Below, one piece after another: positions 1 to 64,000 of a DNA stretch of 64,000 bases. How positions within the stretch are numbered: position 1 is the first letter of the stretch; each line of letters opens with the position of its first letter. The stretch is from Synechococcus sp. A18-25c. Its GTDB lineage: Bacteria > Cyanobacteriota > Cyanobacteriia > PCC-6307 > Cyanobiaceae. The translations under genes were made by a program, and so were the position numbers. Below the pieces are notes generated by a model that did not search any database, was not told the origin of the DNA, and worked only from the letters and a program-made list of their open reading frames with translations. The DNA is taken from NCBI RefSeq assembly GCF_014280035.1, contig NZ_CP047957.1:372001-436000 (forward strand), written 5' to 3'.

Positions 1-1
1 C

Positions 2-226
2 CCGATGAGCATGATGCCCTGGACGGCACGCAAGCTGCTCTGGAATCCTGAGCCCATGGGGAGCACCTTCGGCCAGGTATGTCTTGAGGCCTTTGATCGC
101 AACCCCTCCGACTTCGGGCGCACGGTCATGAATCTGCTTGAACGTGATTACGGCGAAGCCCCACTGAACGAAGCACTCCGTGCCTCACTTCATGGTCGCG
201 CTGCCCTGGCTAAAGCCGTCAGTTGA
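2..226 (+). CDS. C-terminal part of an unrecognised protein (5' end may lie outside the window)
   Basis: The frame is open to the left edge of the window, with ATG codons at 5, 11 and 14, and closes with TGA at 224-226. The visible product is about 73 residues, ends in a helical Ala/Leu-rich stretch (NEALRASLHGRAALAKAVS), and has no membrane segment or motif I recognise. Its last 37 bases overlap the 3' end of the convergent CPBP protease gene, which is common for tail-to-tail genes. It may be the end of a longer gene or a small independent gene; I cannot assign a function. Confidence 0.4.
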   Translation, partial: PMSMMPWTARKLLWNPEPMGSTFGQVCLEAFDRNPSDFGRTVMNLLERDYGEAPLNEALRASLHGRAALAKAVS

Positions 227-1035
227 CGCTGAAGCAGCAGGCTGAGGGCCGCGATGCCGATAAGTCCACCCAGGGGGTTTGCATGAGGTCCCCCCGGACC
301 AATGAGCCACTCCGGTGCACTAGGCGAGATCTGCAGCAGTCCGGCCCTCAGGGCGAACCAGCCGCCAACTAGGCCACCGTGAAGTCCAACGCATCCCCAT
401 AAGGACCCTCCATCCAGTCGGCGTTGCACGGCAAGCACCAGCCCAAGCAGCATCAGACCTGTCAGCAACCCCATCATCGGGATGACTCCTTGATCGAAGC
501 GGGTGTGCGCCAAGCTGAAAATGACCGCCTGAGCGATCACCGCGAGACGGCTGCCGGCGAGCTCATGCAACTCTCCCCAGAGCCAGCCGCGGAAGAGCAG
601 CTCTTCCGCCAGGCCCACGCCGAAGCAGAGCAAAATCGCATTGAGGACGTCTCCGCTGGTGAGCTCTCCCAGCCATCGTCCCCATGACCCAAAGATGAGT
701 GGGAAGCAGATCAGCGCCAACAGACCTACGGAGCGCAGCAATCCGTAGCCCAGGCAAACAACACCAGCGGGCTCTCCCCTGCGACTGCGAAGCCCCAGTG
801 TCAACCAGGGGTGGCGACTGTTCCAGCGCTGCCGTACCCAGCTCGGCAGCAAAAGAATGAATAGCAGCAGGCTCCCGATCGTGCCGATCAACGACAGCCG
901 TGCCGCCGAGGCCTCGGGCAGCACTTGGGCCAGCGGTTGCGCCAGGAGCCACCCCAGCCCATAGAGCACCGGAATCAGCAAGGTGGTTGTGATCCAGCGC
1001 GGATGTGCCTGGAGCAGACGTCTCCAGGTCTTCAC
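190..1035 (-). CDS. CPBP family intramembrane metalloprotease
   Basis: A 281-residue membrane protein with several hydrophobic segments (about residues 17-38, 46-66, 92-116, 132-146, 165-175, 187-204 and 214-230). The family signature is present: EELLFRG at 144-150 (catalytic Glu pair and Arg149), FSLAHTRFD with His177, and LHGG with His219. CPBP (Abi/Rce1-like) proteases cleave substrates within the membrane; the cyanobacterial substrates are unknown. The gene starts 14 bases after the clpS stop and is probably co-transcribed with dapL and clpS. Family assignment is firm, physiological role is not. Confidence 0.85.
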   Translation of the reverse strand: MKTWRRLLQAHPRWITTTLLIPVLYGLGWLLAQPLAQVLPEASAARLSLIGTIGSLLLFILLLPSWVRQRWNSRHPWLTLGLRSRRGEPAGVVCLGYGLLRSVGLLALICFPLIFGSWGRWLGELTSGDVLNAILLCFGVGLAEELLFRGWLWGELHELAGSRLAVIAQAVIFSLAHTRFDQGVIPMMGLLTGLMLLGLVLAVQRRLDGGSLWGCVGLHGGLVGGWFALRAGLLQISPSAPEWLIGPGGPHANPLGGLIGIAALSLLLQRQLTALARAARP

Positions 1036-1049
1036 GATGACGTGAACGA

Positions 1050-1370
1050 TCAGTTTTCCGGCTCGATACTGCTAGTGAGGCCCTTGCCTTTCAGCGTTTC
1101 GCAGTAGAACTCGGCTGGCTCAAGGTCGCAGACGATGACGAGCCCGACCCCCGTGTTGTGAGCTTCGAGCATCACTGCCATGCAGTCCTGTTCACTCAAC
1201 TGCGGGACCACCTGACGCAGGGTGGCGACCACGTACTCCATGGAGTTCACGGGGTCGTTGTGAAGCAGCACCTTGTAGCGGGGTGAGCGCTTGCGCACCC
1301 GCTCCGTTTCTTTATCTAGAACCGCAGCACCACCGGGTTTTGAGCTGGGAGACTCCACTGCCATCGCCAT
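1050..1370 (-). CDS. clpS: ATP-dependent Clp protease adaptor ClpS
   Basis: Encodes 106 residues. The conserved ClpS core is visible: YKVLLHNDPVNSMEYVV near residues 32-48, and EAHNTGVGLV near 69-78, which form the N-degron pocket. ClpS delivers N-end-rule substrates to the Clp chaperone-protease in the cytosol. The N-terminal 25 residues are variable, as is usual. ATG at 1370 was chosen because it gives a family-like length; a second ATG two codons later is possible, and upstream codons in this frame run antisense to nothing conserved. It follows dapL by 46 bases on the same strand. Confidence 0.93.
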   Translation of the reverse strand: MAMAVESPSSKPGGAAVLDKETERVRKRSPRYKVLLHNDPVNSMEYVVATLRQVVPQLSEQDCMAVMLEAHNTGVGLVIVCDLEPAEFYCETLKGKGLTSSIEPEN

Positions 1371-1416
1371 GGTTTTCAGCTGATTGAAATGTAAAGCGAC
1401 CGAGGTCAAGGTGGGA

Positions 1417-2643
1417 TCAGAGGGCCTTGATCCGAGCCATCGCCATGTCGACATTTTCGCGACTGTTGAATGCCGACAGTCGGAAGTACCCTTCTCCGGC
1501 TGCACCGAAACCACTTCCTGGCGTGCCCACAACATTCGCCTGATTGAGCAGGTGGTCGAAGAATCCCCAGGAATCCATGCCGTTGGGGGTTTTGATCCAG
1601 ACATAGGGAGCATGTTCACCGCCATAGGTGGTGAGACCCGCGGCATTGAGTTCACGGCGAATGATCGCGGCGTTCTCCATGTAGAAGCCCACCAGGGCCC
1701 TCACCTCCTGTTGTCCCTCTTCGGAATACACCGCTTCAGCACCGCGCTGAATGATGTAGCTGACTCCATTAAATTTGGTGCTCTGGCGGCGATTCCAGAG
1801 TCCCCAGAGTTCCACGGATTCGCCGTTGGCGGCCTTGCCTTTCAACCCTTTGGGCACCACCGTGAAGGCGCAACGGGTGCCTGTGAAACCTGCGTTTTTG
1901 GAGAACGAGCGGAATTCAATAGCGCACTCCCGCGCTCCTTCGATTTCAAAGATCGAACGGGGCAGGCTCGGATCCTGAATGAACGCTTCATAAGCAGCAT
2001 CAAAAAGGATCAGAGCACCGTTGCTGCGCGCGTAATCCACCCAGGCCTTGAGCTGCTCCCGTGTGGCCACTGCACCGGTGGGGTTGTTAGGGAAGCAGAG
2101 ATAGATCAGATCGACCGGCTCATTGGGGATCTGAGCAGCGAAGCCATTGTCAGCGCTGATCGGTAGATAGCTCAGGCCCGCGTAGCGCCCCTCATCGCCG
2201 GCATCACCAGTGCGTCCGGCCATCACATTGCTATCGACATACACGGGATAAACAGGGTCGGTCACCGCGATGCGATTGCCTTTGCCGAGAATGTCGAGGA
2301 TGTTGCTGCTGTCGCACTTGGAGCCATCAGAGACAAAGATCTCCTCAGCGCTGATCTCGCAGCCTCGGGCTTGAAAGTCGTGCTTGGCGATCGCATCGCG
2401 CAGCCAGCCGTATCCCTGCTCAGGGCCGTAGCCGTGGAAGCCCTCCGCAGTCCCCATTTCATCGATGGCCGCTTTCATGGCCTCTCGGCATGCCAGCGGC
2501 AGCGGCTCGGTTACATCACCAATGCCGAGGCGAATCAGAGCCGCGTCGGGATTGGCAGTGCTGAAGGCTTTCACTCGACGGCCGATCTCGGGGAATAGAT
2601 ATCCCGCCTTGAGTTTGAGGTAGTTGCCGTTGACCTGAACCAC
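1417..2643 (-). CDS. dapL: LL-diaminopimelate aminotransferase
   Basis: A 408-residue fold-type I PLP aminotransferase that converts tetrahydrodipicolinate directly to LL-diaminopimelate, giving lysine and peptidoglycan precursors by the plant/cyanobacterial shortcut. Visible motifs are [12 protein letters not shown] near 38-50, FPNNPTG at 184-190, DAAYEAF near 215-221 and [12 protein letters not shown] with the PLP lysine at 249. The start is the GTG at 2643, giving [10 protein letters not shown], the typical N-terminus. The same frame continues open far upstream, but that extension is only the antisense of the radical SAM gene. dapL is divergent from that gene and probably heads the dapL-clpS-CPBP transcript. 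Confidence 0.95.
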
Positions 2644-2706
2644 GGAAAAGCCGCTGTGTTGCGGGCATCCTCCTACATACGATGCAGTGAGCCGGGTCGG
2701 CACAAC

Positions 2707-5370
2707 GTGACCGTCGCTCTGAACCCATCCATCGCACCGGTCGCGTTCGATGCCCTTGTGGATGCCGGCATCAACCGGCCAGCCCGCTACATGGGCCATG
2801 AACTCGGTGTGGAGCCCCGTGACTGGCAAGGAGCACGCGTGCGCTGGGCGCTCACCTACCCCGAGATCTACGAGGTGGGCTCCAGCAACCTCGGGCACAT
2901 CATTCTCTATTCGATCCTCAATGCCCTTCCCGGCCAAGTGTGTGATCGGGCCTATCTCCCTGCCGCCGATCTGGCTCAACGTTTGAAGGAGCGTGATCAA
3001 GCACTCTTCGGTGTGGAAAGCCGTTGGCCGTTGAATGCCTTCGACATCCTGGGCTTCAGCCTCAGTTATGAGCTGGGTGCCACCAACATCCTGCAGATGC
3101 TGGATCTCTGCAGGGTGCCGATTCGTGCCGCGGATCGCGGTGATCGACCTTTGGGTGACCCTGACGCTCCGCCGCTGATCTTCGCTGGGGGCCCCACGGC
3201 CACCAGCAATCCGGAGCCCTATGCCGCGTTCTTCGATTTCATCGTGCTTGGTGACGGTGAAGAACTGCTGCCTGAGATTGGGCTTGTGCTGGCGGAGGGG
3301 AAAGAGGCGGGGCTGAGTCGCTCGGACTTGTTGCGCGACCTTGCTTTGTTGCCAGGGGTCTATGTGCCCTCGCTCTATGCCCCCGGGGCGGACGGAGTCA
3401 CCATCGAACCCTTGGAACCAGGCCTGCCTCCGAGGGTATTGCGTCGGGTGGCAACGCCGATGCCCCATTACGCCATGGGTCTTGTGCCTCATGTGGAGAC
3501 GGTGCATGACCGGCTCACCGTGGAGATCCGTCGCGGCTGCACCCGTGGCTGCCGGTTCTGTCAGCCAGGAATGCTGACCCGCCCTGCCCGCGATGTGGAG
3601 CCGGAGGCGGTGATCGAGGCCGTGGAGACCGGTATGCGCAAAACCGGCTACAGCGATTTCTCGCTGCTGTCGCTCAGCTGCAGTGATTACCTGGCCCTGC
3701 CTGCCGTTGGTGTTGAGCTCCGCAACAGACTTGCGGACCGCAATGTCACCCTGCAGCTGCCCAGCCAACGGGTGGATCGCTTTGATCAAGACATTGCCCA
3801 CATTCTTGGTGGCGCGCGTCAGGCAGGGCTGACCTTTGCGCCCGAAGCAGGCACGCAACGCCTCCGCGACATCGTCAACAAGGGCCTCACCGATGACGAC
3901 CTGTTGCAGGGGATCCGAACGGCGATGCAGAACGGATATCGCAAGGTCAAGCTCTATTTCATGGTCGGCCTTCCCGGGGAAACGGATGCCGATGTGCTGG
4001 GTATTGCAGAGACCTGCCGGATGCTGCAAGAGCGGTGCAGGGATCTGGGGCGCCTGAGCCTCAACATCACCATCAGCAACTTCACACCAAAGCCGCATAC
4101 GCCATTTCAGTGGCACAGCGTGTCGACGGCGGAATTCATCCGGCGCCAGCAGTTGCTCAGGGACGCCGGACGGCGATTGCGGGGTGTGCGCTTCAACTTC
4201 ACCGATGTCCGTCTCTCGGCCATGGAGGATTTCATCGGGCGCGGTGACCGACGTCTGGCGCCCGTGATCGAGGCCGCCTGGCGCGCAGGTGCCGGAATGG
4301 ACGCCTGGTTCGAGGCGCTCGATCGCACCTATGAAGCTTGGACAGGTGCCATCGCAGCGGCCGGTTTGGACGGGCGTTATCGCCAGATGGAGCTGGGTGG
4401 CTGGGCTGCTGTGGCTGCTCTGGAACGAGAGGATCTCAAAGGATTATGTGCTCAGCCTTTGCCCTGGGATCACATCGACAGCGGCATCGACAAGGCCTGG
4501 CTGGCGGAGGATCTTCAGCAGGCTCTAGCGGCCACTGTGGTGCCTGACTGCTCCTTCGAAGGATGCAGCAGTTGTGGGGTTTGTGGGTCTGATCTGGGGC
4601 ACAACGTGGTGGTGCCTCCACCTCCGGTGCCCGGTGCTTTTGCCCAGCAAGCCCCTCCGAGTGAACGGGTCTGCCGTCTACGTTTTCGCTTCAGCAAAAC
4701 TGGGGCCATGGCCCTGCTGAGTCACCTCGATCTGGTGCGATTGCTGGAACGCGCCCTGCGTCGCAGTGAATTACCGGTGAGCTTCACCGGTGGCTTCCAC
4801 CCCTTGCCCCGCCTGCAGTTGGCCCTGGCTTTGCCTTTGGGTGTTGAGGCGGAAGGGGAATGGATGGACCTTGAGTTCCTCGAGCCCATGCCTCCCGCCG
4901 AGGTGATGGAACGTTGGCAGAAGGCACTGCCGCCAGGACTGCGCCTGCTGGAGGTTCAGGAGGTGCCGGTGTCGTCGCCCAAGCTCTCGCAGCAGCTCCA
5001 GGCCAGTCGGTGGCGCTTTGTGCTCAGCGGTACTCTCAATGCGCCGTCGAATGGGGGTTCTCTCTGGCAGCAGGCCATCCGTGATCTGCTCGATCTGCGG
5101 GAGCTGATCTGGGAGGACACCGATAAGAAAGGACGACCGCGTCGCCGCGACATGCGGGGGCTGCTCCAAAGCCTCAGCCTCGTGGAACTGATCGCTGACA
5201 ACCCTGCTGCTGAGCCATGCGCTGCCGAGCTCGAGTTGATCGCTGCCATTGATTCTCAGGGCCGCAGTCTCAAACCAGCGCAGCTGCAAAGCTGGTTGGC
5301 TTGCCAGCTGGGTTTTGAGTTGTCACTGTCGCGCGTGCGACGGATGGAGCTCACCCTGCTGCAATGTTAA
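2707..5370 (+). CDS. B12-binding radical SAM protein fused to a DUF2344 domain
   Basis: About 887 residues from the GTG at 2707; an earlier GTG at 2656 would leave only 12 bases to dapL. The N-terminal part resembles a cobalamin-binding domain ([37 protein letters not shown]). The radical SAM core has CxxxCxxC at Cys278, Cys282 and Cys285 ([14 protein letters not shown]) and EAGTQRLRD further on. The last 240 residues match the DUF2344 type ([26 protein letters not shown]). A Cys cluster ([12 protein letters not shown]) sits between the two parts. These correspond to the TIGR03960 and TIGR03936 families, often separate genes beside RNase E/G. Here they are fused and followed by rne. The reaction is unknown; an RNA-related role is my inference from context. 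Confidence 0.85.
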
Positions 5371-5443
5371 ATTCGGGTCAGGACTTCAATCCAGAGGCTT
5401 GAGCCATGGATGCGTCCCGGTCTTCTTGTCCCATTCATTGTTT

Positions 5444-5470
5444 GGAACGAGAGGTCTGAGCCTTCGTTCC
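5444..5470 (+). promoter_or_regulatory. Hairpin in the rne 5' leader
   Basis: GGAACGA (5444-5450) pairs perfectly with TCGTTCC (5464-5470), and AGG/CCT extends the stem inside around a TCTGAG loop. It lies about 165 bases before the RNase E start, after the end of the radical SAM gene. No T-tract follows, so it is not an obvious terminator. Confidence 0.5.
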
Positions 5471-5505
5471 AGCCGGCGTCACAGCGCTGAAGCGGATCGA
5501 CCATA

Positions 5506-5520
5506 GGAGTGTTTCACTCC
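5506..5520 (+). promoter_or_regulatory. Second hairpin in the rne 5' leader
   Basis: GGAGTG (5506-5511) and CACTCC (5515-5520) form a perfect six-pair stem closed by TTT. Further downstream two related elements, CCGTTTAACGG and CCGTTGAACGG, lie about 20 bases apart and could pair with themselves or each other. The rne start at 5635 follows. The function is inferred only. Confidence 0.4.
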
Positions 5521-5634
5521 GTGCCATTGCGACCTGCGGGTCCTTTCCAGAAGCAATTTCAATTTCCTCCGTTTAACGGCCCAGTTGGTCCGTTGAACGG
5601 CATTTGTCCTGACGGGCTGCGTCAGTTCCTGTTT

Positions 5635-7569
5635 ATGCCCCAACAAATCGTCATCGCCGAGCAGCTGCGCATCGCGGCAGTTCTGTCTGATGACCGCGTT
5701 GATGAACTGATCGTGGCGCAGGGCCGCTATCAAATCGGCGATGTGTATCTCGGCACAGTGGAAAACGTTCTGCCGGGCATCGACGCCGCTTTCGTGAACA
5801 TCGGCGAGAGTGAAAAGAACGGTTTTATTCATGTCACGGATCTCGGTCCGCTGCGTCTCAGGAAAGGGGCGGCAGGAATTACAGAACTGCTGGAGCCTCG
5901 CCAGAAGGTGCTGGTTCAGGTGATGAAGGAGCCCACCGGCACCAAGGGCCCCCGTCTGACCGGCAATCTTGCTCTGCCGGGGCGCTACCTCGTGCTGCAA
6001 CCAAGCGGACAGGGCGTGAACATCTCCCGTCGGATTGGTGCTGAGGGGGAGCGCAACCGTTTGCGTGCCCTCGGTGTTCTGATCAAGCCACCGGGCGCAG
6101 GCCTCCTGATTCGCACCGAAGCTGAGGGAATCAGCGAAGATCTGCTGATCGACGACCTGGAGTCACTGCTTCGTCAGTGGGAAGCCATCCAGAAAGCAGC
6201 GGAAACGGCATCCCCCCCTGTTCTGCTCAATCGAGATGAGGACTTCATTCACCGCATCCTTCGGGACCACATTGGTCTTGATCTGGTGCGTGTGGTGGTC
6301 GATGAAGCGGATGCCGTTGAGCGGGTGACCAGCTTCCTCGGTCAGGAAGGCGCCAACGTGTTAGTGGAAGCGCACAGCGAATCCGATGAGCTGCTGGAGC
6401 ACTTCAAGGTGAACGCCGCGATCCGTGATGCGCTCAAGCCGCGGGTTGATCTCCCTTCAGGCGGCTACGTGATCATCGAGCCCACCGAGGCGCTCACGGT
6501 GATCGATGTCAATTCGGGATCGTTCACCCGGTCCGCGAATGCGCGTGAGACGGTTCTTTGGACCAACTGTGAGGCGGCTGCTGAGATCGGCCGGCAGCTG
6601 AAGCTCCGCAATATCGGTGGGGTGATCATCGTCGACTTCATCGATATGGATTCCCGCCGGGATCAGCTCCAGCTTTTGGAGCACTTCACGACCGCGATCC
6701 GTGATGATTCCGCGCGCCCTCAAATTGCGCAGCTCACGGAGCTGGGGCTTGTGGAGCTGACACGCAAGCGCCAGGGGCAGAACATTTATGAGCTGTTTGG
6801 GCGCGCGTGCCCGAGCTGCGGCGGACTGGGCCACGTGGCGGTGCTGCCCGGTAAAGATCTCCTGCAGCCTCTGGCGACCGCGACCGGCTTGGTGCGGTCG
6901 GCAGCCTCTGCACGAGCGGAGGTCTCTGCTCCATCCGAGACTGGTGGAGGGCGCCGTCGTCGCGGTGGCCGTGGTCGTGTAGGAGCTGCGTCTGAAGCAG
7001 TAACCCCAGCGGAAGCACCCCTGGACGCTCAGGTTGCTGGCGAATCCAACACGGAGGCGACGGAACCCGCAGCTGCCACCCGTCGCCAGGATCCAGAACT
7101 GGTGGCCGTTCCGATGGATGACGATCAGGTAAAGGTGTACGGCTGGCTCGGCCTGAATCCTGTGTTGCTTCTGGATCCCCCGCCAGAGAACGACAACTTG
7201 ATGGTTCGCGTTGTGCGACCTGGGGAGGATGCCGACACTGTGCTCGAAGATGCGCGTCAGCAACTGGCCGCAGGTTCTGGGCGTCGCCGGCGTCGCGGCA
7301 ATCGTGGTGGTCGAGGCAGCGCGCGCACTGCTTCTGCATCCCCCACGTCAGCACCTGAACCCATCGCTGCGCGCGCGGACGAGAAGCCGTTGTTGGTGGA
7401 GATCACACCCCTGGAAGTGGCCCCCCTCATCGAGCTGCCACCGGAACCCACTCCGGCGGCTGTTGCGGCCCAGGAACCTGTCGCCGTGGCTGTTGCAGAG
7501 CCCGAGATGCCTCTAGCTGAAGCGCGTCCTGGTCGCCGCCGGCGTCGCTCTTCGGCCGTCATGGAGTGA
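5635..7569 (+). CDS. rne: Ribonuclease E/G (cyanobacterial RNase E)
   Basis: A 644-residue endoribonuclease that starts mRNA decay and processes rRNA/tRNA. The N-terminal catalytic half contains an S1-like RNA-binding region (residues 35-120), catalytic Asp291 ([12 protein letters not shown]) and Asp334 ([13 protein letters not shown]), and the zinc-link CPSCGG with Cys392 and Cys395. The C-terminal half is low-complexity with Arg-rich patches ([21 protein letters not shown]) and ends in [11 protein letters not shown]. That terminal Arg-Ser motif is conserved in cyanobacterial RNase E and reported to bind PNPase. The ATG at 5635 ([10 protein letters not shown]) matches the family N-terminus; an upstream in-frame ATG at 5509 would add 42 atypical residues. 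The stop overlaps the rnhB start. Confidence 0.95.
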
Positions 7570-8138
7570 TCGTTGGTGTTGATGAGGTTGGTCGTGGCTG
7601 TTGGTTCGGTCCCGTCTTTGCTGGCGCGGTGTGCCTCACCCCTAAAGCCGCCGAAGCGCTTTCTGATCTTGGACTGACCGACAGCAAAGCGCTGTCTCCG
7701 AAACGACGTGCGGCACTGGTTCCGGAAATTCAAGCCCGGGCCATGGTTTGGGCCCTTGGTCAAGCATCAGCGCGTGAAGTGGATGCCCGTGGCATTCGTG
7801 TCGCGACGGAGCTGGCGATGTTGCGGGCCCTCCAACGCCTTCCGAAAGCGCCGGATCTGTTGCTCGTCGATGGTGTTCTCCCCCTGCGCCTCTGGCCCGG
7901 TGCACAGCGCACCATTGTCCGAGGAGACAGCAAAGAAGCCTCAATTGCTGCAGCCAGTGTGCTGGCCAAAGAAGCGCGCGATGCCCTGATCCGCCGCATG
8001 GCGCTGCGTTTTCCCGGGTATGGGTTGGAGCGTCATGCTGGTTATGGCACAGCCCGCCACCGGGCGGCGCTGCTCGAGGCAGGGCCGACGCCGATGCATC
8101 GCCAAAGCTTTCTCAGCAAAGTCTTGCCGGCTTCATGA
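7566..8138 (+). CDS. rnhB: Ribonuclease HII
   Basis: A 190-residue enzyme that nicks RNA-DNA hybrids at ribonucleotides. The four acidic catalytic residues are visible: Asp6 and Glu7 in GVDEVGRG, Asp102 in LLVDGVLP and Asp121 in [25 protein letters not shown] at 38-45 is also typical. The start is a GTG at 7566 that overlaps the rne stop (GTGA), so translation is probably coupled to RNase E. The rne-rnhB pair is conserved in cyanobacteria. The 3' end (8138) overlaps the convergent DUF1997 gene by 6 bases. Confidence 0.95.
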
Positions 8139-8681
8139 CCGGGCCTCATTGAGCCCCGCCTCTTGATGCGGAGATTGGGCACACCAATCTTGAAAATCTC
8201 TGACCAGTTGCCGGCCCACCCGGCCCTTGATCGTTACCAGGATGCCGTTGAGAATCGACTCACCGGTGCTCTCCAAAACACGTTTTGGAATCAGTTTCAG
8301 CAGCGGTGGCTGGCTCACGGTAACGCCCAGTCGGGCTTCACCCTGCAACCCATGATCGCTGACTTCCAGCACGGCTTCCAGGCTCAGCTGAAAATCGTCC
8401 ACCAGACCCAACCCCTGCAATGTGGCGTCTAACGCCTGAATGGAAATCGATCCGTCTCCGCACTCAGTTTTCAGGGAGACCACGGGTGCGACCTGAAGTT
8501 GAAACACCTGCAGGGTCGTCACCGTGTAGCGATACCGCGAGGGGCCGGTTGCTTCCAGTTGCTGGGGATCCAGCAAGGCCTTGATCACGCGGTCCTCTTC
8601 CTGCAGGTAGCGGCGCAGGCGGTCCGTCTGATTCGCAACCGGCAGATCGAGATGCTGTCTGGCGCGGAAGGCCAGGCTCAT
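8133..8681 (-). CDS. DUF1997 family protein
   Basis: A 182-residue soluble protein with no membrane segments or obvious catalytic motif. It resembles the DUF1997 family found in cyanobacteria and plastids: a N-terminal stretch [33 protein letters not shown]-like region and a central beta-rich part with [14 protein letters not shown]. The ATG at 8681 gives [10 protein letters not shown]; upstream residues in the same frame show no conservation signs and run toward pheA. The function is unknown; restriction to oxygenic phototrophs suggests a role in photosynthetic cells, which is inference. Confidence 0.75.
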
Positions 8682-8731
8682 GCCCCTTGTGCTGACACGG
8701 CATGATCCTATCGATGCGAGTGCAGGGATCC

Positions 8732-9571
8732 ATGCCGATGCGGGTGGCGTTTCTAGGGCCGAAGGGCACCTATGGCGAGCGGGCTGCCAAAGCAATGCTG
8801 CAGTTGGAGCAGCTCGGCGATGCTGATCTTGTGGCTTGCACCGGATTGCGGGCGGTGGTGGAGCACGTGGCAGATGGCCGCTGCGAGGCCGCCGTCGTGC
8901 CTGTTGAGAACTCGGTCGAGGGAGGGGTTACTGCCAGCTTGGATGCGCTCTGGACCCATCGTGAGCTCTGCATCCGCCGCGCTCTGGTGTTGCCCATTCG
9001 TCATGCGCTGCTGAGCAGTGGCACTCTGGAGGGCATTAGCGAAGTGCTGTCGCACCCACAGGCTTTGGCGCAATGCAGCGGTTGGCTGGCCACGCATCTG
9101 CCACAGGCGCTGCAGTTGCCCACCACTTCGACAGCCGAAGCCGCCCGGATGGTGAAGGGCAGTCGCTTCAGAGCGGCGATTGCGGATCGAGCGGTGGGCG
9201 AGCATCAGGAGCTCGATCAACTCGCCTTCCCCATCAACGATGTGGCAGGCAATTGCACACGGTTTTTGCTCCTCTTCCGAGGAGAGCCACTACGGGAGGG
9301 ACAAGTCGCAAGTTTGGCGTTCTCGCTGCATCGGAATGCGCCTGGTGCTCTCATTGAGGCACTCCAGGCCATCGCGGGTTTAGGGCTCAATATGAGCCGG
9401 ATCGAGTCACGTCCCTCGAAGCGTGAACTTGGTGAGTATGTATTTTTCGTTGATGTGGAACTTCCAGCCGAGAACTCTGCAGCAGCGCTGACCCAACTGG
9501 CGAGCCGCCTTGAACCGCTCTGCGAGCACCTGGCGGATTTTGGTGCTTACCCCAGCTCTGAGCTCAGTTGA
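8732..9571 (+). CDS. pheA: Prephenate dehydratase
   Basis: About 279 residues; converts prephenate to phenylpyruvate in phenylalanine synthesis. Visible features are the N-terminal VAFLGPKGTYGERAA, ENSVEGGVTASLD near the active site, and GNCTRFLLL with the conserved Thr-Arg-Phe. A C-terminal ACT domain (ASLAFSLHRNAPGALIEALQ, SRIESRPSKRELGEYVFFVD) is the likely phenylalanine sensor. There is no chorismate mutase domain. Starts at 8702, 8732 and 8738 are possible; AGGGA at 8723-8727 is best spaced for 8738. It is divergent from the DUF1997 gene. Confidence 0.93.
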   Translation: MPMRVAFLGPKGTYGERAAKAMLQLEQLGDADLVACTGLRAVVEHVADGRCEAAVVPVENSVEGGVTASLDALWTHRELCIRRALVLPIRHALLSSGTLEGISEVLSHPQALAQCSGWLATHLPQALQLPTTSTAEAARMVKGSRFRAAIADRAVGEHQELDQLAFPINDVAGNCTRFLLLFRGEPLREGQVASLAFSLHRNAPGALIEALQAIAGLGLNMSRIESRPSKRELGEYVFFVDVELPAENSAAALTQLASRLEPLCEHLADFGAYPSSELS

Positions 9572-10515
9572 TCAGGATTGAGGCGGAACACCCCGAACTG
9601 CATCATCCCCCGCGCAAAGGCCCAGCGCATCAGCATCAGGGTCGGTGTTTCCCGCAATCCCTGCAGCACGGCGGGTGGTCCGAGTCTGAGCACGGCCGCC
9701 GGTCGGCGAAAACCTTCAAGGATGGAATCATTCCAGGATGGCAGCGTGGATTCCGTCCAGTCGCTGGTGTCGACCAGGCCGCGACGTTGATCACTGCATT
9801 CCAGGTTGTGCTGGAACCCAGGGATGCTGGCAAATTCCGGATGAGCCCATTGGGTCAGCAACTGATGCATCACCCAGCGTTCCCGTGAATCAAGGGCACC
9901 GTCGCGAGGGTCGCGGCGGTTCCAGTCGGCGACGGCCAATGCCCCTCCGGGCTTGAGCACTCGGAGCAACTCATCGGCGAAGCGTTGTTTGTCAGGCATG
10001 TGAGGACCTGCTTCAACACTCCAAACGCCATCGAATTCGCCATCGGCGAGGTTCAGATCCAGGGCATCCATCACGGCGAAGCGGCAGGACAGCCCCTCCG
10101 GAGTCAATTCGGTGGCTCGTCGGATTTGGGCCGGGCTGATGCTGATGCCGAGCACATCAAAGCCATAGTCGCGAGCCAGGATTCTGGCGCTGCCGCCAAT
10201 GCCACAGCCCACGTCCACCACCTTGGAACCCGGCGGCAGCCGATCCAATCCACTCCAGTGCACGAGTTCATGTACGAAATCAGCCTTGGCTCGCCTGAAA
10301 TCACGACGTCTCGGCGGATTGCCGTAATGCCCGAGATGGACATGCTCACCCCAGAGGGTTTCCAGTAATCGATCGTCGGTCCAGGCGTCGTAGGCGGAGG
10401 CCACGCTTTCGCTGGAGTGGTAGGCCCGGTTGCGGCGCGTCCAGAGTGCGTATATGCCGGCAGCAGCAGCAATCCCAACGGCAGTTGGGGCAAGGAAAGT
10501 GGGGAAAGACATCAA
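9547..10515 (-). CDS. MPBQ/MSBQ-type methyltransferase (tocopherol/plastoquinone pathway)
   Basis: A 322-residue SAM-dependent methyltransferase. It has a single N-terminal hydrophobic segment (residues 5-25), then the SAM motif VVDVGCGIGGSA at 99-110, and SVEAGPHMPDKQRFADELLRVLKPGG-like text typical of the family. The whole sequence closely resembles what I recall of Synechocystis Sll0418, 2-methyl-6-phytyl-1,4-benzoquinol methyltransferase, so I infer the same role at the membrane. A gamma-tocopherol methyltransferase-like activity is the alternative. Its start overlaps the stop of the preceding Lon-domain gene (TGATG), so the two are probably translationally coupled. Confidence 0.82.
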   Translation of the reverse strand: MMSFPTFLAPTAVGIAAAAGIYALWTRRNRAYHSSESVASAYDAWTDDRLLETLWGEHVHLGHYGNPPRRRDFRRAKADFVHELVHWSGLDRLPPGSKVVDVGCGIGGSARILARDYGFDVLGISISPAQIRRATELTPEGLSCRFAVMDALDLNLADGEFDGVWSVEAGPHMPDKQRFADELLRVLKPGGALAVADWNRRDPRDGALDSRERWVMHQLLTQWAHPEFASIPGFQHNLECSDQRRGLVDTSDWTESTLPSWNDSILEGFRRPAAVLRLGPPAVLQGLRETPTLMLMRWAFARGMMQFGVFRLNPDQLSSELG

Positions 10516-11177
10516 CCGTCGTTGCCGGAATCGGCGGAGGAAAGGGTGTCGCGCAGCACCGTGCGAGCCGCGAGCTGACGCCGCGTTTCATCGAGCATTT
10601 CGAACTCCTGTTCGAGCCTGGTGCGGGTGCAAGTGAGTTCCAGCAGTTCCTGCTGTTGATCGGCCACGGGGCCGCCGAGATGTGCACCGATCCAGAACGA
10701 CAATTCCCGAGGTAGATCAGGAAGGTCTTCCGGCAGTGCGGTGGGAGAGTCGGTGAGCTTGCCTGTGAGCTCGACCACATCACGGAGGGCGGTGGTCACC
10801 GATTCAGTGAGCGTGTGCAAAGCATCGATGTTGTCTTCCGGATCGTCTTCGATCCAGCTGACCATGGCACTTCGGAACGGAGTTTCACGGGTGACGTTCA
10901 GCACTCTGAATCGCTGTTGGCCCAGCGTGATGATGTTGCTCCGGCCGTCCTCGCCGGTCTGGTGTTGAATCACTTCCGCGCAGCAGCCGATCGGGGCCAT
11001 GCTCTGGCTGCGGGGATCCCAACGCACCACTCCAAAACGTCGATCGGTTTCGAGGACGCTCTGCAGCATCATTCGGTAGCGCGACTCGAAGATGTGCAGC
11101 GGCAGAACGTCGCTTGGAAAGAGAACGACATCCGGCAGAGGAAAGAGAGGCAGTTCTCTGACGGACAGATCAGCCAC
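10512..11177 (-). CDS. Lon protease substrate-binding (N-terminal) domain protein
   Basis: A 221-residue protein beginning VRELPLFPLPDVVLFPSDVLPLHIFE, the standard opening of the Lon N-terminal (PUA-like) domain, with FRVLNV in the middle and a helical C-terminal part. There is no AAA ATPase or Ser/Lys protease domain, so it cannot be a Lon protease by itself. Stand-alone proteins of this type are common in cyanobacteria and of unknown role, perhaps substrate recognition. It sits downstream of rpsJ on the same strand and overlaps the methyltransferase start. Confidence 0.85.
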   Translation of the reverse strand: MADLSVRELPLFPLPDVVLFPSDVLPLHIFESRYRMMLQSVLETDRRFGVVRWDPRSQSMAPIGCCAEVIQHQTGEDGRSNIITLGQQRFRVLNVTRETPFRSAMVSWIEDDPEDNIDALHTLTESVTTALRDVVELTGKLTDSPTALPEDLPDLPRELSFWIGAHLGGPVADQQQELLELTCTRTRLEQEFEMLDETRRQLAARTVLRDTLSSADSGNDG

Positions 11178-11234
11178 GCAGGAATCAATCGAAGGGGGAG
11201 ATCCTAGGCAGCTGATCGGGGCTTTGTGCTCGGC

Positions 11235-11555
11235 TCAGAGCTTCACTTCGATGTCAACGCCACTGGGCAGATCCAGCTTCATCAGGGCATCAATCGTCTT
11301 GGCAGACGGGCTATAGATGTCGATGATGCGGCGGTGGGTGCGCGTCTCGAAGTGCTCACGGGAGTCTTTGTCGACGTGCGGGGAGCGGAGCACGCAGTAG
11401 ATCTTGCGCTTCGTGGGAAGAGGGATCGGGCCGATAGCAGTCGCTGCTGTGTTGTCAGCCGTTTCAATGATTTTGTCGCAGGACAGATCCAGCATGCGGC
11501 GGTCAAACGCCTTGAGGCGGATGCGGATCTTCTGCTGAGCGATGGCAGTGGACAT
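11235..11555 (-). CDS. rpsJ: 30S ribosomal protein S10
   Basis: A 106-residue protein with the S10 signature ([42 protein letters not shown], the tRNA-binding-region loop). S10 sits in the 30S head and also acts in NusB antitermination. As in other cyanobacteria it lies after tufA in the str cluster instead of heading the S10 operon. A likely terminator and a TTGACA promoter element separate it from tufA. Confidence 0.97.
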
Positions 11556-11595
11556 GAAGCGCGAAGAAATCTCCGAAGGAGATGACGAAAGGTGG

Positions 11596-11622
11596 ATTGT
11601 CGAGGTGCAGATCGAATGTCAA
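11596..11622 (-). promoter_or_regulatory. Candidate sigma-70 promoter for rpsJ
   Basis: On the minus strand a perfect TTGACA (11622-11617) is followed after 15 bases by GACAAT (11601-11596). The spacer is short and the -10 box moderate. A small ATCTCC/GGAGAT hairpin (11569-11583) follows before the rpsJ start. Position just beyond the probable tufA terminator supports a separate promoter. Confidence 0.4.
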
Positions 11623-11642
11623 TCAGACAGTTCGACTCGATC

Positions 11643-11682
11643 AAAAAATAGTAAGGGATGGCCCGGCCGGAACCGGACCACC
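11643..11682 (-). terminator. Probable terminator after tufA
   Basis: Minus-strand RNA from 11682 downward can form GGTGGTCCGG / CCGGGCCATCC with one bulge and one G-T pair around a TTCCGG loop. A T6 run (11648-11643) follows after seven bases. It lies 22 bases after the tufA stop. Confidence 0.5.
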
Positions 11683-11703
11683 CTCAGAGATCTGGGACTC
11701 AGA

Positions 11704-12903
11704 TCACTCGATGATCTTGGAGACCACGCCGGCACCAATGGTGCGGCCGCCTTCGCGGATGGCGAAGCGCATGCCTTGCTCGATGGCCACGGGGCAGATC
11801 AGTTCGCCGGTCATCTGGATGTTGTCACCAGGCATCACCATTTCAACGTTGCTGCCGTCTTCGGCAGTGAAGGCGGTGATCTGACCGGTCACGTCCGTTG
11901 TACGGATGTAGAACTGCGGGCGGTAACCAGCGAAGAAGGGGGTGTGGCGACCACCCTCTTCCTTCTTCAGCACGTACACCTGACCCTCGAACTTGGTGTG
12001 AGGTGTGATGGAGCCGGGCTTCACGAGCACCATGCCGCGCTCGATGTCTTCCTTCTGGATGCCGCGGAGCAGGAGACCAACATTGTCACCAGCCATACCC
12101 TCGTCGAGAAGCTTGCGGAACATCTCAACACCGGTGACGGTGGTCTTGCGGGTGTCCTTGATGCCGACGATTTCGATTTCTTCGCCGACCTTGACGATGC
12201 CACGCTCGATCCGGCCGGTGGCCACGGTGCCCCGACCGGTGATGGAGAAGACGTCTTCAACGGCCATCAGGAAAGGCTTGTCAACCTCACGCTCGGGCTC
12301 GGGGATGTTGGCGTCAACAGCCGCCATCAGCTCTTCGATCTTGGCTTCCCACTCGGCTTCGCCTTCGATGGCCTTCAGGCCGGAGACCTGCACCACGGGG
12401 ATGTCATCGCCGGGGAAGTCGTAGCTGGAGAGCAGCTCGCGGATCTCCATTTCCACCAGCTCGATGATCTCCTCGTCATCGACCATGTCGCACTTGTTCA
12501 GTGCAACCACCAGTGCGGGAACACCCACCTGCTTGGCCAGAAGGATGTGCTCCTTGGTTTGAGCCATGGGGCCGTCGGTGGCGGCACACACCAGGATCGC
12601 GCCGTCCATCTGGGCGGCACCGGTGATCATGTTTTTCACGTAGTCCGCGTGACCGGGGCAGTCAACGTGGGCGTAATGACGGCTATCGGTTTCGTACTCA
12701 ACGTGGGCGGTGTTGATGGTGATGCCGCGCTCACGCTCCTCAGGAGCACCGTCGATGTCGGCGTAATTTTGCACTTCTGCCTGACCCTTCTTGGCGAGCA
12801 CGTTGGTGATCGCAGCGGTGAGGGTGGTTTTGCCGTGGTCAACGTGGCCGATGGTGCCGATGTTGACGTGGGGCTTGTTCCTTTCGAACTTCTCGCGTGC
12901 CAT
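11704..12903 (-). CDS. tuf: Translation elongation factor Tu
   Basis: A 399-residue GTPase delivering aminoacyl-tRNA to the ribosome. G motifs are GHVDHGKT at 19-26, [12 protein letters not shown] and [10 protein letters not shown]. The domain 2/3 elements are complete ([28 protein letters not shown]). It follows fusA by 41 bases in the str cluster. Codon use is strongly biased to C/G-ending codons, as expected for a very highly expressed gene. An antisense frame of 472 codons is a by-product of that bias. Confidence 0.98.
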
Positions 12904-12944
12904 TTGTGTAAAGAATCGAGGGGTGAATTAAGAGTGTTTAGAGA

Positions 12945-15020
12945 TCAGGAATTGCCCTGATTCTTGGAGATGATGGCCTCGGCCACATTGCGAGGAACAT
13001 CCTCATAGTGGCTGAATTCCATCGAGAAAATACCCCGACCCTGGGTCATGGATCGGAGCTCGGTGGCGTAGCCGAACATCTCGGCCAGGGGCACCTTGGC
13101 CGAGACTTTCGACGTGCCATCGTCAATTGCCTGACCTTCAACCTGTCCTCGACGGGAGGACAGGTCACCGATGATCGAGCCGAGGAAATCCTCGGGGACC
13201 TCGACCTCAACTTTCATCATCGGTTCAAGAAGCACAGGATTGCACTTCTTGACCGCATCTTTGAAAGCCATGGAGCCGGCGATCTTGAACGCCATCTCCG
13301 ACGAGTCCACATCGTGGTATGAACCATCGACCATGGTGACTTTCACGTCGATCATGGGGAATCCGGCAATCACGCCGGACTCGCAGGTTTCCTTCATGCC
13401 CATTTCAGAGGGCTTGATGAATTCCTTGGGGACCACGCCGCCAACAATTTTGTTGACGAATTCGAAGCCGGATTCAGGCTCGCCGGGCTCCATTTCGATC
13501 ACAACGTGACCGTACTGACCCTTACCACCGGTCTGACGGGAGAACTTGCCTTCACCACCAGCAGAGCTGCGGATGGTTTCGCGATAGGACACCTGAGGAG
13601 CGCCGATGTTGGCTTCCACTTTGAATTCTCGCAGCATGCGGTCCACGAGAATCTCGAGGTGCAGCTCGCCCATGCCGGCGATCACGGTCTGACCAGTTTC
13701 CGCATCGGTGTTGACGCGGAAGGTGGGATCTTCCTCAGCCAGTGCAACCAGCGCTTTGGAGAGCTTCTCCATGTCGCCCTTGGTCTTGGGCTCAACAGCC
13801 ACAGAGATCACAGGCTCAGGGATGAACAGGGTCTCCAGGACGATCGGAGCGTCAGAGGAACACAGGGTGTCACCTGTGGTGGTGTTCTTCAGTCCGAGCA
13901 CGGCACCAAGATCGCCGGCGCGCAGGGCGTCAACTTCCTCGCGGTCATCCGCCTTGAGCACCACGAGGCGGGAGATGCGCTCCTTCTCACCCTTGGTGGA
14001 GTTGAGCACGTAGCTGCCTTTCTCGAGCACGCCGGAATACATCCGGACGAAAGTGAGCTTGCCATAGGGGTCGGCCATGACTTTGAACGCCAGAGCGCTA
14101 AAGGGTGCGCTGTCGTCAGACGGACGGACGGCTTCCTTGCCATCGGGCAGCACGCCTTGGATGGGAGGAACGTCGATCGGCGCAGGCAGGTAATCGACAA
14201 CGGCATCGAGAACCAGCTGGACGCCCTTGTTCTTGAAGGCGGAACCGCAGAGAACCGGCACCAAACCATGCTTCAGCACGCCTTCACGGATGCCTTTCTT
14301 CAGCTCTTCAGTGCTGAGTTCGCCAGATTCCAGGAACGTCTCGATCAGGGCCTCGTCGGTCTCGGCGACGGCTTCCATCAGGAAGTTGCGCCATTCCTCA
14401 ACCTGATCCTTCATGTCTTCAGGAACATCGGTCACTTCGATGTCCTGTCCAAGGTCATCTTTATAAATGTGTGCCTTGTTCTCGACGAGGTCGATGATGC
14501 CGCTGAGTTCCCCTTCAGCTCCGATGGGGAGCTGTATCGGTGCTGCGTTGGCCTTAAGGCGATCTTTGATTTGGCCGTGGACCTTAAGAAAATCCGCACC
14601 GGTGCGGTCCATCTTGTTGACGAACACCATCCGGGGAACGGAATAGCGATCGGCTTGCCTCCAAACGGTTTCCGATTGGGGCTGAACACCGCCCACAGCA
14701 CAGAACACGGCGATCACTCCATCGAGCACACGCATCGAGCGCTCCACCTCAATGGTGAAGTCAACGTGCCCAGGCGTGTCGATGATGTTGATGCGGTGAT
14801 CCTTCCAGCTGGTGGAGATTGCTGCAGCTGTGATGGTGATGCCACGCTCACGCTCCTGGGCCATCCAGTCGGTCACTGCGGCGCCATCGTGAACCTCGCC
14901 GATCTTGTGAACCACACCCGAATAAAACAGGATCCGTTCTGTCGTGGTGGTTTTGCCAGCATCAATATGCGCGGCAATACCGATATTTCTGACGCGTTCC
15001 AGGGGGAAGTCGCGGGCCAC
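12945..15020 (-). CDS. fusA: Translation elongation factor G
   Basis: A 691-residue translocase GTPase. It has [13 protein letters not shown] near 17-29, [31 protein letters not shown], and the full set of domains II-V ending with [16 protein letters not shown]. It lies between rpsG and tufA on the minus strand. An 89-base gap before it contains a remarkably long hairpin (15063-15104). Confidence 0.98.
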
Positions 15021-15062
15021 AGGAATTCTCCGGGGTGGGGCGTGAAAAGGCGGGTGAGACTC

Positions 15063-15104
15063 TACAGGTCAGCCATGAACATTCGTGTTGATGGCTGTCC
15101 TGTA
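15063..15104 (-). promoter_or_regulatory. Long hairpin between rpsG and fusA
   Basis: TACAGG/CCTGTA, CAGCCAT/ATGGCTG and AACA/TGTT stack into 17 base pairs, interrupted only by two single mismatches. The minus-strand loop is CGAA. It begins 5 bases after the rpsG stop and ends 42 bases before the fusA ATG. No T-tract follows on either strand, so a simple terminator is unlikely. Confidence 0.65.
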
Positions 15105-15109
15105 AGGAA

Positions 15110-15580
15110 TCAGTAGCGGTAGTGGGCGAAAGCCTTGTTGGCCTCGGCCATTTTGTGGGTTTCTTCGCGCTTGCGAACGGCGCTGCCCGCTTCGTTGGCA
15201 GCGTCCATCAGTTCACCAGCCAGTTTCTGGGCCATGCTCCGGCCGTTGCGTGCACGGGAGAAGCTCACCAGCCAACGCAGAGCCATGGCTGTGCCCCGCT
15301 CCTGGCGCACTTCCATGGGCACCTGGTAGGTCGCACCACCAACACGACGTGCACGCACCTCAACCAAGGGAGTGGCGTTCTTGACAGCGGTTTCGAACAG
15401 TTCGATGGGGTCACCGCCGGTCCGCTCGCCGATCAGGCTGAACGCATCGGAAAGAATCCGCTGTGCGGTCGACTTCTTGCCGTGCTTCATCAACCGAGCC
15501 ACCAGCATGGTGGCGAGGCGGTTGTTGAACTGAGGATCAGGAAGAACCGGGCGCTTAACGGCGGCGTTACGGCGTGACAT
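15110..15580 (-). CDS. rpsG: 30S ribosomal protein S7
   Basis: A 156-residue primary 16S rRNA-binding protein of the 30S head. It has the S7 features [36 protein letters not shown] and a C-terminal [15 protein letters not shown]. Second gene of the str cluster, after rpsL. In E. coli S7 is the repressor of its operon; whether the hairpins flanking rpsG here play such a role is untested. Confidence 0.97.
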
Positions 15581-15631
15581 GGACTGTCAGATCTGAATGA
15601 AGAACAGGGTGTTGGGGGTGACGGTTACGGG

Positions 15632-15651
15632 GCGGTCCCGATGAGGACCGC
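15632..15651 (-). promoter_or_regulatory. Hairpin between rpsL and rpsG
   Basis: GCGGTCC and GGACCGC form a perfect seven-pair stem with a six-base loop, seven bases after the rpsL stop on the minus strand. No T-run follows. This is the same intercistronic location as the S7-binding regulatory site in E. coli, but I see no way to prove equivalence. Confidence 0.45.
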
Positions 15652-15657
15652 ATGGCA

Positions 15658-16032
15658 TCACTCCTTGGGAGTCTTGGCTCCGTACTTCGAGCGGGACTGG
15701 CGACGGTCCTTCACACCGGCGGTGTCAAGCGTTCCGCGAATGATGTGGTAACGCACGCCAGGCAAGTCTTTGACACGACCACCGCGAATCAGCACCACCG
15801 AGTGCTCCTGAAGGTTGTGGCCAATGCCGCCGATGTAAGCGGTCACCTCGAATCCGGAGGTGAGGCGCACACGGGCCACCTTGCGAAGGGCCGAATTGGG
15901 CTTTTTGGGTGTGGAGGTGTACACGCGGGTGCACACGCCACGGCGCTCGGGGCAGGCCTTCAGGGCGGGTGATTTGGTTTTCGCCTTAGAGCTCTGGCGC
16001 TCAGTGCGGATCAGTTGCTGGATGGTTGGCAT
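15658..16032 (-). CDS. rpsL: 30S ribosomal protein S12
   Basis: A 124-residue decoding-centre protein: [12 protein letters not shown] start, [20 protein letters not shown] and [20 protein letters not shown] with the streptomycin-region residues intact. The ATG at 16032 gives the canonical N-terminus; an earlier in-frame start (16074) would add 14 unconserved residues. First gene of the str cluster, so its promoter should lie in 16033-16109, where I see no convincing consensus boxes. Confidence 0.97.
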
Positions 16033-16109
16033 CGACGGTCGCGTGGCGGCCGGAGATCCGACCTGGTTCGACAATCCATCACTTTACCGGGTCGCCTTCC
16101 CTGTTCCTT

Positions 16110-16448
16110 TCAGATCCGGCTGAAGGCGCTTCCGCAGGCGCAGCAGCGCACTTGATCACTGCTGAGGATCAAAAAGCCTCCCCCGCTGATGTCGCTTCGG
16201 TAGTCGAGGGTCAGCCCTTCAAGCAATTTGAGCTGCGCTTCGGGGGCGTGGAGTGTCACGCCATCAGCCCGGGCAACGGGAGTGCCAGCGAGATGCCCTG
16301 GCTGCAGGCGAATCACGTTCTGTTCGCAGTGCCCCTTGGTGAGATCGAGGTGCATCAAACCTGGGGTGCCAGCAACCGCGGCCTGGCGGCCCAACTCAGC
16401 GGCGGCGGTTGCGGTGATCTGCAGCACGGCTCCCATGGTCTGCGGCAC
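16110..16448 (-). CDS. A-type Fe-S carrier-like protein (HesB/IscA/SufA family)
   Basis: A 112-residue protein with the family pattern AAAELGRQAA at the N-terminus, SDISGGGFLI and a C-terminal CCACGSAF carrying the paired cysteines. The upstream cysteine is less typical (KGHCEQN), so the three-Cys set is not in perfectly standard positions. A-type proteins bind and pass Fe-S clusters to apoproteins. The partner is unknown. It lies 30 bases after the glycosidase gene on the minus strand and may be co-transcribed with it. Confidence 0.75.
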   Translation of the reverse strand: MPQTMGAVLQITATAAAELGRQAAVAGTPGLMHLDLTKGHCEQNVIRLQPGHLAGTPVARADGVTLHAPEAQLKLLEGLTLDYRSDISGGGFLILSSDQVRCCACGSAFSRI

Positions 16449-16478
16449 GACGGTGTATTGAGTTTCGCAGCATCGCGT

Positions 16479-18176
16479 TCAGGGGCGGACAAAGCCAAGC
16501 CCGTTCTGAATGCGGGGTGTGACGCCGCGACCGGTCATCAAGGTGTGGTTGGCCGCCACCAAGGTGGTGGAGCTGCCGCCATCAAGATTGAGGGCGTCGC
16601 TAATCCCCAGCTGCTGCAAGGCCAGTGTGGTCTCCAACAACGTGGGATCGCTGCCGGAACGACCTCGCAGGGTGAACAGCCACACGCGTTTGTCGTCCTG
16701 TCCCACCACAGTGCGAGGGGCTGATTGGGAAAGGAACCCTTGACTGAAGCCTTCCTGACGTCCTTTCAGCACCACCTGGCCCCCCCTCAACAGCAAGGGG
16801 CCTCCCCCAAGAATCTGAGGTTGTTGGCCGACTGGGCTTGAGGGTCGAAGGTTGATGCTGACCTGATCCCCTGGCTTTGCGGGCAGCGCTACTCCCGCCC
16901 GCGACACGATCAAGGAGCTGCCGGCGGCAAGAGGCACGCCGCGTATCAATGCGGCTCCATCGTGCAAACCGATGACCTTCCCAGCGCGGATGGAGATGGC
17001 TTTCTCCTCGCCACTGAGCGCTGTGTAAACCGGCCCCCAGGCGCGGGTGTAACGACTCAGCCCCCGCTGCACATAGCCGCTGTTGAGCTGGCCGAGATCC
17101 CATCGACGTCCTCCAGCGACCTCGAGGGTCTGATCCAGCTGCAAGCGGTCGAAGAGCAGGGGCTGGCCGATGGACCAGCCGACCGCACCGCGGTTGAGAA
17201 TCGGGCCTGAGACCCAGGTGCCATCGACGCGAATGGCACCCAGCGGGAGTTGACGCACTCGATTGAAAAACCCACCGTTCACAGCGGTGAGAGCCCGTTC
17301 CTGCTGCGCCAACTGCGTCAGATAGCGGAGTCCGGTCTGGGATCCCTGGGCTGCCAGCGGACGCAGGCTGAGGTTGTTGCTGTCAAAGCGCGTGCCAGCG
17401 CGGTAGATGAGCAGCGGTTTGACCCCAACGCGCACGGTTCGCACATCGAGCACCAGTCCCTGAGCTTGCGCGGTCTTGATCGCAGGGCTCATCAATGCCG
17501 CATGCAACGGGTTGCCTTGGGCCAAAGGGCTTGGACTCTGTGTCGCGTTCAGGCCATCGATCACGATCCGCCAAGGCCCCGCCAACGTGAGCGTTGGCTG
17601 TTCGCTTTTGCCCATCAAAACCAACGATTCAGACTGGCGTCGCGTGGTCAGTCCGATCCGCTTGAGCTGCGCGTTCTGTGCAGGGGTTGTCCTCACTCCG
17701 AGGAGCAGGTCATCATCCCTGCGTTGCATCAGCGCCGGGCCACTGAGGTCAAGCACCAGGCGTCCTGCTGTGCTGCCTTTGCCTTGACGCAGTGCGAGCA
17801 CGCGTGGCGAGGGGAGTGTGAGCGATAAAACCTCGCCGTTTCTGCTGCTGCTCACATTCAGAGATCTGAACCAGGGTGCGGCATCCACGGCGACCTCATC
17901 GTCCAAGGTGCGCGTCGGTAGTGATGCCAGCAGGCGCCGCTCTCCGAACCATTCGAGCGCCTCGCCCGCTCGCTCCTGGACTCGGTGGAATCCCAGCCTG
18001 CCGATGAGGATGTCGAGGGGAATCCAAAGCTGTCGAGGGGATCGTTGGTTGCCACCGATCCAGGACCAAGCTCCCTCGGTGGTGATTCCACCGATGCGAA
18101 TCGCATCGCCTTGGCTCTGCTCCGCTTCCCGAATCTCAATGGTGGGAGGAGGGGGAGGAGGAGGTGGTAAAGGCAT
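16479..18176 (-). CDS. Phosphodiester glycosidase (NAGPA-domain) family protein
   Basis: A 565-residue protein whose C-terminal 250 residues match the phosphodiester glycosidase domain: LTAVNGGFFN, QILGGGPLLL, and DALNLDGGSSTTL near 530-542. The N-terminal half is unassigned and beta-rich. The start must be the ATG at 18176 because an in-frame TAG lies four codons upstream. It gives MPLPPPPPPPPT with eight to nine consecutive prolines and no signal peptide, odd for a family that is usually exported. A -1/+1 shift within the pyrimidine tract would connect to a hydrophobic leader (see findings). Confidence 0.8.
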   Translation of the reverse strand: MPLPPPPPPPPTIEIREAEQSQGDAIRIGGITTEGAWSWIGGNQRSPRQLWIPLDILIGRLGFHRVQERAGEALEWFGERRLLASLPTRTLDDEVAVDAAPWFRSLNVSSSRNGEVLSLTLPSPRVLALRQGKGSTAGRLVLDLSGPALMQRRDDDLLLGVRTTPAQNAQLKRIGLTTRRQSESLVLMGKSEQPTLTLAGPWRIVIDGLNATQSPSPLAQGNPLHAALMSPAIKTAQAQGLVLDVRTVRVGVKPLLIYRAGTRFDSNNLSLRPLAAQGSQTGLRYLTQLAQQERALTAVNGGFFNRVRQLPLGAIRVDGTWVSGPILNRGAVGWSIGQPLLFDRLQLDQTLEVAGGRRWDLGQLNSGYVQRGLSRYTRAWGPVYTALSGEEKAISIRAGKVIGLHDGAALIRGVPLAAGSSLIVSRAGVALPAKPGDQVSINLRPSSPVGQQPQILGGGPLLLRGGQVVLKGRQEGFSQGFLSQSAPRTVVGQDDKRVWLFTLRGRSGSDPTLLETTLALQQLGISDALNLDGGSSTTLVAANHTLMTGRGVTPRIQNGLGFVRP

Positions 18177-18275
18177 GCGAAAACGCTAGCCGGGGTGGTC
18201 AATCCTTAGGATTTGATAGTGCGGCGTATGGATGAGGCATCCAGCTGCGGCGTTCATCCGACTTTTCTGCAGGTC

Positions 18276-21200
18276 ATGACTCACCTTCCCGGTTCCCATT
18301 GGCCCTACAGCGACAGTGCTGCGCCTGAGGCCGTGGCCGGTGAAAAGGATGCTTGCGGCGTGGGATTCCTCGCGAATCTTCAGGGTGAGACCAGTCATTG
18401 GGTTTTGCAGCAGGCCTTGCGTGGTCTGGGTTGTATGGAGCACCGGGGGGGATGTGGCGGCGATGGGGACTCGGGCGACGGTGCCGGTGTGCTCTGTCAG
18501 ATCCCCTGGGCTTATCTACGAGAGGTCTGGCCGGAAGCCGCTGCAGCGAAAGGTCTCGGCATGATGTTCATGCCCACGGATGCAAGCTGCCGGGCGGATG
18601 TTCGCCGCGTCTGTGACGCGGAGGCCAGTGCTTTGGGGTTGCGTCCGCTGGGGTGGCGAACCGTTCCTGTGGATCCAACCGTGCTGGGTCCCATGGCGCG
18701 AGCAACGGCGCCTGTGATCGAGCAGTGGGTGCTTGATGGCCACGCGGATGACTCGGCTTTCGAAGGTCAGCTGCTGCGTTTGCGCCGCAGGATTGGAGCT
18801 CGCATCCGCGCCGAATTTGGCACCTCTGGTGGTTACGACCTCTATGTGGCGTCCTTGAGCAGCCGCACGGTTGTTTACAAAGGCATGGTGCGTTCCGAAG
18901 TCTTGGCGCACTATTACGCCGACCTCAGGGATCCGCGCTTTGCCGTCAGTTTCGCGGTTTATCACCGTCGTTTCAGCACCAATACCCTGCCGCGCTGGCC
19001 CCTGGCGCAGCCGATGCGGCTTCTGGGCCACAACGGTGAAATCAACACCCTGCTGGGCAACCTCAACTGGGCCAAGGCGTCAGAAGCCAGCCTCGAGAAC
19101 GTCTGGGGGGAAGCTGCCGACGATCTGATTCCGGTGGTGAACCCTGCCTTCAGTGATTCCGCCAACCTTGATGCCACTTTGGAGCTGATGGTGCGCAGCG
19201 GGCGTTCGATCACCGACAGCCTGATCACGCTGGTGCCCGAAGCCTTCCGCAATCAGCCCGACCTCGACAGCCGTCCCGATGTGACGGCGATGTACGAGTT
19301 CAATGCGGGCATTCAGGAACCCTGGGATGGTCCGGCCCTGTTGGTCTTTGCCGACGGCAAGCGGGTGGGTGCCACGTTGGATCGCAATGGGTTGCGCCCG
19401 GCGCGTTGGTGCACCACCGATGACGGCTTCGTGATCATGGGATCGGAGACCGGTGTGGTGGATCTCAGCGGCAAGACCATCGTCAGGAAAGGGCGACTTG
19501 GACCTGGACAGATGGTGGCCGTGGATCTGGAACGCGGCGAGTTGCTGGACAACTGGTCTGTCAAGGAGGACGCGGCGCGTCGATTCCCTTATGCCGAATG
19601 GCTGAAGCAGCACCGCCGCAGCGTGGCCCCGCAGCCTTGGATCCAGGATCAACAGGTCAGTGAACTCGATCTGCTGCGCTTGCAGACCGCCATGGGTTTC
19701 ACCGCCGAGGATTTCGATCTGATCATTGAAGACATGGCGGCCCTCGGCAAAGAGCCGACCTACTGCATGGGGGATGACATTCCACTGGCGGTGCTCTCCG
19801 AGAAGCCACACCTGTTGTTCGACTATTTCAAGCAGCGCTTCGCCCAGGTCACCAATCCGCCGATCGACCCGCTCCGGGAAAAGCTGGTGATGAGCTTGGA
19901 GATGCATCTCGGTGAACGACGACCGGCCCTGAAGCCCCAGGCCGAGGCTGCCGCCGTGATTCATCTAGAGACCCCGGTGTTGAACGAGGCCGAATTGGCG
20001 GCCATCAGCCAGCAGGGGCTGCCGGTGCAGACCTTGTCCACGCAAGTCGCGGTTGAAGCTTGTGCCGGCGGGTTGCAGCCTGCGCTCGAAGCTCTCTGCC
20101 ACGCCGCAGAACGAGCAGTCCGCGGTGGTGCTCAGGTGTTGGTGCTTTCCGACCGTGTCGATGCGTCAGGGGTCGCTACTCCGCTCACCCCCACCACGGT
20201 GGCCATGCCATCGCTGTTGTCCGTAGGGGCGGTGCACCATCACCTGCTGCGACAAAAGCTGAGGCTGCAGTGCTCCTTGGTGGTGGATACCGCGCAGTGC
20301 TGGAGCACGCATCACTTGGCTTGCCTGATCGGTTACGGCGCTAGTGCCGTCTGCCCTTGGCTCACCTGGGAGACCACCCGTCACTGGCTGGAGCACCCCA
20401 AAACCAAAAAACGCATTGAGCAGGGCAAGCTGCCGGCCCTCGACGCTGATCAGGTGCAGGCCAATGTGCGCGAGTCCCTTGAAAACGGCCTTCGCAAAAT
20501 TCTGTCCAAGATCGGAATTTCTCTGCTGGCCAGCTACCACGGCGCTCAAATCTTTGAGGCGATTGGTCTTGGTGCCGATGTGATCGAGATCGCCTTCAGC
20601 GGTACCACCAGCCGGGTGGCAGGCATGACCCTTGCCGAATTGGCCAATGAAACCCTGTCGATGCATGCCAAAGCTTTCCCCGAGCTGAACCGCAGCAAGC
20701 TGGAGTTCATGGGTTTTGTTCAGTACCGCAGTGGTGCGGAATACCACCGCAACAACCCTGAACTCTCCAAGGCGCTGCACAAGGCCGTGGCACAGGGCCC
20801 CGGCTACGACCATTTCTCCACTTACAAGGCCTTGTTGGAGAACCGACCGGTCATGGCCCTCAGGGACCTGCTCGAGTTCAAGTTGGCGCCCACCCCGCTT
20901 CCCCTCGATCAGGTGGAGAGTGTGGAGAGCATCTGCTCCCGCTTCTGCACGGGTGGGATGAGCCTCGGCGCCCTGTCTCGTGAAGCCCATGAAGTGCTGG
21001 CCGTGGCGATGAATCGCATCGGCGGCAAGAGCAACAGCGGCGAAGGCGGTGAAGACCCAGCCCGTTTCCAGGTGTTGAAGGACGTCGATGGGGAGGGGCG
21101 ATCGGCGTCCTTCCCCAGCATCGGCGGACTGCGCAACGGCGACACCGCCTGCTCCGCGATCAAGCAAGTGGCTTCAGGGCGCTTCGGAGTGACGGCTGAA

Positions 21201-22874
21201 TATCTGCGCAGTGGTAAGCAGCTGGAGATCAAGGTGGCGCAAGGGGCCAAGCCCGGTGAGGGCGGCCAGTTGCCAGGTCCGAAGGTGGACAAGTACATCG
21301 CCTGGCTGCGCAACAGCAAGCCAGGTGTGGCCTTGATTTCGCCGCCCCCGCACCATGACATCTACTCGATCGAAGATCTCGCCCAGTTGATCCACGATCT
21401 CCACCAGGTCCATCCAGCAGCACCTGTCAGCGTGAAGTTGGTAGCTGAAATCGGCATCGGCACCATCGCTGCTGGTGTGGCGAAAGCCAACGCCGATGTG
21501 ATTCAGATTTCGGGCCACGACGGCGGCACTGGAGCCTCACCGCTGAGCTCGATCAAGCATGCCGGCGGCCCCTGGGAGTTGGGCCTGACTGAGGTCCACC
21601 GAGCCCTCTTGGAGAACGGTCTTCGTGATCGGGTTCTGTTGCGGGCCGATGGTGGCCTTAAAACCGGCTGGGATGTGGTGATCGCCGCGCTCCTCGGCGC
21701 GGAGGAGTACGGCTTCGGTTCGATTGCGATGATTGCCGAAGGCTGCGTGATGGCCCGCGTTTGCCACACCAACAACTGCCCAGTCGGTGTGGCCACACAA
21801 AAGGAGAACCTGCGCAAGCGCTTCACCGGGGTCCCCGAGCACGTCGTCAACTTCTTCTGGTACGTGGCTGAGGAAGTGCGCCAGCTCATGAGCTTGCTGG
21901 GTGTGAGCAGTTTTGAAGATCTGATCGGACGCACGGATCTGCTCAAGGCCCGATCGATTGAGCTGGCCAAGACCAAGTGTGTGGATCTCTCCAGCCTGCT
22001 CGCTCCAGTCCATGGTGCTGAGGATCGCTCTTGGCTTCGCCACAGCGCTCAGGCCCATGGCAATGGCCCGATCCTCGAAGACCGATTGTTGGCTGATGTG
22101 GAGCTGATGGCTGCGGTGGAAAGCCATGGTTCGCTCAGCCGCAGTGTGGAGATCATCAACACCGATCGCAGTGTCTGCGCTCGACTGGCGGGTGAAATTG
22201 CCCAACGCCACGGCAACCGTGGTTTCAACGGACAGCTTGATCTGACCTTCCGTGGCGCGTCTGGGCAGAGCTTCGGTGCTTTCCTCGTGCAAGGGATGAA
22301 TGTTCGGCTCGAGGGTGAGGCGAATGATTACGTCGGCAAGAGCATGAACAGCGGCAGGATCGCTTTGGTGCCCGCTGATGCCACCGCCAACCCTGGTGAT
22401 CAGGTAATTCTCGGCAACACCTGTCTCTACGGAGCGACCGGTGGTGAACTGTTTGCCCTTGGTCGTGCCGGTGAGCGCTTTGGTGTTCGCAACAGTGGAG
22501 CCCGTGCGGTTGTGGAGGGTGCTGGAGATCACTGCTGTGAGTACATGACTGGTGGTGTTGTGGTGGTGCTCGGCAGCACTGGACGCAACGTCGGTGCTGG
22601 CATGACTGGTGGCGTGACCTTCCTGCTCGACGATGGCGAACGGGTTACTCCCCGCGTCAATCCTGAGATCGTGGAGGTGTGCAGCATTACTACCGATGAG
22701 CAGGCCTCATTGCTGAAGCAACTGCTCGAGTTGCATGTGGCTGCCACAGGTAGCGAGAAGGCCTCATCGCTGCTGGCGGATTGGTCAGCGGCCAAGGCAG
22801 GGTTCAAGGTGCTCATTCCTCCCAGCGAACGTGAGGCTATGGGCTTGCTGGATCGGGCTGCCGTGGCGGTCTGA
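18276..22874 (+). CDS. glsF: Ferredoxin-dependent glutamate synthase
   Basis: About 1,532 residues in one chain. It transfers the glutamine amide to 2-oxoglutarate using reduced ferredoxin, the second half of the GS-GOGAT ammonium assimilation cycle. The N-terminal amidotransferase nucleophile is Cys27 (EKDACGVGF), normally exposed by propeptide removal. The FMN/3Fe-4S region carries CX5CX4C at 1157, 1163 and 1168 (GCVMARVCHTNNCPVG). The C-terminal GXGXG beta-helix is present. No NADPH-binding small subunit is nearby, fitting the ferredoxin type. The ATG at 18276 is preferred by similarity. GTG 18219 (AGGA seven bases upstream) and ATG 18228 are alternatives. Confidence 0.96.
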   Translation: MTHLPGSHWPYSDSAAPEAVAGEKDACGVGFLANLQGETSHWVLQQALRGLGCMEHRGGCGGDGDSGDGAGVLCQIPWAYLREVWPEAAAAKGLGMMFMPTDASCRADVRRVCDAEASALGLRPLGWRTVPVDPTVLGPMARATAPVIEQWVLDGHADDSAFEGQLLRLRRRIGARIRAEFGTSGGYDLYVASLSSRTVVYKGMVRSEVLAHYYADLRDPRFAVSFAVYHRRFSTNTLPRWPLAQPMRLLGHNGEINTLLGNLNWAKASEASLENVWGEAADDLIPVVNPAFSDSANLDATLELMVRSGRSITDSLITLVPEAFRNQPDLDSRPDVTAMYEFNAGIQEPWDGPALLVFADGKRVGATLDRNGLRPARWCTTDDGFVIMGSETGVVDLSGKTIVRKGRLGPGQMVAVDLERGELLDNWSVKEDAARRFPYAEWLKQHRRSVAPQPWIQDQQVSELDLLRLQTAMGFTAEDFDLIIEDMAALGKEPTYCMGDDIPLAVLSEKPHLLFDYFKQRFAQVTNPPIDPLREKLVMSLEMHLGERRPALKPQAEAAAVIHLETPVLNEAELAAISQQGLPVQTLSTQVAVEACAGGLQPALEALCHAAERAVRGGAQVLVLSDRVDASGVATPLTPTTVAMPSLLSVGAVHHHLLRQKLRLQCSLVVDTAQCWSTHHLACLIGYGASAVCPWLTWETTRHWLEHPKTKKRIEQGKLPALDADQVQANVRESLENGLRKILSKIGISLLASYHGAQIFEAIGLGADVIEIAFSGTTSRVAGMTLAELANETLSMHAKAFPELNRSKLEFMGFVQYRSGAEYHRNNPELSKALHKAVAQGPGYDHFSTYKALLENRPVMALRDLLEFKLAPTPLPLDQVESVESICSRFCTGGMSLGALSREAHEVLAVAMNRIGGKSNSGEGGEDPARFQVLKDVDGEGRSASFPSIGGLRNGDTACSAIKQVASGRFGVTAEYLRSGKQLEIKVAQGAKPGEGGQLPGPKVDKYIAWLRNSKPGVALISPPPHHDIYSIEDLAQLIHDLHQVHPAAPVSVKLVAEIGIGTIAAGVAKANADVIQISGHDGGTGASPLSSIKHAGGPWELGLTEVHRALLENGLRDRVLLRADGGLKTGWDVVIAALLGAEEYGFGSIAMIAEGCVMARVCHTNNCPVGVATQKENLRKRFTGVPEHVVNFFWYVAEEVRQLMSLLGVSSFEDLIGRTDLLKARSIELAKTKCVDLSSLLAPVHGAEDRSWLRHSAQAHGNGPILEDRLLADVELMAAVESHGSLSRSVEIINTDRSVCARLAGEIAQRHGNRGFNGQLDLTFRGASGQSFGAFLVQGMNVRLEGEANDYVGKSMNSGRIALVPADATANPGDQVILGNTCLYGATGGELFALGRAGERFGVRNSGARAVVEGAGDHCCEYMTGGVVVVLGSTGRNVGAGMTGGVTFLLDDGERVTPRVNPEIVEVCSITTDEQASLLKQLLELHVAATGSEKASSLLADWSAAKAGFKVLIPPSEREAMGLLDRAAVAV

Positions 22875-22887
22875 TCGCTGCCGATCC

Positions 22888-23211
22888 ATGCCTTGGTTCG
22901 TCAAGCAGGAGGTGTTTACTCCATCCATGCGGGCACTTTCAGCAGATGAGCGTCGCTCCCACTGCGATGCTCATCGCACCTGGTTGAATGCTGAGCGCGA
23001 GAAAGGCTGGAGGCTCTACAGCGGTTTTCTCGTGGATGGCCAGGAGCAGCCCGGAGGCGGTGGCTTGATGATTTTTGAGGCCCCCTCCTACCAAAGCGCC
23101 CATGATTGGGTGACGCGTGATCCAATGATTCTCCGCGGCCTGGTGACCTGGTCGCTTTATGCCTGGCGCCCGGTCTGTGCCGATGCCTTGCCTGTGTCAC
23201 AGGCTTGGTGA
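22888..23211 (+). CDS. YCII-related domain protein
   Basis: A 107-residue small protein, MPWFVKQEVFTPS start, with the alpha-beta barrel-like pattern of YCII proteins (HRTWLNAEREKGWRLYSGFLVD, GGLMIFEAPSYQSAHDWVTRDP). The central Asp and His positions usual for the family are partly recognisable. It starts 13 bases after glsF and is likely co-transcribed. The function is unknown. Longer frames upstream overlap glsF and are rejected. Confidence 0.7.
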   Translation: MPWFVKQEVFTPSMRALSADERRSHCDAHRTWLNAEREKGWRLYSGFLVDGQEQPGGGGLMIFEAPSYQSAHDWVTRDPMILRGLVTWSLYAWRPVCADALPVSQAW

Positions 23212-23256
23212 GCCGGAGCCGAAACCATCCTTGTCTTCGCCCTGGCTGGCGTCTGG

Positions 23257-24135
23257 TCAGCGGGGATGGCTGAGCATCAGCTTTTGCACTTCTCCGGCGT
23301 GGTAGCTGCTGCGCGTCAGCGGTGTGCTCACCACCTGGAGGAACCCCAGATCACCCTCCCCCAGCTCGCGGTAGTGGTCGAACTGCTCTGGTGTGACGAA
23401 ACGGTCCACCGCTAGGTGCTTCGGCCCGGGTGAGAGGTATTGGCCGATCGTGACGATGTCAACGTGATGGGCACGCAGGTCGCGCAACACCTGGATCACT
23501 TCCGCATCGTTTTCCCCGAGCCCCACCATCAGTCCTGATTTGCTGTATGCCTTGGGCCAGCCTTCACGCACACGCTTCAACAGTTCCAGCGATCGCTCGT
23601 ACTCACCCTGTGGTCTGGCTTGTCGGTACAAGCGAGGCACGGTTTCGATGTTGTGGTTCAGCACATGGGGTCCTGCCTCCATCACGGTGGCGAGGGCATC
23701 CCAGTTGCCGCAGAAGTCTGGGATCAGCAATTCGATGGTGGTGAGCGGTGAGCGCTGTTTGACCTGTTCGATGCAGGCCACGAACTGGGAGGCGCCACCG
23801 TCGTCAAGGTCATCGCGGTTCACTGAGGTGATCACCACGTGCTTCAGGCCGAGCCTGGCTACAGCCTCCCCCAGGCGTTCAGGTTCCGTGGGATCGAGCT
23901 GCCGAACGCTTTTGTCGAAATCGATGTCGCAGTAAGGGCAGGCGCGCGTGCAACCGGGTCCCATGATCAGGAATGTGGCCGTCCCTCCGGCGAAGCATTC
24001 CCCGATGTTGGGGCAGCTGGCTTCCTGGCAGACCGTATTCAGCTTCAGGTCAAGCAGCATGTCCGCAACGGCTCCGATGCGTTCCCGTTGAGGAGCTTTG
24101 ACGCGGAGCCAATCAGGTTTCAGGACGGAGGTCAT
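23257..24135 (-). CDS. lipA: Lipoyl synthase
   Basis: A 292-residue radical SAM enzyme that inserts two sulfurs into octanoyl groups on lipoyl domains. The auxiliary cluster cysteines are Cys36, Cys41 and Cys47 ([12 protein letters not shown]). The SAM cluster is Cys62, Cys66, Cys69 (CTRACPYCD). [25 protein letters not shown]-type text and GLMVGLGE complete the family pattern. Convergent with the YCII gene, and divergent from tRNA-Pro 18 bases away. Confidence 0.97.
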
Positions 24136-24153
24136 CTTCTAGAGTCGGGCCTT

Positions 24154-24227
24154 CGGGATGTAGCGCAGCTTGGTAGCGCACTTCGTTCGGGACGAAGGGG
24201 CCGCAGGTTCGAATCCTGTCATCCCGA
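24154..24227 (+). tRNA. tRNA-Pro (anticodon CGG)
   Basis: Acceptor CGGGATG pairs with CATCCCG. The D arm, anticodon stem CTTCG/CGAAG and T arm with GGTTCGAATCC are all present. The anticodon loop TTCGGGA gives CGG (24188-24190), reading CCG. Discriminator is A and the CCA end is not encoded. Confidence 0.96.
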
Positions 24228-24242
24228 CTGCAATGGCCGGCA

Positions 24243-26057
24243 TCAACTGAGCGCGGCTCCGGGATAACCACGGGGGGTCACCATGCGGCCACCCATGACC
24301 CGACTGCTGCTGTTGCCGACCACCAGCACGGTGAGCATGTCAACGTCCTCCGGTTGGAGGTTAGCCAGCTGAAACAGGCTCACGTTCTCCTCCCGTCGTC
24401 CGAGTTGGCGGGCCATCACCACCGGTGTTGTGGCAGGTCGATCCTTGAGCAGGATCTCAATAGCTCGCTGCAGCTGCCAGTCGCGGCCTTTGGAGCGTGG
24501 GTTGTAGAGCGCCACCACAAAATCTCCTTCTGCAGCAGCGTGCAGCCGTCGTTCAATCACCTCCCAGGGTGTGAGCCTGTCACTCAAGCTGATGGTGCAG
24601 AAGTCATGCATGAGCGGTGCTCCGGCCTTGGCCGCCGCCAGCTGCAGGGCTGAGAGGCCTGGGTGAACTTGGAACAGCGGTCGATGACTCTCGGGAAGGT
24701 CCATCCACAATTCCAGGGCGAGTCCGGCCATGCCGTAAATCCCGCTGTCGCCCGATGACACCAGTGCAACCTTGGTGCCCTCACGGGCCATCTCCAAGGC
24801 CTGCTGGCACCGGTCGCGTTCCCGTGTGAGCTGTCCATCCACGCGCACCTGATCATGGCGGCGCAGGGGCTCAAGCAGATCCAGATACAGCCCATAACCA
24901 ACCCAGGACACACACCGACTGAGGGCCTGTCTGGCATCGGGGGTGAGCAGATCCAAGGCCCCTGGCCCACTGCCGATCAGATGCAGTTCGCCCCGTTGAG
25001 GTGCAAAGGCCTGGCTTGCCTCAGCGATGGCGACCGTGACGGCACCCTGTTCGCCTGGATCGGCATGAAGGATTTGCTTGGGATGACGTAACTGCGCGCC
25101 GTCTCCTGCTGCCAGCAGAGCCGCTGCTTCCGCAACCGATGCTGTTCCCATCTCCGCGTTGACCACCTCTGAAGGCGTGGGCACGGCAACCGCCGCCAAA
25201 CTGGAAGCGCAGTGCAGCCGAAAGGGCCATTCGTGCTGTTCGCTCAGGCGAATGAGTGCTGGCTCATTGGCCTTGACGTCGATGCTGCTGATTCCGGCCA
25301 CCGCTTCCCGGGCCAGTGATGCTTGAGCAAGAGCTGATGCGACGGCACGTTCGACCAGGCCAAGGCTGGTGTTGCGCTCGCAACCGATGCCGATCCAGAG
25401 GGTGGGGGGATGCCAACGACAGGCTGCAGCATCGGTTTTAGCCCCGATGCTCAAGGCGGGAGATTGATGGGAGCCATCCCGATGATGGAGTCGTTGGCTG
25501 CCAGCACTGGTTGACCAGAGCGTTGTTCCGCTTTGCTGCGTCAGGCTCAGCGGTTGCTCCATGGCCTGGGATTGCATCAGCTGATGCCAGGCGCTCGCTT
25601 CGCCTCCGCGCTTCCAACCCCATGCCTCGCCAAAGGCATCCAGTGCCAGGCGACCTTGTGTGCTGGCATCACCGGTGAGAACGGCTCGACTTCCAAGTGC
25701 GGCGGCAAGATCTCGTGCCAGCTGCTCTGCCCCAGCGGAATGACCGCCCAAGAGCGGCACCACATGCTCGCCCCGCGCATCCATCACCACAACCGCAGGA
25801 TCGGAGTGCTTGTCTTGCACCAGAGGAGCAATCAGCCTTGTAACCGCTCCAATGGCGCCAATCACCAGCAGGTTGCCCCCGCGGGTCCAGTTGGCTTTCA
25901 GCAGTTGCGACGCTGGACCAATCCGCAGATCCGCGGGCATGTCCTTCAGCGTGGTTGCAGCACCGGGCGTCAATGCGATTGCCTTGATGCGCTCCATCTG
26001 CTGCAGGCGCTGCAGGAGCGGCCAGGCACTGGCTGAAAGGCCAAGAGCCAGCGTCAC
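24243..26057 (-). CDS. cobJ: CbiG-CobJ fusion: cobalt-precorrin-5A hydrolase / precorrin-3B C17-methyltransferase
   Basis: A 604-residue bifunctional enzyme of corrin ring synthesis (cobalamin or pseudocobalamin). Residues 1-350 are CbiG-like: GNLLVIGAIGAVTR near 61-74, VVPLLGGHSAGAEQLA near 99-114, and the C-terminal CbiG domain from WIGIGCERNTS at 221. From residue 357 a tetrapyrrole methylase follows: GELHLIGSGPGALDLLTPDA, VSSGDSGIYGMAGL and ALYNPRSKGRDWQL. The fusion couples ring contraction steps in one chain and occurs in other cyanobacteria. The product may be relevant to the B12-binding radical SAM protein at 2.7 kb. Confidence 0.9.
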   Translation of the reverse strand: MTLALGLSASAWPLLQRLQQMERIKAIALTPGAATTLKDMPADLRIGPASQLLKANWTRGGNLLVIGAIGAVTRLIAPLVQDKHSDPAVVVMDARGEHVVPLLGGHSAGAEQLARDLAAALGSRAVLTGDASTQGRLALDAFGEAWGWKRGGEASAWHQLMQSQAMEQPLSLTQQSGTTLWSTSAGSQRLHHRDGSHQSPALSIGAKTDAAACRWHPPTLWIGIGCERNTSLGLVERAVASALAQASLAREAVAGISSIDVKANEPALIRLSEQHEWPFRLHCASSLAAVAVPTPSEVVNAEMGTASVAEAAALLAAGDGAQLRHPKQILHADPGEQGAVTVAIAEASQAFAPQRGELHLIGSGPGALDLLTPDARQALSRCVSWVGYGLYLDLLEPLRRHDQVRVDGQLTRERDRCQQALEMAREGTKVALVSSGDSGIYGMAGLALELWMDLPESHRPLFQVHPGLSALQLAAAKAGAPLMHDFCTISLSDRLTPWEVIERRLHAAAEGDFVVALYNPRSKGRDWQLQRAIEILLKDRPATTPVVMARQLGRREENVSLFQLANLQPEDVDMLTVLVVGNSSSRVMGGRMVTPRGYPGAALS

Positions 26058-26114
26058 GGTGTCGGCCTGGTGCGTGTTGGTGGTGTCAGCGTTCAGGGCA
26101 AAAGCTTCGGAAGA

Positions 26115-27443
26115 TCAGCGCTGGGTGCCATTGGCGTTCAACAGCTCCCTGGCTGATCCTCCCAGGCTGCTGGTGGGGGCATTGGTGTTGGCCCCCTCCG
26201 GAGGCGTGGGTGGCGAGGCGATTGCCTGGGGTTGACGGTCGCTCGGGGTTTTGGCGGGGTCGTTCTCTGAAGGTCTTGCCTTGGATGGGTCTGGCGGCTC
26301 AGGCGCCTCGTCGCGGGCTGGTGCGGGCTGCGATTCCAGCTGGATCGGGTCCTTGTCGACCTCCATGGACTGTGGGTCTGGTGTTGATGTCGTGTCTTCG
26401 GCGGGGGTGGGGGTGGCTGGTTGAGGCTCAGGGTCATCTGATTGCTCTAATTGGAAGGGCTGCTCCGTCGTGACAGCACCCGCTGGCTTGGCTGGTGGCG
26501 TGGGTTCTGGAACGGCCTCTCCCAGCAGTCGTGCGATCTGCTGATCGGAGAGCTTGGATTGCATCCAAATCGGCCGCTCCCCTGATAAGGAGTCTTGGGA
26601 GCGGAATTGATTGTTGAAGACCGGAGTGATCGGGTCTCCCATGCCATCCAGGAGTTCCATCTGAACACCGCCATTGCCGGCACCCTTCAACCAAAGGGCG
26701 TCCTGGCGGTCGACCAGAAAGCTGTCGCCGTTCACGCTGATGCGCAGCCTCCAACGTCCATCGCCTTCGCGAAGGTTTTGCAAGGGCGCATTCCAGATGA
26801 GCCAGTCGATCAGCAGCGGCTCGCCGCGTCCCAGCTCTGCAGGACTGACAACGGCAAGCCAGGGAGCATCCTGATCGGGTTGGGTGCCAATCAGTTCTTG
26901 AAGAAGGTCCAGTCGCCACTGAAGACTCGCCCCAGGCGATTTCACGGCTTCTCCCCAGGGCATGGCTGCATAGGCGCTGAAGCGATGACTTCCAGGGGAG
27001 AGGTCAGGCAGGTCAACGGTCAGTCGACCCTGGCTGGCCTGGCTGAATCGCAACGGCGGCTGATCGTCAATTTGCAGAGCCACGTGGGCCCCTAGCCCCA
27101 GTTGTGGGTCTTCGGTCAGTGGCCAGTCCTCGATTTGAAGTTCAATTGATGTGCGGCGAGTCTTCAGCAGGCTTCCATCGCGCGGACTGATGAGGGTTAG
27201 GCGCGGCTGGTAATGGTTGAGGGCCTGTTGCAGTTGTTGCACGGCGCCGGGCGGGCTCACTTCCTGCAGGCGACCCGTTGGCGCGCTGGCATCGACGATG
27301 TGATGTCCGCGCGCTTTGGAACTGGTCTGATCGCCTCCCCAGGACCAGGCCTGAACAGGCGCGGCCGGCCAGAAGCTGATCAAAAGCACCAGCACGGCTG
27401 CCAGCCAGCGTTGGAGGAAGTGGTTTCGGCCTGATGCCGTCAT
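26115..27443 (-). CDS. Exported Pro/Glu-rich protein of unknown function
   Basis: About 442 residues from the ATG at 27443; starts at 27512 and between are possible. The chosen start gives a clear signal peptide (RNHFLQRWLAAVLVLLISFWPAAPVQA) with likely cleavage after Ala. The middle (residues 60-300) looks like two beta-sandwich units with repeated phrases on LISPRDGSLL and VVSPAELGRGEPLLIDW. The last 120 residues are a Pro, Glu, Thr and Asp-rich tail. I recognise no enzyme motif. It lies 57 bases upstream of the CbiG-CobJ gene on the same strand. Periplasmic or cell-surface location is inferred. Confidence 0.6.
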   Translation of the reverse strand: MTASGRNHFLQRWLAAVLVLLISFWPAAPVQAWSWGGDQTSSKARGHHIVDASAPTGRLQEVSPPGAVQQLQQALNHYQPRLTLISPRDGSLLKTRRTSIELQIEDWPLTEDPQLGLGAHVALQIDDQPPLRFSQASQGRLTVDLPDLSPGSHRFSAYAAMPWGEAVKSPGASLQWRLDLLQELIGTQPDQDAPWLAVVSPAELGRGEPLLIDWLIWNAPLQNLREGDGRWRLRISVNGDSFLVDRQDALWLKGAGNGGVQMELLDGMGDPITPVFNNQFRSQDSLSGERPIWMQSKLSDQQIARLLGEAVPEPTPPAKPAGAVTTEQPFQLEQSDDPEPQPATPTPAEDTTSTPDPQSMEVDKDPIQLESQPAPARDEAPEPPDPSKARPSENDPAKTPSDRQPQAIASPPTPPEGANTNAPTSSLGGSARELLNANGTQR

Positions 27444-27555
27444 GGAGCCGAGCTTGAATGCAGTCATTCTGGTCATCGACGCCAGGTCGCAACTCGCTGG
27501 GAAAATTTGCATTATTTAGGCGAATATTTTTTGTCTTTCGGTGATGTTTACTCCC

Positions 27556-27584
27556 TTGAATCAATCTTGCTTCGCTGATATTCA
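27556..27584 (+). promoter_or_regulatory. Candidate psaA promoter
   Basis: TTGAAT (27556-27561), a 17-base spacer and TATTCA (27579-27584). Transcription would start near 27591, leaving a leader of about 270 bases before the psaA ATG. Another TATGCT at 27671-27676 lacks a good -35 box. Confidence 0.4.
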
Positions 27585-27685
27585 GTCTCGGGAAAATCCT
27601 AGGTGCAGACAGGCCAGCAGCCGGATTGAACCTTTGTAACTCCCTTGGGTGTGATGCGGGTCTGCGCTCCTATGCTTCCGCCAGC

Positions 27686-27704
27686 GGTCCCCTCATCAGG
27701 GGCC
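27686..27704 (+). promoter_or_regulatory. Hairpin in psaA leader
   Basis: CCCCT/AGGGG forms a five-pair stem with CATC loop, extended by GG/CC across one bulged T. It lies about 160 bases before the psaA start. Confidence 0.4.
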
Positions 27705-27714
27705 CCAGCTCCAG

Positions 27715-27746
27715 TGGCTGTCAGGGATCTTGATCCTTGAAAGCCA
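27715..27746 (+). promoter_or_regulatory. Second hairpin in psaA leader
   Basis: TGGCT/AGCCA and AGGGAT/ATCCTT (one G-T pair) stack with a 3x3 internal loop and a CTTG loop. The element precedes the psaA ATG by about 115 bases. Confidence 0.45.
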
Positions 27747-27861
27747 TTGGTGCCCGGCCGTAGTGAGGCTCGTCCGAGCTTCGGCCGGGGCCCCGGTGAA
27801 TCTCCGGATTTGCTGGAGGGGTGTCCCACCACCTCGATCCCGTCCCTCGAGGAACGACTCG

Positions 27862-30165
27862 ATGACCATCAGCCCACCAGAGCGTGGGAACACCGCGAAG
27901 ACTCAGGTCGAGAAGGTCGACAATCCAGCGACCTTCGAGCTGTTCGGCAAGCCCGGACACTTTGACCGAGCCCTCGCGAAAGGTCCCAAAACCACTACCT
28001 GGGTTTGGAATCTCCACGCCAACGCTCACGACTTTGACAGCCACACGAGTGACCTTGAGGAGGTTTCTCGGAAGATCTTTAGTGCTCACTTCGGCCATCT
28101 GGCCGTGATCTTCATCTGGCTGAGCGGTGCCTTTTTCCATGGCGCTCGCTTCTCCAACTTCTCCGGCTGGCTCGCCGACCCCACCCACGTGAAGCCCAGT
28201 GCTCAAGTGGTGTGGCCGGTGTTCGGCCAAGAAATCCTCAACGGCGATATGGGTGCCGGTTTCCAGGGCATCCAAATCACTTCAGGCCTGTTCCACATGT
28301 GGCGGGCTTGGGGCATCACCAATGAGACACAACTGATGTCTCTGGCCATTGGCGCCCTGGTGATGGCCGGTCTGATGCTGAATGCAGGCGTCTTTCACTA
28401 TCACAAGGCAGCTCCGAAGCTCGAGTGGTTCCAGAACGTTGAGTCGATGCTCAACCACCACTTGGCTGGTCTGTTCGGTTTGGGATCTCTTTCCTGGACC
28501 GGTCACCTGCTGCATGTGTCCCTGCCCACTACCAAGTTGATGGATGCCATAGACGCCGGCCAGCCGCTGGTGCTCAATGGCAAGACCATTGCTTCTGTGG
28601 CGGACATTCCCCTTCCTCACGAATTCTTCAACCAGGATCTCCTGGCTCAGCTCTACCCAGGTTTCAGCGCCGGTATTGGCGCTTTCTTCCGCGGTGACTG
28701 GGCTGCCTACAGCGATTTCCTCACCTTCAAAGGTGGTTTGAATCCGGTGACCGGAAGCATGTGGATGAGCGACATCGCTCATCACCACCTGGCCATCGCG
28801 GTGATGTTCATCGTGGCCGGTCACATGTACCGCACCAATTGGGGCATCGGTCACTCCATTAAGGAGATCCTCGAGGGTCAGAAGGGTGATCCTCTCCTCT
28901 TCCCTGCAACCAAGGGCCACGACGGTCTGTTTGAGTTCATGACCAACAGCTGGCATGCTCAGCTGGCCGTGAACCTGGCCATCGGTGGTTCCGTGAGCAT
29001 CATCGTTGCTCAGCACATGTACGCGATGCCTCCGTATCCGTACATGGCGATCGATTACCCGACACAGATCGGTCTGTTCACCCACCACATGTGGATCGGT
29101 GGCTTCTTGATCGTCGGCGCTTCCGCTCACGCGGCCATCGCCATGATCCGCGACTACGACCCCGCCAAGCACGTCGATAACGTGCTCGACCGGGTGCTCA
29201 AAGCACGCGATGCCATCATCAGCCATCTGAACTGGGTCTGCATCTGGCTGGGTGCCCACAGCTTCGGTCTGTACATCCACAACGACACCATGCGTGCTCT
29301 GGGGCGTCCCCAGGACATGTTCAGCGACTCCGCCATTCAGCTGAAGCCGATTTTCGCTCAGTGGATTCAGGGTCTGCACGCCTCCGCTGCCGGCAGCACT
29401 GCACCCAACGCTCTCGCCAGCGTCAGTGAAGTGTTCAACGGTTCAGTGGTTGCCGTCGGCGGCAAGGTTGCTGCTGCGCCGATTCCCCTCGGCACCGCTG
29501 ACTTCATGGTGCACCACATTCACGCCTTCACGATTCACGTGACGGTGCTGATCCTTCTCAAGGGTGTCCTGTACGCCCGTAATTCCCGTCTCATCCCCGA
29601 TAAGGCCAACCTCGGCTTCCGCTTCTCCTGCGATGGCCCTGGTCGCGGCGGCACCTGTCAGGTGTCTGCTTGGGACCACGTGTTCCTTGGTCTGTTCTGG
29701 ATGTACAACTCCCTGTCCGTTGTGATCTTCCACTTCTCCTGGAAGATGCAGAGCGACGTGTGGGGAACGGTGAGGCCTGACGGTTCCGTCCAGTACCTCT
29801 CCAACGGCAACTTTGCCAACAGCGCTATCACCATCAATGGCTGGCTGCGCGACTACCTGTGGGCTCAAGCCGCACAGGTGATCAACAGCTACGGATCCAA
29901 CACGGCCGGCTACGGAATCATGTTCCTTGCAGGCCACTTCGTTTGGGCCTTCAGCCTGATGTTCCTGTTCAGCGGCCGCGGCTACTGGCAGGAGCTGATT
30001 GAGTCCATCGTCTGGGCTCACAACAAGCTGAAAGTGGCTCCGGCCATCCAGCCCCGTGCGCTGTCCATCATCCAGGGCCGTGCCGTGGGTGTTGCCCATT
30101 ACCTCCTGGGTGGCATCACGGTGACGTGGGCCTTCTTCCACGCCCACATCCTTGCGGTGGGCTGA
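27862..30165 (+). CDS. psaA: Photosystem I P700 apoprotein A1
   Basis: A 767-residue thylakoid membrane protein that with PsaB binds P700, the antenna chlorophylls and the FX cluster. Many His-containing membrane helices are visible. The FX loop is [10 protein letters not shown] with Cys590 and Cys599. The ATG at 27862 ([13 protein letters not shown]) has GAGGA (27850-27854) seven bases upstream. The gene is followed by psaB after 22 bases, the universal psaAB operon. Strong C/G-ending codon bias marks high expression. Confidence 0.98.
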
Positions 30166-30181
30166 CCTTTCCTGACCTTTC
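30162..30181 (+). repeat. Tandem 10-bp duplication at the psaA stop
   Basis: CTGACCTTTC occurs twice in direct succession (30162-30171 and 30172-30181). The first copy includes the psaA TGA. The psaA-psaB spacer consists largely of this duplication and shows no clear Shine-Dalgarno for psaB. Confidence 0.8.
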
Positions 30182-30187
30182 CCTCTA

Positions 30188-32404
30188 ATGGCAACGAAAT
30201 TTCCTTCGTTCAGCCAGGGTCTGGCACAGGACCCGACAACCCGCCGTATCTGGTACGGGATCGCCACGGCTCACGACTTCGAGAGCCATGACGGAATGAC
30301 GGAGGAGAAGCTTTACCAAAAGCTCTTCTCCACCCATTTCGGTCATCTCGCGATCATCGGCCTGTGGGTTTCGGGCAACCTGTTCCACATCGCCTGGCAG
30401 GGCAACTTCGAGCAGTGGGTCGCAGATCCTCTGCACGTAAGCCCAATCGCTCACGCAATCTGGGATCCCCACTTCGGTGAAGGCGCCATCACGGCATTCA
30501 CCCAGGCGGGAGCGTCCTCACCGGTGAACATTGCCTACTCAGGCTTGTATCACTGGTTCTACACAATCGGCATGACCACCAATGCCGAGCTGTACCAGGG
30601 ATCAATCTTCATGATGATCCTGTCAGCTTGGGCTCTCTTCGCCGGTTGGCTGCACCTTCAGCCCAAGTTCCGGCCTTCCCTGGCTTGGTTCAAGAACGCT
30701 GAATCGCGCCTGAATCACCACCTGGCTGTGCTCTTCGGCTTCAGCTCGATCGCCTGGACCGGTCACCTGGTTCATGTGGCCATTCCTGAATCCCGCGGTC
30801 AGCACGTCGGTTGGGACAACTTCCTCAGCGTGATGCCTCACCCCGCTGGTTTGGGTCCCTTCTTTACCGGCAACTGGGGTGTGTATGCCCAGAACCCAGA
30901 CACCATGGGTCAGGTGTTCGGCACTGCTGAAGGATCCGGCACCGCGATCCTCACCTTCCTCGGTGGTTTCCACCCTCAGACCGAAGCCCTCTGGCTGACC
31001 GACATTGCCCACCACCATCTGGCCATTGGTTGCATCTTCGTGATCGCCGGCCATATGTACCGGACCAATTTCGGCATCGGTCACTCCATCAAGGAGATCC
31101 TGGAAGCCCACAACCCTCCGAAGGGCACTCCTGGAAACCTCGGTGCAGGTCACAGCGGTCTGTACGACACCCTGAACAACAGCCTGCACATGCAGCTGGG
31201 TCTGGCTCTCGCCTCCCTCGGTGTGGTCACCTCCCTTGTTGCTCAGCACATGTACGCCATGCCGTCGTATGCCTTCATCGCGAAGGCCTACACAACGCAG
31301 GCTGCTCTTTACACCCACCACCAGTACATCGCCATCTTCCTGATGTGCGGTGCCTTCGCCCACGGTGCGATCTTCTTCATCCGTGACTACGACCCCGAAG
31401 CCAACAAGGACAACGTCCTGGGCCGGATGCTCGAGCACAAAGAAGCGGTCATCAGCCACCTGAGCTGGGTCACTCTGTTCCTCGGCTTCCACACCCTGGG
31501 TCTTTACGTCCACAACGACGTGGTCGTGGCCTTCGGTACCCCCGAAAAGCAGATTCTGGTTGAGCCCGTCTTCGCCCAGTTCGTTCAAGCCGCTTCCGGC
31601 AAGGCGATCTACGGCTTCGATGTGCTGCTGGCCAACGCTGGCGGTGCTGCCGCCAATGCCAACGCTGCTTACATGGGTGGTTGGATGGACGCCATCAATG
31701 GCGCCCGTGGCAGCAACGATCTGTTCCTGCCCATCGGCCCTGGTGACTTCCTGGTTCACCACGCCATCGCACTGGGTCTCCACACCACCACCCTGATCCT
31801 TGTTAAGGGTGCTCTGGATGCCCGCGGCTCCAAGCTGATGCCCGACAAGAAGGACTTCGGCTACTCCTTCCCCTGCGACGGCCCCGGCCGTGGCGGCACC
31901 TGTGACATCTCCGCTTGGGACGCCTTCTACCTGGCAGTCTTCTGGGCGCTGAACACAGTGGGTTGGGTCACCTTCTACTGGCACTGGAAGCACCTCGCCA
32001 TCTGGCAGGGCAATGTTGCTCAGTTCAATGAGTCCAGCACCTACTTGATGGGTTGGTTCCGCGACTACCTGTGGCTGAACTCCTCCCAGCTGATCAACGG
32101 ATACAACCCCTTCGGCAGCAACAACCTTGCTGTTTGGGCTTGGATGTTCCTCTTCGGTCACCTGGTGTGGGCCACCGGCTTCATGTTCCTCATTTCCTGG
32201 CGTGGCTACTGGCAGGAGCTGATCGAGACCATCGTTTGGGCTCATCAGCGCAGCCCCATTGCCAACATGATGGGTTGGCGTGATAAGCCTGTGGCACTGT
32301 CCATCGTTCAGGCTCGTGTTGTTGGCCTGGCTCACTTCACAGTGGGTTACGTCCTCACTTACGCGGCATTCCTGATCGCCTCGACCTCAGGCAAGTTCGG
32401 CTGA
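30188..32404 (+). CDS. psaB: Photosystem I P700 apoprotein A2
   Basis: A 738-residue partner of PsaA. It opens [22 protein letters not shown], the classical PsaB N-terminus. The FX-binding cysteines are Cys563 and Cys572 ([10 protein letters not shown]). The C-terminal helices contain the conserved [17 protein letters not shown]. It is followed by a strong intrinsic terminator at 32449. A 570-codon antisense frame covers most of the gene and is an artefact of codon bias. Confidence 0.98.
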
Positions 32405-32448
32405 TCCAGCAGATGCTGCTTTGATCAACTAGTCGTTTCTCGAAATCT

Positions 32449-32482
32449 CCCCCGCCCGGGCTTGCCGGGCGGGGGTTTTTTC
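32449..32482 (+). terminator. Intrinsic terminator of psaAB
   Basis: CCCCCGCCCGG (32449-32459) pairs perfectly with CCGGGCGGGGG (32465-32475) around a short GCTTG loop, followed by T6. It lies 45 bases after the psaB stop and ends the operon. Confidence 0.95.
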
Positions 32483-32528
32483 TTGCTTGTGGTGTCTCAG
32501 CCGACCACCGAGTCAGCTGATTGCTGGA

Positions 32529-33455
32529 TCAGTTGCTGAACAGAATGTCGAGGGTGCGCAGATAGGTGTGCAGTCCCGCGTCTTGGATGGGAAGCACATA
32601 GGCATCAGCGCTGGACTCGTTGTGATGGGAATGCCAATACCCCGGTGGCGTGACGAATGCGGCACCTGCCACCCAGTCTTCTCGATGGGGATTGAGGATT
32701 CGACCCTGGTCGTCTAGCTCGGTGCCGATCAGGGTGTAGCAACCGGGTTCGCAGTCCACGGCGAAATCCAGGGCAATCGACTGGTGGCGGTGAGGTTTCT
32801 GCTCTTGGCCGGCGGGGAGAATTCCGAGCATCGCCCAGAGTGTGTGGGTCACCGTGCGGGTCTGCGGAAACGCGGCATTGCCCAGCAGCACGCTGACACG
32901 ATTGGCGCGGGCTCCGCTCGGGCTCGCTGCGATGTCCGCCAAGCGCCCCTGGCTGTCGAGATGGCTGTAGAAGGTTGGCTCAAAGCGGGATTCACTGGGC
33001 GTGACGCCCAGATGGCGCAGCAGTGGCGCGTCGTGCACCCAATAGAGAGCTCCCTTGCTGCGACTGGTGTGAATGGCATCACCGCCTGCGGGCAAGACGA
33101 GCATGTCGCCTTTGCTCCAGCTGAAATGCTCGCCGCAGGCTTCGGTTTCTCCTTCCCCATCGGCGACGAAAAACAGCTGGCTTGTGGCTACAGCGGCTGT
33201 ACGCAGTTCGGTGTCGTGCACGCGAATAAAGTTCGCGCAAAGTGAGGGACCGGTGGCTGGTCCGTTGCAGTTGAGCTCTGCACTGAGGTCGAGCGCCAGC
33301 ACGGCACTGCCAGTGTCATCGAAGAATGTCGGTGAGAAGCTGCGATAGGGCACCAATGAGGTCAGCCCGCTGCGGATCGGATTCGCCGCCTCGCCGTAGG
33401 AAAAGAACTGCGCTTGTTCCGAAGAAGCCCGACTGTGCGTCGTGCTGATCACCAT
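32529..33455 (-). CDS. Bicupin protein, gentisate dioxygenase-like
   Basis: About 308 residues from the ATG at 33453-33455. It contains two cupin-like halves: TSQLFFVADGEGETEACGEHFSWSKGDMLVLPAGG near the first, and GQEQKPHRHQSIALDF with PPGYWHSHHNES in the second. The second half has the metal-ligand His pattern (HRH, then HSHH). Overall layout recalls gentisate 1,2-dioxygenase-like cupins. No other aromatic-degradation gene is close, so the substrate is unknown. Longer starts (33539) would add 28 residues of non-family character. Confidence 0.75.
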   Translation of the reverse strand: MVISTTHSRASSEQAQFFSYGEAANPIRSGLTSLVPYRSFSPTFFDDTGSAVLALDLSAELNCNGPATGPSLCANFIRVHDTELRTAAVATSQLFFVADGEGETEACGEHFSWSKGDMLVLPAGGDAIHTSRSKGALYWVHDAPLLRHLGVTPSESRFEPTFYSHLDSQGRLADIAASPSGARANRVSVLLGNAAFPQTRTVTHTLWAMLGILPAGQEQKPHRHQSIALDFAVDCEPGCYTLIGTELDDQGRILNPHREDWVAGAAFVTPPGYWHSHHNESSADAYVLPIQDAGLHTYLRTLDILFSN

Positions 33456-33607
33456 GGCGCGGCCTCTTCGAACAAACAGGGCACCCACACTACGAATCGC
33501 TGCATCCAGGGGTTGTATGCATTGCGTCATGGTTCTCACTGGTGTCAGTCACGGGCTGGTTGCATTCATGGTTTGGACTGAGAACCCTCCAGCGTCGTTC
33601 TCCTTCC

Positions 33608-33901
33608 ATGTCCATGGCTTCATTACCCCCAAGGCTTGAGCTCGTCGTGCTGCTTGCAGGGGCTGTGGTCGGTTACAACCTCACAATGCAATACCTGCCA
33701 AGTCAGCGCATCAACCTGGGGCAGATCGAGGCTCAAGATCGACTCGATCGTGGAGAATCCTGGCCCGCGAGTGCTGCCAAGAGCTCCCAGCCGGCCGCCC
33801 CATCCGATGCGATGTCTACAGCACTGGCCTTGAGTTCAGGCGTCTGCACCGTTCCAGCGGGCGGCGGGCCTGCCTTGAACGAACGCTTCGAACCCTGCTA
33901 G
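33608..33901 (+). CDS. Small putative membrane-anchored protein
   Basis: A 97-residue product from ATG 33608 (or 33614). It has one hydrophobic segment (LELVVLLAGAVVGYNL, about residues 10-25) followed by a polar tail with cysteines at SGVC and the terminal EPC. I do not recognise the family. No strong ribosome-binding site precedes it. It lies between the divergent bicupin and the convergent RND gene. It could be real, since the codon bias fits, but is the least certain gene of this region. Confidence 0.5.
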   Translation: MSMASLPPRLELVVLLAGAVVGYNLTMQYLPSQRINLGQIEAQDRLDRGESWPASAAKSSQPAAPSDAMSTALALSSGVCTVPAGGGPALNERFEPC

Positions 33902-33944
33902 TCGGAGTCCTGGCCGCGGTGTTCGAGCCAATGACGACCGTGGT

Positions 33945-36900
33945 TCAACCATCCAGCTCTGGCATCGCTGGTCCCACACCACGCCAGCGTTTGATTGAGA
34001 AGTAAATAGCTGGCACCACAAAGAGGGACAGCAGAGTTGATGCCAGTAGACCACTGAACACCACAGTGCCAATGCTGATCCGGCTTGCTGAACCGCTCCC
34101 TGTGGCAAGCAGCAAGGGCAAAAAGCCTGCCAACGAAGTCACGGCGGTGAGCAGGATCGGCCGCATTCTGTTGATGGCGGCTCCTTCAATGGCCTCGAGT
34201 AGACCAATGCCCTGTTTCAAGCGTTGATTGGCGAACTCCACGATCAGGATGCCGTTCTTCGCCGCCAGGCTGACCAGCACCAGCAGACCCATCTGAGCGT
34301 AAACATCAAGGCTGAGACCACGCAGTTTTAGACCGATCAGTGCTCCCAGGAGTGCCATGGGCACGGTGAGCAGGATGATCAAAGGATCCACGAAACTCTC
34401 GTACAGGCCTGACAGCAGCAGATACACCACCGTGAGGCCGAGGGCGAACAGCACCCACGACACTGACTCGGCGCGGGTTTCTTCTTTGGCCAGGCCCGTG
34501 AAGGCCAGGTCCAGGTTGTTTCCGCCGGTCCGTTCGCTGAGTGCTTTCAGCAGATCGATGGCCTGGCCGCTGCTGATGGTGTCTTCGGGTACGGCCGTGA
34601 TGCTGATCGATCGGTCTTGGTTGAAATGGTTGATCGTGTTGGCGCCGGTGTCACGGGTCAGGCGTGCCACATTGGCGAGCGAGACCAGCTCACCGCTGCG
34701 GTTGCGCACCATCAGGCCGGTTAGGTCGCTGGGTGTGCTGCGATCCCGTCCTTCCAGCTGGATATAAATGCTGCGGATCTCCCCGCCTTCAAAGGTGTCG
34801 TCGATGTAGCGGCCGCCGATGGCCGTGCCGATGTCTCTCAGCGTTGGTCCCACTGGCAAGTCCAGCGCTGCCATCAAGCTGCGGTCAACGTCCAGGCGCC
34901 ATCGCGGTGAACTGGCATCGAAACGGGTGCTGACCCGTTGGAAGCTCCCGGTGGCTTCTGCGGCCTCAATGAATTGCTGAGCCTGTGCCTCAAAGGCTTG
35001 CAGGCTGAGTTGGCCCCCGCTTCGGTCGAGTAACTCCAGTTGGAGACCCGACTCACTGCTGAATCCCCGCACAGTAGGGGGCGTGGTCACGATCACTCGG
35101 GCATCGCTGATGCGCTGACGCAATGCACGGTTCAGCCGTTGTTTCACGGCTTCACTGCTGTTCTCGCGTCCCGGTCTGTCCTTGAGTGGTGTGAGACGCA
35201 GATAAAAGGATCCCGAATTCTCTCCGCTCTGTCCGAAGGAGCTTCCGGCATAGAAATTGCCGCTCCGCACTAGTGCTTCTTCTGCGACCACCGAGCGGAT
35301 GCGCTTCATGATGGCTTCGGTGCGCTCCAGGCTGGCTCCGTCTTGAAGGGTGAAATAGCCACGAATCTGTCCTTGGTCCTCATTGGGGATGAAGGCTGTG
35401 GGAATGGCGGCCAGGCCAATCCCTGTGATGATCAGACCAGACAGCAACAAGGCGATCACCAGGCGACCGCGTGGGAGCCACACCCCAAGCAATCGGCTGT
35501 AGGTCTGTTGGAGCTGGGTCATTCCACGGCGTAGTCCGCGACTGAGTTTCTGCACCGGTCCTGGCAACCGTCCGCCACCGGGCCCAAGAACGCGCGCGCA
35601 GGCCATTGGAGTGAAGGTGAGGGCATTGAAGGTGGAGAACAGAATCGCGCCACAAATGGCGAGAGCGATCGGTTCATAGAGACGGCCGATGGATCCTGGG
35701 ATGAGCAGGACTGGCAAAAACACAGCTGCCAACACCAACGAAGTGGCGACCACGGCGCCACCCAGTTCAGCCATGGCATCTTCGGCGGCCCCTTGGGGTT
35801 CGGCACCGGCTTCAATGCGGCCGGCAATGTCTTCACTCACCACGATCGCGTCGTCCACCACGATGCCCGTGGCCAGCACGAGTCCGAACAGGATCAGGCT
35901 GTTCAGATTGGAACCGCTCAGCCGAACGACAGCAAGACTGCCGATCAAGGCGACGGGCACACTCAGACCAGGGATCATGGCCAGTCGCCAGCGCCCTAGG
36001 AACAGCACCAGCACAACGAGCACCAGCACCACCGAATCGCGAAGCGTTGCGGTGGTGCGATCGAGGTTGGCTTGAATGTTGTCCGCTACATCGACGATGA
36101 CTTGCATTGTCAGGCCCGGCGGGAAGCTGCTTTCCATCCGCTTCAGCGCATCCCTGACCGCCCGGCTCACCGCAAGAGCATTGGTGCCGTCACGTTGATA
36201 GATCCCCATCGCGACCGAGCTTTCTCCCTGCAGGTTCAGGGCTCTGCTCCCGTAGTTGCGCTGTCCAAGCTCTACGCGACCGACATCCTGCAGCCGCACC
36301 AATCCTCCGTTCTCCGTTCGCTTCACAACCATTTCTTCGAAGTCGCGAATGCTGCGCAAGCGCCCCTCTGCATCCACCGGAAGGCTGAACAACTGATCAC
36401 CTGGTGCCGGTGCTTTGCCGAGGTTGCCGACCGCAGCCAGAACGTTCTGTTCGGATAACGCGGCGCTGATGTCGCTGGTGGAGAGGTTGAACTGTTCCAG
36501 TCGGTTGGGATCCAGCCAGAGGCGGAATGCCAGTTCGCTGCTGCCGAACACCCGGACGTCACCCACTCCAGATGCGGAGCGCAGGCTTTCGCTCAGGTTT
36601 TGATCCAGCCATCCACCGAGAAAGATCGGCTCATACATCCCGGCTGGAGCGCTGAAGCCAAGAATTAACAGCAAATCATTGCTGGATTGGCTGACGGTCA
36701 GCCCCTGACGGGTCACGGCCTGGGGCAGCCGGCGGCTGGCGAGGTTCACCTCGTTCTGCACCTTGATGGCGTTGAGCTCGGGGTCCCCGGATGCAAATCG
36801 CAAACTGATGCTGGCGCTTCCTTGCCGGCTGCTGGAGGTCATGCTCTCCAGTCCGTCGAGACCGTTGAGCTGTTGTTCCAGCACGGTGGTAACGCTCTGC

Positions 36901-37082
36901 TCCACCACCTCAGCCCCCGCCGCCGGAAAATTGGCGCGCACACTGACGCGTGTTGGCGCCAGTGGCGGCAGATCCTCGAGTCCGAGTCCCACCAAGGACA
37001 CGACACCCGATAGCAACACCAATAGGCTGCAGACGATCGTGAAGACGGGCCGTCTCAGGAATGGCTGGGAGATGGACCGCAC
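33945..37082 (-). CDS. RND-family efflux permease (HAE1/AcrB-like)
   Basis: A 1,045-residue inner-membrane proton antiporter. The architecture is duplicated: one membrane helix (residues 13-33), a large periplasmic loop, a helix bundle, then the same again after about residue 535. The proton-relay Asp pair is Asp410-Asp411 (GIVVDDAIVVSED). RND pumps work with a periplasmic adaptor and outer-membrane channel; neither is next to it here, so the partners must be elsewhere. Substrates are unknown. It starts just after the psaL terminator on the same strand, so it should have its own promoter near 37090-37120. Confidence 0.92.
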   Translation of the reverse strand: MRSISQPFLRRPVFTIVCSLLVLLSGVVSLVGLGLEDLPPLAPTRVSVRANFPAAGAEVVEQSVTTVLEQQLNGLDGLESMTSSSRQGSASISLRFASGDPELNAIKVQNEVNLASRRLPQAVTRQGLTVSQSSNDLLLILGFSAPAGMYEPIFLGGWLDQNLSESLRSASGVGDVRVFGSSELAFRLWLDPNRLEQFNLSTSDISAALSEQNVLAAVGNLGKAPAPGDQLFSLPVDAEGRLRSIRDFEEMVVKRTENGGLVRLQDVGRVELGQRNYGSRALNLQGESSVAMGIYQRDGTNALAVSRAVRDALKRMESSFPPGLTMQVIVDVADNIQANLDRTTATLRDSVVLVLVVLVLFLGRWRLAMIPGLSVPVALIGSLAVVRLSGSNLNSLILFGLVLATGIVVDDAIVVSEDIAGRIEAGAEPQGAAEDAMAELGGAVVATSLVLAAVFLPVLLIPGSIGRLYEPIALAICGAILFSTFNALTFTPMACARVLGPGGGRLPGPVQKLSRGLRRGMTQLQQTYSRLLGVWLPRGRLVIALLLSGLIITGIGLAAIPTAFIPNEDQGQIRGYFTLQDGASLERTEAIMKRIRSVVAEEALVRSGNFYAGSSFGQSGENSGSFYLRLTPLKDRPGRENSSEAVKQRLNRALRQRISDARVIVTTPPTVRGFSSESGLQLELLDRSGGQLSLQAFEAQAQQFIEAAEATGSFQRVSTRFDASSPRWRLDVDRSLMAALDLPVGPTLRDIGTAIGGRYIDDTFEGGEIRSIYIQLEGRDRSTPSDLTGLMVRNRSGELVSLANVARLTRDTGANTINHFNQDRSISITAVPEDTISSGQAIDLLKALSERTGGNNLDLAFTGLAKEETRAESVSWVLFALGLTVVYLLLSGLYESFVDPLIILLTVPMALLGALIGLKLRGLSLDVYAQMGLLVLVSLAAKNGILIVEFANQRLKQGIGLLEAIEGAAINRMRPILLTAVTSLAGFLPLLLATGSGSASRISIGTVVFSGLLASTLLSLFVVPAIYFSIKRWRGVGPAMPELDG

Positions 37083-37115
37083 TGCTTCGATCTCAAACGC
37101 AGTGGCAGACCGACA

Positions 37116-37156
37116 ATAAAGATCCCCTCCAACATTCGCCGATGGTTGGAGGGGAT
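37116..37156 (-). terminator. Probable terminator after psaL
   Basis: ATCCCCTCCAAC (37122-37133) and GTTGGAGGGGAT (37145-37156) form a perfect 12-pair stem with an 11-base loop. On the minus strand it is followed by CTTTATTG, a modest T-rich tail. It lies 37 bases after the psaL stop. Confidence 0.75.
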
Positions 37157-37192
37157 GGAAGGGGGATTGAGTTCAGAAACGCCCCCAGTTGC

Positions 37193-37684
37193 TCAGCCGA
37201 CGCTCCAGACGCCTGCAGCAATCTTGAACAGGTCCTGAACGTGGACGGTGTTGCACAGGAACCAGGCGAACACAGCACCACCACAGCCGCCAAGCCAGAA
37301 ACCACTGGTGAAATCAGCCCAACCCATCCGGGTGAACAAATCAGCCGGAGGATTCGCCACGGTGGGGTCCGAAGGTGGGACGTTCGGTTGAGCACCCGGC
37401 TGGTTGTAGAGCAGGAACAGCAGGGTCAGGATGTGCACAGCACCGATGGCAGCAAGCAGGCCTGCCGTCTCGGCATAGTCTGTGTTGCGAAGTGGTCCAC
37501 AGATCGTGAAGGGTCCGTAGAGCAGATAGCCGAACGCAGCGCCGGTTTCGATGCCACGGAAGTTGGCTGAAATTCCTGGTCGGTATAGAGGCAGGTTGTT
37601 GATCAGCGCCTTGATGAAATAGCCACTGTTGACGGGGGTCGCCAGGTTCCCAACACAGGGATCAGACGCTGGAGTGACGGTCAT
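37193..37684 (-). CDS. psaL: Photosystem I subunit XI
   Basis: A 163-residue thylakoid protein needed for PSI trimers in cyanobacteria. It contains the PsaL phrases [37 protein letters not shown], and two membrane segments (about 78-98 and 130-150). It follows psaI by 40 bases on the minus strand, the usual psaI-psaL pair, and ends with its own terminator. Confidence 0.97.
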
Positions 37685-37724
37685 TGGATGAAAAAGCCGA
37701 GGTTGAAGGGTTTGCAGCCAGCGA

Positions 37725-37841
37725 TCACTCAGCTGCTGTAATCACACGTCCAACGAGAACGATGAAAACTGCGGGGAAAACAATTCCGATGATCGGAACA
37801 AAGATCACCGGCAGCCATGCGGCTGCAAATTCTCCAGTCAT
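37725..37841 (-). CDS. psaI: Photosystem I subunit VIII
   Basis: A 38-residue single-span protein read directly from the sequence. It begins [19 protein letters not shown], has one membrane helix, and ends VGRVITAAE. PsaI helps place PsaL in the PSI complex. The length, the Pro-containing helix and the position immediately upstream of psaL identify it. It is short enough to be missed by ordinary gene finding. Confidence 0.93.
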
Positions 37842-37955
37842 GGCAGCGGCCAAAAGGTCCGCCGTTACTGTAGGGACTGCCTTTCTGCCGGTCTCAGACC
37901 AGGCGGATCGGCGACATAAAAGTTCAATCCATTCGGCCTTCGCCTTTCAGTGCCC

Positions 37956-38450
37956 ATGACTCAGCTCCTTGCAGGTGGTGCCGCACTCGTGCTGATGGCT
38001 GTGCTTTGGGGGCTGGGCCGTCGCCCTGGAAAAGTCCTCTTGCGCAGCACGGATGCAGCGTCGGTGGCGGCGATCAATCGGGCACAGCTGGGGGTGGTTG
38101 AAACCGTGCTGATTCAGGAGAACGATGCCTCCCCAGTTGAGTCAGCCAGCGCCGAGGTCGCAGCGGATCAGTTCCGGCCTCCATCGGGTGTGTCGGAGCG
38201 CATCGCCTTGGAACGTCACTTGCGCCAAGCCATGCAACAAGGCGATCCCCTGCTCAGACTTGACGCCATCGTTGAAGCCGGTGTCTGGGGGCATAGGAAT
38301 GCCTTGCCACTGCTGCGCCGTGGTTTGCGTGACGCGGACAGCCGTGTTGTTGAAGCAGCTGCAGCGGCGATTGCTCGTCACCGAGGGGCCATGAGGGTGC
38401 CCGCGGTTCAAGTGGCTCGACCGCCTCGCAACGTGGCGCGGATGCGGTAA
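37956..38450 (+). CDS. Membrane-anchored HEAT-repeat-like protein
   Basis: A 164-residue protein with an N-terminal hydrophobic anchor (LLAGGAALVLMAVLWGL). Helical repeats near residues 82-142 are reminiscent of HEAT_2 (LLRLDAIVEAGVWGHRNALPLLRRGLRDADSRVVEAAAAAIARH). Such repeats serve protein binding; no partner is suggested. ATG 37956 is preferred over the GTG two codons earlier. It is divergent from psaI, and its last 43 bases overlap the convergent glycosyltransferase. Confidence 0.7.
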   Translation: MTQLLAGGAALVLMAVLWGLGRRPGKVLLRSTDAASVAAINRAQLGVVETVLIQENDASPVESASAEVAADQFRPPSGVSERIALERHLRQAMQQGDPLLRLDAIVEAGVWGHRNALPLLRRGLRDADSRVVEAAAAAIARHRGAMRVPAVQVARPPRNVARMR

Positions 38451-39370
38451 ATCGGCCGTCCTTGGCTTTCGTGATACGTGCGAATCAGGAGCTCCGCGAG
38501 CAGTCCGAAGCAGAACAACTGGATCCCCGCAAGCCCAAGCACCACGGCCATCGTCAACAAAGGACGGTTGCCGATGTCCGCGCCCATTAGCTTGATCACC
38601 AACAGGTAAGAGCTCGCGACAAGGCTGGTGGCAATGGCAATCAGTCCCCCGAATCCGAACACATACATGGGTCGGGTGAGAAAGCGCTTCATAAACCACA
38701 CCGTGAGCAGATCCATCAGCACGCGGAAGGTGCGGTCAATGCCGTACTTGCTGGTTCCGTATTGGCGGGCCCGGTGATTCACCTTCACCTCGGTAATGCG
38801 AGCCCCCTCGATGAAGGCCAGTGCGGGGAGAAAGCGATGCAGTTCCCCGTAGAGCCGCATGTCAGAGAGCACATCGCGGTCGTAGGCCTTCAGTGAACAG
38901 CCGTAATCGTGGAGCCGCACGCCGGTCACGCGGCCGATCAGTCGATTGGCCAGCCGCGAAGGGAGTTTGCGCTGAAGCTCCGCATCCTGGCGATCGAAGC
39001 GCCAGCCACTCACCAGGTCGAAGCCCTCACGCAGCTTGTTCAGCAGCTGTGGAATGTCGGCGGGATCGTTTTGAAGATCCCCATCCAGACTCACGATCAC
39101 TTGCCCCTGAGCGACATCGAAACCGGCGGCCATGGCTGCGGTCTGGCCGTAGTTCTTGCGCAGCAACACGCCGACCAGTTCGGGAACCTCGGCACTGATG
39201 CGCTCCAGAACATGGGAGGTTCCATCGGTCGACCCGTCGTTCACGAGCACCAGCTCGAAGCGTTCACCAGTCGGTCGAAGCGCTGTCAGGAGCTGCTCCA
39301 CCAGCTCCGGCAGGCTTTCCTCTTCGTTGTAAAGGGGAACCACGACCGAAAGGTCCAGCCCAGCCGTCAT
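38408..39370 (-). CDS. Family 2 glycosyltransferase (polyprenyl-phosphate sugar transferase type)
   Basis: A 320-residue GT-A enzyme with LSVVVPLYNEEESLPELVEQ at the N-terminus, NDGS at 44-47, the DXD-like Asp96-Asp98 (SLDGDLQNDP) and a DYGCSLKAY motif. Two C-terminal membrane helices lie near 232-255 and 267-290. This layout matches dolichol-phosphate-mannose-synthase-like or GtrB/ArnC-like enzymes that charge a lipid carrier with a sugar at the cytoplasmic membrane. The exact sugar is not predictable. It stands alone between unrelated genes. Confidence 0.88.
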   Translation of the reverse strand: MTAGLDLSVVVPLYNEEESLPELVEQLLTALRPTGERFELVLVNDGSTDGTSHVLERISAEVPELVGVLLRKNYGQTAAMAAGFDVAQGQVIVSLDGDLQNDPADIPQLLNKLREGFDLVSGWRFDRQDAELQRKLPSRLANRLIGRVTGVRLHDYGCSLKAYDRDVLSDMRLYGELHRFLPALAFIEGARITEVKVNHRARQYGTSKYGIDRTFRVLMDLLTVWFMKRFLTRPMYVFGFGGLIAIATSLVASSYLLVIKLMGADIGNRPLLTMAVVLGLAGIQLFCFGLLAELLIRTYHESQGRPIYRIRATLRGGRAT

Positions 39371-39452
39371 CGAAATCCGATCGATTTCAGAGCAACTTAA
39401 TCGGCGTCAGTGAACACACCTGCAGGCCAGAGCTTGATGGCCTGTTTTGCTC

Positions 39453-40193
39453 TCAGGGCAAGGTGCTCCCGTCATGGCAGCGAGTAACCCGCCCCGCCCC
39501 GCGTAGTTCCGCTCTGTAGTGGCTGGCCACGGGATGACCATCAGCAGGATCAAGGCTGTCGATGCCAATGCCATTGCGGCCATGGTCACGGCCAGAGCTG
39601 TGTAGGTACCGACCATCTCCCAGATGGATCCCCACATGGGTGCAGCGCTCCGGCTGGCCGAAGAAAATCAGATCACCCGGTCGCAGTTGGCCCGCATCCT
39701 GTGGGCTTACAGCCACCGGATGGCAGAACCGTTCCTGCTGGTAGGCATCACGAGGTAGCCAGATCCCGGCACTGGCGAAGGCGGTCTGAACCAGGCCGGA
39801 ACAGTCGAGATCAGGACCGATGGTCCCTCCCCAGAGATAGGTGTTGCGGCGCTTCGAGGCCATGGTCAGCCAGGCGAGAACGTCGCTGAGGCGAGCGCTG
39901 ATGGCATCGGCGCTGAGCAGATGGGGTTCCCAGGCAGAGCAGGCAACGGCCTGTCCATCCAGCTCGCTGAGGGACAGCCAACAGGGATAACCGTCCTCCA
40001 TCAGCACCACCCGCATCCGGTCGTGCGCGTCGGGCTCCAATGGTTCGATCACCTTGCAACGTCGACCTGCTGCTGCCTGGGTGGCCAGGCCCTCTCCATG
40101 GTTTTGGGCGTAACCATTGAGGTCACGACCCAGACTCCAGCAGCTGCCGACGCGGATGAGGTCCGGTGCGATCGGGGTGCCTAGGGTCGGCAT
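39453..40193 (-). CDS. NlpC/P60 family peptidoglycan endopeptidase with SH3-like N-terminus
   Basis: About 246 residues from the ATG at 40193 (a GTG at 40199 is also possible). The first 90 residues look like bacterial SH3 material. The catalytic domain has Cys133 (GPDLDCSGLVQTAF, numbered from the GTG), His188 (CTHVGIHLGDG) and His200. Such enzymes cut stem peptides of peptidoglycan. No signal peptide is visible, as in the cyanobacterial AvPCP-type enzymes. Only 17 bases separate its start from the divergent serine hydrolase. Confidence 0.88.
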   Translation of the reverse strand: MPTLGTPIAPDLIRVGSCWSLGRDLNGYAQNHGEGLATQAAAGRRCKVIEPLEPDAHDRMRVVLMEDGYPCWLSLSELDGQAVACSAWEPHLLSADAISARLSDVLAWLTMASKRRNTYLWGGTIGPDLDCSGLVQTAFASAGIWLPRDAYQQERFCHPVAVSPQDAGQLRPGDLIFFGQPERCTHVGIHLGDGRYLHSSGRDHGRNGIGIDSLDPADGHPVASHYRAELRGAGRVTRCHDGSTLP

Positions 40194-40210
40194 TGCCACA
40201 AGCCATTGCC

Positions 40211-41107
40211 ATGGCGTTCTACCGCCCCGAGCAGGGGATGCAGAGTCATCTCGCTGCGTTGATCGATCGGTTGGCGGATGATGGCCGTCCCGGCCTTCAT
40301 GACCAGATCTCTGTCACCTGGGTCCGTTATGACGGCTCTTCACCCACCAGTGGCAGTGGGATGGGTGCTGGATGGTCGGATCAAAAACAGCGTTATCCCG
40401 CCAGTGTCGTCAAGTTGATCTACGCGGTTGCCGCGGAGCATTGGCTGCAGCGAGATTTCATTCCCGACAGCGAAGAGCTTCGCCGCGCGCTTCTCGACAT
40501 GCTCGCTGATTCGAGCAACGACGCCACCGGGCTCATTGTCGATCTGCTGACCGGGACCACCAGCGGTCCGACGCTGCGCTCGCCGTTTCGAGAGCAATGG
40601 GAACAGCAACGCTTCGTCGTCAATGACTGGCTGCAAACCTTCGGATGGCCTGAGTTGGAGCACATCAACTGTTGTCAGAAAACCTGGGGAGATGGTCCCT
40701 ATGGCCGTGAGAAAGCGTTCTACCGGGGTGACAACAGCAATCGCAATGCACTGTGCACAGCTGCGGTCGGACGCATGCTCGAGGCGGTCATGACCGATGC
40801 GGTGCTGTCACCCCCCGCTTGCCAGCGCTTGCGTGATCGTCTTCTGCGTTCCCTGGATCTCACCGCACGCGCTGCGGATCCTGAGAATCAGGTGGATGGA
40901 TTTCTTGGAGGTGGTCTGCCGCCAAAGTCTCTCCTCTGGAGCAAAGCCGGGTGGATGAGTGAGGCCAGGCATGACGCGGCCTGGTGGATGGTGGAGGATC
41001 AACCCCCGACGCTTCTCATCGTCTTCTCTGAAGGCAGAAAACAAGCGGCAGACGAAGCGTTGCTGCCCAAAATCGCCAAAGCACTTGTTGCTTATCAGGC
41101 CATTTAA
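40211..41107 (+). CDS. Class A beta-lactamase-like serine hydrolase
   Basis: A 298-residue protein of the serine beta-lactamase/penicillin-binding fold. The SxxK is Ser65-Lys68 (PASVVKLIYAV), the second motif is SSND at 101-104 and the third is a KAG at 245-247 (SKAGWM) in place of KTG. There is no signal peptide. Antibiotic hydrolysis should not be assumed; a peptidoglycan or other ester/amide substrate is equally likely, and pairing with the NlpC/P60 gene suggests wall metabolism. Start at 40211 (MAFYRPEQG). Confidence 0.85.
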   Translation: MAFYRPEQGMQSHLAALIDRLADDGRPGLHDQISVTWVRYDGSSPTSGSGMGAGWSDQKQRYPASVVKLIYAVAAEHWLQRDFIPDSEELRRALLDMLADSSNDATGLIVDLLTGTTSGPTLRSPFREQWEQQRFVVNDWLQTFGWPELEHINCCQKTWGDGPYGREKAFYRGDNSNRNALCTAAVGRMLEAVMTDAVLSPPACQRLRDRLLRSLDLTARAADPENQVDGFLGGGLPPKSLLWSKAGWMSEARHDAAWWMVEDQPPTLLIVFSEGRKQAADEALLPKIAKALVAYQAI

Positions 41108-41126
41108 GAGCTTCTGTTCAATTCAA

Positions 41127-41215
41127 CGGAGAGGGAGGGATTCGAACCCTCGACAGAAGTTGCCTCCTGTAACTCCTTAGCAGGGAGCCGCTTTCAACCA
41201 CTCAGCCACCTCTCC
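41127..41215 (-). tRNA. tRNA-Ser (anticodon GCT)
   Basis: Minus strand. Acceptor GGAGAGG pairs with CCTCTCC, discriminator G. The long variable arm (ACAGGAG / CTTCTGT) is typical of serine tRNAs. The anticodon loop CTGCTAA gives GCT (41181-41179), reading AGC and AGT. T arm GGGTTCGAATCCC is perfect. CCA is not encoded. Confidence 0.96.
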
Positions 41216-41249
41216 AGCGGCCCGCCCACCCTATCAAGCTGACGTCCGA

Positions 41250-42455
41250 TCAGACCACCAGTCGCGGGAGGCGATGTTTGAAGCTGCATAGCACTTCCCA
41301 GGGGATGGACTGTGCCAGCTCCGCCCAATCCTGAGGGCGAATCACGTCCTGACCGTCTTGCCCCAGAAGTGTGACTACATCGCCAATCTCGACATCCGGA
41401 TGGTCGGTGACATCGAGCACCAGTTGATCCATGGTGATCGCCCCCACCTGAGCCAGGCTTCGACCACGGTGCAGCGCATGAATGCGTCCTGACAAACAAC
41501 GACTAACGCCATCGGCGTAGCCGATCCCAACCACAGCCAATCGACTCGGTCGGTCGGTGATGAAGCGGTGGCCGTAACTCACGCCAACGCCGGCATCCAC
41601 CTCCCGGATCAGGCTCACGCGCGCTTTCACAGCCATGGCCGGCTGCAGATCCAAGCTCTTTTCCAGGTGGGCACTAGGCGCATGGCCATAAAGGGCCAGC
41701 CCGACCCGCACTTGATCGTGATGCAGCGAGGCATGGCGGAGCGTTCCTGCTGAGTTGGCGAGATGGCGTTCCAGACCTTGAGCTCGGTGGGCACGCGTGA
41801 CCGCCTCGAAGCGCTCTTGTTGCAAGCGGGTGATGCGCTCAGCATCACCGTTCAGTTCTCCATCAGCCAGTGCCAGATGGCTGTAGACCGCACAGAGGTG
41901 CAATTGGTCAAGCTGAAGGATGGCGTCGGTCAGACGTTCGCCGTCCTCCCAGTTGCAGCCAAGGCGGGTCATGCCTGTATCAATCTTGAGCTGCACTGTG
42001 AAGCGGCGACCGCTACCGCTGGCGAGGTTCTGACAAAGCAGTGCTTCACGCATGCTGCTCAACGTTGGCATCAGTTGCCAGTTCAGACAGGCGCGCAGCT
42101 CCTCCGCCTGAGTCAGGTTGCCAAGCACCAGCACAGGTTGTTCCAGTCCCGCTCGGCGCAGTTCAATGCCTTCCTGCAGGGTGGCGACACCGAGGCTGCT
42201 GGCTCCACCGCAGATGGCTGCACGGGCCACGGTTTCAGCCCCATGGCCGTAGCCGTCTGCCTTCACCACTGCCATAAGAGCGCAGTCATCCGCCAGCAAT
42301 CGTTTGATGGCCCGTGCATTGGCCTCCACGGCCGCGACTGACACCTCCATCCAGGCACGCTGGCGAGGATCAGCCCCAACAACGCGTTCCGGGCCTGAAG
42401 CGCTGTTGGGTTCGGCGGACAAATCAGGCATGCGGGCCAGAGTAGTGAAGGTCAC
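41250..42455 (-). CDS. alr: Alanine racemase
   Basis: A 401-residue fold-type III PLP enzyme that makes D-alanine for peptidoglycan. The PLP lysine is Lys65 in AVVKADGYGHGA. The catalytic Tyr lies in VSYGHRF, and KIDTGMTRLG plus VGIGYADG are typical. The N-terminal 33 residues are unusual, and a start at 42431 (MPDLSAEP) is plausible. Lies 34 bases from tRNA-Ser on the same strand and is divergent from the HNH gene. Confidence 0.95.
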   Translation of the reverse strand: MTFTTLARMPDLSAEPNSASGPERVVGADPRQRAWMEVSVAAVEANARAIKRLLADDCALMAVVKADGYGHGAETVARAAICGGASSLGVATLQEGIELRRAGLEQPVLVLGNLTQAEELRACLNWQLMPTLSSMREALLCQNLASGSGRRFTVQLKIDTGMTRLGCNWEDGERLTDAILQLDQLHLCAVYSHLALADGELNGDAERITRLQQERFEAVTRAHRAQGLERHLANSAGTLRHASLHHDQVRVGLALYGHAPSAHLEKSLDLQPAMAVKARVSLIREVDAGVGVSYGHRFITDRPSRLAVVGIGYADGVSRCLSGRIHALHRGRSLAQVGAITMDQLVLDVTDHPDVEIGDVVTLLGQDGQDVIRPQDWAELAQSIPWEVLCSFKHRLPRLVV

Positions 42456-42505
42456 AAAGCTGACTTGGTGACCCCGTTAGCATGACGTGGATTCTTGGGG
42501 CTGGC

Positions 42506-43003
42506 ATGGGACAGGTTCTCGTCCTCAATGCGTCCTATGAACCGCTGAACATCACCACCTGGCGCCGTGCCGTCGTGATGATGATTAAAGGCAAGGCTGA
42601 AGGTCTTGAGCATGATTCGCAGCGACTGGTGCGCTCCGACCTGCATGTGCCCACCGTCATCCGTTTGCGTCAGTTCGTGCGGGTGCCGTTTCGTCGAATT
42701 CCTCTCACCCGCCGCAACCTCTTTCAGCGGGACAACCACACCTGTCAGTACTGCGGCAGTCGCGAGCAGCTTTCGATCGATCATGTGATTCCACGCAGTC
42801 GCGGGGGCCAAGACATCTGGGAGAACGTCACCACCGCCTGCACCAGTTGCAATGTCCGTAAGGGCAGTCGAACGCCAGATGAAGCGAACATGCCCCTGCA
42901 GCGTCCCCCGCGTCGGCCGTTGAGCAGTCTGAGTTTCGAGGCGGTTCGTCAGATCGATTCAGGTCGCCACCGTGAATGGGCGAAGTACGTCATTGGTGTC
43001 TGA
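42506..43003 (+). CDS. HNH endonuclease family protein
   Basis: A 165-residue protein. An N-terminal module (MGQVLVLNASYEPLNITTWRR) is followed by an HNH core with zinc-type Cys80 and Cys83 (CQYCG), Asp92-His93 (SIDHVIPRSRGG), Asn107 and Cys112, Cys115 (CTSCN). This type is widespread and conserved in cyanobacteria as a single-copy chromosomal gene, not linked to mobile elements. Substrate and role are unknown. The start at 42506 is chosen because homologues open with MGQVLVLNASYEPL-like text. Confidence 0.88.
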   Translation: MGQVLVLNASYEPLNITTWRRAVVMMIKGKAEGLEHDSQRLVRSDLHVPTVIRLRQFVRVPFRRIPLTRRNLFQRDNHTCQYCGSREQLSIDHVIPRSRGGQDIWENVTTACTSCNVRKGSRTPDEANMPLQRPPRRPLSSLSFEAVRQIDSGRHREWAKYVIGV

Positions 43004-43014
43004 TGGCTGCGAGG

Positions 43015-44118
43015 TCAATCGTCGGACTGTTCGCTCAATGCTTCCAGTTTGCTGCGTTGTTCTTCCGCGACGCAGGCTTCGATCACGTCCTCCATCTGTC
43101 CTTGAAGCACTGGATCAAGGCTGAAATTGCGACCTAGGCGATGGTCGGTGACGCGGTTGTCTTTCGCGTTGTATGTGCGGATTTTTTCGCTGCGATCCCC
43201 TGTGCCCACCTGGGCGCGACGGGCTGAACTCTCGCGTTCATTAGCTTCGGCTAATTGCCGCTCGTAGAGCTTGGCCCGGAGGATCTCCATGGCCCGCTCC
43301 CTGTTCTGCAGCTGTGACCGCTCCTGCGTGCAGAACACCCGGATGCCGGTCGGCTTGTGCAGCAAGTCAACCGCGGTCTCCACCTTGTTCACGTTCTGTC
43401 CTCCGGCACCGCCTGAACGGGCTGTGCTGATGTCCAGGTCACCGGGATCGATCTGGACTTCCACAGGATCCGCTTCCGGCATCACGGCCACGGTTGCCGT
43501 CGAGGTGTGAACGCGTCCTTGAGATTCCGTTGCGGGAACCCGCTGCACCCGGTGCACGCCGGCTTCAAATTTCAGTGCGCTGAACACGGCGTCACCCTTC
43601 ACGGACAGAATCAGCTCGCGATACCCCCCCAGGTCTGCTTCGCTGGCGCTGACAGGTTGCACACTCCAGCCCCGACGGCTGCTGAACCGCTCATACATTC
43701 GTGCTAAGTCACCCGCCCAAAGACAGGCTTCGTCGCCACCGGCACCCGCTCGGATTTCGAGCATGACACTGCGTTCATCACGGGGGTCCCTTGGTAGCAA
43801 TGCCAGTGTCAGTTGTTGAATCAAGGCGTCGTGGCGGGCATCCAGAGCCTCCAGCTCCTGCTGAGCGAGCTCCTCCATCTCTGAGTCCCCGCGGCTTTCG
43901 CGGAGCAATGACCGCGCCTGGTCCCGTTCATGAATCACGGTTTGCAGAGCTGCGTAGTCGAGCACCAGGGGTTCCAGCCGCGAACGCTCTTTGGCGATTG
44001 TCTGCAGACGTTCAGGATCCGCTGCCACATCAGGGTCAGCGAGCTGACGTTCCAGGTTCTGGAAACTGCTGGTGGCCGCGTCGAGGCGACTATTCAGGGT
44101 TGAAGGATCCATCGCCAC
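43015..44118 (-). CDS. prfA: Peptide chain release factor 1
   Basis: A 367-residue factor recognising UAA and UAG. The stop-codon reading motif PAT is at 195-197 (RVPATESQ) and the catalytic GGQ at 239-241 ([15 protein letters not shown]). Lies after the rpmE terminator at the end of the ribosomal cluster. It may be transcribed by readthrough or by its own promoter. A start two codons later (MDPSTLNS) is possible. Confidence 0.97.
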
Positions 44119-44162
44119 AGGGGCACTGTCTTGAGCGGGAATGGACAGGAAAGTTCAAACAG

Positions 44163-44201
44163 AAAAAAGCCCCGAAAGCAGAGAAGAATCTGCTTTCGGG
44201 G
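44163..44201 (-). terminator. Intrinsic terminator after rpmE
   Basis: CCCCGAAAGCAGA (44170-44182) and TCTGCTTTCGGGG (44189-44201) form a perfect 13-pair stem with a six-base loop. On the minus strand it is followed by CTTTTTTC. It lies 22 bases after the rpmE stop and separates the ribosomal cluster from prfA. Confidence 0.95.
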
Positions 44202-44223
44202 TTCTGAATCAAGAGACTCCAAT

Positions 44224-44481
44224 TCAGGAATCGGCCTTGGTGTCGCTGGTCTTGTCGTTGGATGTGGCGCTGGTGCTGCCCATTCCGTATTTGCGCATGA
44301 AGCGATCCACACGTCCTTCGGTATCCAGAATTTTCTGGGTGCCGGTGAAGAACGGATGGTTGCCGCTCCAGACGTCGACGTGGATTTCGGGTTGGGTGGA
44401 GCCAGTGGTCATCACCACTTCCCCGTTGCAGATCACCTTGGCATCGGGATACCAGGTGGGATGGATGTCGGACTTGGGCAT
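44224..44481 (-). CDS. rpmE: 50S ribosomal protein L31
   Basis: An 85-residue protein with the L31 pattern (IHPTWYPDAKVICNGEVV, VDVWSGNHPFFTGTQK, RVDRFMRKYG). Only one Cys remains, so this is the C- (zinc-free) type. The final 17 residues are a Ser/Thr/Asp-rich tail (SATSNDKTSDTKADS). It is eight bases downstream of rpsI and the last gene before the strong terminator. Confidence 0.95.
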   Translation of the reverse strand: MPKSDIHPTWYPDAKVICNGEVVMTTGSTQPEIHVDVWSGNHPFFTGTQKILDTEGRVDRFMRKYGMGSTSATSNDKTSDTKADS

Positions 44482-44489
44482 GACAGAGA

Positions 44490-44894
44490 TCAGCGCTTGG
44501 AGAACTGGGGAGCCTTGCGAGCTTTCTTGAGGCCGTACTTGCGACGTTCCTTGGCCCGGGGGTCACGGCTGAGGTGTCCTTCCGTCTTGAGAGGCTTGCG
44601 ATTGTCAGCGGATAGCTCGCACAGCGCGCGGGCGGCACCTTGCTTGATGGCGTCGGCTTGGCCGGTGAGTCCACCGCCACGAACGTTCACCAGAACGTCG
44701 TATTCAGCGATGAGCCCAAGGGTCTGCAGCGGAGCCTTGACGGCTGCGATGTAAGCAGGGTTGTAATTGAGGTAGTTATCGCCCGGACGACCATTGATGG
44801 TGATCGTGCCGTTGCCGGGGACGAGGCGAACACGAGCAACGGAGGTCTTGCGGCGACCGGTGCCCCAGTAGACGACAGAATTGGAAGTGCTCAT
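44490..44894 (-). CDS. rpsI: 30S ribosomal protein S9
   Basis: A 134-residue protein with [38 protein letters not shown], and the C-terminal [18 protein letters not shown] that reaches the P-site tRNA. Its start overlaps the rplM stop by four bases (ATGA), giving coupled translation of the L13-S9 pair. Confidence 0.97.
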
Positions 44895-45343
44895 TGGGCG
44901 GAAGCGGCGGGATCGAGCTGCAGGGGCTGGGGCTGCTGGGCGGCGTGGGGATGCTCGGCACCCTTGTACACCTTGAGCTTGCGGAACATCTGGCGTCCCA
45001 GAGCATTGTGGGGAAGCATGCCTTTAATGGCTTTCTCCACAATGCGCTCGGGGAGTCGCTCTTGGAGGTGGGCGAAAGTCTCAACCTTCATGCCACCGGG
45101 ACGACCGGAGTGACGGCGATACAGCTTCTGCTGTGACTTGTTGCCACTGACGCGCACCTTGTCGGCATTCACGACAACGACGAAATCGCCGGTGTCCAGG
45201 TGGGGGGTGTAACTGGCTTTGTTCTTGCCGCGAAGCACGGAAGCCACTTCGGTCGCGAGGCGGCCGAGGGTTTGATTCTCAGCGTCCACCAGATACCACT
45301 GGCGTTCGATCGAATCGATGGAAGGGACGGAGGTCTTGTTCAT
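44891..45343 (-). CDS. rplM: 50S ribosomal protein L13
   Basis: A 150-residue protein: [46 protein letters not shown] and [23 protein letters not shown]. The last 20 residues are a Gln/Pro/Ala-rich tail not seen in E. coli L13. The 153-base gap to truA contains a palindromic CCTTGA/TCAAGG hairpin (45468-45483) and no clear promoter. Confidence 0.97.
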
Positions 45344-45496
45344 CGCGCCGGCACGCCGGTTCGGTTATGCCCCGTCGCATGACGACGAAGCTGGGCAGGG
45401 AGCATCAGTGACGCCGTGGCGTTCTGACTAGAGCTCAAAGATCGACTTTACCTGTCCGAGGGGCTCCCCTTGATCAATCAAGGAAGAATCGTTCGT

Positions 45497-46366
45497 TCAG
45501 GCATGGTGTGGCCAAGGTGGTGGATCCGGGGGCGGATCTTCCGAGGCCAAAAAATACGTCGGTTGACAATCGTACCAGCCGCCCTTGCTAAAGATCTCCT
45601 CGGGGTACCCAGCGCGCAGCAGGCACAGACCCTGGGCCGGTGCTCCATCTTTCACTTCATGCCGTCGACGTTCACGCCAGCGTTGCTCGAAGTGTCGCAG
45701 GGTCAGTCGGTGTTCTCCCACAGCCACCAGTTGGCCCATGAGCAAGCGAACCATGCCATACAGGAATCCACTGGCCTGGATCTCGACATGAATTAGATCT
45801 CCCGCGCGCTGAATGCAAACGTCTTGAATCGTGGTGCGGGAGTGTGCGCGTCGACTGCCGGCGCGCTGAAACGCTGCGAAGTCGTGGCTGCCAAGCAGGC
45901 CTTGCAGCGCCTGCTTCATCACCTGTTCATCAAGCCGCGCCTGGTAGCGATGCCAGCTCCACGGTGCAAGAAACAGGTTGGGGCGACGACCGTTGTAAAC
46001 GGTGTAGCGATAGCGCCTGTAACTCGCGGAATAGCAGGCATGCCAGTCGAGCGGTCGCTCCACTGCCTCACGCACTCGGATCGAACCAGGCAGTCGCCCG
46101 TTCAACGCTGGTGCCCATCGGCTCGCGGGGATGGGACCACTGCAATCGAAGTGGACCACCTGTCCAGCGGCATGAACTCCGGAATCGGTGCGACCGGCGG
46201 CCACGCTGTTCACAGGCCGGAGGGGATCCAGGGCTGCGATCGCGTCATCAAGGACGCCTTGAACGCTGGTGCCCTGACGCTGCCGTTGCCAACCGCAAAA
46301 AAAAGACCCCTCGTACTGAAGACTGAGGGCAATGCGTCGTGGACGATTGCCCTCAAGTTCAGTCAA
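45497..46366 (-). CDS. truA: tRNA pseudouridine synthase A
   Basis: A 289-residue enzyme modifying uridines 38-40 in tRNA anticodon stems. The catalytic Asp61 lies in [15 protein letters not shown]. The [15 protein letters not shown] and [11 protein letters not shown] motifs follow. The N-terminal part contains a run of eight T on the coding strand within GSFFCGW, a potential slippage site. Embedded between rplQ and rplM, as is common in cyanobacteria and Gram-positives. Confidence 0.96.
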
Positions 46367-46410
46367 GAAGTCAGTTGCGGATCGCTTGGAAATGCTGATA
46401 CCAGTCAGTC

Positions 46411-46761
46411 TCAGACCAGTTCAATGATGGCCATCTCGGCATTGTCACCACGGCGACGAACCGTTCGAGTGATGCGGGTGTAACCGCCCTTGCGATCGCT
46501 ATAACGCTCTGGAGCCTTTTCAAACAGGGCGTGCACCAGCTGTTTGTCGTACACATAGCCCAGTACCCGGCGACGGGAGGCGAGGCTGCCTTCCTTGGCA
46601 AGGGTGATCATCCGTTCTGCCTCATCACGAAGCGCCTTGGCACGCGCTTTGGTGGTGGTGACGCGACCTTCGCGGATCAGCTGCGTGGTCAGGCCACGCA
46701 ACATGGCCTTGCGTTGGTCAGCGGGGCGACCCAGCTGCGGGACTCGGCATTGGTGACGCAT
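46411..46761 (-). CDS. rplQ: 50S ribosomal protein L17
   Basis: A 116-residue protein opening [33 protein letters not shown]-like, with the conserved basic N-terminus and KGGYTRI near the end. It follows rpoA by 40 bases, the standard alpha-operon order. Confidence 0.97.
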
Positions 46762-46801
46762 GGTTCTGTCGGGACTGGAGGCGTATGAAAGGGGAATGAA
46801 A

Positions 46802-47740
46802 TCAGGCGCTGGTGCGGCTCTGAGGAATCTGGATGCCGATGCGCTCGAGAGCCTCGATCACTTCGTCAGCAGACTTGGAACCGAAGTTCTTGATTTCCAA
46901 CAGGTCCTCGTAGCTGAAGCCCATCAGATCGGAAACCGAATTGACCTGCGCGCGCTTCAGGCAGTTGTAAGCACGCACTGACAGATTCAGCTCCTCGAGA
47001 GGAATTTGAGCTTCTGCTGTGGGTTCGGGTTCTGCCGGAACCTCTTCCACCATGGTCACGGTGGCCAGGGGTTGGAAGAGTTCAATCAGCTGATTGGCCG
47101 ATTGAGCAATGGCGTCATCGGGTGTGATGGAGCCATCGGTCACCACCTCCATCCGCAGACGCTCGCGAGCGGATCCCCCTTCTGCGACAGCGGTTTCATC
47201 AATGGTGAAATTCACCCGGTGGACGGGCATGAACACCGCATCGATCTGGAGAAGATCGATGGCGCTGGTGTCTTCGCTATGGCGATCCACTGGGCGATAG
47301 CCCACGCCGCGCTCAACGTGGACTTCCAGCTCCAAGCTGTAGCCCTCACTGACGGTGGCGATCACGCGCTCTCCGTCAACAACTTGAACTTGAGAGGAGA
47401 ACTGCAGGTCCTTGGCTTTCACCGTGGCGGGCCCGGCAACGATCAAGCGACCGATTTCCAGTTCGCTGGTGCGGCTGTTAACCGTGATCTGCTTGCAGTT
47501 CAGCAAAATGTCGAGCACATCTTCCCGAACTCCGGGGATGGTGGCGTACTCATGATTGACACCGGCGATGCGCACGGCCGTCACGGCTGTGCCCTCGAGG
47601 TTGCCCATCAGCACCCGACGAAGCGAATTGCCAAGCGTCGTGGCTTGACCACGTTCCAGCGGGCCGATGAGAAACACACCGGTCTGGGAGCGATCGTCAG
47701 CGATCTGATGCTCGATACGGTCGATCTGGTATTGCAGCAC
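46802..47740 (-). CDS. rpoA: RNA polymerase alpha subunit
   Basis: A 312-residue subunit. The N-terminal assembly domain (residues 1-230) has [23 protein letters not shown] and GREDV-like turns. The C-terminal domain (about 245-312) has [19 protein letters not shown] and [12 protein letters not shown] with the HhH pair that binds UP elements and activators. A Pro/Glu-rich linker joins them. It lies between rpsK and rplQ. Confidence 0.98.
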
Positions 47741-47784
47741 GGTCTGAGGCGGGGGAGAGAGGGACCTGAACAGGGACGCGTTGA

Positions 47785-48177
47785 TCAGACGCGACGACGC
47801 TTGGAACGACGGCAGCCGTTGTGGGGCAGCGGAGTCACGTCGCGGATCAGCGTGATTTCAAGACCTGCAACTTGAAGGGCTCGAATGGCGGTTTCGCGAC
47901 CTGAACCAGGTCCACGCACCAACACTTCGATCTGACGCATGCCCTGTTCGAGCGCACGTCGGGCAGCCGCTTCAGCTGCGGTTTGGGCGGCGAAGGGAGT
48001 GCCTTTGCGAGCACCCTTGAAGCCACTTGCACCAGCCGACGACCAGGAAATGACTTCTCCGGTGGTGTCGGTGATCGACACGATCGTGTTGTTGAAGGTG
48101 CTCTGGATGTGAGCAACGCCGTTGGGGACGTTGCGCTTGGCCTTCTTAGGACCTGATTTCTTGACGGTTTTGGCCAT
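47785..48177 (-). CDS. rpsK: 30S ribosomal protein S11
   Basis: A 130-residue protein with [41 protein letters not shown] and the C-terminal [12 protein letters not shown]. It forms the 30S platform with S18 and S6. Located between rpsM and rpoA. Confidence 0.97.
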
Positions 48178-48234
48178 GGGCCTGCAGTTAGAGAGGGCTT
48201 ATGGAACAGAAAGATTCGATCTGCCGAGGAAGGC

Positions 48235-48600
48235 TTACTTCTTCTTGCCGGCCACGGTTTTGCGGGCGCCGCGGCGGGTGCGGGCATTGGTACGGGTCCG
48301 CTGACCGCGCACGGGGAGGCTCATGCGGTGACGACGTCCACGCAGGCAACCGATGTCTTGCAAACGCTTGAGGGCCATGCCCTCTTGGCGACGCAGATCA
48401 CCTTCAATGGTGAAAGCTTCGGTGGCACCGCGCAGTTTCTGCACATCGCCATCCTCGAGATCCTTGACGCGCGTGTCGGGGTTGACACCGGTTTTGGAGA
48501 GGATGGTTTTGGCCCGTGTGGGACCAATTCCGTAGATGTAGGTGAGGGCGACTTCGATCCGCTTGTCGCGGGGGATGTCGACACCAGCAATCCGAGCCAC
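48235..48600 (-). CDS. rpsM: 30S ribosomal protein S13
   Basis: A 121-residue protein: [52 protein letters not shown] and a Lys-rich end. It contacts tRNA and the 50S in bridge B1. A 73-base gap with two hairpins separates it from rpmJ. Confidence 0.97.
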
Positions 48601-48627
48601 TGAGCTAACAATCGAGGGGGAACAGGT

Positions 48628-48643
48628 GCCGCCGTGAGGCGGC
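48628..48643 (-). promoter_or_regulatory. GC-rich hairpin between rpmJ and rpsM
   Basis: GCCGCC and GGCGGC form a perfect six-pair stem with a four-base loop, 28 bases before the rpsM start. A run of seven G precedes it on the plus strand side. No T-run follows. Confidence 0.4.
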
Positions 48644-48667
48644 GGGGGGGCGATCAGAATCAGTCGT

Positions 48668-48683
48668 CCAGGGTCAACCCTGG
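48668..48683 (-). promoter_or_regulatory. Hairpin covering the rpmJ stop codon
   Basis: CCAGGG and CCCTGG form a perfect six-pair stem whose four-base loop contains most of the rpmJ TGA. It stands directly upstream of the GC-rich hairpin. Confidence 0.4.
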
Positions 48684-48787
48684 CGCTGCTTGTGCTTGGG
48701 GTTTTCGCAAATCACCAAGACGCGGCCGTGGCGACGAATCACCCGGCACTTGTCACACATTTTCTTGACCGAGGCACGCACCTTCAT
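48674..48787 (-). CDS. rpmJ: 50S ribosomal protein L36
   Basis: A 37-residue zinc-ribbon protein read directly from the sequence: it begins [20 protein letters not shown] and ends [10 protein letters not shown]. The zinc ligands Cys11, Cys14, Cys27 and His32 are all present. It lies between adk and rpsM as in other cyanobacteria; no infA (IF1) gene sits beside it here. Confidence 0.95.
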
Positions 48788-48833
48788 GGTGTGGCTCTCC
48801 AAAAATTCCAAACAGCTACCGTATCACAGAGGG

Positions 48834-49385
48834 TCAAGCAACAACGGCTTCGATGCGCTCCGTGATGGCTTCGACGCTTCCATGGGCTTCGACCGACACC
48901 AGCAGGTTTTTCTCGCGGTAGTAGTTGATCAGCGGGGCTGTTTGCTCTTCGTAGACCGCGAGTCGGTTGCGAATGACGGCTTCGTTGTCATCCGCACGGC
49001 CACGGCCCAGAAGGCGCTCGATCAGCACCGCATCGTCGAGTTCCAACAAGACCACGCTTTCAATGCTCTGGTTGAGCTCTTGAAGGAGCGGTTCGAGCGC
49101 TTCGGCCTGAGCCACATTGCGAGGGAAGCCATCCAGAAGCCAGCCCTGGCCATTCAGGGCGGAAAGCTGGGATTTCACAATTGCCAGCACCAGGCTGTCG
49201 CTCACCAGCTCTCCACGATTCATCACCGCTTCGGCTTCTTTACCCAGTTCGCTGCCGGCGGCCACTTCAGCGCGCAGTAGGTCGCCTGTGGAGAGGTGTC
49301 GGAGATCGTGGGCCTCGCAGAGCCGGGCTGCCTGGGTGCCTTTGCCGGCACCGGGGGGGCCAACGAAGAGGAGGCGTTGCTTCAT
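48834..49385 (-). CDS. adk: Adenylate kinase
   Basis: A 183-residue short-type enzyme balancing ATP, ADP and AMP. The P-loop is GPPGAGKGTQAA at 9-20. The NMP site has RHLSTGDLLRAE, and GWLLDGFPRN follows. The LID is the short form (LLGRGRADDNEAVIRNRL) without zinc Cys. It follows secY by 42 bases, the widespread secY-adk arrangement. Confidence 0.97.
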   Translation of the reverse strand: MKQRLLFVGPPGAGKGTQAARLCEAHDLRHLSTGDLLRAEVAAGSELGKEAEAVMNRGELVSDSLVLAIVKSQLSALNGQGWLLDGFPRNVAQAEALEPLLQELNQSIESVVLLELDDAVLIERLLGRGRADDNEAVIRNRLAVYEEQTAPLINYYREKNLLVSVEAHGSVEAITERIEAVVA

Positions 49386-49427
49386 GGAATTCAGAGACTG
49401 GTCGGAAAGGGTCTGTGGTTGTCGGAT

Positions 49428-50747
49428 CTATTGGCGCACGAGGCCTTCGTAGCGCTGAGAGATCACGTAGGTCTGCACCTGCTTGGCCGTGTCGATCGCG
49501 ACACCGACGAGGATCAGCAATGAGGTGGCACCCAATCCCTGAAAGGTGGTCACGCCAGTGGCGCGCTCCACGGCTGAGGGAATGATGGCCACAGCTCCGA
49601 GGAATAAGCCTCCAAGCAGGGTGAGCCTGTTTTTCACACCCTCCAGGTAAGTCGCGGTTGCGGTGCCTGGGCGTACACCCGGGATGGCCACACCTCCACG
49701 CTTGAGATTGCTGGCCACGTCCACGGGGTTGAACGTCAGCGAGGCGTAGAAATAGGAGAAGCCAAGAATCAGCGAAAAGAACACGAGGGCATAAATCCAC
49801 GCATTGGGGCCGCCGGGGTTCAAGGCGCTGGCCGCTTTGATCAGGAACGGGTTGTTGCTGACATTGGCGAGGGTGAGAGGCAGGAAAATGAGTGCCGACG
49901 CGAAAATGATTGGCATCACGCCGCCAGCGTTCAACTTGAGCGGCAGATAGCTCTGACGATTGGGAAGAACAGCACCACCCCCGACCTGGCGCTTGGCGCT
50001 CACGATCGGTAGACGTCGCTGCCCCTCCTGCACAAAGATGATCCCCACGATGGTGATCAGGAACACCAGCACAAGAATCACGATGCCGAAAACGTCGTTC
50101 CGATCGCCTGTCTGCGCTTTTTCGATGGTTGAACCGAGGGCTTTGGGCAAGGTCGCAACGATGTTCAGGAAAATCACCAAGGACGCGCCCTGACCAATTC
50201 CCCGCTCGGTGATCACTTCACTGAGCCACATCACGACCATGGATCCCGTCACCAGAGCCAAAGCGGTCTGGGCCACAAACACCAATTCAGACAGGCCTTC
50301 CACGGCATAGGGCCGCAGGATCATCGCGAAGATGATGCTTTGAATCAGACCCCAGCCAAGCGCGACGTAGCGCGTGATCTGAGCCAGTTTGCGCCGGCCT
50401 GCTTCCCCTTCATTTTTCTGCAGGTCTTCCAGCTGTGGCAGCGAAGCCGTCAGTAGCTGCAGGATGATCGAGGCATTGATGAACGGCAGGATGCCGAGGG
50501 CGAAAACACCGAGCGTCGAAATGCCTCCGCCGGTGAAGATGTCGAGGAAGCCGATCAGCTGTCCACCTTGTTCGATGAACGACTGAAAGGCGATGCGGTC
50601 GATCCCCGGCATCGGGATGTAGATGCCGAGACGAATCAACATCAGCAATCCCAGCGTGGTGAGAACCCGGCCTCTCAGCTCTGGGTTCTGAACCAGCTGG
50701 GTAATGACTTCAGCAGCGCTGGGGTTGCGTCCCCGACTGACGAGCAT
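49428..50747 (-). CDS. secY: Preprotein translocase subunit SecY
   Basis: A 439-residue channel protein with ten membrane segments. It begins after a short cytoplasmic stretch (GRVLTTLGLLMLIRLGIYIPMPG) and has the conserved plug and TM2 region (DIFTGGGISTLGVFALGILPFINASIILQLL). The C-terminus ends in QRYEGLVRQ. It serves export across both the plasma and thylakoid membranes. A strong hairpin (50782-50819) lies in the 106-base gap after rplO. Confidence 0.97.
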   Translation of the reverse strand: MLVSRGRNPSAAEVITQLVQNPELRGRVLTTLGLLMLIRLGIYIPMPGIDRIAFQSFIEQGGQLIGFLDIFTGGGISTLGVFALGILPFINASIILQLLTASLPQLEDLQKNEGEAGRRKLAQITRYVALGWGLIQSIIFAMILRPYAVEGLSELVFVAQTALALVTGSMVVMWLSEVITERGIGQGASLVIFLNIVATLPKALGSTIEKAQTGDRNDVFGIVILVLVFLITIVGIIFVQEGQRRLPIVSAKRQVGGGAVLPNRQSYLPLKLNAGGVMPIIFASALIFLPLTLANVSNNPFLIKAASALNPGGPNAWIYALVFFSLILGFSYFYASLTFNPVDVASNLKRGGVAIPGVRPGTATATYLEGVKNRLTLLGGLFLGAVAIIPSAVERATGVTTFQGLGATSLLILVGVAIDTAKQVQTYVISQRYEGLVRQ

Positions 50748-50781
50748 GGAACAGAGATTGTGTGGGTTGGGCTTGATGCAG

Positions 50782-50819
50782 CAAAGCCGTCCGCGGAGGG
50801 GACCCAGCGGACGGCTTTG
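50782..50819 (-). promoter_or_regulatory. Perfect 13-bp hairpin between rplO and secY
   Basis: CAAAGCCGTCCGC (50782-50794) pairs without mismatch with GCGGACGGCTTTG (50807-50819) around a 12-base purine-rich loop. It lies 34 bases from both the rplO stop and the secY start. The 3' tail on the minus strand is CTGCATC, not T-rich. The element could act as an attenuator, processing site or stability block. Confidence 0.65.
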
Positions 50820-50853
50820 ACCTTAGATCTGTGGAGATTGATCAGTGTGGATC

Positions 50854-51306
50854 TCAGTCCAGCAGTTCGCAGGTGCCACCAGCTGCTTCGATCTTGGTCC
50901 GTGCGGAGGCCGTGAAGGCAGCGGCTTGAACGGTCAGCTTGGCCTTGAGTTCCCCGTTGCCGAGGATTTTCAAGGGGTGCTTGGGGCTGGTGACAATGCC
51001 GTCTTTCACGAGTGAATCGAGATTGACGGTGCTTCCAGCCTTGAGTTCACTTAGAGCTGAAACATTCACCACGGTGAAGTTCTTGGGGTTCACCAGCGGA
51101 AAATGCTTCAGCTTCGGCACGCGCCGATAGAGAGGCATCTGGCCACCCTCGAAGCCGGGGCGGGTCGGACGGCCCGAGCGGGACTTTTGTCCGCGCATGC
51201 CGAAGCCGCAGCTCGCACCTTGGCCAGCGGCAATGCCGCGACCCTTACGCAGTTTGCGACGACGGGCACCTTGATTGGCCTTGAGAGAGTCGAGTCGGAG
51301 AGTCAT
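50854..51306 (-). CDS. rplO: 50S ribosomal protein L15
   Basis: A 150-residue protein: [51 protein letters not shown] and a C-terminal globular part. Between rpsE and secY; no rpmD (L30) gene precedes it, as usual in cyanobacteria. Confidence 0.97.
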
Positions 51307-51312
51307 GGGGAA

Positions 51313-51954
51313 TCAGGAGTAGATCTGCTCGAGGGAGATCCCCCGTTCCTTGGCGGTCTCCTTGTGCGTGCGGAGACTGTCCAGGGCCACCATGGCAGCC
51401 CGGGCGTTATTGAGGGGTGTCTTACTGCCGAGGCGCTTGGCCAGCACGTTTTTGATGCCAGCCAGTTCGAGCACGGTGCGGATGGAGCCACCCGCGATCA
51501 CACCGGTACCAGGAGCTGCAGGGCGAATCAGCACGCTGGCAGCACCGTCACGCCCGTTGGACAGCGTCGGAATGGAGTTGTGACGGGTAAGAGGCACTTT
51601 CACGAGGTGCTTCTTGCCATCAGCAACGCCTTTGCGCACGGCACCGATCACGTCACCGGCTTTGCCGACGCCGACGCCGACCTGACCGCGTTCGTTGCCG
51701 ACAACAACGATGGCGCGGAAGCTCATCTTCTTACCGCCTTTCACGGTTTTGGAGACACGTCGGATCTGCACCACCCGTTCTTGCCATTCGGAGTCACGCT
51801 CCTGGTTTCGGCGGTCTCCGCGACGTCCGCCACGGCGGTCACCACGGTCGCGACCACCACGACGCTGCTCCTGCTGCTGACCTTCGGCCGCTGCAGGGAC
51901 GTCGGACGCTGCCGGGACGGCGTTGGAGTTGGATTGAGGGTTGGAATCGGTCAT
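51313..51954 (-). CDS. rpsE: 30S ribosomal protein S5 with RG-rich N-terminal extension
   Basis: A 213-residue S5. The core begins near residue 56 ([21 protein letters not shown]) and contains [17 protein letters not shown] and the C-terminal [18 protein letters not shown]. The first 55 residues are low-complexity: Ser/Asn/Ala-rich, then [20 protein letters not shown]. coli S5 lacks this tail. The start at 51954 has good context 14 bases after rplR. Confidence 0.96.
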
Positions 51955-51968
51955 GGGTTAAGCAGGAA

Positions 51969-52337
51969 TCAGAACTGAAGGCCCGCTTCCCGGGCGGCGT
52001 CGGCAAGGGCTTTCACCCGGCCGTGATACAGGTTGCCGCCGCGATCGAAGACCACCTGTTGGATGCCCTTGGCCAGGGCACGTTTGGCGAGCAGTTCACC
52101 GACGGCAACAGAGGCGGTGCAGGTGCTGCTGGTGTCTTTGAGACTGGTGCGCAGGTCTTTGTCGAGGGTCGATGCCGAGCACAGAGTGCTCTGCGCATCG
52201 TCGTCGATGACCTGGGCGTAGATGTGACTGTTGGAGCGGAACACAGCCAGACGGGGACGCGCGGCTGTGCCACTGAGGTGACGACGCAGGCGCCGGTGGC
52301 GCTTCTGTGTCTGTTGTTTGCGGGAAAGGGTCGACAT
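51969..52337 (-). CDS. rplR: 50S ribosomal protein L18
   Basis: A 122-residue 5S rRNA-binding protein with [33 protein letters not shown] and the end [26 protein letters not shown]. Between rplF and rpsE. Confidence 0.97.
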
Positions 52338-52370
52338 GGTGGGTAATGCGGAAGGGTGTCTGGCAGTGGA

Positions 52371-52910
52371 TTACTTCTTGCCTGACTTGCCTGCCTTGCG
52401 CAGGATGCGCTCGCCCGCGTATTTGATGCCCTTGCCCTTGTAAGGCTCGGGGGGGCGGATCGCGCGGATCTTGGCGGCTTCATTGCCCACCAGCTCCTTA
52501 TCGATGCCGGAGACCGTGACGTTGGTGTTGTTCTCCACCGCGAAGGTGATGCCTTCAGGCGCCAACATTTCGATCTGGTGGCTGTAGCCAGCGCTGACGA
52601 CGAGCGTCTTGCCTTTCACCTGAGCTCTGGAGCCCACGCCGACGATTTCCAATTTCTTGGAGTAGCCGTTGTTGACACCTTCGATCATGTTGGCCACCAG
52701 CGTGCGGCAAAGGCCGTGACGCTCCCGAGAGGTGCGCTTGGTGCTGGTGGGGGCCACCACGATGGTGTTGTCCACCTGATTGACACTCACGCCATCGGGG
52801 AGTGTGCGCTTCAGTTCGCCCTTGGGTCCCTTCACGGTCACGGCGAGGCCATCGAGGCTCACGGTCACCTTGTCGGGAACTGGGATGGGGGATTTACCGA
52901 TACGAGACAT
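52371..52910 (-). CDS. rplF: 50S ribosomal protein L6
   Basis: A 179-residue protein with two similar halves: [42 protein letters not shown] and the C-terminal [19 protein letters not shown]. It lies near the factor-binding centre of the 50S. Follows rpsH by 15 bases. Confidence 0.97.
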
Positions 52911-52925
52911 GATTGCGGCTCCGGA

Positions 52926-53327
52926 TCAATAGACGTAGCAGAGCACTTCACCGCCGACGCCTTGTTTGCGGGCGTCGCGGTCGCTCATCACACCCTTGGA
53001 GGTGGAGATGATGGCCACCCCCAGTCCGCCGAGGACCTTGGGAAGGCCGCGGGTGTTCTTGTAGATGCGCAGGCCAGGCTTGCTCACGCGCTGCATCGAG
53101 CGGATGGTGGGCTGGCGGTGCTTGCCGCTGTACTTCAGCTCCAGCACCAGACTGGTGTGGACGCCTTCGCCTTCTTCACTGATTTCGGCAATGAAGCCTT
53201 CCTGCTGCAGCACTTTGGCGATGCTGCGCGACATGCGGGAAGCGGGAACTTTCGTGTTTTGGTGACGTTTCTCACTCGCATTACGAATGCGGGTGAGCAT
53301 GTCGGAAATAGGGTCGTGATTGGCCAT
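52926..53327 (-). CDS. rpsH: 30S ribosomal protein S8
   Basis: A 133-residue 16S-binding protein: [42 protein letters not shown] and the end [29 protein letters not shown] 53327 is the canonical start; the longer frame upstream overlaps rplE. In E. coli S8 represses the spc operon. A matching site was not identified here. Note the absence of rpsN (S14) between L5 and S8, usual in cyanobacteria. Confidence 0.97.
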
Positions 53328-53346
53328 GGTGGTTTCCGAGGAGGGC

Positions 53347-53886
53347 TCAGTTGCTGCGGAATGGCATTCCCATCTCGCGGAGGAGGGCCCGGCCCTCTTC
53401 ATCCGTGCGGGCAGTGGTCACAATTGTGATGTCCATGCCCCTGATGGCGTCGATCTGGTCGAAGGAGATTTCAGGGAAGATGATTTGCTCTCTCACCCCC
53501 AGGGTGTAGTTGCCGCGTCCGTCAAAGCTCTTGGGGCTCACGCCGCGGAAATCGCGGATGCGGGGCAGTGCCAGGTTGATCAGGCGCTCCAGGAAGGCAT
53601 ACATGCGATCGCCACGCAGGGTGACGGCGCAGCCGATGGGCATGCCTTGGCGGATCTTGAAGCCGGCGATGGCTTTTTTGGCGCGGGTCACAACGACCTT
53701 CTGGCCGGTGATCTGCGCGAGCTCGTTCACCGAAGCCTCGAGAGACTTCGCATTGGCGGCGGCTTCGCCGAGTCCCCGGTTCACGGTGACTTTCAACACC
53801 TTGGGAACTTCGTGGACGTTGGAGAGACTCAGATCTTTCAGCAACTTGGGCTGAATGGTCTCCCTGTAGCGCTGTTTCAGTGACAT
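53347..53886 (-). CDS. rplE: 50S ribosomal protein L5
   Basis: A 179-residue 5S rRNA-binding protein: [67 protein letters not shown]-type text and [19 protein letters not shown]. It follows rplX by 49 bases. Confidence 0.97.
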
Positions 53887-53935
53887 GGCTGGGGGATGAA
53901 ACTTCTGGACTTGGTCAGAAGGCGGTTCGAGATGA

Positions 53936-54292
53936 TCAGTCGATCACTTCGCCGGTTTTCTTGAGGCGGCGCTTCTTGCTGCCGTCTTTGTCAGTGATCA
54001 GCTCGACTCGGCTGGCCACTTTCTTGTCGGTGGAATAGAGCATCACGTTGGAGGCGTGCAGGGAAGCCTCTTCCGTGACGATCCGACCGCTTTCACCTTC
54101 CTGGGTGGGCTTCACATGCCGGGTGCGCATGTTGATGCCTTGGACGATGACGCGGTTTTCGGTGGGAAGGGTGCGGAGAACTTCTCCGGTCTTGCCCTTG
54201 TCCTTGCCGGTGATCACCTGAACGGTGTCGCCCTTGCGCAGGCGCATCTTGAGGCGCTGCGAGGAGCCGGATTTGGGGGTTGCAGTTGCCAT
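53936..54292 (-). CDS. rplX: 50S ribosomal protein L24
   Basis: A 118-residue protein with a KOW motif ([23 protein letters not shown]) and [18 protein letters not shown]. It initiates 50S assembly. Starts two bases after the rplN stop. Confidence 0.97.
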
Positions 54293-54294
54293 TT

Positions 54295-54660
54295 TCAGAT
54301 CACCTCCGGTGCGAGGGAGACGATTTTGGTGAAGTTGCGATCACGCAGTTCACGAGCGACTGGACCGAACACGCGAGTGCCCTTGGGGTTTTTGTCGTCG
54401 TTAATGATCACAGCTGCGTTGTCGTCGAACCGGATCGAGTTACCGGTGTCGCGACGCAGGGTGGCCTTGGTGCGGACCACCACGGCCTTCACCACATCAG
54501 ACTTTTTCACGCCCATGTTGGGCATGGCGTCTTTGACGGCGGCCACGATCACATCGCCCACGTGGGCGTAGCGACGGTTGGTGCCCAGCACACGGATGCA
54601 CTGAATGCGCTTGGCGCCGCTGTTGTCAGCGACGGTGAGGAACGATTCCTGTTGGATCAC
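54295..54660 (-). CDS. rplN: 50S ribosomal protein L14
   Basis: A 121-residue highly conserved protein: [40 protein letters not shown] and [27 protein letters not shown]. Its ATG overlaps the rpsQ stop by four bases, so the two are coupled. Confidence 0.98.
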
Positions 54661-54923
54661 TTGGCGACCTCCTCAGCTTTCGGGCTGTGGCTGAGAACTT
54701 CGGCCACGGCCCAGCGCTTGTGGCGGCTGAGCGGACGTGTTTCGGTGATGCGAACACGGTCACCGACGCGAACGCTGTTGTTCTCGTCATGAGCCTTGTA
54801 GCGGGTGGTGCGGCTCACCGTCTTTTGATAGATGGGATGGGGGAAGCGGTTTTCCACCGCCACCACCACCGTTTTGTCCATCTTGTCGCTGACGACGGTG
54901 CCGACCCTTTCCTTGAGTGCCAT
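54657..54923 (-). CDS. rpsQ: 30S ribosomal protein S17
   Basis: An 88-residue 16S-binding protein: [43 protein letters not shown] and [16 protein letters not shown]. Between rpmC and rplN. Confidence 0.97.
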
Positions 54924-54940
54924 GGGAATGAAACGGAGGA

Positions 54941-55150
54941 TCAGGAGGCGGTGGAGCTTTGACGCTCCTTCTGCACCGTCAGGAGCTGGGCCAGCTTGAG
55001 GCGGCTTTCCTTAAAACGGTGAGTGTTGGCCAGCTGCCGGGTGGCTTGCTGGAAGCGCAGGTCAAACAGCTCGCGACGGAGTCCGTTGATCTGGTCGGTG
55101 ATGTCTGCATCAGAGAGTTGACGCAGCTCGGAAGCGTTGGAACGGGCCAT
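54941..55150 (-). CDS. rpmC: 50S ribosomal protein L29
   Basis: A 69-residue helical protein near the exit tunnel: [29 protein letters not shown] and [20 protein letters not shown]. It starts two bases after the rplP stop. Confidence 0.96.
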
Positions 55151-55152
55151 GG

Positions 55153-55626
55153 TCAGGACTCCACGGTGGCGGCAGCAGCTGCCGGGGCCTTGGCACCGGA
55201 GGACTGCTCCTGTTCATCAAGGGTGATGAACTTGGTCTTCACAGGGAGCTTGTATTGCGCGAGGCGCATGGCTTCCTTGGCGATTTCGGGGGTGATTTCA
55301 TCACCGCCCATCTCGAACAGAATCCGACCGGGCTTAATCACCGCAACCCAGAATTCAGGGTTGCCCTTACCGGAACCCATCCGGGTTTCAGCAGGGCGCA
55401 TGGTGACGGGCTTATCCGGGAAGATTCGGATCCAGATCTTTCCGCCACGCTTGACGTAGCGGGTCATGGCACGACGGCTGGCCTCAATTTGGCGGGAGGT
55501 GATCCAGCCGCACTCTTGGGCCTGCAGAGCGAATTGACCGAAGGCGATGGTGTTGCCACGAGTGGCGACACCGCGCATGCGGCCGCGCTGCTGCTTACGG
55601 AATTTGACGCGTTTTGGACTCAGCAT
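55153..55626 (-). CDS. rplP: 50S ribosomal protein L16
   Basis: A 157-residue protein: [29 protein letters not shown]-like [26 protein letters not shown], and [23 protein letters not shown]. The last 15 residues form an Ala-rich tail. It lies between rpsC and rpmC. Confidence 0.97.
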
Positions 55627-55642
55627 GGTTCAGGCCTCCTGT

Positions 55643-56374
55643 TCACCCCTCGTTGGAGCGGTCTTCGAACTGTTGGGGCCTGCGACCGGCCCGTCGACGC
55701 GGGGTTGCCCCCACAGGCAGCTGCTGCTGGGCGTCATCACCCAGCACTTCGCCTTTGAACACCCAAACCTTGATGCCCAGCACGCCGTAGGTCGTGCTGG
55801 CCACCTTGGTGGCGTAATCGATGTCGGCGCGAAGGGTGTGCAGAGGCACACGACCTTCTCGCGTCCATTCGGTTCGTGCGATCTCTGCACCGTTCAGACG
55901 TCCTGAGACCTGGATCTTCAGGCCGAGAACGCCGGCGCGCTGAGCGCGCTGAACGGCCATGCGGATGGTGCGACGGAAGGCGACGCGCTTCTCAAGCTGC
56001 TGAGCGATGTACTCAGCAAGCAGGAAGGCATCAGCGTCCACACGCTCCACCTCGACCACATTGATCCGCACCTGACGGTTGCGGTCGCCGACGGTCTTCT
56101 GAATGCCAGAGCGCAGCTCTTCGATGCCACTGCCCTGGCGGCCCACGAGGACGCCGGGACGTGCAGTCTTGAGCTCCACTTCAAGTTGATCGGCTTTCCG
56201 AGCAATCAGCACGTCGCTGATGCCGGCGGAGCCGTACTTCTTGTGGATGAACTTGCGGATCCGGTCATCCTCTTGGAGGAGGCTCGGATAGCTCTTGCTG
56301 GGTGCGTACCAGCGGGACCGGTGCTCCTGGGTAATCCCCAGGCGTAAGCCGGTTGGATGGATTTTGTGTCCCAT
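55643..56374 (-). CDS. rpsC: 30S ribosomal protein S3
   Basis: A 243-residue protein of the mRNA entry channel: [20 protein letters not shown], a KH domain with [17 protein letters not shown], and [27 protein letters not shown] 56374 is canonical; the frame extends 33 codons upstream into rplV without homology. The C-terminus is Arg-rich. Confidence 0.97.
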
Positions 56375-56393
56375 CAGTCGGTGTGCTCGGGGG

Positions 56394-56759
56394 TCAGGAG
56401 TCGGTCTTGGCTGCCACAGCAATGCTGATGTGGCAGGTCTGCTTTTTGATCTGGTAAGCCCGGCCTTGGGCACGGGGCCGATAGCGCTTCATGGCAGGGC
56501 CCATGTCGGCGCTCGCTTCAGAGATCACCAGGGTGGAGGGATCAAGACCGAGGTTGTGCTCGGCATTGGCCACTGCAGAGCGCAGAACCTTGGTGATGGG
56601 ACCAGTGGAGCGATAGGGCATGAACTCGAGCATGATCAGCGCGTCGCGATAGCTGCAACCGCGGATCTGATCGAGCACCCGCCGCACCTTGGACACGGAA
56701 CCGCGGATGTAGCGGCCGTGGGCCTGGGCAGTGGTTGCCGTTGGGGATGACGTTGTCAT
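56394..56759 (-). CDS. rplV: 50S ribosomal protein L22
   Basis: A 121-residue protein whose beta-hairpin lines the exit tunnel: [40 protein letters not shown] and [20 protein letters not shown]. It follows rpsS by four bases. Confidence 0.97.
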
Positions 56760-56763
56760 GGTC

Positions 56764-57039
56764 TCAGCGGCCTCCTTTTTTGTCTTTGATGTGGCCCTTG
56801 AAGGTGCGGGTGGGCGCGAATTCGCCCAGTTTGTGACCCACCATCTGCTCGGTCACGAACACGGGCACGTGGGTGCGTCCGTTGTGAACGGCGATGGTGT
56901 GGCCGATCATCATCGGCAGGATCGTGGAGGCCCTGGACCACGTTTTGATCACCGACTTGTCGTCGGCTGCATTTTGCTTTTCAACCTTGCGAAGCAGGCT
57001 GTCAGCGATGAAAGGGCCTTTTTTAAGTGAACGTCCCAT
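56764..57039 (-). CDS. rpsS: 30S ribosomal protein S19
   Basis: A 91-residue head protein: [43 protein letters not shown] and [18 protein letters not shown]. It follows rplB by 35 bases. Confidence 0.97.
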
Positions 57040-57074
57040 GGCGGATTAGGCGAACGGCAGAACAGTGATGAACA

Positions 57075-57938
57075 TCAGGAGTCGCGTCCGCCTCTGCTCC
57101 GCTTGGACGTCTTGCGACGCTTCCGGAGGACGAACTTGTTGCTCGGCTTGTTGCGCTTGCGGGTCTTCAGACCCAAGGCAGGTTTGCCCCAGGGGGTCAC
57201 CGGGCCAGATCGGCCGATGGGTGCCCGACCCTCACCACCACCATGGGGGTGATCGCAGGGGTTCATCACGCTGCCTCGCACCTGAGGACGGCGGCCGAGC
57301 CAACGACGTCGACCCGCTTTGCCCAGGCTGGTGTTGCGGATCTCTGAGTTGCCGACCTCGCCGAGCGTGGCGTAGCACTCACGACGAACGAGGCGTACCT
57401 CGGTTGAGGGCAGCTTGAGAGCGACGTAATCACCCTCTTTTGCCATCACCTGAGCGCTGGCGCCTGCCGTTCGCACCATTTGTCCACCGCGTCCGGCATA
57501 CAGCTCGACGCAATGAACGCTGGAACCGAGAGGCACGGACGAGAGCGGCATTGCATTGCCAACTTCGATCGGTGCTTCAGGACCGGACACTACGGTTTGA
57601 CCAACGGCCACTCCTGCAGGAGCAAGGATGTAGCGCTTCTCGCCATCGGCGTAGAAGAGCAGGGCCAGACGCGCATTGCGATGCGGGTCGTAGTGAATGG
57701 CTGCCACCTTGGCGGGGACGCCGTGCTTGTTGCGCCGGAAATCGACGATGCGGTATTGCCGCTTGTGACCGCCACCACGATGGCGGCAGGTGATCACGCC
57801 GCGGTTGTTACGCCCTTTGCGGCGGTGCTTGGCCACCACGAGGGAACGTTCCGGCTTGCGGCCGGTGACTTCACTGAAGTCGGTGACCACCCGGGTGCGG
57901 GTTCCGGGGGTGTAGGGGCGGAAGGTACGGATTGCCAT
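57075..57938 (-). CDS. rplB: 50S ribosomal protein L2
   Basis: A 287-residue protein close to the peptidyl transferase centre. It has [42 protein letters not shown] and the invariant [19 protein letters not shown] carrying the key His. The C-terminus is basic ([18 protein letters not shown]). It follows rplW by 15 bases. Confidence 0.98.
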
Positions 57939-57953
57939 GACGTTTCAGACCCC

Positions 57954-58256
57954 TCAGGACTCAGGGAAGAGTTGGATGGAGTTGCCCTCGGCTAGGCGCA
58001 CCACGGCCTTCTTCACCTGAGCACGCTTGCCGGCGAAACGGCCGACCCGGCGACTGCGGCGGGGAGGATTCATGGTGCTAACGCCGATGACCTTGACGTC
58101 GAACAGCTGTTCGACAGCCGCTTTGATGTCAGGCTTGGCGGCCCGAGGGTCCACCTCGAACGTGTACTGGTTCTGTTCCAGTGCACGGGTGGCTTTTTCT
58201 GTGATCAGAGGCCTGCGGATCACATCCGCGAGGCGTGCGGTGAAGCGCTCAGTCAT
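57954..58256 (-). CDS. rplW: 50S ribosomal protein L23
   Basis: A 100-residue exit-tunnel protein and docking site for trigger factor/[57 protein letters not shown] 58256 overlaps the rplD stop by eight bases; a longer start would lie deeper inside rplD. Confidence 0.97.
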
Positions 58257-58884
58257 CTCCGTAAACCTCCTGGATGGTTGCAAGTGCCTCTTCGCCAAGC
58301 ACCAGTGCGTTGGCGTGGAGCAGATCGAAGACGTTGAGCTGATCAGCAGCGATCAGTTTCACCTTCTCAAGGTTGCGCACAGAGCGGCGAACCGCTTCAG
58401 ACGGTGATGTGAGAACGATCAGCACCTTGGCGTCAGCCGCAATGCCCAGGCGACCCAATGCGTCGAGGACTTCGCGAGTCTTGGGGGCTTCGAGGGACGT
58501 GCCGAAATCCTTCACCACGGTGACGTCATCCAGGCGAGCCATCAGCGCTGTGCGCAGGGCCAGACGACGCTCCTTGCGATTCATCGCAAGGTTGTAGCTG
58601 CGGGGTTTCGGACCGAACACGATGCCGCCACCGGGACGCAAGGGGGTGCGGATCGAACCCTGACGAGCGCGGCCGGTGCCCTTCTGCTTGTAGGGCTTGC
58701 GACCGCCACCGCGCACTTCCGAGCGGGTGAGGGTGCTGGCAGTGCCCTGACGGCTGTGAGCCTGCTGACGCAGAACAGCGCGATGCATCAGGTCGAGGGC
58801 GGTGGATTCTTTGGCCACCTTCAGGTCCAGGGAAGCTTTGCCCGCTTCCTTTCCCTGCCAATCACGAACAACACAATTGGCCAT
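58249..58884 (-). CDS. rplD: 50S ribosomal protein L4
   Basis: A 211-residue protein with the long tunnel-wall loop ([27 protein letters not shown]) and [17 protein letters not shown]. In E. coli L4 also represses its own operon by acting on the leader. ATG 58884 shares one base with the rplC stop (TGATG) and has an excellent AGGAGG seven bases upstream. That Shine-Dalgarno is exactly complementary to a segment before the rplC start (see findings). Confidence 0.97.
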
Positions 58885-59540
58885 CACTTACCTCCTTTGG
58901 CGGGCTTGGCACCCACGCGATTGGCGGGACGGATGTTCAGCAGTGAGCCGGGCTTGCCGGGCACAGAGCCTTTGACCACGAGCAGATTGCGATCACTGTC
59001 CACTTTGAGGATGGTCAGAGCGCGTGTGGTGGTCTTCTTTCCGCCGTAGCGGCCTGCCATCCGCTTGCCGGGATAGATCCGTCCAGGCGTGGTGCCTGCA
59101 CCGGTCGAACCAGGTTCGCGGTGGTTCTTTGAACCGTGCGTCATCGGGCCACGGCTGAAACCGTGGCGCTTCTGATAACCAGCGAAGCCTCGGCCCATGG
59201 TGTCGCCACTGACGTCAACCTTCTGGCCGGCTTCGAAATCACCAACGGTGATGGCGCCACCCAGCTCGAGACCACTCAGGTCGTCGACGCGGTACTCACG
59301 CAAATGACGGAGCACCCCATCACCTGACTTGGCGAGGTGACCCTTAGCGGGCTTGTTGACCAGCTTGTCGCGCGTTTCGCCAAAGCCGATCTGGACGGCC
59401 TCATAGCCGTCAGTTTCTGTTGTCTTGAGTTGGGTGATCCGGCAAGGGCCCGCCTCGATCAAGGTGACCGGGACGGCTTTGCCTTGCTCATCGAAGAACT
59501 GGGACATACCCAGCTTCTTCCCAAGGATGCCGATGGACAT
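58884..59540 (-). CDS. rplC: 50S ribosomal protein L3
   Basis: A 218-residue protein: [51 protein letters not shown]-type central loop and [12 protein letters not shown]. It is the first gene of the long minus-strand ribosomal cluster. ATG 59540 is canonical. No Shine-Dalgarno precedes it; instead the mRNA reads ATTACCTCCC right before ATG, an anti-Shine-Dalgarno-like stretch. Its leader is highly structured. Confidence 0.97.
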
Positions 59541-59640
59541 GGGAGGTAATGACGCCAGCGTGGACAACCTTCATTGCTGCGGCTGAACGCTGCAGAAATG
59601 ACGGCCTGAAGGGCGCTGATCGATTGGACGCAGTCATGAC

Positions 59641-59674
59641 CGAAATCGCAGAACGAAGCCGTTCTGGCGTTTCG
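59641..59674 (-). promoter_or_regulatory. Long bulged hairpin in the rplC leader
   Basis: CGAAA/TTTCG, CGC/GCG and AGAACG/CGTTCT stack into 14 base pairs with one single-base bulge on each side and a four-base loop (GCTT on the minus strand). It lies 101 bases upstream of the rplC ATG. No T-run follows, so it resembles a regulatory leader stem more than a terminator. Confidence 0.65.
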
Positions 59675-59713
59675 GATTGGGGCTAGCGAGCGAATCAGCT
59701 GGCTGGGACTTGC

Positions 59714-59730
59714 CCGATCAGGAGGATCGG
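59714..59730 (-). promoter_or_regulatory. Leader hairpin with a CTCCT loop
   Basis: CCGATC and GATCGG form a perfect six-pair stem. On the minus strand the loop is CTCCT, resembling the 16S anti-Shine-Dalgarno core. It lies 40 bases upstream of the long bulged hairpin. Confidence 0.45.
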
Positions 59731-59783
59731 TAGTTTCCCGGCAGCGCATCGAACAAGTTCGTTGAGCTGCTCTGGCCTGTGGA

Positions 59784-59801
59784 TCCGGCGCAATCGCCGG
59801 A
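59784..59801 (-). promoter_or_regulatory. Perfect 7-bp hairpin in the rplC-ndhN gap
   Basis: TCCGGCG and CGCCGGA pair perfectly around a four-base loop. It could belong to the rplC leader or to the upstream part of the ndhN region, since the transcription starts are unknown. Confidence 0.45.
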
Positions 59802-59937
59802 CCTGCTCGTCGTACTGGAGGCCCGGCTAGCGGACGGGCACAGATCGACAGAGCAAACAAAAACACTACACCACGGGGTTCCTGATTCCCTAGCCCTCGC
59901 TTCTACTGCCAGACTCCCCACCATCTGAATTAAATCC

Positions 59938-60399
59938 ATGCCGTTGTTGCTTTCAGGTCGGGGCTTCCGCCGTGAACTGGAGTCGGCTGGAGTGATGGCG
60001 GTTCATGCCCCCCTTGAGGGCGGTGCGGAGACACGACTGCTGCGACGCCTTCGTGCCGCCGGTTATCGCACGCAGATCACCTCCGCTCGAGGCCTTGGTG
60101 ATCCTGAGGTCTTCCTCCTCCAGAAGCACGGCATCCGACCGCCCCATCTTGGTCATCAGAGCGTTGGCCGAGGTGCCGCCGTCGGGGAAGTTCAAGAGGT
60201 GATCCCTCAGCTCGGCGAAGTGTTGCTCGGGGACAAGCCTGTAGTTCTCTGGTTGTTGGAGGGTCAGGTGCTGTCGCGTTCGGAGCTGCTGTCGCTGTGC
60301 GATCTCTGTCGCCGTGAGCCTCGTTTAAAGATTGTGGTGGAGATGGGTGGGGCCAGAAGTCTTCGTTGGCAACCTCTGAGTCAGCTTCTCGGGGTCTGA
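59938..60399 (+). CDS. ndhN: NAD(P)H-quinone oxidoreductase subunit N
   Basis: A 153-residue peripheral subunit of the thylakoid NDH-1 complex, specific to oxygenic phototrophs and needed for cyclic electron flow and respiration. It has [44 protein letters not shown] and [30 protein letters not shown]-like text typical of the family. It is divergent from the ribosomal cluster and followed after 12 bases by ldpA in the same reading frame. Confidence 0.95.
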
Positions 60400-60411
60400 C
60401 CCTCCTTTTCA

Positions 60412-61476
60412 TTGACAACCAGCGGTACCTGCCTTTCTGGTGATGACGCTCTGGCGCAGGGGCGATGGGTCAAGTTGATTTGCGGCGCCAGCAATCAAGA
60501 CCTGGCTTCCATTGCCGATCTCTGTGCCCTCTATGCCGTTGCAGGTGTCCACTGTGTAGATGTGGCGGCAGATGTTGCCGTGGTGCGAGCGGCGCGCCTC
60601 GGTCTCCAATGGGCTTTGGAGCGCACCGGCCACCGTCCATGGTTGATGGTCAGCGTCAGTGATGGTGCTGATGCCCATTTCCGTAAAGCTGCGTTTGACC
60701 CTTCTCTCTGTCCTTTGGATTGCCCGAGGCCCTGCGAGGCGGTGTGTCCTGCGGACGCCATTGATGCGAACACGGGAGTGGTTCGGAATCGTTGCTATGG
60801 CTGCGGGCGCTGTCTCCCCGCCTGCCCGCTCGGGCTGATCGGCACCTCGGATCATCGCGTCGGTCTTCAGGACCTTGGGTCCGTGTTGGAGCAGTTGCGT
60901 CCGGATGCCTTGGAGATCCACACCGCTCCTGGGCGTTTGGATGACTTTCAACGCACGGTGGATCAAGTCGTCGCTGCTTCGATTCCGTTGCGACGGCTCG
61001 CTGTGAGTTGTGGACTCGAGGGGCATGGCTTGAAACCCGACGACTTGATTCGAGAGCTTTGGGGGCGCCATCAGGTTCTGCGACGGTTGGCTTTGAAACC
61101 CCTCTGGCAACTGGATGGGCGCCCGATGAGCGGTGATGTCGGCCTCGGTACTGCGAGGGCTGCTCTGCGGCTTTGGCAACAGGTGCGCACCAGCGCGCCG
61201 CCAGGGCCTCTTCAGCTTGCGGGAGGAACCAATGCAGCCACACTCGCGTTGTTGGATGGTCTTGGCATTCCGCGCAGCCATGGTCCTGCCGGCATTGCTT
61301 TTGGTGGCCGGGCACGTGCACTGGTGCAGCCTCTTCTGCAGGAGGCAGAGGTGCGTCGATGCAGTCTCCGTGACTGGCCTGAGGGATGGTCCAAGGCTCT
61401 CAAGCTGGCCCGCAGCCTGGTGGATCCCTGGCTGGCCCGTGGCTTGACACCTCAGCAGCAGCCTGAGTCCTGCTAG
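60412..61476 (+). CDS. ldpA: Circadian-clock input Fe-S protein LdpA
   Basis: A 354-residue protein. It has two ferredoxin-like 4Fe-4S sites: Cys100, 104, 108 and 112 (CPLDCPRPCEAVC) and Cys128, 131, 134 and 138 (CYGCGRCLPAC). LdpA relays redox/light state to the KaiABC clock in Synechococcus elongatus. The flanking regions (GRWVKLICGASNQDL; LQLAGGTNAATLALLDG) match the family. The start appears to be TTG at 60412: the ndhN TGA lies in the same frame 12 bases upstream, and no ATG or GTG precedes the conserved region. No Shine-Dalgarno is visible. Probably co-transcribed with ndhN. Confidence 0.92.
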   Translation: MTTSGTCLSGDDALAQGRWVKLICGASNQDLASIADLCALYAVAGVHCVDVAADVAVVRAARLGLQWALERTGHRPWLMVSVSDGADAHFRKAAFDPSLCPLDCPRPCEAVCPADAIDANTGVVRNRCYGCGRCLPACPLGLIGTSDHRVGLQDLGSVLEQLRPDALEIHTAPGRLDDFQRTVDQVVAASIPLRRLAVSCGLEGHGLKPDDLIRELWGRHQVLRRLALKPLWQLDGRPMSGDVGLGTARAALRLWQQVRTSAPPGPLQLAGGTNAATLALLDGLGIPRSHGPAGIAFGGRARALVQPLLQEAEVRRCSLRDWPEGWSKALKLARSLVDPWLARGLTPQQQPESC

Positions 61477-61514
61477 AAGGCGGAGGTGATCCGATTTGCC
61501 ATGGGCCTTCGACC

Positions 61515-63197
61515 ATGAGCACCGAGCGAATTACCGATGACCTGAAGCGCCTGCTGGAGCTGTTGCCAGCCATGGTGCAGGACGCGCTTGAACCTGAGGA
61601 GCGGCGCGATCAGCTCCTCGAGGTGGTGCTGGATCTGGGCCGGGTTCCTGAGGCGCGTTATCCCGGACGCTCGATTGAGCTGGGCAGCCGTTGTCTTGAG
61701 CGTCAGGATCTGGAGGAGGTGGTGAATCGTGTCGGTCAGTTCGGTGCCGATAACCGTGCTGGCATTGAGAGAACCCTGCATCGCATCAGTGCGATGCGCA
61801 ATCGCCGTGGTGAGGTGATCGGCCTCACCTGCAGGGTTGGTCGTGCTGTGTTCGGCACGGTTGCCATGGTCCGGGATCTGTTGGACACCGGACGTTCGCT
61901 TTTGCTGATGGGTCGCCCGGGGGTAGGCAAGACCACGGCATTACGCGAAATCGCAAGGGTGCTTGCGGATGACCTGCAGAAACGCGTGGTGGTGATCGAC
62001 ACCAGCAATGAGATCGCCGGCGATGGTGATATTCCGCATCCCGCCATCGGCCGCGCACGCCGGATGCAGGTGGCCAGACCCGAGCTTCAACATCAGGTGA
62101 TGATCGAAGCGGTGGAAAACCACATGCCTGAGGTCATCGTCATTGATGAAATCGGCACGGAACTGGAAGCCCAAGCAGCCCGCACCATCGCTGAGCGCGG
62201 CGTGATGTTGGTGGCCACAGCCCATGGCAATGCGCTCGCCAATTTGATCAAGAACCCAACGCTTTGCGATTTGATCGGGGGAATTGAGTCCGTGACGCTT
62301 GGTGATGAGGAGGCCCGGCGCCGTCGGACTCAGAAGACTGTGCTTGAGCGAGCCGCAGAGCCGACCTTCCCTCTGGCGGTGGAGATGCACAGTCGTGACC
62401 GCTGGGCTGTGCATGAGGACGTGGGACGCACGGTGGATTTGCTGTTGCGTGGCCAGAATCCCAGGCCTCAGCAGCGTGAACTCCTTGAGAACGGCCAAGT
62501 GCGCTTGGTGGTGTCTGATCCGTCCGAGCTCCGGCCGCCGCAGCGCCGTCCAGCCCTCGCTGTGGTTCCAATGCCCGACCCCAGGCAAGGTCGCAACAGC
62601 ACCGGTCGCGCAGGTGAATCGCCTGCAGTTGAAGGTGCCGCTCAGCCAACGGCCCGCGACGCTGTTGCGACTGAGCCCCCAACCAAGATGGCCGCTGACC
62701 TGCAGGTGCTCTGCTGTGGGCTCAGTCGACAGCGCCTCGAGGAAGCTGTGCGCTGCCATCGATGGCCCGTGCTGGCGGTGGACGATCTGGCCGATGCAGA
62801 CGTGCTCCTCAGCGTCCGACAGGGGCTCGGTCGTCAGCCCGCCCTGCGGCGTCAGGCTCGAGAGGCCGGTGTGCCGATCTTGGTGATTAAGTCGGATTCG
62901 CTCGCCCAGGTGGAACGGGCTCTGGAGCGTTTGCTCAGTCGTCGGCTCAGCGCCACCTCCGATCAAGATCCTGCATCCGCAGCCGCCTCATCGGATCACG
63001 GTGATGCCTTGGCGGCGCTTGAGGAATGCCGTCTGGCGGTTGAGCAGATTGTGATGCCGGAGGGACGACCTGTGGAGTTGCTCCCACGCAGCGAAGCCGT
63101 CTTGCAGATGCAGGCAGACCTGGTGTCTCGCTACAGCTTGAGCAGTGATGTTTATGGTCCTTCGGATCAGCGCAGGCTCAGGGTTTTTCCCCCCTGA
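61515..63197 (+). CDS. Ycf45-like AAA ATPase with R3H domain
   Basis: A 560-residue protein. The N-terminal 320 residues form a SpoIIIAA/Ycf45-type ATPase: Walker A GRPGVGKT at 133-140, Walker B VIVIDEIG with Asp211-Glu212, and ATAHGNALANLIKNPTL. A variable linker (about 345-395) follows, then a C-terminal segment ending in an R3H-like nucleic-acid-binding motif (RSEAVLQMQADLVSRYSL). Homologues are encoded in algal plastid genomes (ycf45) and in plants. The function is poorly known; single-strand nucleic acid binding is inferred. Located 38 bases after ldpA. Confidence 0.88.
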   Translation: MSTERITDDLKRLLELLPAMVQDALEPEERRDQLLEVVLDLGRVPEARYPGRSIELGSRCLERQDLEEVVNRVGQFGADNRAGIERTLHRISAMRNRRGEVIGLTCRVGRAVFGTVAMVRDLLDTGRSLLLMGRPGVGKTTALREIARVLADDLQKRVVVIDTSNEIAGDGDIPHPAIGRARRMQVARPELQHQVMIEAVENHMPEVIVIDEIGTELEAQAARTIAERGVMLVATAHGNALANLIKNPTLCDLIGGIESVTLGDEEARRRRTQKTVLERAAEPTFPLAVEMHSRDRWAVHEDVGRTVDLLLRGQNPRPQQRELLENGQVRLVVSDPSELRPPQRRPALAVVPMPDPRQGRNSTGRAGESPAVEGAAQPTARDAVATEPPTKMAADLQVLCCGLSRQRLEEAVRCHRWPVLAVDDLADADVLLSVRQGLGRQPALRRQAREAGVPILVIKSDSLAQVERALERLLSRRLSATSDQDPASAAASSDHGDALAALEECRLAVEQIVMPEGRPVELLPRSEAVLQMQADLVSRYSLSSDVYGPSDQRRLRVFPP

Positions 63198-63266
63198 CTC
63201 TTCCGTTGTTGGCTACTGCGGATTGACGAAGGTCACTCTGCTGTGGGTAACTATTTGAACCCCGGT

Positions 63267-63291
63267 TTTGCGCTCCGCAGGGAGCCGCAAA
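63267..63291 (+). other. Hairpin between the Ycf45-like gene and tRNA-Gln
   Basis: TTTGCG/CGCAAA and CTCC/GGAG form ten pairs with one bulged C and a GCAG loop. There is no T-run after it on plus, so a terminator role is uncertain. Confidence 0.35.
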
Positions 63292-63302
63292 TCTGGAATC
63301 AA

Positions 63303-63374
63303 TGGGCCGTCGCCAAGTGGTAAGGCAGCGGGTTTTGGTCCCGCCATTCCTAGGTTCGAATCCTAGCGGCCCAG
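63303..63374 (+). tRNA. tRNA-Gln (anticodon TTG)
   Basis: Acceptor TGGGCCG pairs with CGGCCCA, discriminator G. The anticodon stem GCGGG/CCCGC encloses TTTTGGT, giving TTG (63335-63337), reading CAA and CAG. T arm CTAGGTTCGAATCCTAG is perfect. CCA is not encoded; a T6 run follows directly. Confidence 0.97.
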
Positions 63375-63390
63375 TTTTTTCTTTCTCACG

Positions 63391-64000
63391 GTGCTCTCTG
63401 CCGAACTCCTGGTCTTTGATTTTGACGGGGTGATTGTGGATGGCATGCAGGAATACTGGTGGAGTGCCAGGCGGGCGTTGTTGACGCTGCAGCCCCAAGC
63501 ATCCCTCCAGGAGAGCATTCCTGAGTCGTTCCGCCAGCTCAGGCCCTGGATCCATCAGGGCTGGGAGATGGTGCTGATGGCTGCACTGATCTCGGAAGCG
63601 GATGGGCCCCTGCAGCAACGCGGTGTGATGGCGTTCGTGGGTGATTACAACCGACAGTGCAAAGCCGCACTTGCTCGATTCGGCTGGGAGCCTTCATTGC
63701 TGCAAACAACCCTGGAAGTTGTGCGCGCCAATGCGGTTCGGGCTGATCGCGACGGCTGGCTTGCTCTGCATCAGCCGTATCCCAATGTTCCCGAGCGTTT
63801 GAAGGCCCTGGCTGAAGAGGGCATTGCTTGGTCCGTGCTCACCACGAAGGGAAAGGCGTTCACCGCGGAGCTACTGGCCGGAATGGGGCTCGTGCCTGCC
63901 CGTCTCGATGGTCATGAGTCGGGCCCGAAGCCTCAGGTGCTGTTGCGCCTGGCTGAGGAGTGGCATCTGCGCGGATTTGTGGAAGATCGTCGTCCCACCC
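63391..64000 (+). CDS. HAD-superfamily hydrolase, truncated by the window edge
   Basis: The first 203 codons of a gene that runs off the right end. Starting from GTG 63391 it reads VLSAELLVFDFDGVIVDGMQ, the HAD motif I with Asp10 and Asp12. Motif II is near WSVLTTKGK (Thr-Thr, then Lys), and SGPKPQVLLRLAEEW provides the motif III lysine. A helical cap lies between. This is a phosphoglycolate-phosphatase-like architecture, but the substrate is not predictable. It starts 16 bases after tRNA-Gln. Confidence 0.85.
   Translation, partial: MLSAELLVFDFDGVIVDGMQEYWWSARRALLTLQPQASLQESIPESFRQLRPWIHQGWEMVLMAALISEADGPLQQRGVMAFVGDYNRQCKAALARFGWEPSLLQTTLEVVRANAVRADRDGWLALHQPYPNVPERLKALAEEGIAWSVLTTKGKAFTAELLAGMGLVPARLDGHESGPKPQVLLRLAEEWHLRGFVEDRRPT

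Follow-up and report, generated by a model that had tools for sequence, protein, structure and literature searches.

A candidate S8 operator in the rplC leader of the fused S10-spc operon of cyanobacteria

The leader RNA of the main ribosomal-protein operon in Synechococcus sp. A18-25c contains a hairpin, designated P5, whose letters are those of the binding site for ribosomal protein S8, and rpsH, the gene encoding S8, is gene 14 of the same operon. The leader is therefore most likely an S8 operator heading a fused S10-spc operon and not an L3 or L4 leader, a candidate assignment that sequence comparison makes very probable. Through it S8 would probably register its own excess and lower expression of the operon. 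Little is settled about what governs this operon beyond the enterobacteria, and here a candidate regulator, S8, is put forward together with its putative site to single bases. The site occurs in most cyanobacterial families that were surveyed, among them that of the ocean's most abundant photosynthetic cells.

Genomic locus and structure of the leader RNA

The window, i.e. the whole 64,000-nt stretch of DNA that was analysed, carries rplC (ribosomal protein L3; 58884-59540, minus strand), the operon's first gene, identified as an open reading frame with a match to Pfam PF00297. Its ATG lies at 59540 on the minus strand, and 397 nt separate the gene from the divergently oriented ndhN (59938-60399, plus strand; PF11909). 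The minus-strand run after rplC comprises rplD, rplW, rplB, rpsS, rplV, rpsC, rplP, rpmC, rpsQ, rplN, rplX, rplE, rpsH and more genes, the names other than those of rplC and rpsH being taken from translations. The gene of the proposed regulator, rpsH (52926-53327, minus strand; cluster gene 14), was identified from its open reading frame, PF00410 (E 3e-49) and S8 chains in the PDB. rpsJ has left the rplC operon, as the earlier note on this DNA had claimed, and is located at 11241-11525 on the minus strand. We infer that rplC and rpsH are co-transcribed in the source organism. For S. elongatus, a ribosomal-protein operon is reported to be transcribed as a single unit of 31 ORFs (PMC3219970), and in Synechocystis 6803 the operon start is reported to lie 337 nt upstream of rpl3 (PMC3925133), so that the leader is long there too. 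The rplC start in the window has a pyrimidine-rich stretch instead of a Shine-Dalgarno sequence; Prochlorococcus is said not to depend on Shine-Dalgarno sequences (PMC5607370).

To relate the leader to its relatives, 80 rplC loci (the best 80 of 558) were used, which together with the window gave 80 intergenic regions. In 79 of these best 80 loci the upstream side of rplC again carried ndhN, the exception being L078. The intergenic regions of the relatives contained near-invariant blocks on the rplC sense strand, and these lay well upstream of the hairpin described in the earlier note (P8, below). The conserved structured region defines a predicted 5' UTR of ~316 nt (59541-59856, minus strand), its 5' end being placed by a -10-like hexamer, TAGTGT (59863-59868, minus strand), an instance of a TANNNT motif that recurs before P2. 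TANNNT occurred 24-36 nt before P2 in 80/80 leaders (from the window and the best 80 of 558 loci) and in 98/480 control windows, a range that was picked after the sequences had been seen. A strict two-hexamer sigma-70 scan of the leader region returned no promoter. Transcription is predicted to start near 59856; the predicted promoter thus lies upstream of P8, in agreement with the earlier note, which required a start not downstream of its stem.

For the structural analysis, leader cores were extracted from 76 of the 80 intergenic regions, of which 48 remained after near-identical sequences were dropped and 44 after four with long inserts were omitted. A structure of helices P1-P6 was drawn by hand and counted on the unfitted alignment of these 44 leaders. 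As a result, 82.6% of the cells were paired compared with 70.7% in shuffles, changes on both sides of a pair were found in 308 cells compared with 116, and the covariation was 0.403 compared with 0.192; shifting the partners by one to three columns lowered the fraction of paired cells to 32-48%. A covariance model (R1) of the 161-nt leader core upstream of P8, built from the 44 leaders, gave one match in each of 81/81 rplC sources (the window and L001-L080, the best 80 of 558), 44 of which had themselves built the model. A structured leader before rplC, as had been suggested earlier, is therefore strongly supported by covariation in relatives.

The leader begins with P1 (59804-59855, minus strand, as are all elements below), in which 59846-59855 pair with 59804-59812 and 8/9 pairs show both-sided changes, with 64.8% of the cells paired in the unfitted 44-leader alignment. 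P1 encloses P2 (59821-59839), the hairpin GCCCG[UCCGCUAGC]CGGGC, which was paired in 99.1% of the cells of 44 sequences and carries element A (59826-59832) in its loop; P2 and its loop are nearly invariant in their own family. P3 (59782-59803) was paired in 93.2% of the cells, with both-sided changes in 9/9 pairs, and P4 (59741-59770) in 88.8%, with such changes in 5/5 pairs. The closing stem P6 (59701-59777), in which GGC at 59775-59777 pairs with GCC at 59701-59703, surrounds P4 and P5 and was paired in 96.2% of the cells. P5 itself (59705-59739), the proposed S8 operator, reads GGGAAACU...AAGUCCC; its base was paired in 98.9% of the cells of the 44 leaders and its apical part in 47.1%. The register of the two weak helices, P1 and apical P5, is lost by MAFFT. 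Further downstream, P7 (59615-59699), in which GCUGAU at 59694-59699 pairs with AUCAGC at 59615-59620, was seen in the sequence and encloses P8 and the preceding element B (59679-59688; CGCTAGCC), also seen in the sequence, a second CGCUAGCC copy and a possible competitor of element A.

A simple consensus scan found no terminator-like site in 59500-60000, which makes intrinsic attenuation in the rplC leader unlikely. When the window was compared with Rfam 15 at E up to 5, the three weak matches all fell outside the leader, and in 16 other loci a tRNA was the sole match at E up to 0.5.

Identity of hairpin P5 and its place in cyanobacterial genomes

S8 binds helix 21 of 16S rRNA through a core described as A595-(A596-U644), (G597-C643)-U641 and the invariant A642, and the first triple of the E. 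coli spc mRNA is A+80-(A+81-U+11) (PMC4176348). In P5, the GAAACU strand (59737-59732) places A59736, A59735, A59734, C59733 and U59732 at 16S positions 640, 641, 642, 643 and 644, and the AAGUC strand (59711-59707) places A59711, A59710 and G59709 at positions 595, 596 and 597. Every S8 core position named in the accessible text of PMC4176348 is thus present in P5 of the window. Position 641 is A in P5, in the organism's own 16S rRNA and in the E. coli operator alike. Helix 21 of the own 16S rRNA reads CAAGUC...GGAAACUG (CAAGTC...GGAAACTG in DNA letters; also given as TTCAAGTCTGCTG...CAGTGGAAACTGTTGGG). It shares its internal-loop letters with P5, whereas the strands of this primary S8 site are joined at the opposite end, a circular permutation. 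R2, a covariance model of P5 built only from rplC leaders of Cyanobacteriia, did not match 16S helix 21, in which the strands stand in the opposite order. Mimicry of 23S rRNA was also considered; the 23S-side locus, which starts in the 3' part of 16S, yielded nothing convincing when it was scanned with R2 and for the letters of P5.

Read in the strand order of the leader, the E. coli spc operator is GAAACUG...CAAGUCCC and the leader GGGAAACU...CAAGUCCC; in E. coli rplE, GAAACT lies at +6 to +11 and AAGTCCC starts at +80. Both sites have the same protein-contact letters, GAAACU...AAGUC, in the same strand order, and both lie on an mRNA that encodes S8 (PMC4176348, PMC10931766), rpsH being on the same strand and in the same cluster as P5 with co-transcription inferred. 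The E. coli site, however, is located inside its operon at the third gene (rplE), with U+11 and A+80 far apart, and the first genes are reached by retroregulation. In contrast, P5 forms a compact hairpin that lies in the fused operon's 5' leader and precedes its first gene by 164 nt. The spc operator was the best R2 match in a 3-kb E. coli stretch, with a weak score (11.2 bits, E 0.064 in 7.5 kb) owing to its long loop.

P5 was also traced outside the family, in the rplC upstream regions of 60 cyanobacteria. The pattern [AG][AG]A[AT]ACT followed by AGTC[CT] within 130 nt, searched up to 600 nt upstream of rplC, was present on the sense strand of 53/60 regions, compared with 2/60 on the antisense strand. 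Among the regions missed, R2 added L165, whose site lies ~640 nt upstream and hence past the 600-nt limit, and confirmed L137 and L166; L172 (15.9 bits) was doubtful, and L153 gave 12.4 bits at a start taken from a partial rplC match. No P5 was found within 600 nt upstream of rplC in L145, L147, L148, L149 and L152 (families f47 and f55). A tighter search collected 50 sites, with an outer pair of GC in 33, AT in 12 and GT in 5. Forty of these (up to 48 nt long) and 14 leaders hand-picked from the family's 80 were combined into an alignment of 54 rows (A3), in which 91.5% of the cells were paired and the helices on both sides of the S8 loop covaried, with both-sided changes in 115 cells compared with 35 in shuffles. 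Its outer pair was GC in 34 rows, AU in 15 and GU in 5, with no mismatch, though the regex permitted one. The S8 core columns were invariant in 54/54 rows; the collecting regexes demanded GA[AT]ACT and AGTC[CT] and set no requirement for the letter at A595, for the outer pair or for the apical stem, so that the invariance of all core positions but A595 was largely built in.

Within the family, a strict P5 with AAGTC was found in 76/80 leaders (from the window and the best 80 of 558 loci). Three leaders (L003, L033 and L038) have CAGTC, with C replacing the A595 equivalent, a natural variant at that position, and in L036 both strands are present at a spacing beyond the 90-nt limit. P5 before rplC was the sole strong R2 match in the window (26.2 bits, E 7e-6), the next one, at 46314 on the opposite strand, scoring 12.5 bits, and no strong match fell at the rplE initiation site. 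Among the matches listed for 18 genomes of Cyanobacteriia outside the family, most of which had also contributed to R2, the match lay on the same contig and strand as rplC in 18/18, at a distance of 145-423 nt upstream. The whole-genome runs of R2 covered Cyanobacteriota; in 244 genomes of the phylum, 100 had a match at E up to 0.05. The model is insensitive at this scale, missing 14 of 24 listed own-family genomes in which R1 finds the leader. Second or odd R2 matches (L183 and L185-L189) were located in or beside unrelated genes and were treated as noise.

Of the 244 phylum genomes, those matched by R2 included 21 of family f31, which lies outside the class. When 11 of these matches were examined (L176-L184, L191 and L192), 10 sat 9-16 nt before the start methionine of S8, the remaining one (L183) being a second match in genome G381 and not at rpsH. 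The downstream ORFs read as S8, and Pfam Ribosomal_S8 was found in three of three checked. A second sample of 60 f31 genomes gave R2 matches in 14 and rpsH in 55. The strict site was present in the 110 nt before rpsH in 12 of the best 30 f31 loci, and these same 12 matched R2 below E 0.001 (29 loci searched). The likely ligand is thus S8, whose core P5 fits position by position and whose gene R2 marks in f31, and not L3 or L4, which the earlier note had suggested testing. The odds of the S8 reading are left unchanged by the counter-results, since none of them bears on this fit.

Two further observations were made before rpsH in f31. L212, L216 and L220 contain TATACTG...AAGTAG, seen by eye, which look like S8 loops with a compensated pair, U-A replacing G-C. 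L177 and L195 have, in addition to the strict site, a CTACTG...CAGTAAGTG pair just upstream, perhaps a tandem site.

Complementarity to the rplC start region and alternative readings of the leader

Element A in the P2 loop is complementary to element C (GCUGGCG; 59553-59559), which lies 13-19 nt before the rplC ATG. At least 6 of the 7 A-C pairs were present in 77 of 78 leaders (among the best 80 of 558), whereas shuffled versions of A reached this in 11.7 of 78 on average and in 20 at most; chance pairing is inflated in this count because element A holds the self-complementary GCUAGC. The outermost pair was mismatched in 37/78 leaders. Both-sided changes were few, and the pair-keeping exchanges (CG to AU, GC to AU, and UG/UA to CG) each occurred in few leaders. 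Complementarity beside the start codon suggests a way to block initiation in the own family.

Under such a scheme, free S8 made from rpsH of the same long operon would bind P5 when rRNA is short; with a start well upstream of rplC and one long operon transcript, S8 could meet P5 on the same mRNA. Binding would stabilise the folded leader, and in picocyanobacteria it might do so via a long-range helix in which element A of the P2 loop pairs with element C. This helix would close the start site, so that rplC initiation would fail, and the coupled downstream genes, including rpsH, would be under-translated or their mRNA would decay. The A-C mode of action is offered tentatively, at slightly less than even chances. 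With three mutually complementary copies of GCUAGC/GCUGGC (59826-59832, 59679-59688 and 59553-59559), the leader might alternate between the pairings A-C and B-C (or A-B). In high-light Prochlorococcus leaders, A and C are kept and B is mostly absent.

The distribution of the full leader is narrower than that of P5. R1 matched 197/200 whole genomes of the order, with no match in G166, G189 and G191; G032 had two matches, the sole such genome among the matches listed for the order. Across the phylum it matched 35/291 genomes under strict filters, all in the own family (f1), which suggests that picocyanobacteria acquired P1-P3 as an extra 5' domain. In L115, L116 and L128, from other families, the leader is possibly just a closing stem (for example GUCGCC with GGCGAC) and a -10-like site around the S8 hairpin. 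The restriction of the P1-P6 model to one family and the near-invariance of P2 and its loop would also fit a leader with two ligands, in which P5 binds S8 while P1-P3 binds something else, be it L4, L3 or a small molecule. This is unlikely, as conservation of the P2 loop is at least partly explained by complementarity to element C and nothing points to a second ligand.

Considerably less probable is a leader controlled by L4 as in E. coli, with the likeness to the S8 site arising by chance. L4 controls the E. coli S10 operon and rplD is gene 2 of the operon here, but the described S8 core positions fit, the surrounding helices covary, and R2 marks rpsH itself in f31 and has no match on the E. 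coli S10 leader. Both leaders head an operon starting with an S10-type gene block. That of E. coli, however, precedes rpsJ and works with an attenuator (PMC10931766), whereas the leader described here has a different motif, precedes rplC, stands apart from rpsJ and has no terminator-like site. A link to the S10 operon had been drawn before: cluster 5 of Axmann et al. (2005), with one predicted sequence each from SS120, MIT 9313 and WH 8102, was annotated as 'rplCD operon leader, corresponds to Escherichia coli S10 r-operon' (PMC1242208), and the statement that no leader motif had been described for cyanobacterial rplC is corrected accordingly. That prediction came from conserved structure (Z -7.58 and -10.18) at the same locus in three marine picocyanobacteria and, in the accessible text, is given without a ligand, an anatomy or a MED4 sequence (PMC1242208). 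The present work widens its range to the entire family, including high-light Prochlorococcus, and to further cyanobacteria.

The dense structure of the region might also belong to a separate small RNA rather than to an rplC leader, and intergenic small RNAs (Yfr RNAs) are known in these cyanobacteria (PMC1242208). This is again highly improbable: a terminator-like site is missing, the region keeps its complementarity to element C next to the start of rplC, and P5 stays before rplC where the other neighbour changed, ndhN being within the fetched 700 nt in 3/20 regions outside the family.

The preferred reading, an S8 operator, has a precedent in Synechocystis, for which Dienst et al. (2014) speculated about S8 autoregulation of the fused S10-spc operon (PMC3925133). 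Their candidate was the 91-nt rpl5-rps8 spacer (PMC3925133), whereas here the site is in the rpl3 (rplC) leader; the corresponding rplE-rpsH spacer of the window is 19 nt (53328-53346) with no R2 match. Neither Rfam nor the literature searched, in which few subscription papers were covered, contained an S8 site in a cyanobacterial rplC leader, and a 2024 review describes phylogenetic studies of spc mRNA control as not advanced (PMC10931766). On balance we favour a scenario in which S8 alone, acting at the 5' leader, controls the entire fused S10-spc operon of Cyanobacteria, replacing separate control by L4 and S8. The operator would sit on rpsH in f31 and at the operon head in most photosynthetic families. 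In picocyanobacteria, a long-range helix would have been acquired as well, linking the S8 domain to a start codon that lacks a Shine-Dalgarno sequence. If the same protein has been retained by an operator found now at rpsH, now at rplE and now at the head of a fused operon, this would represent regulatory rewiring.

The variable hairpin P8

P8 (59640-59675, minus strand) is the hairpin of the earlier note and a variable part of the leader. Its sense strand (59675-59640) reads CCGAAACGCCAGAACGGCTTCGTTCTGCGATTTCGG. The hairpin exists with one bulged base per side, as had been described, and has 15 pairs instead of 14, the outermost C-G pair (59640/59675) lying one base beyond the span given before. 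It does precede rplC; with rplC on the minus strand and its ATG at 59540, the spacing between stem and start is counted as 100 nt and not 101. The folding z of the plus strand of 59600-59780 was -3.15 (1/200 shuffles as low), and that of a 75-nt sense stretch containing P8 was -2.1.

Conservation of P8 was weak. Element B (GCTAG[CT]), which precedes it, was absent from 34 of the 77 leaders entered (3/80 left out; among the best 80 of 558), mostly those of high-light Prochlorococcus type, and in the other 43 the stretch after element B had a mean folding z of -0.82, with 8/43 below -1.5. The alignment for P8 was unfitted and comprised 23 of 31 extracted marine relatives, the eight most divergent-looking having been left out by hand. 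In it, 56.1% of the cells were paired, compared with 50.1% in shuffles and 29-47% in slid versions. The covariation of 0.172 exceeded that of shuffles (0.125; 1/500 as high), with slid versions reaching up to 0.157; RNAalifold did not recover the stem from the marine-relative alignment. P8 is the leader's most variable part and not its conserved element; it was rejected as the key element, given the weak conservation and the choice of RNAalifold, and is best seen as a spacer hairpin. That P8 alone should be the regulatory element, for L3 or L4, is the least probable reading, in spite of a stable stem 100 nt before rplC and a closing CCG/CGG base that recurs in some marine relatives, given the weak conservation and the preceding element missing from those 34 leaders. 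Besides P8, the leader contains several stable stems.
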